NCBI RefSeq assembly: GCF_002251635.1
Contig: NZ_NMOJ01000186.1
Coordinates: forward strand, 32,315-66,434
Length of the DNA: 34,120 nucleotides
Source: Pseudomonas mandelii
GTDB lineage: Bacteria > Pseudomonadota > Gammaproteobacteria > Pseudomonadales > Pseudomonadaceae
Direction: 5' to 3'
A program made the position numbers and the translations under genes. The notes below the pieces were generated by a model, which was not told where the DNA came from, ran no database searches, and saw only the letters and a list, made by a program, of their open reading frames with translations. Shown here piece by piece: positions 1 through 34,120 of this stretch (position 1 is the stretch's first letter; each line of letters begins with the position of its first letter).

Positions 1-176
1 CGTCTGACATGAAACGCGCTGAAACAGTTCAATACCATCTGTCTGTAGGTTACATATTTGAGCTTCGGGTCGTTGCGGATTTACCTCATAATCCGCGCTT
101 CTGCCGTCGGTAGCTCTGCTTCTCGACTAATCTGTAGTCGCTGCAACCCGACCTTAAACAGCCAAGGAGAAAGGCA
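1..176. other. Upstream region of the toxin-antitoxin-like operon
   Basis: No gene is supported here. A stem-loop with 7-bp arms (GCGGATT at 75-81, AATCCGC at 90-96, 8-nt loop) lies about 80 nt before the first small cistron, and a weaker one (GACT/AGTC) sits near 125-139. They could form part of an operator or leader, but no convincing sigma-70 promoter pair with normal spacing was found. Confidence 0.3.
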
Positions 177-272
177 ATGCCAGATAACCGGACCCCGCGT
201 CATTCGGCTGCATCTGCAAAGGATGCTCTCGAGCGTTTGCTGGCCCCATCTGATTTGCCTGCGACCCTATGA
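177..272 (+). CDS. 31-aa microprotein, first cistron of the ImmA/IrrE-PIN operon
   Basis: A short frame of 31 codons begins MPDNRTPRHSAASAKDALER and ends LATL-like (..LPATL). It has the best Shine-Dalgarno site of the operon, AAGGAG at 164-169, seven bases before its ATG. Its TGA (270-272) overlaps the ATG (269-271) of the metallopeptidase gene as ATGA, which suggests translational coupling, since the downstream gene has no own SD. The peptide is hydrophilic with a weak amphipathic C-terminal half; no domain is recognised. It may be a real microprotein or only a leader delivering ribosomes to the next gene. The SD and the overlap are seen; any function is unknown. Confidence 0.5.
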   Translation: MPDNRTPRHSAASAKDALERLLAPSDLPATL

Positions 273-1405
273 GCCAAGCCGCCTTAGTCAATCCAAGCCT
301 GCTCACATGGTCTCGTGAGCGCGCAGGTCTCTCCACTGCGCAGGTTGCTAAAAAGCTGCCAGTGAAACCTGATCGAGTAGAGGAATGGGAGGCTGGCGAG
401 ACCAAACCAACATTCCTTCAGGCTCAAAAGTGGGCGAGTCTCGCTCACATCCCTTTTGGCTTCTTGTTTCTTCCGCGCCCGCCTGTCGAACAACTGCCTT
501 TACCTGATCTTCGGACCGTCGGTGGTATTGCGCCTCAACGTCCCAGCCTGGAATTGTTGGACACTGTCAGGGACTCCATGCGTAAGCAGGACTGGTACCT
601 GGAGTATCTGCAATATCAGGAGCATCAGCCGCTGGCATTCGTCGGTCGCTTCAACAGCCAATCTCGAGTCGCAGAGGTGGTGGACGATATTCGCCGGACG
701 CTCGGTGTGAACCCTGACGCTGCTCGATTGGATTACGACAAATACAGCCGTGCCTTGATAGAAGCTGCGGAAGCGGCTGGCATTTTGGTTATGCGCAGTG
801 GCATTGCGCTAGGAAATACTCATCGCAAACTTGAAGTCAGCGAGTTCCGGGGTTTTGCCATCAGTAATACCTACGCCCCCGTGGTATTCGTCAACAGTTC
901 CGACGCTCCCACCGCCAGACTGTTCACCTTACTTCACGAACTGGCCCATATCTGGATTGGTAGCAGTGGAGTGTCTGACGGAAATACCGCCAATGGTCGA
1001 GATGAGGAGCGATTCTGCAATGCAGTTGCAGGTGAGTTTCTGGCTCCCGAAGCCCAATTCCGTGCACTGTGGAACGCCGACGTGAACTGGGAAGACAACC
1101 TGGCTCCGCTGGCCTCTCGGTTTCACATCAGTAAATTGGCTATCGGTCGCCGCGCACTGGATCTTGGTTATATAAGCCAGGCTCAATACAGCGCTTACTA
1201 TCGAATCATCCTCAAGGTTTTTCAGGATGAAAAGGGTGGCGCGGGTGACTACTACCGCAACACCACCGCGAAAAATAGCCCTCGCCTTAGCAAGGCAGTA
1301 CTGACTGAAGCAATGAGTGGACGGATGCTGCTGCGCGATGCGGGACATTTGCTCGGCGTGCAACCTGCTAAATTAAGGACTCTCGCCAGCAAGATCACCG
1401 AATGA
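269..1405 (+). CDS. Xre-type HTH / ImmA-IrrE family metallopeptidase
   Basis: This 378-aa protein joins an N-terminal helix-turn-helix of Xre type (about residues 8-65, including GLSTAQVAKKLPVKPDRVEEW) to a COG2856/DUF955 zinc peptidase-like domain with the motif HELAH at 223-227. Family members cleave or act as DNA-binding regulators in stress, prophage and toxin-antitoxin settings. It starts inside the stop of the 31-aa frame and ends in an ATGA overlap with the downstream PIN-like gene (1402-1405), so all three cistrons should be translated together. The likely role is antitoxin/autorepressor or a protease controlling the partner. Length is normal for the family. The HTH and HExxH assignment is firm; the TA role is inferred from context. 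Confidence 0.88.
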   Translation: MSQAALVNPSLLTWSRERAGLSTAQVAKKLPVKPDRVEEWEAGETKPTFLQAQKWASLAHIPFGFLFLPRPPVEQLPLPDLRTVGGIAPQRPSLELLDTVRDSMRKQDWYLEYLQYQEHQPLAFVGRFNSQSRVAEVVDDIRRTLGVNPDAARLDYDKYSRALIEAAEAAGILVMRSGIALGNTHRKLEVSEFRGFAISNTYAPVVFVNSSDAPTARLFTLLHELAHIWIGSSGVSDGNTANGRDEERFCNAVAGEFLAPEAQFRALWNADVNWEDNLAPLASRFHISKLAIGRRALDLGYISQAQYSAYYRIILKVFQDEKGGAGDYYRNTTAKNSPRLSKAVLTEAMSGRMLLRDAGHLLGVQPAKLRTLASKITE

Positions 1406-1899
1406 ACCATCTACTCGACGCTAACACGCTGATCGAAGCAAAGAACCGCTATTACGGGATGGCAATCTGTCCTGGGTTTTGGCAATGGCTGTTGCTGCAA
1501 AATGAAGCGTTGGCTTTATCCAGCATCGCTCCAGTAATGGATGAGCTAACCAAAGGGAATGACGAGCTCGCTGATTGGGCGAAGGAGAATGCTGGTTTCT
1601 TCCACATCACCAACGATGACGCTACGCAAGAAGCGTTCATGCAAGTTGCGGGACTTGTGGCAGATCAGGCACCGCGAATGAAGATCGGCGCGATGGAAGA
1701 GTTTTTAGCGGGAGCAGACCCTTGGCTGATTGCGAAGGCTATTACGACTGGCGCGACTTTGGTGACTCATGAAGTGCTGAATCGCGACGCTAAACGAAAA
1801 TTCATCATCCCGAATATTTGCGAGCAGCTTAATGTTCCGTTTTTGAATACGTTTGAGTTGCTGCACAGGCTTGAAGCGAGGTTTGTGTTGCGTGCTTAA
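1402..1899 (+). CDS. DUF4411 family protein, PIN-like putative toxin
   Basis: The 165-aa protein opens with LLDANTLIEAKN, the first acidic strand of a PIN-type nuclease (Asp6), and later has GADPWLIAKAI (Asp106) followed by ATLVTHE, which fits the second acidic cluster and last strand of the fold. DUF4411 proteins belong to the PIN-like group and are commonly encoded right after Xre-COG2856 proteins. The ATG overlaps the stop of the metallopeptidase gene by four bases. The expected activity is metal-dependent RNA cleavage, held in check by the upstream protein. Family assignment is good; substrate and toxicity are not shown by the sequence. Confidence 0.8.
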   Translation: MNHLLDANTLIEAKNRYYGMAICPGFWQWLLLQNEALALSSIAPVMDELTKGNDELADWAKENAGFFHITNDDATQEAFMQVAGLVADQAPRMKIGAMEEFLAGADPWLIAKAITTGATLVTHEVLNRDAKRKFIIPNICEQLNVPFLNTFELLHRLEARFVLRA

Positions 1900-2337
1900 A
1901 TAATGTTCGGGTTGAAATTCGAAGCTATTTCGTAAATATTGTGGTTTCCCCCTTTTTCAAAACTGATCTCCAAACACTTAGCCTGGCTATAGCATCGGAC
2001 AGCCTCGGTAAATTAGGGCCACTTGCGCTGTGAATTCATCACTGCCATGTAGGAACAAGCTCGCTCGCGAAGAAATCAACCCGTAACCGCTGGATGGCCG
2101 CAACCATTGCGAGCAACTCGCTTTTAAAGCATCCTGCATTTATACAAACGCAGTTCAAAGTTTGAGTGTTTAACCAGTTGTTCGCCAAGGGGAATAATCG
2201 GGTTTAACCAATTGCTTCAGTGGGTGTGTCCGGTTTTGCTTCGTATTTGACCAGATTGAGATAACTCGTAATATCTCCCAGTCATCATCTTGTTGAATGT
2301 GATGTTTTTGTTGGGGTAGATTTGGATAAGAAAAATC
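1900..2337. other. Intergenic region with degenerate REP and a short direct repeat
   Basis: No gene is seen between the PIN-like gene and the convergent AlbA_2 gene. The stretch holds a Pseudomonas REP-like remnant at 2048-2072 and a direct repeat GTTTAACCA(G/A)TTG at 2168-2180 and 2202-2214, 34 bp apart. Otherwise it is AT-rich and featureless. Confidence 0.5.
2048..2072 (+). repeat. REP-like palindromic element, degenerate
   Basis: The sequence TGTAGGAACAAGCTCGCTCG and the following CGAAG match the usual Pseudomonas REP form (TGTAGGAGCGAGCTTGCTCG..) with a few changes; the GAGC/GCTC palindrome is damaged. Confidence 0.6.
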
Positions 2338-2382
2338 CGGAGCAGACCGCGTTCCCTTACGGGTATGCCAAAGTCTGCTCCG
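2338..2382 (-). terminator. Hairpin terminator after the AlbA_2 gene
   Basis: Perfect 10-bp inverted repeat CGGAGCAGAC (2338-2347) / GTCTGCTCCG (2373-2382) with a 25-nt loop that itself contains CCC-TTAC-GGG. On the minus strand it is followed by ATTTTTCTT, so it fits a rho-independent terminator 17 nt beyond the stop of the AlbA_2 gene. Confidence 0.65.
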
Positions 2383-2398
2383 AATATCTGCTGTTAAT

Positions 2399-3799
2399 TT
2401 AAACTTTCACATACGTCACTTTAAACGCATTTGCATTTTCGTCAGCGACCTTGATTTTTCCTGCGTTTCGCAATCTCTGCAGAGCTTTTTTGACTTTTTG
2501 CATATCATCTTCTCCACTGAGTTGCCTAACAAGATTGTTGTTTATAACTCCGTCGGGATTATCTTCAAAATATCTCTCGATTACGTCGATAACCGAGGCG
2601 ATTTTTTGATGCTTTACCGTGACTATGAACGCATTGGCTACTTCTTCGAATGCCGGTGGAATTAACCCAGCCTTTTTCAATTCATTCTTGGCTGTGTCCA
2701 GCCCCTCACCAATGTCGTGGTTTACAGGGCTTGGTAAATTGTGGAGCATTCGAACGAGATTAGGATTTCTCGAAAAACGATCATCATAAATATTATCTAC
2801 CGTCATGTAGCCAGGTAGGCGTCCAGGACTTTGAATTTCAATTCTATTGTCGAAAATCCGGACGTGAATATCATCGTTGAGGCTATAGTCGCGATGAATT
2901 ACAGCATTAACCAGAATTTCTTTCAAAGCTTCCGACGGATAGGATAGCTTGACGACATTTTCACCGTCCATGAACGAAGCCCCATCAATGTACTCGGTCA
3001 CCTTGCGTATAGTTCCAGCTATCACTTCTTCCACTGAACCATTAATAGTGACAGGCATCTCTTGAAGGTGTTCCCGTTTGTATTCTGCCTCTGTAGTCCG
3101 AAGTCGATAGACTTTTACGGCGCATCGCGTCTGTAGAGTTGCCTGGGGCTGATCATCAAAGAGCAAAATGCAAGCTACATTGGGGAATTTTACATCCTCT
3201 TTTTTCGTCAGGAGTCTCTGTTTCTGTAGAAATATTTCCGGCTTCAAACCGCTGTTCACGCGGTGCATGTAATCCGCCAGTTTTTCGCTCTCTACAACTT
3301 CGTCAATTTCCACATCTTCAACAGCTTTTTTTTCATAAAGTTCAGCTCCTTTTGAGTAGCCAAGCTGTGTGACTTTTTCCCCTTTGATTTTAAGCTTCTG
3401 CGCATTCACTCGAATGAAGCAATCACCTGCAGCCGTGTAATGAACTTTAGGGCTTTTAGGGATGGAAAAGTGCAAGATCAGGCCTCTCCCATCAACCTCG
3501 AAAAACTCCCAATTCACGTTTTCAACAGCCGGTACTGTCCCTTCTAACAGAGTTACAATGGTCGCGTTAGCTTCTTCGGGTTCGCTGAATCCGATAATTC
3601 TCTCACCTTGCACTGCTTTGTCTTCAATTCCTACATACACATCACCCCCGTCCGAGTTGGCGAAAGCTACCAATGTTTCCTGCAGCTTGGCTGGAGCAAT
3701 ACGTTTACTCTTGACGTCATTGAAATGATCTTCATCAAGGTTGAGCAGAGAATCAATTTGCTCTTGGGAAATCTTTATAACGTCCACTGTAAATCCCAT
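2399..3799 (-). CDS. Schlafen-like AlbA_2 domain / HATPase-like protein (COG2865)
   Basis: This 466-aa protein has an N-terminal AlbA_2 (Schlafen) domain with FNDVKSKR at 26-33 and AFANSDGGDVYVGI around 45-58, typical of the domain's nucleic-acid-binding face. A central region follows, then an HATPase_c_4-like module (about 287-330: EILVNAVIHRDYS, IEIQSPGRLPG) and a C-terminal winged-helix-like tail. This order is that of COG2865 predicted regulators, many of which sit in defence or mobile regions. The listed ATG has no SD; a GTG four codons later (VDVIKIS..) is preceded by GGGA at good spacing and may be the true start. Base composition is clearly more AT-rich than the 3' metabolic region, suggesting transfer. 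It is a single gene with its own terminator. A defence role is inferred only. Confidence 0.8.
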   Translation of the reverse strand: MGFTVDVIKISQEQIDSLLNLDEDHFNDVKSKRIAPAKLQETLVAFANSDGGDVYVGIEDKAVQGERIIGFSEPEEANATIVTLLEGTVPAVENVNWEFFEVDGRGLILHFSIPKSPKVHYTAAGDCFIRVNAQKLKIKGEKVTQLGYSKGAELYEKKAVEDVEIDEVVESEKLADYMHRVNSGLKPEIFLQKQRLLTKKEDVKFPNVACILLFDDQPQATLQTRCAVKVYRLRTTEAEYKREHLQEMPVTINGSVEEVIAGTIRKVTEYIDGASFMDGENVVKLSYPSEALKEILVNAVIHRDYSLNDDIHVRIFDNRIEIQSPGRLPGYMTVDNIYDDRFSRNPNLVRMLHNLPSPVNHDIGEGLDTAKNELKKAGLIPPAFEEVANAFIVTVKHQKIASVIDVIERYFEDNPDGVINNNLVRQLSGEDDMQKVKKALQRLRNAGKIKVADENANAFKVTYVKV

Positions 3800-3970
3800 T
3801 TATATGTAGAAACGAAGAGATGATCATGGCACGCAGCCACATAGGCTACAAGCCGTCGTGGCTTTTCAGTTCCACAAAGAGCTTGCCCCTCCAGTCGCCA
3901 CTATCAAAAGCGTATCGCGCGCTCACTGACTAGCTTGTGGAGAGATGCAGACGGCTACATTTTCTTGAGA

Positions 3971-3990
3971 AAAAGGGGGCAGATTTATTA
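3971..3990 (+). repeat. Copy of the AAAAGGGG-CAGATTTATT repeat
   Basis: The segment AAAAGGGGGCAGATTTATTA is nearly the same as the one at 13595-13615. From general experience this motif is common near REP-associated tyrosine transposase remnants in gammaproteobacteria; no transposase is present here. Confidence 0.5.
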
Positions 3991-4048
3991 TTCACGTCAC
4001 GCACTCGGGCCAATCGATGCCTGTCGGCTCGACCCATCCCCTATGGGA

Positions 4049-4558
4049 TCAAGCCTGCTCGCCAAAGCCCTCAAGCAGGTTCCCCGATACTGCAACCTCG
4101 TCGTCAGGATGAGTCACGTCATGCCCATGCTCGATGAAATTCGCTGGTGCATGCAACGCAAGAGCACAACTGATCCGCTCTGGCATAAGAGCATTAGTGT
4201 CACCAAGAAAACCCAGATAATAGTCCCTGTCATAGAAGACGGTGACCTCGCTCTGATGAACCCATGGCCACACCACCAGGCAAGCGACCCGGTAGTAACC
4301 TTGTGAGTGGTCAGCAGCGTTGGACAGGTGGCTAGCGGCTTCGAGCAGTTGCTGAATGCAGAAGGCTTGAGCTTCGATCCTGGCTTGAGGACCTTGAACC
4401 AAGGTCGCATGCACCGGGATCTTCCAGTGTGTATAGCGCTCCATGTGGGCGGATCGCGGGTAAAACTCATCGCGAAAACTGGAGGCCCAGCGCTCCAGAG
4501 CGCGAAGGCGGCGGGGAATGCCTCTGAGTGGTTTGTTGCTGAGGGCGATTTGCCGCAT
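4049..4558 (-). CDS. DUF3916 domain-containing protein
   Basis: The 169-aa protein shows the family pattern as I remember it: an opening LRGIPRRLRALERW, a central HWKIPV, and later EVTVFYDRDYY. Function of DUF3916 is unknown. The ATG is chosen because AAGGA lies seven bases upstream on the minus strand. It is monocistronic; the next gene on the same strand begins after a 130-bp gap. The opposite strand also has long open frames here, but they lack start signals and family features. Confidence 0.65.
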   Translation of the reverse strand: MRQIALSNKPLRGIPRRLRALERWASSFRDEFYPRSAHMERYTHWKIPVHATLVQGPQARIEAQAFCIQQLLEAASHLSNAADHSQGYYRVACLVVWPWVHQSEVTVFYDRDYYLGFLGDTNALMPERISCALALHAPANFIEHGHDVTHPDDEVAVSGNLLEGFGEQA

Positions 4559-4691
4559 TGATACGTCCTTGTGGTGCCGAAAAATCTTTCGTTGTTGTCA
4601 GTTGGGGCAATGGATAAGTGGCAGGTCCATTCTCACTTCAACCATACCCCTGCATGGATGAGATGTTCCCCTCTTCGGGCAGCATCATTAC

Positions 4692-5021
4692 TCACTGAAT
4701 ATCCTTCAGGTAATCCCTAAGCGCAACAAGCGGCGCATCAAGCTGCTCCATCGTCCGCGCATTACCAAACTCAACAGACAACCTATGCAACTCCCGCCCC
4801 AGTGGCGTCTCAACCCCACCCAAAGCCTCCATCGCCAAACCCATACAATGCGCCACTCGCAACTGAATCCCCTCAACATCCCCTCTACGCACCAGCAAGC
4901 CAAATACCTCCCGCTGATAATCACTCATGATCGGATCATCCCGCAGGATCGGACTTTCCCCCTCCCTCTCATAAGCCAGCTTGAGGGCGAAAAGGGCAAT
5001 GGTTTCCAGTGGCAATTCCAT
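4692..5021 (-). CDS. Conserved-looking hypothetical protein, 109 aa
   Basis: The start MELPLETIALFALKLAYERE is preferred over an upstream ATG because AAGGA lies eight bases before it, and the longer version would add 21 residues of low-complexity N-terminus. The protein is helical, rich in Leu and Glu, with no signal peptide or membrane segment and no recognised domain. Codon use is strongly Pseudomonas-like, so it is probably a native gene. The gene ends about 130 bp from the DUF3916 start on the same strand; no clear terminator is visible between them. Confidence 0.6.
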   Translation of the reverse strand: MELPLETIALFALKLAYEREGESPILRDDPIMSDYQREVFGLLVRRGDVEGIQLRVAHCMGLAMEALGGVETPLGRELHRLSVEFGNARTMEQLDAPLVALRDYLKDIQ

Positions 5022-5078
5022 TATGTGAATCCTTGATTCGTTGCTGGGCGGGTTTGGGGTTTGACGCCTTGAAAGCAA

Positions 5079-5112
5079 GATCAAAAGATCGCAGCCTTCG
5101 GCAGCTCCTACA
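5079..5112 (-). repeat. Pseudomonas intergenic repeat (TGTAGGAGCTGCCGAAGG type)
   Basis: On the minus strand the segment begins TGTAGGAGCTGCCGAAGGCT and ends GATCTTTTGATC. This is a very common intergenic repeat in the P. fluorescens lineage and is well preserved here, between the tRNA terminator and the 109-aa gene. Confidence 0.75.
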
Positions 5113-5146
5113 GGTTGGTGGGGTGACGGTCACTTTTCTGTAGGCG

Positions 5147-5175
5147 AAAAAAAAGGCCTTGCAAAGCAAGACCTT
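5147..5175 (-). terminator. Rho-independent terminator of the tRNA-Leu locus
   Basis: On the minus strand AAGGTCTTGC (5175-5166), loop TTT, GCAAGGCCTT (5162-5153), then a run of T (5154-5147). The stem is 10 bp with one G-U pair. It lies 10 nt past the CCA end of the tRNA and appears fully functional. Confidence 0.85.
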
Positions 5176-5184
5176 TCTTAATTT

Positions 5185-5264
5185 TGGTGCCCCGAGGGAG
5201 ACTCGAACTCCCACTTCTTGCGAAAACGGATTTTGAATCCGCCGCGTCTACCAACACACGGGGA
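5185..5264 (-). pseudogene. tRNA-Leu(CAA), 5' part degenerate
   Basis: On the minus strand the 3' two thirds is an ordinary class II tRNA-Leu: anticodon loop TTCAAAA closed by a CGGA/TCCG stem (anticodon CAA), short variable arm with TTC-GCAA-GAA, T-arm GGGAG-TTCGAGT-CTCCC, acceptor strand TCGGGGC, A, and encoded CCA. The D-loop core GGTAGACGC is present, but the segment between acceptor and D-loop is about six bases shorter than normal. Acceptor positions 1 and 7 are mismatched (T-C and T-T), leaving 5 of 7 pairs. The total is about 80 nt instead of about 86. This fits a tRNA copy damaged in its 5' part, as at integration sites, although a working variant cannot be excluded. Confidence 0.7.
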
Positions 5265-5337
5265 TACAGCTTGCTCAGGCCTATGATCGCACGATCCCAG
5301 ATTTTGGCGTAAACCCCGCAATTTGTTTGCTGGAAAC

Positions 5338-5556
5338 CTAGCTGGTGTGGCAAGGGTTGCAGCAGTAGTAACAACCATTAATCCGTAGAGTGGGGTTCGC
5401 CGCTCGAGCTGTGCTAACGGCGCCAGTACAAGTCAGGTGATTCCCAAGGGGAACCTGATTGGCAGGCAACGGCATATACCGGCAGCCAGTTGTCGTGTTG
5501 TGCACTTCGTAGTCGCCGTTCGCTTGAACGTTTCTGTTTAAGATGAATGATTGCAT
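5338..5556 (-). CDS. Small Cys-rich hypothetical protein, 72 aa
   Basis: The frame has a good start (GAGGA seven bases before the ATG on the minus strand) and encodes MQSFILNRNVQANGDYEVHN and so on, ending NGCYYCCNPCHTS. The tail has four cysteines and a histidine within eleven residues, which could bind a metal or form disulfides. No signal peptide is visible and no domain is recognised. It lies immediately upstream of the tRNA-Leu locus on the same strand, separated by about 75 bp without an obvious terminator. Confidence 0.6.
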   Translation of the reverse strand: MQSFILNRNVQANGDYEVHNTTTGCRYMPLPANQVPLGNHLTCTGAVSTARAANPTLRINGCYYCCNPCHTS

Positions 5557-5688
5557 TCGCTAGTCCTCGCTTCCGTGTGTCGGATCGGTCATGACATACG
5601 CATGTTTCAAATGCTGGCGGAATCTCGCGATCACCAGCAGGGGAGAGACTAGCTTGAGGATGGCAGAAAGCAATCAGTCGAGAATGGC

Positions 5689-5750
5689 GCCGGGGACCCT
5701 GGGACTATTCGAAGGACACGGGGTCGGAAACCCGCGGGATCTTGGTAGCG
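5689..5750 (-). repeat. 62-bp unit, copy D (inverted)
   Basis: On the minus strand it reads CGCTACCAAGATC, GCGGGTTTCCGACCCC, GTGTC, a variable part, and AGGGTCCCCGGC. It matches the two plus-strand copies in order and length. Just upstream in its own orientation lie TTTCAA words (5768-5793). Confidence 0.8.
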
Positions 5751-5767
5751 ACAGGGATTGCAGCTTA

Positions 5768-5793
5768 CTGAAATTTCAACATTGAAATTGAAA
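5768..5793 (-). repeat. TTTCAA/TTGAAA short-repeat block
   Basis: TTTCAA at 5774-5779, and TTGAAA at 5782-5787 and 5788-5793, with a related CTGAAA at 5768-5773. It occupies the same place relative to the inverted 62-bp unit as the other word blocks do relative to theirs. Confidence 0.55.
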
Positions 5794-5863
5794 GGATCCT
5801 GACGAAAAAAGGGGATCGTTACCGCAACGGTAAAGTTGAGCCACTGTGTTGTTGATAGCGAAC

Positions 5864-5915
5864 GGTTGAACCCGGTCAACCTTGGGGATGGTGTCAACCA
5901 CGTCAACCTGTCAAC
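5864..5915 (+). repeat. GTCAACC iteron-like block
   Basis: GTCAAC occurs at 5875-5880, 5893-5898, 5902-5907 and 5910-5915, with an inverted GGTTGA at 5864-5869. The copies are 8 to 18 bp apart. The block precedes the 62-bp unit at 5934-5995. Confidence 0.75.
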
Positions 5916-5933
5916 CGACGTAGAAAACTCAGT

Positions 5934-5995
5934 CGCTAACAAGATGCTGCGGGTTCTTTGCCCCGTGTCTATCTGAAATGCCCAGGGGCCCCGGC
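5934..5995 (+). repeat. 62-bp unit, copy A
   Basis: Reads CGCTAACAAGATG, GCGGGTTC, GCCCCGTGTCT, a variable part, AGGGGCCCCGGC. GGGGCCCC is itself a perfect palindrome. Confidence 0.8.
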
Positions 5996-6024
5996 GACAT
6001 CCCTAGCCATAGTGCAAATGCACT

Positions 6025-6058
6025 GGTGAACAGCAGTTCACCGGTTCACCTGTTCACT
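6025..6058 (+). repeat. GGTGAACA/GTTCACC iteron-like block
   Basis: GGTGAACA at 6025-6032 (inverted), GTTCACC at 6036-6042, GGTTCACC at 6043-6050 and TGTTCACT at 6051-6058. The word GGTGAACA is the same as my recollection of the type I iteron of the phage P4 origin, to which the P4 alpha primase-helicase binds. Confidence 0.75.
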
Positions 6059-6074
6059 AAGCTGGGCAATTTTC

Positions 6075-6135
6075 CGCTAACACGATCACGCGGGTTTCCG
6101 ACCCCTTGTCTTAAAGAAGCCTCAGGGGCCCCGGC
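6075..6135 (+). repeat. 62-bp unit, copy B
   Basis: Reads CGCTAACACGATC, GCGGGTTTCCGACCCC, TTGTCT, a variable part, AGGGGCCCCGGC. Its GGGTTTCCGACCCC core is identical to that of the inverted copy at 5689-5750, so the two form a ~22-bp inverted repeat about 390 bp apart. Confidence 0.8.
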
Positions 6136-6217
6136 AAAATTTGGAACTGCTCCTGACGTTCGCTGGTGGTATTGATGCTTCCGGGGAGCGGGGGAATACG
6201 CATCCTTCTGAAAAGCA

Positions 6218-6339
6218 GTGTTACGAACGTTACTGGTGTAACGGTTGTCGGTAACTGACTGTATTTGTTGGATATTATCGGCGTAACACTGTGTATGAGC
6301 ATGAGTTTTTAGGAGTGTTACTAAGCCAACTGGTGTAAC
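6218..6339 (+). repeat. GTGTTAC/GTAACAC iteron-like block
   Basis: GTGTTACG at 6218-6225, GTTAC at 6229-6233, GGTGTAAC at 6235-6242, GGTAAC at 6250-6255, GTAAC at 6283-6287, GTGTTAC at 6315-6321 and GGTGTAAC at 6332-6339. Both orientations occur. No 62-bp unit follows this block within the window. Confidence 0.7.
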
Positions 6340-6570
6340 GCTTCCGAGGTCTGAAGTAGACCCATAAAACAGGAAAGAAGCTCTCGTCGAGCTCTCGCCT
6401 GCCCATCAGCAACGATTGGCAGTTAGGTATGAACACTTTGCTAGGCGTCAGCAAGCTATCAGCGATTAGCCCGCTGGTGTGGCAGGGAGCTACCGGCCAA
6501 AAGCATCCCGTCAGGATCATGGCAAGCACTGCTGAATAGTTAAGGCGTCGGGGCTCACTGTCCGACTTAT

Positions 6571-6777
6571 TCAGGGAAAATCTTTCCCGCCGTTCGGGTA
6601 CTGACACCTGCAGATGCGGCCCACAGCCATGCGGCAGCCGTTTAGAACACCATACTTTTCGATGGCTTGTATCGCATAGTTTGAACAGGAAGGCTCAAAT
6701 CGGCAGGCATCTCGCAATCGAGAGGGAGCAACTCGCTGATAGCAGCGAATTGCTGAGACGGCGCAAAGCTTGATCAT
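6571..6777 (-). CDS. yidD: Membrane protein insertion efficiency factor YidD-like
   Basis: The 68-aa protein carries the YidD signature: CYQRVAPSRLRDACRFEPSC followed by SNYAIQAIEKYGVLNG, then RICRCQYPNGGKDFP. YidD helps the YidC insertase at the inner membrane; its chromosomal copy normally lies between rnpA and yidC. This copy is elsewhere, is shorter than the usual 80 or so residues, and has no rpmH-rnpA neighbours. It is therefore an accessory paralogue. Its ATG overlaps the stop of the DUF4177-like gene (ATGA, 6774-6777), so the two form a coupled pair. Confidence 0.85.
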   Translation of the reverse strand: MIKLCAVSAIRCYQRVAPSRLRDACRFEPSCSNYAIQAIEKYGVLNGCRMAVGRICRCQYPNGGKDFP

Positions 6778-7016
6778 CGGGGCTTGCGCAAAGAAATCAC
6801 GTAATAGTGGTTCAGCACGTTTTTCTTCCCCATTAACGCGTCAAAGCATCCCGGTTTGACTGAAACGCCAATCGTGTCAATCCGATAGAACTCCCACCCA
6901 TCCTCAGCATGAGTGTTGACCACATTTTGTAGATAAACAGCGGCCTCGTTCCCCCGGTGCTCCTTCGCACGAACTTCAATGTTTGGCGGCACTTGAACCA
7001 TTTTGTAGATGTACAT
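6774..7016 (-). CDS. DUF4177-like protein
   Basis: The 80-aa protein MYIYKMVQVPPNIEVRAKEH.. with a central EDGWEFYRIDTIGVSV and a closing YYVISLRKPR has the short beta-rich layout of DUF4177 proteins (YKxVxVP..., ExGWE...). Function is unknown. AAGGTG lies seven bases before the ATG. It is the first gene of a two-gene unit with the yidD paralogue, overlapping it by four bases. The pairing suggests a joint role at the membrane, but this is only inference. Confidence 0.7.
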   Translation of the reverse strand: MYIYKMVQVPPNIEVRAKEHRGNEAAVYLQNVVNTHAEDGWEFYRIDTIGVSVKPGCFDALMGKKNVLNHYYVISLRKPR

Positions 7017-7432
7017 CCGTGATCACCTTATGAATGCTCGTATTCCCCTGAATACAAAGCGCATTCGCTTTATATCTGGTTCCGAGCCGGATGAACAACC
7101 CGAATCGCACGCTCCCGGATCGGCCAGAAAAGCAAGCTCTCGCCAGGGCGCCTTCGGGCCATCGGCTGCCAATCGTGGAAGGCAGCTTGCGGCCAGAAGC
7201 GGACGCATCCGGCCAACAGCGGTCGTTCTGAATGGGTGGGAAGCGGCTGATTGCGCTCACTGAGACAGCTATGTCCAAACCAATAGCCAACTGTTGGCGA
7301 ACCCGTGTATTGCTGGCGATCAGTGAATCCGATCGGCTGCTCCATCAAAAGTAGCTAGCTTATCGGTAGTGGCGAAAAGCTACACATCAACTATCTTCTC
7401 GAACGGCACCTCGACCGTTACGGAGAGCAGGG
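7017..7432. other. Intergenic region with dispersed-repeat fragments
   Basis: Between the divergent DUF4177 and RloC-like genes there is no supported gene. Open frames on both strands here are shadows of the Pseudomonas GGCCAGAAGC repeat: a good copy is at 7181-7204, with partial ones near 7118-7130 and 7210-7260. Confidence 0.5.
7181..7204 (-). repeat. GGCCAGAAGC dispersed repeat, copy 1
   Basis: On the plus strand GGCAGCTTGCGGCCAGAAGC followed by GGAC; same as one arm of the long hairpin at 16078-16135. No matching opposite arm is intact. Confidence 0.65.
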
Positions 7433-10030
7433 ATGGCTGATCTAGCGAATGAAGCAATCGGGATCAACGACTTTGAAAAGTGGTTGAATGAACGGAGCGG
7501 TTGGCTTCAGGCAGCCGCCAAGCAGCTTATCGACAACAAACGTTTGCCGAATGAGGTCGAACTTGCAGAGCTGGTTCGGCTCGCCAAACTGGAGGCTGCG
7601 AAGCAGGGTGACCCTGGGTTCCTGAAGGTGGCTCCTGGTGCATTTTCGGCTGGGGCGGTTCAACGGGTGGTGCGGGTCGAAGAGTTAACCCAAGTCTTCG
7701 GGGTTAATGCGATTAAGCCTGGTGCATCTTTGCCATTCGGAACGGGTAGTTTGACTGTCATCTACGGGCAAAATGGCTCGGGGAAAAGCGGTTTTGCTCG
7801 TCTGCTCAAACAGCTTTGTGGATCTCGTTCACGGGACGAAATCCGGCCGAACGTATTCAGCGATGAAGAGCATGCTTGCAGTGCTCAATGCCGAATCACG
7901 ATTGATGGCAATTCACGAGATATCTATTGGCATCCTGGCGCCGAGCCCCATGCGATGCTCAAATACGCCCAAGTATTTGATTCGAAAACCGCAACTCAGT
8001 ACATGGGGCGCACTGAGTCAAGCTATGAGCCTAGCAGCATGCGGTTCATCTCCATGCTCATTCAGATTTCGGGCATGGTTTCTGATGAGCTGGGGCGGGA
8101 GAAGGGAAAGCTCGTTAGTGCCCTTCCACAGTTCCCAGATGATCTCTCAGATACCGCTGAGAAAGCCTGGTTCTCCTCTCTCAAAGCCTCTGCTTCTGCT
8201 GAGAAGGTCGAGGCGTATTGCCGGTATGGAAAAGACTTGGACGACGAGCGGGTCAAGGCTGAGGCTCTGCTCGCGGAAAAAGACATCGCGGGTCGCTTGG
8301 TTACGATTGGCAAGGAAAGTGTTGCCACCGAAAGCATCAAGCAGGCAATGAAACTGTTGAAAGAAGGCCTCACCGACGAGAGGGCTGATGAGCTGTCGAA
8401 GGCAAAAGTATCGGCGGTTACGGCGAGAAAGGCGGCCAACGAAGTTGCGCAGCAGGCATTCGCGAATGCTCCTCTCCAAGGCGTTGGTGAGTCGGCCTGG
8501 AAACTTATGTGGGAGCAGGCGCGCGCCTATTCCGTTGCTCATGCATACCATGGTCACGAATTTCCCGTTACTTCAGAAGGTGCGCACTGCGTGCTCTGTC
8601 AACAAGAGCTTACGGCTGAGGGCGCCGCTCGGCTCAAAAGCTTCGAGGCTTTCGTCACCGCGGGTCTCGAGACTGCGGCGAAAACTGCAGAGGCCACCAG
8701 TGCGGCACTGATCGCCAAGGTAATTCAGGTGCCTTCGATTGAAGACTGGATTGCGCGCCTAGCTCAGTTGCAGTTCGACGAATCCACGGCCCGTGCCTGG
8801 TATGAGTCGTTGAAGTCTAGGCGAGCACAGTTTATGGAATGTGCTGCCGTGGGAGATATCTCTGTGTTCGATTGGGCTCCTATCGATCAGGCACTGGAAA
8901 AACGAGCTGCCGACTTGCTTGCTGAGAAGACCAGCCTCGCCCAGCTGCAGCAGGATGGGCAGCGGCAGCAGGTCGAGAAGCGAGTGAAGCAACTCAAGGC
9001 GCTTCAGTGGCTGTCACAGAACAAGGCGGCGATTCTCGCAGAGCGTGAGCGGCTAGTAGCTGTAGATCTGCTAGATAGAGCAACAAAGTTAACGGCCACC
9101 AATTCGTTGACAACCAAGCGTACCGAGCTTGGACGCACGGAGCTTGATGCTGGATATCAGGCCCGCTTTGATGAGGAGTTGAAATCCCTTGGTGGGCGAC
9201 GTTTGCCAGTTGTGCCGCAGAGCAGGGCTCAAGGAAAAGGAGTTATCACATTTGGGCTCGCCCTTGTCGGTGCTCGGGCTGGCTTCACTCCTGATGTCGT
9301 ACTCAGTGAAGGCGAAACCCGTATTGTTGCACTGGCAGCATTCCTGGCCGACACGACCGGTTCAAACCAGCTTGCCCCTTTCATTTTTGATGACCCGATT
9401 TCGTCGTTAGATCAGGATTTCGAGGAAAGGGTTGTTACCCGGCTTGTCGAGTTGGCGAAGACTCGACAGGTCATCATCTTCACTCACCGCCTCTCCTTGA
9501 TTGCACTTGTCGAGGCTGTAATAAAAAAACACGGTGAGAATCCGGCTAACGAGAAAATCACCCACACCGTGCAGTCGCTTCGACGGCTGGATAAGGTTTC
9601 GGGAATTCTGGCGCAACACAATCTGCGGGATGCCAAGCCCGACAAGGCGCTGAATGCGATTAGAGATCACGTCATCCCCAGGCTCAAAAAGCATCAGGCC
9701 GATGCCGACGCAGACGGTTATGACCTCACCGTGAAGAGCGCCTGCAGTGATTTTCGGATCATCTTGGAACGAACAGTGGAACTCATCCTCTTGAATGACG
9801 TAGTTATTCGTTTCAGACGGGACGTAATGACTAAAGGAAAGCTAAGAGGCGTTGCTAAGGTGATGGCAGAGGACTGCGATTTTATCGACCGGTTAATGAC
9901 CAGGTATTCAGTGTACGAACACTCGCAGTCAGATGAGCTGCCTCAGGTCCCGGTCGAACTCGATGAGTTCGAGCGAGATGTCTTGGAACTCATTGCATGG
10001 ATGGATGAATTCAAAGTTCGAGCCAATTGA
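7433..10030 (+). CDS. RloC/PrrC-like AAA ATPase, putative anticodon nuclease
   Basis: The 865-aa protein has the SMC/ABC-like layout of COG4694. Walker A is GQNGSGKS at 112-119, followed by a long coiled-coil region broken by HCVLC (Cys386, Cys389), which looks like a zinc hook. The ABC signature LSEGE is at 624-628, Walker B FIFDDPISSLD at about 650-660, and a switch histidine in FTHRLS follows. The C-terminal 180 residues hold Arg775-x3-Glu779 and His830 (YEHSQ). The Arg-x3-Glu spacing is that of the anticodon-nuclease triad of PrrC/RloC, although the distance to the His is longer than in PrrC. Such enzymes cut tRNA anticodon loops in phage-infected or DNA-damaged cells. The ATG has only a weak SD. 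It appears monocistronic and stands alone, without hsd genes, as RloC does. Confidence 0.78.
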   Translation: MADLANEAIGINDFEKWLNERSGWLQAAAKQLIDNKRLPNEVELAELVRLAKLEAAKQGDPGFLKVAPGAFSAGAVQRVVRVEELTQVFGVNAIKPGASLPFGTGSLTVIYGQNGSGKSGFARLLKQLCGSRSRDEIRPNVFSDEEHACSAQCRITIDGNSRDIYWHPGAEPHAMLKYAQVFDSKTATQYMGRTESSYEPSSMRFISMLIQISGMVSDELGREKGKLVSALPQFPDDLSDTAEKAWFSSLKASASAEKVEAYCRYGKDLDDERVKAEALLAEKDIAGRLVTIGKESVATESIKQAMKLLKEGLTDERADELSKAKVSAVTARKAANEVAQQAFANAPLQGVGESAWKLMWEQARAYSVAHAYHGHEFPVTSEGAHCVLCQQELTAEGAARLKSFEAFVTAGLETAAKTAEATSAALIAKVIQVPSIEDWIARLAQLQFDESTARAWYESLKSRRAQFMECAAVGDISVFDWAPIDQALEKRAADLLAEKTSLAQLQQDGQRQQVEKRVKQLKALQWLSQNKAAILAERERLVAVDLLDRATKLTATNSLTTKRTELGRTELDAGYQARFDEELKSLGGRRLPVVPQSRAQGKGVITFGLALVGARAGFTPDVVLSEGETRIVALAAFLADTTGSNQLAPFIFDDPISSLDQDFEERVVTRLVELAKTRQVIIFTHRLSLIALVEAVIKKHGENPANEKITHTVQSLRRLDKVSGILAQHNLRDAKPDKALNAIRDHVIPRLKKHQADADADGYDLTVKSACSDFRIILERTVELILLNDVVIRFRRDVMTKGKLRGVAKVMAEDCDFIDRLMTRYSVYEHSQSDELPQVPVELDEFERDVLELIAWMDEFKVRAN

Positions 10031-10093
10031 TGTCAAATGACGAGCAGCCTTTAGTGAATGGGTCGCTTGCGAGGGCTCGTGCGGTTACTAGTG

Positions 10094-10151
10094 TGAATCC
10101 CCCCTACTTTCGTAGAAGCCTTAGAGTGGGCGCTTTTGGCCGATTTCTGCC
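10094..10151 (+). repeat. Left ~55-bp direct repeat flanking the cassette array
   Basis: TGAATCCCCCCTACTTTCGT, AGAAGCC, then GCGCTTTTGGCCGATTTCTG CC. The copy at 14253-14307 has the same order of parts (TGAATCGCCC, TTTCGTAGA, CCGCTTCTGGCCG, CTGCC). The TGAATC..TTTCGTAGA part resembles an IS terminal repeat, but this is from memory only. Confidence 0.5.
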
Positions 10152-10188
10152 TGTCGCGAAGGGATGAAAACGGCCAAGAGCAGTCGCT
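10128..10188 (+). repeat. GGCCAGAAGC dispersed repeat, copy 2
   Basis: GGGCGCTTTTGGCCGATTTC..TGCC, then a loop region and AACGGCCAAGAGCAGTCGCT; the two arms can pair imperfectly as in the hairpin at 16078-16135. Confidence 0.6.
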
Positions 10189-10395
10189 CGACCTCAGCGG
10201 ACTTATTCCTGCCGCACGGCGCGACCCACCTGTAATAGACACGCTCCATGAGGATCGAGTAGTGTCGCAGGCGAATTTTCTCCAGCGTTGAATTCGAGCA
10301 AACGAGGCTATCCGTCCATGGTGTATAACCCGCTTATACGCTCATCGGCACGCTGAAGGCCTCAGCCTAGACACGGATAGACAAAGGAACAAGGA

Positions 10396-10482
10396 ATGCT
10401 ATACACCACGCCCGTCCAGAAAGTTATGCACCAGTTGGTGTCTATTTATAGTTCGCAGCTAAGAGAGTTTTCCACGCCATGA
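10396..10482 (+). CDS. 28-aa leader frame coupled to the HEPN cassette gene
   Basis: The frame MLYTTPVQKVMHQLVSIYSS.. has AAGGA seven bases before its ATG and ends with TGA at 10480-10482, overlapping the next ATG (10479) as ATGA. The downstream gene has no SD of its own, so ribosomes probably reach it from this frame. The frame crosses a possible attI/cassette junction (AAAG|TTATGC, cut after 10423). This parallels the small frames in attI1 that raise translation of SD-less first cassettes. It probably acts as a translational leader rather than as a functional peptide. Confidence 0.5.
   Translation: MLYTTPVQKVMHQLVSIYSSQLREFSTP
10423..10429 (+). other. Possible attI-like recombination point
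   Basis: GTTATGC preceded by AAA gives AAAG|TTATGC, like the attI crossover (AAAG|TTRRRY). The heptamer is identical to the R' box of the first attC site at 11274-11280. This is consistent with the HEPN gene being the first cassette, but a 7-base match is weak evidence. Confidence 0.35.
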
Positions 10483-11219
10483 AAACAAAGTCATATATAA
10501 GATTTTCTAGTCGCGCAGCTCATCTTGATGTCGACATTGAGTTGGCCGATGTGCTGAAAATCTCAATCCAAGCAGGCATGCTAAGCGCAGCAGGCACTCA
10601 ACGTATATTCGACAAAGTAAATCCTCAACAGCATCCAAGACTTGCCGCAAGGGCCAATACTTCAGAAAGCAGAAAACTCGCTGCCAATCACCTAAAAGCG
10701 ACTCTGTGCGAAGCATTCATCAAGAACATTTACGAGGATGCAACACAATATATTCTCGAAATTTTAACCGCAGCAGCCAAGAAGGGGTTAGATCCAAATC
10801 GTTTAATTGGCGAACACAAAGTTTCCTTTGAAGCCAATGACGTCCTAAAAGCTGGAAGCTGGGATAAAGTAGTCTCAATGGTTGCACAATCCGTTTTCAG
10901 AAAACTAGAAAACGAAAAAAGCACAAAGAATCTTTTGGAGAAAATAAACTCCAAATTAAATCTTGGCGTTTCTCAAGCAAAAATTGATGCTGCACTACCC
11001 TATTTAGAAATACGGCATTTACTTGTACATGCCGATGGAAAGGCAGATCAAAAATTTTGTGAGTCGTTTCCTACTATAGGGGCAACTGCGGGGCAAAAAT
11101 TAAAACTTGATTACGCACTGCTCCAGCAGGCAAGAATTTCAATATGCGAGCTAGTTAATGAATACGATCAAAAAATTGTCGCAGGCAATGTTGTTCTGCC
11201 ACATGAGCTTCAGCGGTAA
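10479..11219 (+). CDS. HEPN-domain protein, integron cassette gene
   Basis: The 246-aa, largely helical protein has EIRHLLVHADG near its end, where Arg179-x4-His184 is the catalytic motif of HEPN ribonucleases. HEPN proteins act as toxins or abortive-infection effectors; the region after the motif (about 60 residues) resembles RiboL-PSP-type HEPN proteins. The gene is AT-rich compared with its surroundings and is followed after 3 bases by an attC site, so it fits an integron cassette. It lacks an SD and is probably translated by coupling to the 28-aa frame. No antitoxin partner is obvious next to it. Confidence 0.6.
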   Translation: MKTKSYIRFSSRAAHLDVDIELADVLKISIQAGMLSAAGTQRIFDKVNPQQHPRLAARANTSESRKLAANHLKATLCEAFIKNIYEDATQYILEILTAAAKKGLDPNRLIGEHKVSFEANDVLKAGSWDKVVSMVAQSVFRKLENEKSTKNLLEKINSKLNLGVSQAKIDAALPYLEIRHLLVHADGKADQKFCESFPTIGATAGQKLKLDYALLQQARISICELVNEYDQKIVAGNVVLPHELQR

Positions 11220-11222
11220 CGC

Positions 11223-11280
11223 TGCTAACAATGCGCTCACTGGTACGGGCTAAAGCCCGCCCCTTAACCAAACGTTATGC
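11223..11280 (+). other. attC site A
   Basis: R''-like TGCTAAC at 11223-11229 and R' GTTATGC at 11274-11280 enclose a 58-bp site with an inner hairpin CGGGCT-AA-AGCCCG and the CCCCTTA element before R'. It shares TAACAATGCGCT and CCCCTTA with site B. Cassette cutting would fall between 11274 and 11275. Confidence 0.75.
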
Positions 11281-11314
11281 CCCAATTTAAAATTTTGTAG
11301 AGCCAGGAGAAGAA

Positions 11315-11575
11315 ATGTCCTTTTACATGATTACCTACGGGCACACACAGATTGAAGAACTCTATATTGGTGAAACCGAAGATGCTGCAGTATCAAATGC
11401 CAGAGGCTTAATCGATCAATGGCCAGAATATGCAGCACTAACAGATAAAGAGATTATAGAACTCGCCAAAAACGGCGATGCCGAATTTGATTTAGTTGAG
11501 ATACATGCAGCCTGGCCTGGCACCAATCACAGCCAAGAGCAGTTAATTGCCATATATGAGCAACAGCAAAGCTAG
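11315..11575 (+). CDS. 86-aa hypothetical cassette protein
   Basis: The acidic protein (MSFYMITYGHTQIEELYIGE..) has a good SD (AGGAG, six bases before the ATG). It fills cassette 11275-11656, which has almost no other sequence, as is usual for integron cassettes. It has an alpha/beta pattern, many Glu/Asp residues, and no signal peptide. No domain is recognised. The first residues resemble small acidic phage-type proteins, but this is not evidence of function. Confidence 0.65.
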   Translation: MSFYMITYGHTQIEELYIGETEDAAVSNARGLIDQWPEYAALTDKEIIELAKNGDAEFDLVEIHAAWPGTNHSQEQLIAIYEQQQS

Positions 11576-11585
11576 GCGTATTGTT

Positions 11586-11662
11586 AAATAACAATGCGCT
11601 AAAATCGTTCGCTTCGCTCACTGAGACGGGCTTTAGTCCACCCCTTAGCTTAACCGTTAGGT
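11586..11662 (+). other. attC site B
   Basis: R'' box AAATAAC at 11586-11592 and a consensus R' box GTTAGGT at 11656-11662. The interior has TAACAATGCGCT, an ACGGGCTTTAGTCC hairpin region and CCCCTTAG near R'. Length is 77 bp. The cassette boundary is between 11656 and 11657. Confidence 0.8.
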
Positions 11663-11674
11663 GTTTTTTGAAAT

Positions 11675-12469
11675 ATGAGTGGATTTCAAGAGCTAATAGA
11701 AAAATTTGATTTTATAACTGAGATTGCATATGACTTATCTCAGCAGTTTGACGGCGTTCAAACAGAAGATAGAAAACGAAAAATATCGACTTACTACTTG
11801 GCAAAAGTTGTACCAGAATGCATGTCATTATTGAGAGTAATGCCCGGCTCAAGGTACACCAGCGCAGGGGAGATATTTGATTTTTCGTCGTTCTGCTCAA
11901 TTTCTAGGAGCTTGATTGAAGCGGCCAACCTGCATTGGTATTACTGCATAGAGAACACGGACACGGAAAAGTCTGAGTTCCGTTTTTATCTGTATGATTT
12001 TCACGATCTAAAATCGACAATTCAACTCTGTAGTTTTTTTGGCGGCGAAGACAAAGAACAATATCCTCTTCAAGAAAAATACAACAAGCTAAAGACTGTA
12101 ATTAAAGACAACCAAATATTTAAAAGTCTACTGCCTGAAGTTCAGAGGCAAATTCTAAAAGGGCGTAAATGCTCGGACATTAACCAAACTGAAATCTCCG
12201 AGAGCCGATGTCTCAATGTGAGCATGTTTAACTCTATCTATAAGATACTATCTACAAACGCTCACTCGACCCCTTCGGCAATAAATGCACTCGTCTATTC
12301 TAGAGTCCACAGCAAAGAACTTCATGAAAAGCTTGCGGCATTAGTGCTTTCATATGTAGCATCATTTATTGCGGACATGGTGAGGACAATTGGCGAAATA
12401 TGGTCTTTAGAGTTCGCCAAACATGAATCAGCAGAAATAATTAGATTCTATTCAGAAGACTTGAGTTAA
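11675..12469 (+). CDS. 264-aa helical cassette protein, possibly DUF5677-like
   Basis: The protein begins MSGFQELIEKFDFITEIAYD and is helical throughout. Parts such as SSFCSISRSLIEAANLHWYY and YKILSTNAHSTPSA recall DUF5677-type proteins, which have a similar SR..E and S..H layout, but I am not sure of this. The gene starts 19 bases after the crossover of attC site B and has no clear SD. It is AT-rich. Its own attC has been almost completely lost: only about 15 bases separate its stop from the next cassette's TTAGAA start. Confidence 0.55.
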   Translation: MSGFQELIEKFDFITEIAYDLSQQFDGVQTEDRKRKISTYYLAKVVPECMSLLRVMPGSRYTSAGEIFDFSSFCSISRSLIEAANLHWYYCIENTDTEKSEFRFYLYDFHDLKSTIQLCSFFGGEDKEQYPLQEKYNKLKTVIKDNQIFKSLLPEVQRQILKGRKCSDINQTEISESRCLNVSMFNSIYKILSTNAHSTPSAINALVYSRVHSKELHEKLAALVLSYVASFIADMVRTIGEIWSLEFAKHESAEIIRFYSEDLS

Positions 12470-12472
12470 AAC

Positions 12473-12490
12473 ACCTGCAAACATTAGAAC
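12473..12490 (+). other. Eroded cassette junction
   Basis: ACCTGCAAACA (12473-12483) is followed by TTAGAAC (12484-12490). TTAGAA is the exact mirror of the R'' box TTCTAAC at 12822-12828, as expected for the two ends of one cassette. ACCT mirrors the TTAGGT start of the preceding cassette (11657). The attC between them is thus reduced to a few bases. Confidence 0.5.
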
Positions 12491-12503
12491 TCAGGGGGAA
12501 AAT

Positions 12504-12827
12504 TTGCGCTACGGAATCATCGAACTTACCCAGGGCAACCTCAACAACGATCATCTGTACCTGACAAGCATAATGGAGCTGTTTCCCGCCGCTTCTGTGG
12601 GTGGCAGCTCGGAAGCGGATCGCGCCTCGCAACTGCTTGAGGTTCACTCAGGCATCGGCGCCCCCGTAATGACTGACATCGCAGGTGACAAGAAGATCTT
12701 TCGTAAACGAGCGTGGGTTGGGGAGTTCTTCGCTACGCATCAACTCAAAGCGGGCGACTCAGTAGTAGTGGAGCGCACAGGGACTCTTCGCTATCACGTG
12801 TACCCCAAACGTGCAGCTGAGTTCTAA
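12504..12827 (+). CDS. 107-aa hypothetical cassette protein
   Basis: The frame begins with TTG, preceded by AGGGGG at good spacing. The protein starts (M)RYGIIELTQGNLNNDHLYLT. Its C-terminal half, FFATHQLKAGDSVVVERTGT followed by LRYHVYP, has the L-x-x-GD-x-V-x-V pattern of small beta-barrels such as B3/EcoRII-type DNA-binding domains; this is only a resemblance. It occupies cassette 12484-12875, with the stop inside the R'' box of the classical attC site C. GC content is higher than in the preceding cassette, so the two probably have different origins. Confidence 0.6.
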   Translation: MRYGIIELTQGNLNNDHLYLTSIMELFPAASVGGSSEADRASQLLEVHSGIGAPVMTDIAGDKKIFRKRAWVGEFFATHQLKAGDSVVVERTGTLRYHVYPKRAAEF

Positions 12828-12881
12828 CAATTCATTCAAGCCGACACCGCTTCGCGGCGTGACTTAATTCGGGCGTTAGCC
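12822..12881 (+). other. attC site C (classical 60-bp form)
   Basis: R'' TTCTAAC (12822-12828) and R' GTTAGCC (12875-12881) enclose a textbook 59-base-element type site: AATTCATTCAAGCCGACACC, the loop GCTTCGCGG, then CGTGACTTAATTCGGGC. It closely resembles attC sites of the aadA type found in mobile class 1 integron cassettes. Confidence 0.92.
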
Positions 12882-12891
12882 AGGGAATAGT

Positions 12892-13533
12892 ATGAGTGCA
12901 GGTTTTGTTTATGTAATGATTAACCCTGCAATGCAGGGGCTAGTAAAAATTGGATTAACCAAGAAATCATGTAATGAACGTACAAAGGGGTTGAGAGGCA
13001 CAGGAGTTCCAGACGATTTTATAGTTGTTTATGATGAGTTTCTTATTGATTGTGAGTTAATTGAAAAACGACTTCACAAAAGATTCGATGAATATCGTTA
13101 TAAGCCAAACAGAGAGTTTTTTCAGATTCCCATTAGAGAAGCGATTCGGGGCGTAGTGGAAGAGTCTGTTGGGTTTATTGTGCCTCGTGTCGGAGCGGAT
13201 GGAGGTGTGGAAATTCTTCCTGATCTGAAGAAAAAATACCCAAGCTATCTAAAACCTGACTTTCACTCGATCAAAATTACGCATAGTGGTGGAGTGGTGT
13301 ATCTTGAGTCTGTTCGTTATCGACACGCGGGTGTTAAAGACGAAGTTGTTGAGCGAACCGATCTAAGCTTCATCGCTGAGGATCACGGCGATATGTTTCA
13401 AATTTCTAGAGATCCAACAGAAAATGCGAGATTATTTGTTCATCAACTAGATGAATACTCAATGATTCAGTGTACAGACTTGTTCACACATGATGCGTGC
13501 GTTGATATAGCACAAAGGCACGAGCATGGCTAA
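12892..13533 (+). CDS. T5orf172 / GIY-YIG-like cassette protein
   Basis: The 213-aa protein begins with GFVYVMINPAMQGLVKIGLT, followed by CNERTKGL, then CELIEKRLHKRFDEY and NREFFQIP. This is the order of T5orf172 domains of the GIY-YIG superfamily (two strands, Arg, Glu, EFF), covering residues 4-90. The C-terminal part (about 95-213) is unrecognised. Related proteins occur in phages and may bind or cut DNA. AGGGA lies before the ATG, 11 bases past attC site C. It is the last gene of the cassette array. Confidence 0.7.
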   Translation: MSAGFVYVMINPAMQGLVKIGLTKKSCNERTKGLRGTGVPDDFIVVYDEFLIDCELIEKRLHKRFDEYRYKPNREFFQIPIREAIRGVVEESVGFIVPRVGADGGVEILPDLKKKYPSYLKPDFHSIKITHSGGVVYLESVRYRHAGVKDEVVERTDLSFIAEDHGDMFQISRDPTENARLFVHQLDEYSMIQCTDLFTHDACVDIAQRHEHG

Positions 13534-13550
13534 CAAAGTGCTGCTGCCGG
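13528..13550 (+). other. Truncated attC site D
   Basis: GGCTAAC (13528-13534), the exact mirror of the R' box GTTAGCC at the start of this cassette, is followed by AAAGTGCTGCTGCCGG. No R' box follows before unrelated repeat sequence from about 13560. The array was evidently cut here. Confidence 0.65.
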
Positions 13551-13594
13551 AAAAGTTTACCGCCGCGCTCCAAATTTATGGAAAAGGGGACTGG

Positions 13595-13615
13595 AAAAGG
13601 GGACAGATTTATTTA
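13595..13615 (+). repeat. AAAAGGGGACAGATTTATTT repeat
   Basis: Second copy of the motif seen at 3971-3990; a partial copy (GAAAAGGGGACTGG) lies directly before it at 13581-13594. It abuts a dispersed-repeat copy, suggesting layered insertions at the broken end of the cassette array. Confidence 0.55.
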
Positions 13616-13625
13616 CTGGGAAACA

Positions 13626-13686
13626 GTCCGCTCCTGGCCGCTCTCTGCCTGTCACTATGGTCGGGAGTCGGCCAGAAGCGGTCACT
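13626..13686 (+). repeat. GGCCAGAAGC dispersed repeat, copy 3
   Basis: GTCCGCTCCTGGCCGCTCTC TGCC on one arm and GTCGGCCAGAAGCGGTCAC on the other. The arms pair over most of their length, forming a hairpin like that at 16078-16135. Confidence 0.65.
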
Positions 13687-13732
13687 AATGAGCGTCCCCT
13701 TTTAGCTTTTCAACCATGAGATACAAGTACTA

Positions 13733-14239
13733 ATGAAAACCATATTTGAAGACATCATCACGCGCTATGGCACAAAGCGCGCAGAGTTTATCGCAGAGAC
13801 CTGGCCGAAAAACCCAAAATGGCTTGATTTCATCAAGGTGTCGGACTCCCCAAGAGCGGAGGAGTACTTTGATGAGGAGATGGAGTTTTACAGGGCATTC
13901 GAGCTGGAACTTGATGCTATTCCGAAATTGAGAAATAAAGAAATCAGCTCACCTCAATGGGAGGAGGTTGTTCATTTTTTAAAAATCCACAACGAGAGAC
14001 TATCATCTCAGATTGATAACTCGACGACGCTCACCGCCACCTTCGTTTTTGTGGGGTCTCTCTTTATTCTGCTTGCAAACTACATCACCAATATATTCTA
14101 CGTTCCGTTTGCATTCCTGGCTGTGTTCGCCATACAAATTTTTTTACAGCGGATGGGGCGTCGGCATGAGCTGGCTAGAAATAAAGAGCTTGTGATCATT
14201 ATCGAAAATTACATCAAAAAGTGTCGCACATCTTCTTAA
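13733..14239 (+). CDS. 168-aa hypothetical protein with two membrane segments
   Basis: The N-terminal 95 residues are soluble and charged. They are followed by two hydrophobic stretches, TATFVFVGSLFILLANYI and FYVPFAFLAVFAIQIFL, and a basic C-terminal tail (RMGRRHELARNK..). This hairpin-like topology with a cytoplasmic N-terminal domain occurs in many small accessory membrane proteins, including some effectors. No family is recognised. The ATG overlaps the stop of a six-codon frame (TAATG), and no good SD is present. It lies outside the cassette array, between two dispersed repeats. Confidence 0.6.
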   Translation: MKTIFEDIITRYGTKRAEFIAETWPKNPKWLDFIKVSDSPRAEEYFDEEMEFYRAFELELDAIPKLRNKEISSPQWEEVVHFLKIHNERLSSQIDNSTTLTATFVFVGSLFILLANYITNIFYVPFAFLAVFAIQIFLQRMGRRHELARNKELVIIIENYIKKCRTSS

Positions 14240-14252
14240 GTTTCATCTGTAG

Positions 14253-14307
14253 TGAATCGCCCTGGATTTCGTAGATGGCGACTGTCCGCTTCTGGCCGAA
14301 AGCTGCC
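14253..14307 (+). repeat. Right ~55-bp direct repeat flanking the cassette array
   Basis: TGAATCGCCCTGGATTTCGT, AGATGGC, then GTCCGCTTCTGGCCG and CTGCC. Same order of parts and orientation as 10094-10151. The GTCCGCTTCTGGCC part (14284-14307) is also a copy of the dispersed repeat. Confidence 0.5.
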
Positions 14308-14407
14308 CTTTAAATCAATGTGAGGGTGGGACTGAATAGTTAAACCTGTCGGCTCAGCCAACTACCTATAGAGCGGGCAGCGGAAGCCGGATAGGCTTCC
14401 ACGTGCG

Positions 14408-14596
14408 TTAACTCCGGCGCTTCAATTGCTGATCGATGAGACTCAGTTCCGCTTTGATCGCATTGGCGGTGAGGCTTTGTATTGCTGTGCTTTTCCCCCA
14501 GCGAGAGCCCATGAGCTTGAGCAGGCTGCTCAGATGGGTTTTCCTTGCCTTCAGCGTTTCGGTACGACTGGGGCTGTTCTGCATGGCAGTGTTCAT
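14408..14596 (-). CDS. 62-aa hypothetical protein
   Basis: The start MNTAMQNSPSRTETLKARKT is chosen because AAGGA lies eight bases upstream on the minus strand; a longer version would start inside the upstream terminator hairpin. The protein is basic and helical (ends ELSLIDQQLKRRS), with no recognised domain. It follows the truncated gene at 14663-15046 on the same strand but is separated from it by a strong hairpin. Confidence 0.5.
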   Translation of the reverse strand: MNTAMQNSPSRTETLKARKTHLSSLLKLMGSRWGKSTAIQSLTANAIKAELSLIDQQLKRRS

Positions 14597-14620
14597 AGTG
14601 CTGATCCTTGGGCATTGTTT

Positions 14621-14646
14621 AAACAGCCCACACACGTGGGCTGTTT
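14621..14646 (-). terminator. Perfect hairpin between two minus-strand genes
   Basis: AAACAGCCCAC (14621-14631), loop ACAC, GTGGGCTGTTT (14636-14646): an 11-bp perfect stem. It lies 17 nt beyond the stop at 14663. The T-rich 3' side (TGTTTAAAC) fits a terminator, with a weak U tract. Confidence 0.6.
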
Positions 14647-14662
14647 CGGGTGGGGCAGTGCG

Positions 14663-15046
14663 TTACAAAGCCAGCACGTCGTGCACGTTGTACCGCACTG
14701 AGCGCTCCGACAAATCATTCCAGGCCCAACTGCTAAAATTTTCCCCTTGCTCTGGAACGTTGAGCTTGAGCAGCGCAACAGGATCCCGGTCGATCATTCG
14801 ACGCGCTGCGCAAAGTTGTCCGCCCACATCAAGCAAAGCCTGAGCCGCCTCATTCCACTTCTCTTCAAGCACCGCGTTGGCGAGGTGCAGCGCCTTGTTC
14901 TCGATTTTTTGGTGTTCTTGCTGCGCTTCAGCGATGTGCTGATCGATGGTGGCCAGCTCTTGTTCCAGAGCGCTGATGATCAACTGCTGACGACGGTTGT
15001 GCTCGGCTACTGCGAAATTGCACTCCACTTGACCACCCGCTTGCAT
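14663..15046 (-). pseudogene. 5'-truncated hypothetical gene cut by the 23-bp repeat array
   Basis: The frame encodes a coiled-coil-like protein (RRQQLIISALEQELATIDQH.., later AARRMIDRDPVALLKL and SERSVRYNVHDVLAL). The frame stays open into the repeat array at 15018-15109, and no start with an SD exists before the array. The first available ATG (15046) lies inside repeat unit L2, so any product would begin with repeat-encoded residues MQAGGQVEC. The natural 5' end appears to have been removed by insertion at about 15018. No family is recognised. Confidence 0.55.
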
Positions 15047-15109
15047 TCGACCTGACCAGTCATTTGCATTCGTTCTGACCAACGATTTGCATCGGTTTTG
15101 ACCAGCAGG
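15018..15109 (+). repeat. Left array of four tandem 23-bp repeats
   Basis: Four contiguous units start at 15018, 15041, 15064 and 15087, each reading TTGCA..., about nine bases, then TGACCA. The pattern is TTGCATTCG-NN-CTGACCAG. Unit 2 matches unit 33966-33988 of the right array at 22 of 23 positions, in opposite orientation. Multiple ~20-bp repeats at both ends are typical transposase-binding sites of IS21-like and related elements; the family here is not certain. Confidence 0.75.
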
Positions 15110-15123
15110 CTTTGTCACCATGA

Positions 15124-15148
15124 GCGGCAGTAAACGGCCAGTAGAGGA
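15124..15148 (-). repeat. Dispersed repeat, copy 5 (degenerate)
   Basis: GCGGCAGTAAACGGCCAGTA followed by GAGGA. It continues the similarity between the inner flanks of the left and right 23-bp arrays (compare minus strand of 33902-33931). Confidence 0.5.
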
Positions 15149-15213
15149 CGCTGGACAGTCTACCGCGGGATGAGTAGCGTGCACTCGAAACATCGTCTAA
15201 TTAGAGTTGGCTC

Positions 15214-16002
15214 ATGGTTTCTATCGTTGTTCAAGAAGAGGTTCGAGACCGGCTACGTCGTGCTGAGAACGAGCATGACGTGAAAGTTCTTTTAGCTATT
15301 GAGTCTGGCAGTCGTGCCTGGGGATTTGCCTCTCCCAACAGCGACTACGACGCACGCTTCATCTACGTAAATAAACCCGAGTGGTATCTCTCTGTCGGCC
15401 TCGAGGAGCAACGCGACGTCATCGAGTATCCGATCATTGACGACATGGATATCAATGGCTGGGATCTACGTAAGGCACTCAGGCTATTTTGGAAGTCCAA
15501 TCCAGGCTTTGTGGAGTGGATACAGTCGACCATCATTTACGAGCATGCTGGCTGTTTCCACGAGCGGGCAAAGGAGTTATTGCCGCAGGTGTATTCGGTG
15601 GAGAGTGGCATCTACCACTATCGCAGCATGGCCAAAACCAACTATAGGGGATATTTGCAGGCCCCTCAGGTACCGCTGAAAAAATACTTCTACGTTCTGC
15701 GCCCGCTGTTATCGGTGCGGTGGCTTGAGCAGTTTGGTACACCTGCCCCCATAGAGTTTGAGAAGCTGCGCGGTGTCATCGAGCGAGAGTCCGGGCTCCA
15801 GCAGGCCATTGATGAATTGCTTGCGATCAAGCGCGCGTCTCCGGAGATGGGGTTATCACCTCAGATCACTCCCATTCAACAATTCATTGAGCGTGAACTG
15901 AATCGACTTGAGTCCATTAAGCCGATACGCACCGAGCGCAAAGACGTTGAGCCATTACTTTCGGAACTGTTTCGAACTGTACTCAAAGAAACTTGGGGAT
16001 GA
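15214..16002 (+). CDS. YcgL-type predicted nucleotidyltransferase (COG3541)
   Basis: The 262-aa protein has the polymerase-beta-type nucleotidyltransferase motif ESGSRAWGFASPNSDYDAR, with Gly32-Ser33 and the metal-binding Asp44 and Asp46, at the N-terminus. A long helical part follows (NPGFVEWIQS, YRSMAKTNYRGYL, KKYFYVLRPLLSVRW). This is the layout of COG3541 (B. subtilis YcgL) proteins, whose substrate is not established; relatives have been linked to RNA repair or phage genes. The start has only a weak SD (AGAG). It is monocistronic and the first gene inside the left 23-bp array. Confidence 0.85.
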   Translation: MVSIVVQEEVRDRLRRAENEHDVKVLLAIESGSRAWGFASPNSDYDARFIYVNKPEWYLSVGLEEQRDVIEYPIIDDMDINGWDLRKALRLFWKSNPGFVEWIQSTIIYEHAGCFHERAKELLPQVYSVESGIYHYRSMAKTNYRGYLQAPQVPLKKYFYVLRPLLSVRWLEQFGTPAPIEFEKLRGVIERESGLQQAIDELLAIKRASPEMGLSPQITPIQQFIERELNRLESIKPIRTERKDVEPLLSELFRTVLKETWG

Positions 16003-16077
16003 GGTGCCCAATGGAATAAAGCGTTTGAAAGGCCGATGACGGATCGTCAAAGCAATGCGCACGCGTTCACTTTGACC

Positions 16078-16135
16078 GTCCGCTTTGGGTCGTTTTCTGC
16101 CGGTCACCACAGGCAGAAAACGGCCAGAAGCGGAC
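16078..16135. repeat. GGCCAGAAGC dispersed repeat, copy 6 (best hairpin)
   Basis: A 24-nt arm (16078-16101, GTCCGCTTTGGGTCGTTTTC TGCC) and its partner (16112-16135, GGCAGAAAACGGCCAGAAGC GGAC) pair with three mismatches around a 10-nt loop. This is the most complete copy and defines the family. It may also act as a transcription barrier after the nucleotidyltransferase gene. Confidence 0.8.
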
Positions 16136-16159
16136 GTTCATGGCCGTCTGCTCTTCACG

Positions 16160-16336
16160 TTAAGCAGACGGATAAGTGAACGGTTCCAGGAAGATTTGTG
16201 GTTCGACCCACAGACTTAAACCGAATGGGATCATTGAATACCCTTCGTATCGCTCAGTAGAAATATTTGACGCCGCAAGCTCCAGGAATTTACCGCGTTT
16301 ATCATCAACAACGCGGATACCGGGGCATCCAAGCAT
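16160..16336 (-). CDS. 58-aa unclassified small protein or gene fragment
   Basis: This frame runs MLGCPGIRVVDDKRGKFLEL.., later ERYEGYSMIPFGLSLWVEPQ, and ends EPFTYPSA. The residue pattern looks like a folded protein, not random sequence, and is richer in Pro, Gly and aromatic residues than the overlapping frames. No SD is obvious. An in-frame TAG lies 10 codons upstream of the ATG, so it is either a genuine small protein or the end of a truncated one. No family is recognised. Confidence 0.35.
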   Translation of the reverse strand: MLGCPGIRVVDDKRGKFLELAASNISTERYEGYSMIPFGLSLWVEPQIFLEPFTYPSA

Positions 16337-16474
16337 TGTGTATTTGATGATGGGTTTTGGTAGCTATGCCTGACATACCTGATTTCTATTTCAAAGTCAT
16401 AGACCGCAGCGCAAATCGATGCCCCATCCACAGATCGAAGCGTAGATTGCTCCAGACGCTTCCTGCTCGACCAA

Positions 16475-16795
16475 ATGGCTGACAAGTGGTCAGTGCTGAT
16501 TCTCGCAGCGCTGTGTAAGAAGCCGTTGAGATTCAATGAACTAAAACGGTGTCTGGACGGCATTACCCAGAAAGCCTTGACTCAAGCCCTTCGTCGTCTT
16601 GAGCGCAGCGGCATTTTGGCCCGGCGGGTTATTCCTTCCTCGCAGATCGCGGTCGAATACAGCATCACCCCGTTAGGCGGGGCGCTTGCACAACCCTTCA
16701 ACGCCCTGTACCACTGGACGCTAAATCACTTGGCTGCGGTCATTCAAGCCCAAACGACCTTCGCTACACGAGAGATCGAGGCGGCAGAGGTTTAG
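16475..16795 (+). pseudogene. HxlR-family regulator, 5'-truncated copy
   Basis: The 106-aa frame starts MADKWSVLILAALCKKPLRF and is close to the HxlR protein at 21359-21778 (most residues from DKWS to YSIT identical). It lacks the first 34 or so residues. The frame remains open upstream and still encodes DCSRRFLLDQMADKW, matching DPSSRLMLDQIADKW of the complete copy, but contains no start codon before a TAG. The start therefore seems lost or non-standard, and the ATG within the winged-helix domain has no SD. If translated, it would lack the N-terminal dimerisation helix. It lies just upstream of the LysR gene on the same strand. Confidence 0.6.
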
Positions 16796-16839
16796 CCGTC
16801 AGATTAAGTTCGGCCATCCCCCCTTCATGGAGCGCAGAT

Positions 16840-17739
16840 TTGGATCAACTTCTCGCCATACGGGTCTTCATCCGCATTGCGGACGCTCGCTCTTTTGCGA
16901 AAGCGGCTGACTCGTTGAATATTCCTCGCTCCTCCGTCAGCAAGCTGCTTCAGGATCTGGAACAACACCTGGGTACCAAGCTGGTCGAGCGTAGTACGCG
17001 CTCATTCACCATCACGCAGGCGGGTGAGGTCTACAGGGAACAAGCGTTGAATCTGCTGGCGGGGTTGGAGGATATGGATATCGCCGCTCGACAGGCACGG
17101 GCAAGTCCCCACGGCCGTCTTCGTGTGGACATAGGTTCATCGCTGGCCAATCTGGTGATCATCCCAGCGCTACCGCAATTTCATGCGCGCTATCCTGATC
17201 TGGAATTATTGCTTGGGGTCAGTGATCGGCCTGCCGATCTCATCGGCGACGGCGTCGACTGCGTGATTCGCGGCGGCGCATTACCTGACAGCTCGCTGAT
17301 CGGACGCCACCTTTGCAATGCGGACTTCGTCACCTGCGCGACGCCTGACTATCTTTCTTCTTTTGGTACCCCGATACATCCACAGGATCTTGAGCAAAAC
17401 CACCGCACGATCCGCTATTTTTTTCCACACTCGGGTAAAACGCTGCCTCTTCACTTCAGCAAAGGCAGCGAAAGATACGAGGTGAATGGCCAGCCTACCC
17501 TCAACGTGAGCGAAAGCACTGCCCTGACCGAGGCGGTACTGACCGGGATTGGTGTCGGGCAAATCTTTCGTTTCAGCGCGCGTGCGCATATCGCTGCGGG
17601 AAACTTGGTGCCGATCCTGGAGGATTGGACTCCACCCTCCCATCCGCTCCAGTTGGTCTACCCAGCAACGCGCCATCCCAGCGCAAAGCTGCGCGCTTTT
17701 ATCGATTGGGCAGTTGAGCTGTTCGTATGCGTCCGGTGA
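16840..17739 (+). CDS. LysR-family transcriptional regulator
   Basis: The 299-aa protein has an N-terminal LysR HTH (residues 1-60: FAKAADSLNIPRSSVSKLLQ then DLEQHLGTKLVERSTR) and a C-terminal effector-binding domain (from about 90), with length normal for the family. It begins with TTG, preceded by GGAG seven bases upstream. This subgroup (HTH ending RSTRSFTITQAGE, then GRLRVDIGSSLANLVIIPAL) often controls adjacent SDR or efflux genes. It is convergent with the MFS gene at 17869-19284, whose operon it may regulate; the operator is not identified. Confidence 0.88.
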   Translation: MDQLLAIRVFIRIADARSFAKAADSLNIPRSSVSKLLQDLEQHLGTKLVERSTRSFTITQAGEVYREQALNLLAGLEDMDIAARQARASPHGRLRVDIGSSLANLVIIPALPQFHARYPDLELLLGVSDRPADLIGDGVDCVIRGGALPDSSLIGRHLCNADFVTCATPDYLSSFGTPIHPQDLEQNHRTIRYFFPHSGKTLPLHFSKGSERYEVNGQPTLNVSESTALTEAVLTGIGVGQIFRFSARAHIAAGNLVPILEDWTPPSHPLQLVYPATRHPSAKLRAFIDWAVELFVCVR

Positions 17740-17868
17740 TCCCCTCTTGCTTGCCAGCAACGCCAAAAGCATTGAGCGTGCTCAAAGCTGCGTGAGCACG
17801 ACCTCCTAATGCTCCGTACTGATCCCGTTCATTTTCTAAGCGGCTCCCCGAAACCTACCTAGTTGCCG

Positions 17869-19284
17869 CTAAATCGGCCTAATCAAGGAGGGGGCTCTAA
17901 GCATAACGACGTACGTCAAGACTGCTGCCATAGCTGACAACAGCGCGGCCACACCGAATGCCATTGGTAATCCAGATACGAAGTCTCCGGGTAGTGAAGT
18001 AAAGGCGAAAACTGAGGTGACCACAGCGATTCCTAATGCACCGCCGATTTGCTGATCCATCTGTAATAGGCCTGACGCAATACCCGATTGCTCGGCAGCC
18101 ACGCCCTCCATCGTCAGCACCGTTCCAGGTGTAAATACCAGTGCAATACCCAAACTGTGCACCAACATTGGGCCTAGCACTGAACCCGCATAGCTGCCGT
18201 CAATGTCTATAAAGGCAAACCCTGCAAAGCTGCACGCCACGAGTATGCATCCGCTCAATTGAAGTCTGCTGGCACCGAAGCGTTCGATCAAGCCTGGCAT
18301 GAAATGGGTTACGGCAAAAACGGTGCAAGTGACTGGCAGATAGGCCAGACCGGCGGCCAGAGGCCCAAACCCAAGCACTTTCTGAAAATATTGGACGACC
18401 AGAAATAGCATCGAAAAATGCATGCCGACGATAATCGCCATTACAGCCAGAGCGACAATGCGGGTTCGGTTCCGTAGGAGATTCAGGTTCAATAGTGGCT
18501 GCTTCGCTCGGCCTTCTATGATCCAAAATGCCGTCAGTAGCGCAACAGCAGTTACAAAGGAAGGCAGGGTTCCGAAGTGTGCCCAACCGTGCTCTGCGGC
18601 GTTAATGAAACCAAATACCAGCGCAATCGAACCGGCTGTAGCGGTCAATGCTCCACCTATGTCGAATTGAGCACGCTGGCCTACTGTTTCCTTAACAACG
18701 CTGCCAATCATGACCAGAATGAAAATCCCAACGGGCACATTGATGAGCAGCGACCAGCGCCAGGAGAAATACTCTGTGAGCGCACCTCCTAGAATCAGTC
18801 CGGCAGAGGCACCTACTGAGGACACAGTGATGAAAAGGGCAAGCCCCCGATTACGTTCCGCCTCGTTGCGCGCGATGTTCATCACCAATGCCAACACGCT
18901 GGGTGCAGCTATAGCAGCCCCAATCCCTTGGAGGATTCTTGCAGTAATTAGCATCAGCGGGCTGTTCGCTAATCCCCCCAGTAGCGAGGCCAGTACAAAA
19001 ACGGCAAGGCCTGCTTTGAACGCCCTGACACGCCCATACACATCCCCCAATCGGCCTCCCAGTAAAAGCAAACCGCCAAGTGCCAGAGCGAATGCATTGG
19101 GTACCCAAGACAAGGCTGCGGGGGAAAATCCCAGATCAGCCTGTATTTGAGGTAAAGCGACCATCACGATCAAAAAGTCCATTTGCAGCATGAGTTGGGC
19201 GCTGAGGATGACGGCCAACGCAAGAATTCGGTTCGTGTCCTGTTTGGATATAGATGGCGCTTGCGCCGACGGCGAATGAGGCAT
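17869..19284 (-). CDS. MFS transporter, DHA2 (EmrB/QacA) family
   Basis: The 471-aa membrane protein has the DHA2 drug:H+ antiporter pattern: early LMLQMDFLIVMVALPQIQAD, the motif A loop GGRLGDVYGRVRAF, and motif C-like GASAGLILGGALTEYFSWRW. The length fits 14 membrane segments. It should export organic compounds from the cytoplasm using the proton gradient. GGGA lies six bases before the ATG. It is the third gene of the minus-strand operon OYE-SDR-MFS (gaps of 47 and 66 bp), so it probably exports the substrate or product handled by the two reductases. Confidence 0.88.
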   Translation of the reverse strand: MPHSPSAQAPSISKQDTNRILALAVILSAQLMLQMDFLIVMVALPQIQADLGFSPAALSWVPNAFALALGGLLLLGGRLGDVYGRVRAFKAGLAVFVLASLLGGLANSPLMLITARILQGIGAAIAAPSVLALVMNIARNEAERNRGLALFITVSSVGASAGLILGGALTEYFSWRWSLLINVPVGIFILVMIGSVVKETVGQRAQFDIGGALTATAGSIALVFGFINAAEHGWAHFGTLPSFVTAVALLTAFWIIEGRAKQPLLNLNLLRNRTRIVALAVMAIIVGMHFSMLFLVVQYFQKVLGFGPLAAGLAYLPVTCTVFAVTHFMPGLIERFGASRLQLSGCILVACSFAGFAFIDIDGSYAGSVLGPMLVHSLGIALVFTPGTVLTMEGVAAEQSGIASGLLQMDQQIGGALGIAVVTSVFAFTSLPGDFVSGLPMAFGVAALLSAMAAVLTYVVMLRAPSLIRPI

Positions 19285-19350
19285 AGTCGTTCCCAGAGGT
19301 GGCGAAGAACGGCCTGAACGAAGTCCGGCCGTTTGATTGGCAGGCGCTGT

Positions 19351-20091
19351 TCAGACCTGAGAGGCCCCACCGTCGGCAAACAGCTCAATACCATTGATGT
19401 AGCTCGAAGCATCGCTTGCCAGGAACGCAACCGCCTTACCTATTTCCTGCGCTTCGCCAATGCGTCCCAGAGTGCTTTTTTCACTGAGGGACTGGATTAG
19501 CTGCTCCGCATGATCGCCTGCCATGTTCCGCAAGGATTGGGTATCCACCGGGCCGGGACTGAGAAGATTGATTCGAACGCCGGAACCTTTTATGTCCAAA
19601 ATCCAGCTTCTGACCAATGCTCGAAGTGCAGCCTTGGTTGCGCCATAAAGGCTCAGCCCTGGCCCAGGAGTGATCGAAGCTGTAGAGCCGATGATGACAA
19701 TGCTGGCTCCTTTGCTCATAAGAGGCAGCGCGCCTTGGACAGTGAAAGTGACGCCTTTGACATTCGTTTCAAATACTCGGTCAAAGCCTGCTTCAGTTAT
19801 CGTACCTAACGGGGCGATCTCGCCCATTCCGGCATTCGCTACCAAGACATCGATACGGCCATGAATCGCCTCTACATGACTGAAAAGGAGGGCCAGATCG
19901 GTTGGGCGTGAGACATCAGCAGCAAATGCAGCCACGTTATTACCCAAGATAGTCAAAGCCTGATCCAGCTGCTCTTGCCGACGTCCCGTGATGACTACTC
20001 GCGCGCCTTGCGTGGCGAACTCCTGTGCAATAGCAAATCCCAAACCTGATGATCCGCCGGTAACCAAGACAACTTTGTTTTTGAATTCCAT
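19351..20091 (-). CDS. SDR family oxidoreductase (operon with OYE and MFS)
   Basis: The 246-aa classical SDR has the dinucleotide motif TGGSSGLG (11-18), VANAGMG, and the catalytic Ser/Tyr/Lys in GSTAS and YGATKAA; it ends INGIELFADGGASQV. GRRQEQL after the second strand suggests NADP(H) preference. AGGT lies eight bases before the ATG. The protein is very similar to the SDR at 21984-22739 (same RSWILDIKGSGVRINLLSPG stretch and C-terminus), pointing to duplication. It is the middle gene of the operon that begins with the ene-reductase, consistent with stepwise reduction of an unsaturated carbonyl. Confidence 0.9.
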   Translation of the reverse strand: MEFKNKVVLVTGGSSGLGFAIAQEFATQGARVVITGRRQEQLDQALTILGNNVAAFAADVSRPTDLALLFSHVEAIHGRIDVLVANAGMGEIAPLGTITEAGFDRVFETNVKGVTFTVQGALPLMSKGASIVIIGSTASITPGPGLSLYGATKAALRALVRSWILDIKGSGVRINLLSPGPVDTQSLRNMAGDHAEQLIQSLSEKSTLGRIGEAQEIGKAVAFLASDASSYINGIELFADGGASQV

Positions 20092-20138
20092 GACTACGTA
20101 CCTAGGTGAAAAGAGCTGGAAGGAATTTTAAGCGGCTT

Positions 20139-21260
20139 CTAGACCAGCTCAGCTAAGTCGGCTGGAGTGAAAGGCTTCAAGCCATCAGTGCTCCCTGATC
20201 GAATCTTCGTGACCCATTGCGGATCGCTGAGGAGCGCGCGACCAACCGCAATAAGATCGAACTCATCCCGCTCTAAGCGCTGCACTAAGTTTTCAAGGCT
20301 CGCTGGTTTCGAGCTTTCGCCGCGAGTGGCACCGATGAAATCTCCGGACAACCCTACGGAGCCCACACTGATAGTGGCGGCTCCAGTCAGCTTCTTCGCC
20401 CAGCCGGCGAAATTCAGTCCCTGCTCGCCATCCAACTCGGGGAACTCAGCCTCCCAGAAGCGTCGTTGAGAACAGTGCAAAATATCAGCGCCCGCCTCCA
20501 CCAACGGAACGAGCCAATCGGACATCGCCTTCGGCGCCGTAACCAAGCGCGCGCTATAGTCTTGCGGCTTCCATTGGCTCAAACGCAGTATCACCGGGAA
20601 GTCAGGGCCGACTGCCTTACGAATGGCTTTTACGATTTCAACCACAAACCGCGAACGCTCAGTGGTGGATGTACCGTTGAAATGGTCAATGCGTTGGTTG
20701 GTACCTTCCCAAAAGAACTGGTCTAACAAGTAGCCGTGCGCCGCGTGGATTTCGACCGTATCGAACCCCAGACGCTTCGAGTCAGCTGCTGCTCTGGCAA
20801 AGGCGGAAATCGTGTCTGCGATAGCCTCATCAGTCATCGCCTCACCTCTAAGAGCGCGGGGTGCGGCCAGTCCTGAAGGACTTTCAATCCCGCGTTCAGG
20901 TTTCCAGTCGGTCTGGGGGCTGACCGATGATCCAACGTGCCAGAGCTGAGGCCCCATTTTGCCGCCAGCTTCATGAACACCGTCGATTACCTGTTTCCAC
21001 CCGGCAAGCGCTTCCTCGCCATGGAAGAGCGGAACATTGGGATCGTTACGAGACCCCGGCCGATCAACGCCGGTACCTTCGGAAAGAATCAAACCTACTT
21101 CGCTCTCCGCACGCCTGCGGTAATAGGCCGTATTTCTATCGTTGGGCACGCCTGCTGGAGCAAAGGAACGCGTCATGGGAGCCATAACGATACGGTTTTT
21201 CAAAGCCAGAGATTTGAGCGCGAAAGGCCGGAATAGGGGGTCAAGATACGTAGAACTCAT
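20139..21260 (-). CDS. Old yellow enzyme-type NADH:flavin oxidoreductase
   Basis: The 373-aa protein has the OYE TIM-barrel features: LFRPFALKSLALKNRIVMAP, PQLWHVG, the active-site pair in EIHAAHGYLLDQFFW (His-x2-His), VILRLSQWK, and the C-terminal FMN-phosphate motif IAVGRALLSDPQW. It should reduce the C=C bond of alpha,beta-unsaturated carbonyls, nitro compounds or similar, using FMN and NAD(P)H. The ATG (MSSTYLDPLF) is preferred to a GTG four codons upstream. It is the first gene of the minus-strand operon with an SDR and an MFS exporter, divergent from the HxlR regulator at 21359. Confidence 0.9.
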   Translation of the reverse strand: MSSTYLDPLFRPFALKSLALKNRIVMAPMTRSFAPAGVPNDRNTAYYRRRAESEVGLILSEGTGVDRPGSRNDPNVPLFHGEEALAGWKQVIDGVHEAGGKMGPQLWHVGSSVSPQTDWKPERGIESPSGLAAPRALRGEAMTDEAIADTISAFARAAADSKRLGFDTVEIHAAHGYLLDQFFWEGTNQRIDHFNGTSTTERSRFVVEIVKAIRKAVGPDFPVILRLSQWKPQDYSARLVTAPKAMSDWLVPLVEAGADILHCSQRRFWEAEFPELDGEQGLNFAGWAKKLTGAATISVGSVGLSGDFIGATRGESSKPASLENLVQRLERDEFDLIAVGRALLSDPQWVTKIRSGSTDGLKPFTPADLAELV

Positions 21261-21291
21261 CAGATGAGGCACCGTGTGAATGAGCCTTCAT

Positions 21292-21345
21292 GGTATAAGA
21301 TGTATACCTAATATCAATACGGCACTTGAAGGCCATCAGGTATAC
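21292..21345. promoter_or_regulatory. Candidate HxlR operators between ene-reductase and hxlR genes
   Basis: GGTATA (21292-21297), spacer AGATG, TATACC (21303-21308) forms a perfect 6+5+6 palindrome. A further half-site GGTATAC lies at 21339-21345, just before the SD of the HxlR gene. HxlR proteins bind such short dyads near their own genes. The site is well placed to control both divergent units. Confidence 0.6.
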
Positions 21346-21358
21346 ACGAGGAAACCAT

Positions 21359-21778
21359 ATGCTAACGACGGATGATCAGATCCTCAGAGACGAACTTGAT
21401 CTGGGGGCTTACATGGCTGATCCTTCGAGCCGGTTGATGCTGGATCAAATCGCAGACAAGTGGTCGATATTGATTCTCGCCGCGCTATGTAAAAAACCAT
21501 TGCGCTTCAACGAACTCAAGCGTTGTCTGGACGGGATAACTCAAAAGGCGCTGACGCAAACCCTTCGACGGCTTGAGCGGAACGGGATTCTTGCCCGGCG
21601 AGTTATTCCGTCGTCTCAGGTGGCAGTAGAGTACAGCGTCACGGCATTGGGTCGGACGCTGGAAGAGCCCTTCAAAGCCTTGTTTTTCTGGACGATTCAT
21701 CATTCAGCCGCAGTCATCGATGCGCGTGTAGCGTTTGACGGACGAGATGTGGAAGGCGTGTTGACCGGACACATATAG
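21359..21778 (+). CDS. HxlR-family transcriptional regulator (complete copy)
   Basis: The 139-aa winged-helix protein (MLTTDDQILRDELDLGAYMA..DKWSILILAALCKKPLRFNE) has the HxlR domain at 28-115. The ATG at 21359 is chosen because GAGGA lies six bases upstream; a start 33 bases earlier would fall in the putative operator. Many redox-sensing HxlR proteins use an N-terminal Cys; here the N-terminus has none, and the only cysteines are in ALCKKP and KRCLD. It is divergent from the OYE-SDR-MFS operon and is the likely repressor of it. A truncated paralogue is at 16475-16795. Confidence 0.9.
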   Translation: MLTTDDQILRDELDLGAYMADPSSRLMLDQIADKWSILILAALCKKPLRFNELKRCLDGITQKALTQTLRRLERNGILARRVIPSSQVAVEYSVTALGRTLEEPFKALFFWTIHHSAAVIDARVAFDGRDVEGVLTGHI

Positions 21779-21933
21779 CTGTTCAGCAGCGAAAACTGTA
21801 GATCCTGAGGAGTTGAGCGGCACTCACATGCATCCTGGATTGCGAGAATCCGATCATCCACCCTGATGGATTATGTCTCTATCCTGGCGGGCTTCTGTCA
21901 TGGATAAACCCACCCTAGACTCGCCCCAAGTTG

Positions 21934-21956
21934 CTGACCTGAACCCTTCAGGTCAG
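21934..21956. promoter_or_regulatory. Perfect 10-bp palindrome upstream of an SDR gene
   Basis: CTGACCTGAA (21934-21943), spacer CCC, TTCAGGTCAG (21947-21956), 27 bases before the chosen SDR start. It may be an operator or an RNA hairpin near the ribosome-binding site. A weaker dyad ATCCA-CCCTGA-TGGAT lies at 21856-21871. Confidence 0.55.
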
Positions 21957-21983
21957 GCTCTTCAGGCACTAGGAACAATGACC

Positions 21984-22739
21984 ATGTCCGACAGACTCGA
22001 CGGCAAAATCGCACTTATCACCGGCGCTACCAGCGGCATCGGCCTGGCCACCGCCAAACTTTTTGCAGCGCAAGGTGCGTATGTCTACATCACCGGACGC
22101 AACGCGGAATCACTGAAGACAGCGCAGGACGAAATCGGCGCTAACGTGACTTGCATACAGGCAGATTCGACCCATATTGCTGATCTGGATCACGTGGTCG
22201 AACAGATCAAGGCCGAGGCAGGCCGCATTGATGTGTTGTATGCAAACGCTGGTGGCGGCACGCTGCTGACCTTGGGGCAGATCACCGAGCAGCAGGTCGA
22301 CGATACCTTCGGGCTAAATGTCAAAGCGCTGATCTTCACCGTCCAAAAAGCCCTGCCACTACTAGTCTCCGGCTCATCGGTCATCCTTGCAGGGTCAAGC
22401 GCCAGCATCGCCGGAACTGCTGCCTTCAGCGTCTACTCTGCGTCCAAGGCAGCGGTGCGCAATCTGGCGCGCAGCTGGATTCTTGACCTCAAAGGCACCG
22501 GCATTCGGGTCAATGTGTTGAGCCCGGGCCCCGTCCGCACGCCGGCACTTTTGGAATATGCAGGTGACGATCCTGCGCAGCAGCAAGGCATGCTCGATTA
22601 CTTGGGCACCATTGTCCCGATGGGGCGAGTCGGTGAAGCGGATGAGATCGCCAAAGCAGCCCTGTTTCTGGCCAGTGACGACTCAAGTTTCATCAATGGT
22701 GCCGAAATTTTTGCAGACGGTGGCATGGTGCAGGTCTGA
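21984..22739 (+). CDS. SDR family oxidoreductase (paralogue of 19351 gene)
   Basis: The 251-aa protein begins MSDRLDGKIALITGATSGIG and has the TGATSGIG nucleotide motif, YANAGGG, GSSAS and YSASKAA (catalytic Tyr and Lys), ending INGAEIFADGGMVQV. The ATG at 21984 has AGGA nine bases upstream; the ATG six bases earlier is too close to it, and a much longer frame starting at 21873 has no SD. ITGRNAESL suggests NADP(H). It follows the hxlR gene on the same strand with a 205-bp gap holding a perfect palindrome, so it probably has its own promoter and operator. Its substrate is unknown. Confidence 0.9.
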   Translation: MSDRLDGKIALITGATSGIGLATAKLFAAQGAYVYITGRNAESLKTAQDEIGANVTCIQADSTHIADLDHVVEQIKAEAGRIDVLYANAGGGTLLTLGQITEQQVDDTFGLNVKALIFTVQKALPLLVSGSSVILAGSSASIAGTAAFSVYSASKAAVRNLARSWILDLKGTGIRVNVLSPGPVRTPALLEYAGDDPAQQQGMLDYLGTIVPMGRVGEADEIAKAALFLASDDSSFINGAEIFADGGMVQV

Positions 22740-22761
22740 CCCGCTCATTTGCAAGCTTGCA

Positions 22762-22783
22762 CCCGTTGCTAGTTAGCAGCGGG
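22762..22783. terminator. Hairpin between convergent SDR and MFS genes
   Basis: CCCGTTGCTA (22762-22771), loop GT, TAGCAGCGGG (22774-22783), a 10-bp stem with one G-U pair. It lies in the 99-bp gap between two convergent genes. It overlaps an alternative stem GGGTG-AG-CACCC (22781-22792). There is no clear U tract, so it is a candidate bidirectional barrier only. Confidence 0.4.
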
Positions 22784-22838
22784 TGAGCACCCACTGCCAG
22801 GGGGAACAGGTACGCCAAAAATGCTGACTTGATGCGTG

Positions 22839-24041
22839 CTATTCCACCCGCGTGAGCGGAAATCGCATCCAGATCCATGCCCCGCCAACCAACACGCCAG
22901 CAGCGCCCAGCCAGAGCGCACTTGCAACACCGTACTGATCGATAGCGATGCCGCCGAGCAAAGCACCCGCGCCCATAGCCAATTGCCCTATGGAAACGAA
23001 TAGAGCGGCAGCCGTCTCCAGACGTTCAGGCGCTGCACTGAAGATCCAGCTCTGAATGGCGATAGGCAACATCCCAAACCCTAGTCCCCAGGTCACCACC
23101 GCTATTATGACGACTAGCGGATGTTCACCCGTACAGACCAGTAATAGCATCGAGCAGCCCAGTAGCAGTGCGGTGCTCAATACTGCCAGGCGCACATCAC
23201 GTTCGACGCACCAGCCGCACAGTACATTGCCAAAGATTCCTGCCACACCGTACCCCAGCAAGAGAAGACTTAGCTGCGCGGATTCGATCCCACTGATCTG
23301 GTTCAGATAGGGTGTGATGTACGTGTACGCTGCGAACTGTCCGGTAAATATCAAGACCACGGCCACCAACCCTACCTGTACCTTCGGTATGCGCAGTACG
23401 GCTGGCAGTTGTGAAGCTCCGGACAATTGCTCCGGGCGGATCCTTGGAAGCAGCAACATCAACGCGATTACCACCAAGCAGCCCAAGACGGCAGACACAG
23501 CAAAAGCCGCCCGCCAACCGAACGCGCCGCCTAGCAGCGTCCCTGCTGGAACCCCGAGAACTGTCCCCAAGGTCACGCCCGAGAAAACGATGGAGGTTGC
23601 CCTACCGACCGCGTCGGGTCGAAGCCTGGGCCCTAGAGCAACGCCTATGGTCCAGAATCCACCCACCGCAATACCGAGCAAAACTCGGCCCAGCAACAGC
23701 ACGTACAGTTCGGTGGCGGTCGCAACGAGGACATTGGAAATGATCAGAAGGCTGAGCAGCACCCACAGCACGTATCGTCGATCAAAGGTTCGGGCCAGGC
23801 TGATAGTCAGAAACGCTGAACAGGCGGCGACGATACCCGGGATGGTAATCACAAGACCCGCGCGTCCTTCACTGATCGCCAGGTCATTGGCTATTTGGGG
23901 CAAGAGGCCAACTGGCAAAAACTCTGCCGTGACCAAAGCGAAAGCTCCTACCCCGATGGCGGCAACTGCGCTCCAGGGAGCAGGAGTTTCATGCAGCGCC
24001 ACAGGCGTGGATGAATCTGCTTCAACTACATGCTGCGTCAT
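22839..24041 (-). CDS. MFS transporter, DHA1 (AraJ-like) family
   Basis: The 400-aa protein fits 12 membrane segments. Its first helix is GVGAFALVTAEFLPVGLLPQ, typical of DHA1 sugar/drug exporters such as AraJ and PbuE, followed by RTFDRRYVLW (motif A loop) and VTLGTVLGVPAGTLLGGAFG (motif C, an exporter mark). GGA lies about nine bases before the ATG. It is encoded on the minus strand after the SDR at 24105-24854, with a 63-bp gap, so the two are probably one operon controlled from the divergent AraC region. Confidence 0.88.
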   Translation of the reverse strand: MTQHVVEADSSTPVALHETPAPWSAVAAIGVGAFALVTAEFLPVGLLPQIANDLAISEGRAGLVITIPGIVAACSAFLTISLARTFDRRYVLWVLLSLLIISNVLVATATELYVLLLGRVLLGIAVGGFWTIGVALGPRLRPDAVGRATSIVFSGVTLGTVLGVPAGTLLGGAFGWRAAFAVSAVLGCLVVIALMLLLPRIRPEQLSGASQLPAVLRIPKVQVGLVAVVLIFTGQFAAYTYITPYLNQISGIESAQLSLLLLGYGVAGIFGNVLCGWCVERDVRLAVLSTALLLGCSMLLLVCTGEHPLVVIIAVVTWGLGFGMLPIAIQSWIFSAAPERLETAAALFVSIGQLAMGAGALLGGIAIDQYGVASALWLGAAGVLVGGAWIWMRFPLTRVE

Positions 24042-24104
24042 AATCTGAATTCCAAAAAACCTTCAGGCACACGCTTCCGTGCGCCTTCGGTTTAACCAGT
24101 CGCG

Positions 24105-24854
24105 TTAGTAACCAACGCCGCGAACACCGCCTGACGCCCTGATGGATTCGCCTGTCACCCAGTGCGACTCTTCAGATGCCAAAAACACTGCCAAAGGTGC
24201 GATGTCTTCAGGCTCTCCGAAGCGACCCAACGGAGTACCCGCAAGAAGCTTTTCGCCCAATTCACCGGCAAAATTCCCGTCAGTAGCCGGGGTGTTCGTA
24301 TGCCCTGGCAAGATCGAGTTGACCCTGATGCCACGCGGTCCCAGCTCCCTGGCCAGTGCAAAGGTCAAGGTATCGACCGCGCCCTTGGTCGCCGAGTACA
24401 CGCTCGAAGCCAGGTAGGGATCGGTGCTGAGGATCGAGCTGATATTGATGATGCTGCTTTTCGGCCCTAGCAATTTGACGGCCTCACGTACCGCAAGAAG
24501 GTAGCCCAGCACATTCAGATTGAATTGCTTGTGGAATGCTTCTTCGGTCAGGTCATCGATCATCTGGAACACCGCGACGCCGGCGTTGTTGACCAGAACA
24601 TCAAGGGTGCCGTACTTCGTCCGGACCGTGTCAAACAGGCGCACAACATCGGCTGCCTGGCTCATGTCTGCCTGTACGGCGAAGGCTGAGCCGCCGTGCT
24701 CTGTGATATGAGCCACCACGGCATCGGCGTCAGGCTTACTGGAGGCGTAGTTGACGATGACCGTTGCGCCCTGCGCACCCAATGCTTTGGCGATTCCGGC
24801 GCCTATGCCTTTCGACGCACCGGTGACAACTGCTATTTTTCCTTCGAGTTTCAT
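24105..24854 (-). CDS. SDR family oxidoreductase (first AraC-linked unit)
   Basis: The 249-aa classical SDR begins MKLEGKIAVVTGASKGIGAG with TGASKGIG (12-19), and has LVNNAGVA, SSIINISS and YSATKGA (catalytic Tyr and Lys). It resembles FabG-like glucose/3-ketoacyl reductases, ending GESIRASGGVRGVGY. The ATG is preferred to one 132 bases upstream because AAGG lies seven bases before it. It is the first gene of a probable two-gene unit with the DHA1 exporter and is divergent from the AraC gene at 25049, with the 21-bp-spaced direct repeats between them. Confidence 0.9.
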   Translation of the reverse strand: MKLEGKIAVVTGASKGIGAGIAKALGAQGATVIVNYASSKPDADAVVAHITEHGGSAFAVQADMSQAADVVRLFDTVRTKYGTLDVLVNNAGVAVFQMIDDLTEEAFHKQFNLNVLGYLLAVREAVKLLGPKSSIINISSILSTDPYLASSVYSATKGAVDTLTFALARELGPRGIRVNSILPGHTNTPATDGNFAGELGEKLLAGTPLGRFGEPEDIAPLAVFLASEESHWVTGESIRASGGVRGVGY

Positions 24855-24969
24855 AACGTGACCTTTTTGAAGTTGATTGATATGAGGGCTTTGTTGCTGT
24901 CGGATCGTGAATGACTGAAATGCAACGAACTGCGTGCCATCAGTATTCCGGTAACGGACACACCAACGT

Positions 24970-24995
24970 TTGCCGGTTATTCGCACATCCTTGCC
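24970..24995. promoter_or_regulatory. Direct repeats 21 bp apart, candidate AraC site (unit 1)
   Basis: TTGCC occurs at 24970-24974 and 24991-24995, exactly 21 bp apart, each followed by a TATTC-like sequence (GGTTATTC, TATTCTTC). Tandem half-sites two helical turns apart are the usual binding arrangement of AraC-family proteins. The site lies between the divergent SDR and AraC genes. Confidence 0.5.
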
Positions 24996-25048
24996 TATTC
25001 TTCTCAGTTGGCTTGCTATGCCCAGGGATATAGCTCACGGTGAGAGGC

Positions 25049-25942
25049 ATGGAAAAACCAATGGCAGAACTGCGCAGCATCGTGATGCGCGCACAAGACA
25101 AGTGGACCGAAACCGGATTGCCCCGTGTGGCCATGGTCCGGGCCGAGGCCTGTGCGGATCAGGTCTATCAGCCGATGCTGCATCTGGTGCTTCAGGGCAC
25201 CAAGACTCTGTCGATAGGGGAAGAAGTTTCCAGGTATCCGGCAGGCAGCTATTTTTTGGTGCCTGTCGATGTACCCGCTACGGGCCAGATTCAGCCCGGC
25301 GCAGCGGATCAACCCTATCTCGCGGTCAGCCTGACCCTGGAGCCCGATGTGATCGCTATGCTGCTGATGGATGAGGGCAAGACGCCAAGGGCGCCGCAAA
25401 ATTCGTGTTTCGAGGGTGTGCTCGCGCCGGCTGAAATGATTGATGCCTGGTTACGTATGATGCGGCTCATGGATCGCCCGCATGAGGCTGTGGTACTGGC
25501 GCCGATGATCGAGCGCGAGATTTTGTTCCGTGCATTGCAGGGGCCACTGGGCGGTATTCTTCGTGACGTTGCGCGACCGGATGGCCGGATGACACAAATC
25601 CGCCGTGTCACCCAGTGGATTCGTGAGCACTACACCGAGCCTTTTCGCGTCGAGCCGCTCGCGCTCATGTCTGACATGAGCGTGGCCGCCTTCTACCGGC
25701 ACTTCAAATCGGTGACGGCCATGACACCGATCCAATATCAGAAGCGCCTGCGCTTGCTTAGGGCTCGCTGGTTGCTGCTGTTCGATACGCTGGATGCGAC
25801 GTCCATTGCCTACACCGTAGGCTATGAAAGCGCGTCGCAATTCAATCGAGAGTACGCTCGGTTATTTGGCCTGCCACCTGCGCGGGATGCGGCAAGATTC
25901 AGGTCGCCCGCCCCCGCCAGTGAGCTGACAGCCGCCTCTTGA
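25049..25942 (+). CDS. AraC-family transcriptional regulator (unit 1)
   Basis: The 297-aa protein has an AraC_N-type domain (PF06719-like, residues about 20-190: RVAMVRAEACADQVYQPMLH, LVLQGTKTLSIGEE) and a C-terminal double HTH (about 195-285: EPLALMSDMSVAAFYRHFKS, YESASQFNREYARLFG). These regulators usually activate a divergent oxidoreductase operon. The start is uncertain: GTG at 25040, ATG at 25049 and ATG at 25061 are all possible; 25049 is chosen for its nearby GAGAGG. It is paralogous to the AraC at 28226-29119. It faces the SDR/MFS unit and is convergent with the saccharopine-dehydrogenase-like gene. Confidence 0.88.
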   Translation: MEKPMAELRSIVMRAQDKWTETGLPRVAMVRAEACADQVYQPMLHLVLQGTKTLSIGEEVSRYPAGSYFLVPVDVPATGQIQPGAADQPYLAVSLTLEPDVIAMLLMDEGKTPRAPQNSCFEGVLAPAEMIDAWLRMMRLMDRPHEAVVLAPMIEREILFRALQGPLGGILRDVARPDGRMTQIRRVTQWIREHYTEPFRVEPLALMSDMSVAAFYRHFKSVTAMTPIQYQKRLRLLRARWLLLFDTLDATSIAYTVGYESASQFNREYARLFGLPPARDAARFRSPAPASELTAAS

Positions 25943-25958
25943 GCGACCGCCTCCATTC

Positions 25959-26927
25959 TTACAGGTCGCTGATCACCGTCCCCGCAATGCTCTCGGCAAA
26001 TCCACCACCGAAGACCTGTGCTGGGGTTGCAAATCCAGGCCGTCGCTCACCTTCCAATACGCGACGGGCTGCTTCGACGGCCGCCAGCGGCGTATAGGAA
26101 TAACCATTCACGGTTTCGATCACAGACCGTGCGATTGCACCATCGGCGCCAGTGACCTCAACCACCGCACGCGCCCGATGAGCATCCCTCTCCTCTGACG
26201 TTGGACCATCAGGCAGTTGGGATAGATCACCTTCTGGAAACGCATCGCCCGCGATATGCACGAACATCGCAATATTAGGAATGCCGGTCGAATGCCAGCC
26301 GGTTACCAGATCACCGAAAGACAGCGGCACGCAGAGAACCGGACCGTCACCGAAATCGAAGTGACGCGGTTGCGCATCCGGCGCAGGAACGAGTACGCCG
26401 TCGACCCGCACCATCAATCCCGCACCGATGATCTCGCCAACGCTATTGGCCGATCCGCGGGACATGGAGCCTGCGACCTGCAGCGCGATCCGTAGCGACT
26501 GCGGCTGTTCGACGCGACGGGCAACGTGCAGGGCGAGGCAGTCCGTGGGGACAACGTCCCAGCCGACGCCAGGCAACAGCATCACACCGGCGTCCTCGCC
26601 CAACCGCTCCGCCAGCCGGTAAACGTTGATTTCGGCAGTGATGTCGAGATAGTCGACCCCGGCCTCGAGGCAGGCCCGCATCAACGGTTCTGCCGTCAGC
26701 ACAAACGGGCCGGCGCAGTTCAACAGGACGGTGACGCCGCTCAGCGCTTGCGCCGTTTGAACGTCGGGCGTGAAGGTGCGATAGGGCACGTTCAGTTGCC
26801 GGGCAAGCGCGGCAAGGCGCTGGTGATTGCGCCCGGCGATTTCGAATGTCAGGCCGAGCGCTTTCGCCCGCCCTGCTGCCATACGACCGGTATAGCCTGT
26901 GGCTCCGTAGATCAGAAGTGTGCTCAT
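25959..26927 (-). CDS. Saccharopine dehydrogenase-like / trans-acting enoyl reductase-like protein
   Basis: The 322-aa protein begins MSTLLIYGATGYTGRMAAGR, a Rossmann fold with GATGYTG, then LLNCAGPFV and ACLEAGVDYLDITAE, the typical stretches of the saccharopine dehydrogenase superfamily, including trans-acting enoyl reductases. The start at 26927 is chosen because its ATG overlaps the stop of the VOC gene (ATGA, 26924-26927). A longer version would add only MAARP. It is the last gene of the minus-strand operon SDR-VOC-this gene and should use NAD(P)H; the substrate is unknown. It is convergent with the AraC gene of unit 1; an AGCGACC/GGTCGCT hairpin (25942-25970) lies across the gap. Confidence 0.82.
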   Translation of the reverse strand: MSTLLIYGATGYTGRMAAGRAKALGLTFEIAGRNHQRLAALARQLNVPYRTFTPDVQTAQALSGVTVLLNCAGPFVLTAEPLMRACLEAGVDYLDITAEINVYRLAERLGEDAGVMLLPGVGWDVVPTDCLALHVARRVEQPQSLRIALQVAGSMSRGSANSVGEIIGAGLMVRVDGVLVPAPDAQPRHFDFGDGPVLCVPLSFGDLVTGWHSTGIPNIAMFVHIAGDAFPEGDLSQLPDGPTSEERDAHRARAVVEVTGADGAIARSVIETVNGYSYTPLAAVEAARRVLEGERRPGFATPAQVFGGGFAESIAGTVISDL

Positions 26928-27325
26928 TGGACGTGCTGCCATTTTTTGTAGACGAATTCGAGGCTGTACCCATCCGGGTCCAGCACATTTGCAGCGTAGT
27001 AATCGGGGTCGTAGTGCAAGCGTGCGCCAGGCGAGCCGTTGTCGACCGCACCCTGATTCATGGCAGCGGCATAGGCGGCGTCAACTTCAGCCTTGCTGTT
27101 TGCGACAAAGCCAACATGTACCGCGCGCCCTTCGACAACTCCCTCACGCAACCAGAAGAACATCCGGCCGTTGGCGCCGAAGCCTTTTAGGTCAGGATGA
27201 CCCGGCGGGCCGTCCTTGCCGTCGTAGTCCAGGCGCGCGGTGATACCCAACGGGGTCAGGGCAGTTTCGTAGAAACGGATGGACCGGGCGATATCGCTCA
27301 CGGACAAAAAAATATGATCCAGCAT
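26924..27325 (-). CDS. VOC (glyoxalase/bleomycin resistance) family protein
   Basis: The 133-aa protein is a single VOC domain: MLDHIFLSVSDIARSIRFYE, GRAVHVGFVA, DPDYYAANVLDPDGYSLEFV. Conserved metal-type positions are present (His4 and the Glu of YSLEFV), and the protein could be a glyoxalase-I-like lyase or dioxygenase-type enzyme. GAGGA lies seven bases before the ATG. It is the second gene of the minus-strand operon, 18 bp after the SDR and overlapping the next gene by four bases, so translation of the three is probably coupled. Confidence 0.9.
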   Translation of the reverse strand: MLDHIFLSVSDIARSIRFYETALTPLGITARLDYDGKDGPPGHPDLKGFGANGRMFFWLREGVVEGRAVHVGFVANSKAEVDAAYAAAMNQGAVDNGSPGARLHYDPDYYAANVLDPDGYSLEFVYKKWQHVQ

Positions 27326-27343
27326 GGCAAAATCCTCACGTAT

Positions 27344-28087
27344 TCAGATGTTGTAGCCGCCGGAAACTTCGAGGGTCTGGGCATTGATCCAAGCGCCCTC
27401 CTCGGACAGCAACATGGCGATGACGCGCGCGACGTCTTCCGGCTCGCCGACCCGGCCGAGTGCCGTTTGCGCCGCCAGAATCGCCTCGAACTCATCGTTC
27501 AGTCCGCCACCCAATTCGGTACGGATGGCGCCGGGTGATACGGCGTTGGCCCGTATGCGCCGCTCGCCGAACTCTTTGGCCATGTAACGGGTGAGCACTT
27601 CGAGCCCGCCCTTAAACGCAGCATAGGGCGCCACACCAGCGGTGGCGACGCGGGTGGTGGCACTGGTCAGATTGACGATACTGGCGTTTTCCGCGAACAG
27701 CGGCAGTAGTGTCTGGGTGAGGAAAAACGGACCTTTGAGGTGCACGTTGAACAGGCCATCGAACTGCGCTTCGGTGACAGTTGCCAAGGGATTGAACAGG
27801 CCGTAGCCGGCGTTGTTGACCAGGCCACTCAGCGTGGTGGCATCCCAGGTGTCCCGTAAGGTCAGTACCACTGACTGCCGAAACGCCTCGAAGCTGCCAA
27901 CATCAGACACGTCGAGCTTGAGAGCGACAGCCTTGCCACCGACTCGCTCGATGCGTTCCACGACCGTAGCGGCAGCCTGGGGATTAGTGTTGTAGGTCAG
28001 GATGACCCCCATACCACGCTGAGCAATGTGCTCGGCGGCACTGGCACCGATTCCACGGCTGCCACCGGTAATGACGATGACGCTCAT
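27344..28087 (-). CDS. SDR family oxidoreductase (second AraC-linked unit)
   Basis: The 247-aa SDR starts MSVIVITGGSRGIGASAAEH, with TGGSRGIG, LVNNAGYG, IVNLTSATTR and the catalytic YAAFKGG; it ends NAQTLEVSGGYNI. The loop after the second strand (TYNTNPQAAATV) resembles FabG-like reductases. GAGGA lies seven bases before the ATG. It is the first gene of the operon SDR-VOC-saccharopine-dehydrogenase-like and is divergent from the AraC gene at 28226, with 21-bp-spaced direct repeats in the gap. Confidence 0.9.
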   Translation of the reverse strand: MSVIVITGGSRGIGASAAEHIAQRGMGVILTYNTNPQAAATVVERIERVGGKAVALKLDVSDVGSFEAFRQSVVLTLRDTWDATTLSGLVNNAGYGLFNPLATVTEAQFDGLFNVHLKGPFFLTQTLLPLFAENASIVNLTSATTRVATAGVAPYAAFKGGLEVLTRYMAKEFGERRIRANAVSPGAIRTELGGGLNDEFEAILAAQTALGRVGEPEDVARVIAMLLSEEGAWINAQTLEVSGGYNI

Positions 28088-28149
28088 CTGATGTTCCTCT
28101 GTGGTTCATATGTGCCCCCACAGTACTTACCATGGTCGCCAGGGTCGTA

Positions 28150-28179
28150 CCTGTTTCTACTTGAAACCTGCCTGTTTCT
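28150..28179. promoter_or_regulatory. Direct repeats 21 bp apart, candidate AraC site (unit 2)
   Basis: CCTGTTTCT occurs identically at 28150-28158 and 28171-28179, exactly 21 bp apart, in the 138-bp gap between the divergent SDR and AraC genes. Nine identical bases in this arrangement make a strong candidate for tandem AraC half-sites. Confidence 0.65.
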
Positions 28180-28225
28180 GCTTTTCGCTTGCACGGCGGC
28201 GGGTTCTGCCGGCAGCATGCCCAGC

Positions 28226-29119
28226 ATGAACAATCAACTGAATGAACTCAGGTCGCTCGCGGCCAAGGCTGAAAATCGCCGTACCGAAACGGGCATTCCC
28301 CGTGTGGCCATGGTTCAGGGAAAAATCCCCGAGCACATGCTGGCGGCGGTCTACGACCCAATGATCAATGTGATCCTGCAAGGCAGTAAGAGCATGACCG
28401 TGGGGGATCGGACGCTTCGGTATGACCCTGCGACCTATTTCGTCATGTCCATTGATTTGCCAGCGGTGGGATCTGTGCATCCGAGCGTCTCGGGAGAACC
28501 TTACTTGGCAGTCAGTCTGACGCTAGATCCGACAGTGTTGTCGACGCTATTTGCCGACCTGCCCAAACCTGTCGGCCGCGTCGAGCACAATCTTGGGTTT
28601 TCAGTCGCACCAGTCACAACCGACCTGATGGATGCCTGGGTGCGAATGCTGCGATTGATGGGCGACCCGGACGCCATCGCAGCCCTGGCCCCGGTGTACG
28701 AGCGAGAAATTATCTTCCGTGTACTCCAGGGCCCCCATGGCTGGATGTTGCGGGAGATCGCAGCGCCGGATACTGCGATGGCCCGAGTCAACATGGCAAT
28801 CCAGTGGATCCGCCGTGACTTCGCGGAGCCAATTGGGGTGGAACGCTTGGCGGAACGAGCATCAATGAGCGTCTCGGCGTTTCACCGCCACTTCAAGGCA
28901 GTCACCAATCTGAGCCCTTTGCAGTATCAGAAACGGGTTCGCCTGCTCCAGGCCAGAACGCTGATGGTGGCCAATGCCAAGAGCGTCATGGCTGCTGCCT
29001 TCGAGGTCGGCTATGAAAGCGCGACGCAATTCAGTAGGGATTATGCACGGGTGTTTGGGCTTCCTCCTGCACAAGATGCCGGGAGGATCCTCGGGGATAC
29101 GCGAGCCATCAGACCCTAA
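28226..29119 (+). CDS. AraC-family transcriptional regulator (unit 2)
   Basis: The 297-aa protein (MNNQLNELRSLAAKAENRRT..) has the same AraC_N-type domain (RVAMVQGKIPEHMLAAVYDP, INVILQGSKSMTVGD) and C-terminal double HTH (ERASMSVSAFHRHFKAVTNL, YESATQFSRDYARVFG) as the regulator at 25049. The two are clear paralogues. The start is aligned with the paralogue; an ATG nine bases earlier is an alternative, and neither has a good SD. The much longer open frame starting at 28028 would read through the divergent SDR and the operator. It probably activates the SDR-VOC-saccharopine operon. Confidence 0.87.
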   Translation: MNNQLNELRSLAAKAENRRTETGIPRVAMVQGKIPEHMLAAVYDPMINVILQGSKSMTVGDRTLRYDPATYFVMSIDLPAVGSVHPSVSGEPYLAVSLTLDPTVLSTLFADLPKPVGRVEHNLGFSVAPVTTDLMDAWVRMLRLMGDPDAIAALAPVYEREIIFRVLQGPHGWMLREIAAPDTAMARVNMAIQWIRRDFAEPIGVERLAERASMSVSAFHRHFKAVTNLSPLQYQKRVRLLQARTLMVANAKSVMAAAFEVGYESATQFSRDYARVFGLPPAQDAGRILGDTRAIRP

Positions 29120-29203
29120 TCAGTAGGCGGATTAGGTAAGCGGCTGGAATAGGTCTATGACCGGCACCTATCGGTCCAGAGTGTAAAAACGCGCTGATGC
29201 ACT

Positions 29204-29222
29204 GTCGGCTCGCAGCGCCGAC
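29204..29222. terminator. Hairpin between convergent AraC genes
   Basis: GTCGGC (29204-29209), 7-nt loop, GCCGAC (29217-29222), followed by GGTTGTTAG. Another stem, CTAATC/GATTAG (29116-29135), overlaps the stop of the upstream AraC gene. Both are modest candidates in the 140-bp gap between convergent genes. Confidence 0.4.
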
Positions 29223-29259
29223 GGTTGTTAGCTGAGTAATTCTGTTATGAGGTCGATTA

Positions 29260-30315
29260 CTAGAATTGGTTACTCGGGACGCTTGGAAAAATTCGTTTCC
29301 CCGCTCTAGACCTGAACTCACCCGGCGTGCTTCCACTCCAGCGTGAAAACGCTCGAACAAATGCTGGCGGTTCGCTGAAGAACAGTTTGAAGCTAATGGT
29401 TTTGATTGAGTCTTCAGAGTGATGCAGCAGGTAGATCGCCCGCTCGAACCGTATCTTGTCCACCAGTTCGGAATACTGGACGCCTTCGTCACTGAGGTGC
29501 CGCCGCAGACTTCGCTCCGAGCAGTTGAGCTTCTTAGCCATGTCGGCAGCGTTTGGATAGAAGTCGATGCACGCCAGGATGCTGTTCACTCGGCTTTGCC
29601 AGGACAAAGACGTACGCTGAGCCTGGGCTTCGCGGCATAGCCGCAGATAAACGTGATACGAGTGCGGATTTCGCCGCGCATTGCGCTGCTCAGCCAGCTC
29701 ATTGTCGTAGGTCACATAGGTGTAGTCATGACCGAAAGTCACGGGGCACTCGAACTCGACCGGATAACGCTCGGCATCCACCGGCTCGGGATAGCCGAAT
29801 GCCACTGCGCGCACATAACCATCCGCACCCACGCCGAAAATGTCACGTAGCAGTTGGCGCGTGCCAAGGATGTCGCGGTCGATAAGAAACCGGTACAACG
29901 CGGGCAATCCGCCGACCTGACGGTATCGGATTATCGTCTGACCCGCAGAGAGCGTTCCGATCAGTTCGGGCGCAATCCAGGGATTGGACAGCGGAGAGAA
30001 ACGCCGCGACAAGTAACCGGCATGGCCAAGATTGATCGTGTTTGCCAGCAGTCCACCCAGCACCCCCACGCTATTCACATTGATCAGTCGACCGAGGTCT
30101 AGCCCGGCGGCTGTCCCTCGATAAAGACGCAGAATGTTCTCGTAAATCGTCTGTTCCTGGCGGCTGTTAGGGACTGATTCAGGTAGCGCGAAACTGTCGA
30201 CACTCAGGCCGCTACCAGCCAACACCTCATGCAACGAATACCCCCAGACCTCCATTTGCTCAATGCAGAAGCACATCGGTGCCTGGCTGGCGCAAGGAAA
30301 CATGGAAAGGCTCAT
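29260..30315 (-). CDS. AraC-family regulator with arabinose-binding-type N-domain (unit 3)
   Basis: The 351-aa protein has a long N-terminal domain of the PF12625 type (about 20-210: GYSLHEVLAGSGLSVDSFAL, LGHAGYLSRRFSPLSNPWIA, FECPVTFGHDYTYVTYDNE) and a C-terminal HTH_18 domain (about 245-335: NAADMAKKLNCSERSLRRHL, FKLFFSEPPAFVRAFSRWSG, STPGEFR). Regulators of this type (ArgR/OruR-like group) often activate a divergent catabolic or modification operon. It is divergent from the SDR/VOC-SRPBCC/SDR operon at 30455, with a 139-bp gap. The start is the first ATG; GAGG is 11 bases upstream, so a slightly later start is possible. Confidence 0.88.
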   Translation of the reverse strand: MSLSMFPCASQAPMCFCIEQMEVWGYSLHEVLAGSGLSVDSFALPESVPNSRQEQTIYENILRLYRGTAAGLDLGRLINVNSVGVLGGLLANTINLGHAGYLSRRFSPLSNPWIAPELIGTLSAGQTIIRYRQVGGLPALYRFLIDRDILGTRQLLRDIFGVGADGYVRAVAFGYPEPVDAERYPVEFECPVTFGHDYTYVTYDNELAEQRNARRNPHSYHVYLRLCREAQAQRTSLSWQSRVNSILACIDFYPNAADMAKKLNCSERSLRRHLSDEGVQYSELVDKIRFERAIYLLHHSEDSIKTISFKLFFSEPPAFVRAFSRWSGSTPGEFRSRAGKRIFPSVPSNQF

Positions 30316-30454
30316 AGCGATTTACGCCTCGCAAAAAGGCTATTTAACCTATTTTTGGCCGTAATTATCAATCACCTGACACGTTCGAACATCGCATCGA
30401 AGGGAGCGGCTTGGCTTAATACGTTTGGAGAAAAACAATAATGAGGTAGCTGTC
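30316..30454. promoter_or_regulatory. Divergent promoter region between AraC and SDR operon
   Basis: An AT-rich 139-bp gap that must hold the promoters for both directions. A hairpin-like GGC...GGCC pair (about 30330-30352) is visible, but no convincing operator repeat was found, unlike in the other two AraC-linked gaps. Confidence 0.35.
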
Positions 30455-31195
30455 ATGAGCAAATCGGTCTTCATCACTGGCGCATCCTCTGGCTTGGGGC
30501 GTCAGGTGGCGAGCGAGTTCGCCAGTCGTGGCTATGACCTGGCGTTAGCTGCCCGTCAAATCGACGTCTTGCACACCATCAAGTCCGAGCTGGAGGAACG
30601 CCACGGCGTGCTGGTTCTGGTCTATCCACTGGATGTCAGTGATGCCGAACAGGTGCGCGACACGCTGAATACCGCCAGCGCCGAACTGGGCAAGCTCGAT
30701 ATCGTTGTGGCCAACGCAGGGTTGGGTAGCGACGGACGCATAGGGCGCATCAATTTCGCCAATTCCCGTCAAATGTTCGAAGTCAATGTAATCGGCGCCT
30801 GCGCGACCATCGACGCTGCAATCACCTTGTTCAAGAGCCAGGGGCATGGGCAGATCGTGGCGATGAGTTCGATCGCCAGCTGGCGCGGCCTGCCCGGCAG
30901 CGGCGCCTACAGCGCAAGCAAGGCCGCAGTCAGCGTGTACATGGAGGCGCTGCGTGCCGAATCGCAGGGTAAGAACCTGACCGTTACGGTCATCTATCCG
31001 GGCTACATCGATACGCCGATGAACAATAAGCTCAAGAGCCGTCCCTTCCTGCTGCCGCTGGAGGAAGGTGGCAAACGGATTGCCGATGCCATTTTACAAC
31101 GCCGCAAGCGCGCAGTAATTCCCGGCTACCCCTGGCTGTTGCTGCGACCCGTGCTGCAACTGCTACCGACCGCGCTGATCAGCAAACTCTTCTGA
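30455..31195 (+). CDS. SDR family oxidoreductase (unit 3, first gene)
   Basis: The 246-aa protein begins MSKSVFITGASSGLGRQVAS with TGASSGLG, and has VVANAGLG, MSSIASWRG and the catalytic YSASKAA; it ends PVLQLLPTALISKLF, a hydrophobic C-terminus often seen in membrane-associated SDRs of the DltE/YqjQ type. GAGGT lies seven bases before the ATG, so this start is preferred over an ATG 30 bases upstream. It is the first gene of the operon SDR, VOC-VOC-SRPBCC, SDR, with only 10 bp before the next gene. Confidence 0.9.
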   Translation: MSKSVFITGASSGLGRQVASEFASRGYDLALAARQIDVLHTIKSELEERHGVLVLVYPLDVSDAEQVRDTLNTASAELGKLDIVVANAGLGSDGRIGRINFANSRQMFEVNVIGACATIDAAITLFKSQGHGQIVAMSSIASWRGLPGSGAYSASKAAVSVYMEALRAESQGKNLTVTVIYPGYIDTPMNNKLKSRPFLLPLEEGGKRIADAILQRRKRAVIPGYPWLLLRPVLQLLPTALISKLF

Positions 31196-31205
31196 GCAAA
31201 CGACC

Positions 31206-32615
31206 ATGACCACCAATATCTGCCAGATCGCGCTGAGCGTGCGTGACACCACCGCGTCCCTGCGTTTCTACCAGAAACTGTTCGGCCTTAAGCATGTCTT
31301 CGGCACTCTGTCTTTTCGCGGCAAGCAGGCCGAGCGGATCCAGGGCCTTGCCGGAGTGGCGTCGCGAGTCAGTTGGTTGATCGACGACCGGGAGTTCTTT
31401 CAGTTGGAACTGTTCGAATTCGAGTCGCCGGTCTCGGCCCCCCTCTCCCCCGAGGACGACGAGCGCGTCGGTTATCGGCGCATTCTTGCGAGGGTTGATT
31501 CGCTTGAACGTTTCGAAGCTCTCGCCCAGTCTCTTGGCCTATCTATGGAAACCCGCCGGTCTGCCAATCGCCGTTTCATCCGGGATCCGGACGGAATTCT
31601 CATCGAGCTGATCGAAGACAGCTCACTGCAAGGATCGCCCTATCCATGCAAGCTGACAGGCTTGGGTCTTGTTGTCGCAGATTGCGCGACCAGCGTGGCG
31701 ACCTTTGTCGACGGGTTGGCTTTTGAGCGTAGCTACCGCACCGTTGAGCAGAGCAACTATACCGTCACCAACGCCTGCCTGATTAAAGGCGACATGTGGC
31801 TGGACATTCATCAGCCGGCGAACCCCAAACCCTGGCCACCCCGCTACCGATTGAACGACATCGGCATTATGAACCTGGCTATCGGCTTCGACAGCCAGGA
31901 CGGGTTCGCCGCACAGTTCGATCGGGCGCGCAAGGCTGGATTCGTGCCCAACTGCAACCCGGTGGGTCAGGTAGGGCTGGTGCAGTGCGTCTACGTCAAT
32001 GACCCGAACGGCTTTTCGGTGGAGATGCTGTACTGCTCGCCGCGACTGTACGCATTAGTGGGCTTCAGCAAACCGAACTGGAAGGCCAAGCTGTTCAACC
32101 GGCAGCGCGAGAAGCAGGCCTATAAGGCACTGGGCACGCGACGCGACAGTCTCTTCTCGCGGCAGATCAAGACCGAAATCGAGATTGATGCGCCGCCCAG
32201 TGCGGTGTGGAACTGCCTCGTCGACTTCGAGCGCTACGCGCAGTGGAACCCCATGCTGGAGATCCAGCGGATCGACCACCGCCCGGGTGGGCAGGTGCAC
32301 TTCGCGGTCAAGCTGGGCATGGAACGCAAGGCGTCCTTCCAGGCACGCATCAGCAGCGACGAAGCGCCAAACCGCTTCGCCTGGCGTGGTGGCAACCCTT
32401 TCACGGTGGCCGGCGAACATTTCTTTCAGCTTGTGGAAAACGCCGATGGGTCCACCCGTTTCATCCATGGAGAGCGTTTTTCCGGCCTCTTGCTGCCGGC
32501 ACTATGGCAGCGCCTGAGCCAATCGAAACGACTCTATCAACGTATGAACGAGGCGCTGAAACAGCGTGTCGATACAGCCCATCAGGAGGCAACAGATGAA
32601 AGACTTGAACGGTAA
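31206..32615 (+). CDS. Fusion protein with two VOC domains and a C-terminal SRPBCC domain
   Basis: The 469-aa protein contains three modules. The first VOC-like domain (about 4-140) has ICQIALSVRDTTASLRFYQK and NRRFIRDPDGILIELIE. The second (about 148-285) has GLGLVVADCATSVATFVDGL and YVNDPNGFSVEMLY. A START/SRPBCC domain (about 318-460) follows: IKTEIEIDAPPSAVWNCLVD, FERYAQWNPML, RFIHGERFSGLL. Tandem VOC domains may form one dioxygenase- or lyase-like barrel pair, and SRPBCC domains bind hydrophobic ligands. The combination suggests binding and conversion of a lipophilic or aromatic compound with the adjacent SDRs. There is no strong SD; translation may be coupled to the SDR gene 10 bp upstream. 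It overlaps the next gene by 20 bp. Confidence 0.85.
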   Translation: MTTNICQIALSVRDTTASLRFYQKLFGLKHVFGTLSFRGKQAERIQGLAGVASRVSWLIDDREFFQLELFEFESPVSAPLSPEDDERVGYRRILARVDSLERFEALAQSLGLSMETRRSANRRFIRDPDGILIELIEDSSLQGSPYPCKLTGLGLVVADCATSVATFVDGLAFERSYRTVEQSNYTVTNACLIKGDMWLDIHQPANPKPWPPRYRLNDIGIMNLAIGFDSQDGFAAQFDRARKAGFVPNCNPVGQVGLVQCVYVNDPNGFSVEMLYCSPRLYALVGFSKPNWKAKLFNRQREKQAYKALGTRRDSLFSRQIKTEIEIDAPPSAVWNCLVDFERYAQWNPMLEIQRIDHRPGGQVHFAVKLGMERKASFQARISSDEAPNRFAWRGGNPFTVAGEHFFQLVENADGSTRFIHGERFSGLLLPALWQRLSQSKRLYQRMNEALKQRVDTAHQEATDERLER

Positions 32616-33441
32616 GGTCAGCGTGATCACCGGAGCTGGCGGAGGCCTGGGCCGCGAGCTGGCGATGGCTTGCGCGCGACGTGGAATGAGGCTGGTACTG
32701 GCCGATGTCGAAGCCGGAAACCTGGAGGCCACCTGCTCGCAGATCCAGCAGGAACTCCCTGACACCGAGATCACCACCCTACTGGTAGACGTGTCTAAAT
32801 TCGAGCAAGTCGCCGCGCTGGCGCAACTGGCGATACAACGTTTTGAAGGCGTCCATCTACTGTTCAATAACGCCGGCGTGGGCGTCACTGCGCCCGTCTG
32901 GGAAAACACGGTTTCCGATTGGCATTGGGTAACCAACGTCAATCTTTATGGCGTCGCCTGGGGCGTGAAAGCCTTCACACCGATCATGCTCGAGCAGGAC
33001 GAGGGACACATCGTCAATATCGCCTCGGCGGCTGGCTGGATGTACTCGGCTGGCAGTGGCATTTACAACGCCACTAAAGCGGCGGTGGTGGCGCTCTCGG
33101 AGAGCTTGGTCAATGACCTTAAAATGGTCAACAGCGCGGTCGGTGTCAGCGTGCTCTCACCCGCCTTTTTCCCGACTGGCATCATCGAAGCTGAGCGCAA
33201 TCGCCCGGCCGAATTCGCCGACGCTGCCGCCGACAGCGAGATGAAGCGGCAGTACGAGGAGCGTGTGAGACGAGCCGTGGAAACCGGCAAGATTTCTGCA
33301 CGCGAAATCGCCGAAATCACCCTTAAGGGCGTGGAGGAAAATCGCTTCTACATCTTTCCCCATGCTTGGGTGCAGGGCGCGATAGCCCAACGCAGCAAGC
33401 AGGCGCAGGAAGGCATGACAGCTTATAACCCCCAGTCTTAA
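32596..33441 (+). CDS. SDR family oxidoreductase (unit 3, last gene)
   Basis: The 281-aa protein begins MKDLNGKVSVITGAGGGLGR with TGAGGGLG, and has LFNNAGVG, NIASAAGWM and the catalytic YNATKAA. After the core there is an extended part (GIIEAERNRPAEFADAAADS.., FPHAWVQGAIAQRSKQAQEG) common in longer SDRs acting on steroids or hydrophobic alcohols. AGGAGG lies six bases before the ATG, an excellent SD inside the preceding gene; the longer frame starting at 32566 has none. It ends the operon of unit 3. The substrate is unknown. Confidence 0.9.
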   Translation: MKDLNGKVSVITGAGGGLGRELAMACARRGMRLVLADVEAGNLEATCSQIQQELPDTEITTLLVDVSKFEQVAALAQLAIQRFEGVHLLFNNAGVGVTAPVWENTVSDWHWVTNVNLYGVAWGVKAFTPIMLEQDEGHIVNIASAAGWMYSAGSGIYNATKAAVVALSESLVNDLKMVNSAVGVSVLSPAFFPTGIIEAERNRPAEFADAAADSEMKRQYEERVRRAVETGKISAREIAEITLKGVEENRFYIFPHAWVQGAIAQRSKQAQEGMTAYNPQS

Positions 33442-33900
33442 CCCGATGAGCGCTAGCCCTGCCAATGATTGTTGATTTTTTCAGGAGAACCAGATTCCGC
33501 GGTTCTCTATCAGTCAATCAAACAGGCGCTCGAGAAAGTTGCGCTACAGGTATTTTGGTCGATCAACCAACCTGGAAGCCGGGCTTTAGGTTCGCGCCTC
33601 ATCAAGCGTAGTGGAATGACAGGTTGCAGTCCAAATGCGATCGCTCGTGATCGGCTGCTGACGGCCACGAGTTATCGCTCGACGAATGACCGTATATGGA
33701 CTTCTCCTCATTGCAAGCCCCTTTGCTTTGGCGCTCGTGCCGACTGCCGCAAGCTCTATCTTGCTGGTACTCGCGGCAGTGATGGCCTTTTTCACATCGG
33801 CTGATGTCATGCTGTTATCTGCGGTTCCGATACTGACTTCGCTTTTGCCATCACGAGCTTGTGACAGCCTGAAGCGTCCTAAATTTCCAAGGTGCTCGAT
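33442..33900. other. Gene-poor region before the right 23-bp array
   Basis: After the SDR operon no gene can be supported. Overlapping open frames exist on both strands from about 33590: a hydrophobic one on plus (MTVYGLLLIASPFALALVPT..) and a Ser/Ala/Lys-rich one on minus. Neither has an SD, and each is a shadow of the other, so neither was called. Confidence 0.4.
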
Positions 33901-33901
33901 G

Positions 33902-33931
33902 ACAGCTTCTGGCCGTTCTCTTCCGGTCATG
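33902..33931 (+). repeat. Dispersed repeat, copy 7
   Basis: CAGCTTCTGGCCGTTCTCTT CCGGTCATG. On the minus strand it reads CATGACCGGAAGAGAACGGC CAGAAG, matching the inner flank of the left 23-bp array (15119-15141). Confidence 0.6.
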
Positions 33932-33942
33932 TCTCCACAAGT

Positions 33943-34120
33943 CTTGCTGGTCAAATACGGTGCACATGACTGGTCAGGTCGAAAGCAAATGGGGGGCAAC
34001 CTCGTGCAATTACCCAACTGTGATCTGAATATGGCCGAGAGCAAAATCCTCATGCTCTGAGGAATCCATTCAAAGCATCTGGTCAAGTCCCATGCAAACA
34101 GCTGGTCAGGTCCAATGCAA
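33943..34120 (-). repeat. Right array of 23-bp repeats (inverted relative to left)
   Basis: Two units lie at 33943-33965 and 33966-33988, and two more at 34075-34097 and 34098-34120, with about 86 bp of diverged sequence between the pairs. On the minus strand they read TTGCATTGGACCTGACCAGC and similar, the same pattern as the left array. The window ends exactly on a unit boundary, so the array or the element may continue beyond it. Confidence 0.75.

Follow-up and report, generated by a model that had tools for sequence, protein, structure and literature searches.

Arrays of gene cassettes that lack an integrase raise the question of whether they are free-floating clusters of attC sites or the remains of integrons. 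The window analysed here, a stretch of 34,120 nucleotides from Pseudomonas mandelii (genome G000, contig C97, positions 32315-66434), contains such an array, with five single-gene cassettes on the plus strand from 10452 to ~13577. The preliminary description called it an integrase-less array, or CALIN, the IntegronFinder class with at least two attC sites and no integrase. This holds by definition, as three attC sites are present (two with E<1e-8) and no intI gene. However, the array is not a bare CALIN, because an attI site and a stub of the integrase gene remain at its head. This is what sets it apart from a free-floating attC cluster, and we are confident that it is a decayed chromosomal integron which has retained its attI and still sits at it. 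It is not a complete functional integron, since an intact intI is lacking and only a 5' stub with a stop and a frameshift is left.

Layout of the cassette array

At least four cassettes with one co-directional gene each had been described, and five such cassettes were found. Cassette 1 (10452..11274) carries an open reading frame of 246 aa (10479-11219), cassette 2 (11275..11656) one of 86 aa (11315-11575), cassette 3 (11657..12483) one of 264 aa (11675-12469), cassette 4 (12484..12875) one of 107 aa (12504-12827) and cassette 5 (12876..13534) one of 213 aa (12892-13533), all on the plus strand. The two pairs of mirrored end boxes reported earlier, GTTAGCC (12875) with GGCTAAC (13528) and TTAGAA (12484) with TTCTAAC (12822), are both present in the sequence. 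For cassette 1 the left end GTTCGCAGC mirrors GCTGCTAAC before attC1 in 8/9 positions by eye, but in a blind 12-mer scan its mirrored end reaches 8/12, which is not above a chance site at +352, so that attC1 itself is the better evidence for this cassette. The outer limits of the array have been revised. The proposed start at 10423 is not supported, since the GTTATGC at 10424 belongs to attI, whose alignment places the beginning of cassette 1 at 10452. At the other end, a truncated last attC was correctly recognised, but its remnant extends to ~13577 rather than 13550.

The attC sites

The bottom-strand site attC2 (11586..11662) is complete and of the 77-nt Pseudomonas type, and attC4 (12822..12881, bottom strand) is of a 60-nt type. 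attC1 (11223..11280, bottom strand) measures 58 nt and misses ~18 nt, including the L'' box that most of its relatives have; these relatives are mostly 75-79 nt long, with a few of 60, 70 or 88-89 nt. Given this length and the missing L'' half, attC1 is probably a poor recombination substrate. attC3 (12472..12489, no strand assigned) is nearly erased, reading CACCT..AAACATTAGAA by eye, and the 3' end of an attC occupies this position in a relative. Because only a few of its bases are left, cassettes 3 and 4 are now fused. The attC5 remnant (13528..13577, bottom strand) is cut short, with a similar cut point in another genome (G295), and a fuller form of ~70 nt occurs in locus L060. The earlier account of one eroded and one truncated junction thus fits attC3 and attC5, but the internal deletion in attC1 goes beyond it and brings the damage to 3/5 junctions.

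These assignments were examined with a covariance model (R1) built from 30 bottom-strand sites from relatives' genomes and none from the window, although these sites were found by similarity to those of the window and the model is hence not blind to them. Of 45 sites picked, 43 were aligned in A1 (without L083:9981 and L073:8442) and 30 in A2; the 13 rows left out had lengths of 79-89 nt (five rows), 60 nt (two rows) or 76 nt (six rows, with gaps or a shifted register in the stems or loop). The structure was written by hand on a smaller set, and RNAalifold on the first alignment gave only 4 pairs. The paired columns covary: 36 cells have changes in both partners, where shuffling gave 13.3 on average (0/500 shuffles as high). 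The pairs showing such changes number 4, a count no higher than in the shuffles. The pairing is lost when the partners are slid.

With filters off and on both strands of the 34 kb, R1 ranks exactly the three attC sites of the preliminary description first among 10 matches: 11586-11662 (70.1 bits, E 2.8e-20), 11196-11280 (37.5 bits, E 1.6e-9, with a proper alignment of the 3' half of attC1 only) and 12822-12881 (16.1 bits, E 0.019 in the window), followed by a fourth at only 9.5 bits. Across the whole genome (6.67 Mb; 150/2261 first-look candidates scored) four matches have E<=10, namely the three window sites and a lone site on contig C198. attC4 is the weakest of them, and because its genome-wide E is 3.7 its assignment rests on the mirrored ends and on its likeness to attC regions at plasmid cassettes such as blaIMP and fosE (84-88% identity over 70-82 bp). 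The attC fold of the bottom strand, with its R and L boxes and extrahelical base, is seen in full for attC2, partly for attC4 and not for attC1. Plain folding of the bottom strands gave no unusual stability (z -1.12 to 0.25), and Rfam at gathering scores had no match in the window.

Remains of the integron head: attI and a 5' stub of intI

Positions 10188-10453 of the window align with 17 loci in other Pseudomonas genomes, and the stub was also aligned a second time. Where the integrase is intact, this region comprises the start of intI on the minus strand and attI up to the crossover G|TT; past that point most of the aligned sequences part ways, each continuing with a first cassette of its own. 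It follows from this alignment that the window carries an attI module (10320..10451, plus strand; GGTGTATAAC ... GTTATGCACCAGTTGGTGTCTATTTATAG, crossover after G10451) and a 5' stub of intI (10188..10319, minus strand; start codon complementary to 10317-10319). The attI is thereby recognised by alignment alone and not by recombination. In the stub, codon 4 is an in-frame stop, the frame is shifted by one base, and 26+1 nt are deleted as in relatives; the rest of the gene beyond it is missing. The earlier statement that no intI lies in the window is hence accurate for a gene but overlooked the minus-strand stub at 10188-10319. No sigma-70-like site (Pc promoter) was found in attI.

A frameshifting effect of the shared intI deletion was considered and ruled out, as the 26+1 nt count keeps the frame. 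With the frame kept by the deletion, and with the shortened frame open in two other carriers (G035 and G281), some constraint on the stub is conceivable. The search of the rest of the genome for intI that had been recommended gave nothing over the cut-off (best match 84 bits against 265) and nothing at E<=1e-40, although an integrase could be missing from the assembly because the genome is in 251 contigs.

An ordinary CALIN, with cassettes inserted at a secondary (attG) site, would agree with the definition of the class and with the lack of intI. It is contradicted by the attI alignment, which places a conserved attI and an intI stub at the head, and it can be considered very improbable. In the decayed integron favoured here, circular cassettes would once have entered at the attI crossover, after G10451, through the action of an integron integrase. 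Truncation of its gene to the 5' stub would have followed, and the array would have become static and eroding, with attC1 and attC5 damaged and attC3 nearly gone. The array may also have travelled between species, and its last cassette exchange may have been carried out by an integrase acting in trans.

attI heads without an integrase in Pseudomonas

In 298 genomes of the genus, intI was found at E<=1e-40 in 36, a match to the attI head in 42 and attC in 94 (stricter filters). Some of the head matches are partial, covering 54 bases of the intI part in G050, G279 and G290, 51 in G208 and ~30 in G113 and G028. Among genomes without intI there are 24 heads and 61 that bear attC, with both head and attC in 15 genomes. 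An exact scan of named genomes located the attI core at 48 loci, by record title 44 from Pseudomonas, two from Stutzerimonas and two from one gammaproteobacterial MAG. Similarity to intI upstream of the core extends over at least 250 aa in 12/48 loci, 60-249 in 7/48 and <60 in 29/48, with <500 bases upstream covered at a few loci. In 27 of these 29 there is nothing farther than ~145 bases from the crossover, i.e. beyond attI and the first codons, and 21/27 of them have an attC match in the stretch covered, in any orientation. Some genomes, such as P. taeanensis MS-3, have both an intI-linked and an orphan attI.

The 26+1 nt deletion junction of the stub is common to the window, G035, G281, G029, G045, G104 and P. 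entomophila WZ006 (locus L180); the species-group names of these carriers are presumed ones. None of the six surveyed carrier genomes has intI at E<=1e-40. The first cassettes behind this truncated allele differ, except that G035 and G281 have the same one. A mirrored end of the first cassette is present at 12/12 positions in G029 and over seven contiguous bases in G035/G281, and in a blind scan it is not clear in G045 and G104.

One account of this distribution is a single inactivation of intI in a common ancestor with no movement afterwards, the differences between arrays being losses only. The shared deletion is compatible with this, as is the upstream similarity among the five relatives G035 to G104, which stops near -320 in 8/10 pairs and reaches ~-448 in G035/G281 and ~-510 in G045/G104. 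One old origin with losses is also possible because all six carriers fall inside one larger clade of the gyrB tree (27 rows, G185, G242 and G272 among them; G222 left out). However, the carriers are not one clade within it and at least four changes are needed, and the identity of the stubs (0.75-0.98) exceeds that of gyrB fourfold sites (0.56-0.78) in 15/15 pairs of the six genomes, pairs that are not independent. Moreover, the first cassettes differ, and flanking genes in the 20-kb loci of the carriers (E<=1e-20) are shared only in the head region of G035/G281 and as one G281/G045 gene, which lies 8-9 kb downstream on opposite strands. A vertical relic in which nothing has moved is therefore unlikely.

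If the integrase was already dead in a common source, later exchange of the attI-proximal cassettes calls either for an integrase supplied in trans or for recombination that spans attI. The former is inferred from the different first cassettes behind one dead allele. This step is indirect, as carriers could have acquired the deletion itself through homologous recombination across attI at a time when their cassettes were already different. The same process, acting across attI and attC, may likewise have swapped the cassettes behind the dead stub, attI being 73-96% identical in the 12 pairs measured and attC being similar repeats. However, 11/12 attI pairs are at or below 89% identity, which is unfavourable for homologous recombination, and site-specific recombination accounts for the exact joints without further assumptions. 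Refilling by recombination is possible but somewhat doubtful, and an integrase in trans is favoured only modestly as the route. The shared truncated allele and the likeness of its stubs point to movement of dead integron heads between species, perhaps with refilling by integrases in trans. A tentative extension, which we regard as possible rather than probable, is that the integrase-less attI heads of Pseudomonas, including one truncated-intI allele in several species groups, would form a self-standing mobile docking platform loaded in trans, and that many attI-headed arrays would be satellites of integrons elsewhere.

Cassettes shared with other genomes

Movement of the cassettes themselves was assessed by searching the region of the window against the 298 genomes of the genus, with two candidates scored per genome. 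Among the matches listed, cassette 2 recurs at 92% identity in G254 without the other cassettes of the window, and cassettes 4 and 5 recur together with the truncated attC5 at 95% in G295, which is probably P. viridiflava ICMP 19473. The five-gene order was not found among the matches listed from these 298 genomes, neither as an array nor as an operon without attC sites, the rival arrangement named in the preliminary description. No closer copy of the array was present in 115 genomes drawn as relatives. A normal defence operon with chance repeats would share the co-directional genes, but the scores of the attC model and the recurrence of cassettes singly or as a pair elsewhere leave it a negligible chance.

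In G295, the sequence before cassette 4 consists of the stub of intI as far as the deletion junction (91% over 33 nt), followed by an apparent attC 3' end, judged by eye; a second attI core lies downstream, inverted. Between G000 and G295 the identity at fourfold sites is 0.91 for cassette 5 and 0.93 for cassette 4 but 0.60 for gyrB, and between G000 and G254 it is 0.89 for cassette 2 (27 sites only) against 0.65 for gyrB. The cassettes have thus probably moved horizontally. Values of dN/dS of ~0.10 for cassette 2, ~0.40 for cassette 4 and ~0.19 for cassette 5, based on few changes, indicate that the genes were probably kept until recently at least, and because these values are low the genes may still be in use.

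Relation to known integrons

The locus is a known kind of object, correctly recognised as such, and an informative variant of it. CALINs are usually seen as degraded integrons. Chromosomal integrons of Pseudomonas stutzeri (InPstQ) have Pseudomonas-type attC sites and an attI, a likeness to this locus; unlike the decayed array here, they have reportedly captured and expressed cassettes. In the Xanthomonas study, strain groups share the same intI deletions or stops while their arrays persist, and CALINs can be mobilised in trans (PMC12444791). The same study describes intI downstream of ilvD and mostly vertical inheritance (PMC12444791), whereas the dead head described here is found in varied contexts and seems to have spread horizontally. 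The ILEs of the Pseudomonas fluorescens group, from the same bacterial group and also labelled integron-like, are mobile elements built on XerD-like recombinases, for which the authors found no attI (PMC4542609).

In the source of the CALIN class, attI outside class 1 is treated as poorly described and undetected by IntegronFinder. No description of attI-headed integrase-less Pseudomonas arrays was found in the titles and abstract openings listed, a survey in which subscription journals are thinly covered and which does not prove absence. The Pseudomonas attI motif makes such arrays searchable. This single locus is of moderate interest; what merits testing is whether dead attI heads spread and are refilled. 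Should attI be retained and such heads spread and be reloaded in trans, integrase-less arrays would be part of a shared cassette economy, one that escapes the standard program because attI outside class 1 is not detected by it.

Cassette genes and the defence neighbourhood

The label of one cassette gene is firm. Cassette 5 encodes a T5orf172 (GIY-YIG) protein, as had been proposed, with a Pfam score of 52.7 bits against a cut-off of 20, and its residues 2-85 match the candidate defence family PDC-S57 in PADLOC. Cassette 3 has a sub-threshold match to DUF5677 (22.3 bits against 27.1) and a weak one to PDC-M22A in PADLOC. No significant family was found for cassettes 1, 2 and 4, and the HEPN label given earlier to cassette 1 found no significant match in Pfam, PADLOC, NCBIfam or PHROGs. 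AlphaFold without alignments gave an all-helical model for cassette 1 (pLDDT 44) and a pLDDT of 39 for cassette 3. Cassette 1 has no relative besides itself in 248 genomes of the family and none in plasmids or viral contigs; cassette 3 has one distant match within the genus in these 248 genomes and two distant plasmid matches.

The neighbouring genes include PDC-S06, a Schlafen AlbA_2 gene and an IrrE-like peptidase, which fit a defence-rich variable region and agree with the Pseudomonas-like defence region first described. A defence role of the cassette genes is plausible, with the candidates named by family matches only, PDC-S57 and the weak PDC-M22A. By comparison, 1.8% of cassette orthologues are called defence genes in the work on Xanthomonas integrons (PMC12444791). 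Full-length plasmid relatives of cassette 5 are 32-34% identical to it. The likeness to integron-borne anti-phage cassettes lies in one of these relatives (32% identity), carried on a Vibrio tubiashii plasmid within an array of six attC-like repeats between genes, five of which are 63-84% identical to a reference copy and which were judged to be attC by eye. An AbiH gene lies downstream of this relative, with two genes between.

Borders and neighbourhood of the decayed integron

The whole decayed integron lies between two direct copies of a 58-nt repeat (10131-10188 and 13629-13686; 71%), and in another Pseudomonas genome, G281, a stretch resembling this repeat is found upstream of the intI stub. 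The stretch 13668-14299 contains a 168-aa ORF, and its edges are formed by a 17-nt inverted repeat (94%). Since a 92% copy of 13673-14299 recurs in G044 (locus L019), 13668-14299 may be mobile, forming a small unit that adjoins the integron array. On the other side, the gene directly upstream of the dead integron (7433-10030) encodes an 865-aa AAA protein that matches PDC-S06, a candidate defence family, almost end to end (1124 bits).

Further upstream, a tRNA-Leu(CAA) gene is predicted at 5185-5264. Its predicted length is 80 nt, whereas the copy in genome G272, identical to it over 70 nt, has 85 nt, and Rfam gives no match at the gathering score for 5185-5264; this copy may therefore be damaged. 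In G272, an attI array is located near the tRNA-Leu gene and also near an 83% homologue of window positions 5686-6105.

Related sites in the source genome and other Pseudomonas

Elsewhere in the source genome, a single attC (locus L089; contig C198, 146877-146952) scores 58 bits under the covariance model built from 30 attC sites of relatives and adjoins one copy of an intergenic repeat of Pseudomonas (gaccgcttttggccgatt...); the attC model search of the genome gave no other match near it.

In G295, probably P. viridiflava, locus L083 carries a second attI core at ~10800 in array orientation, which is inverted and faces the end of the array of cassettes 4 and 5. Immediately upstream of this array, an ORF of 206 aa weakly resembles tyrosine recombinases and shares 86% identity with an ORF near the attI of G088. 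One family of attI modules without intI (loci L146, L154, L155, L158, L176, L185, L187 and L190) has a distinct left flank in common (GCCAGYRGTTATCSGACATGGTGTATAA...); its hosts are P. chengduensis, P. alcaliphila, P. toyotomiensis, P. indoloxydans and a further two Pseudomonas that lack a species name.
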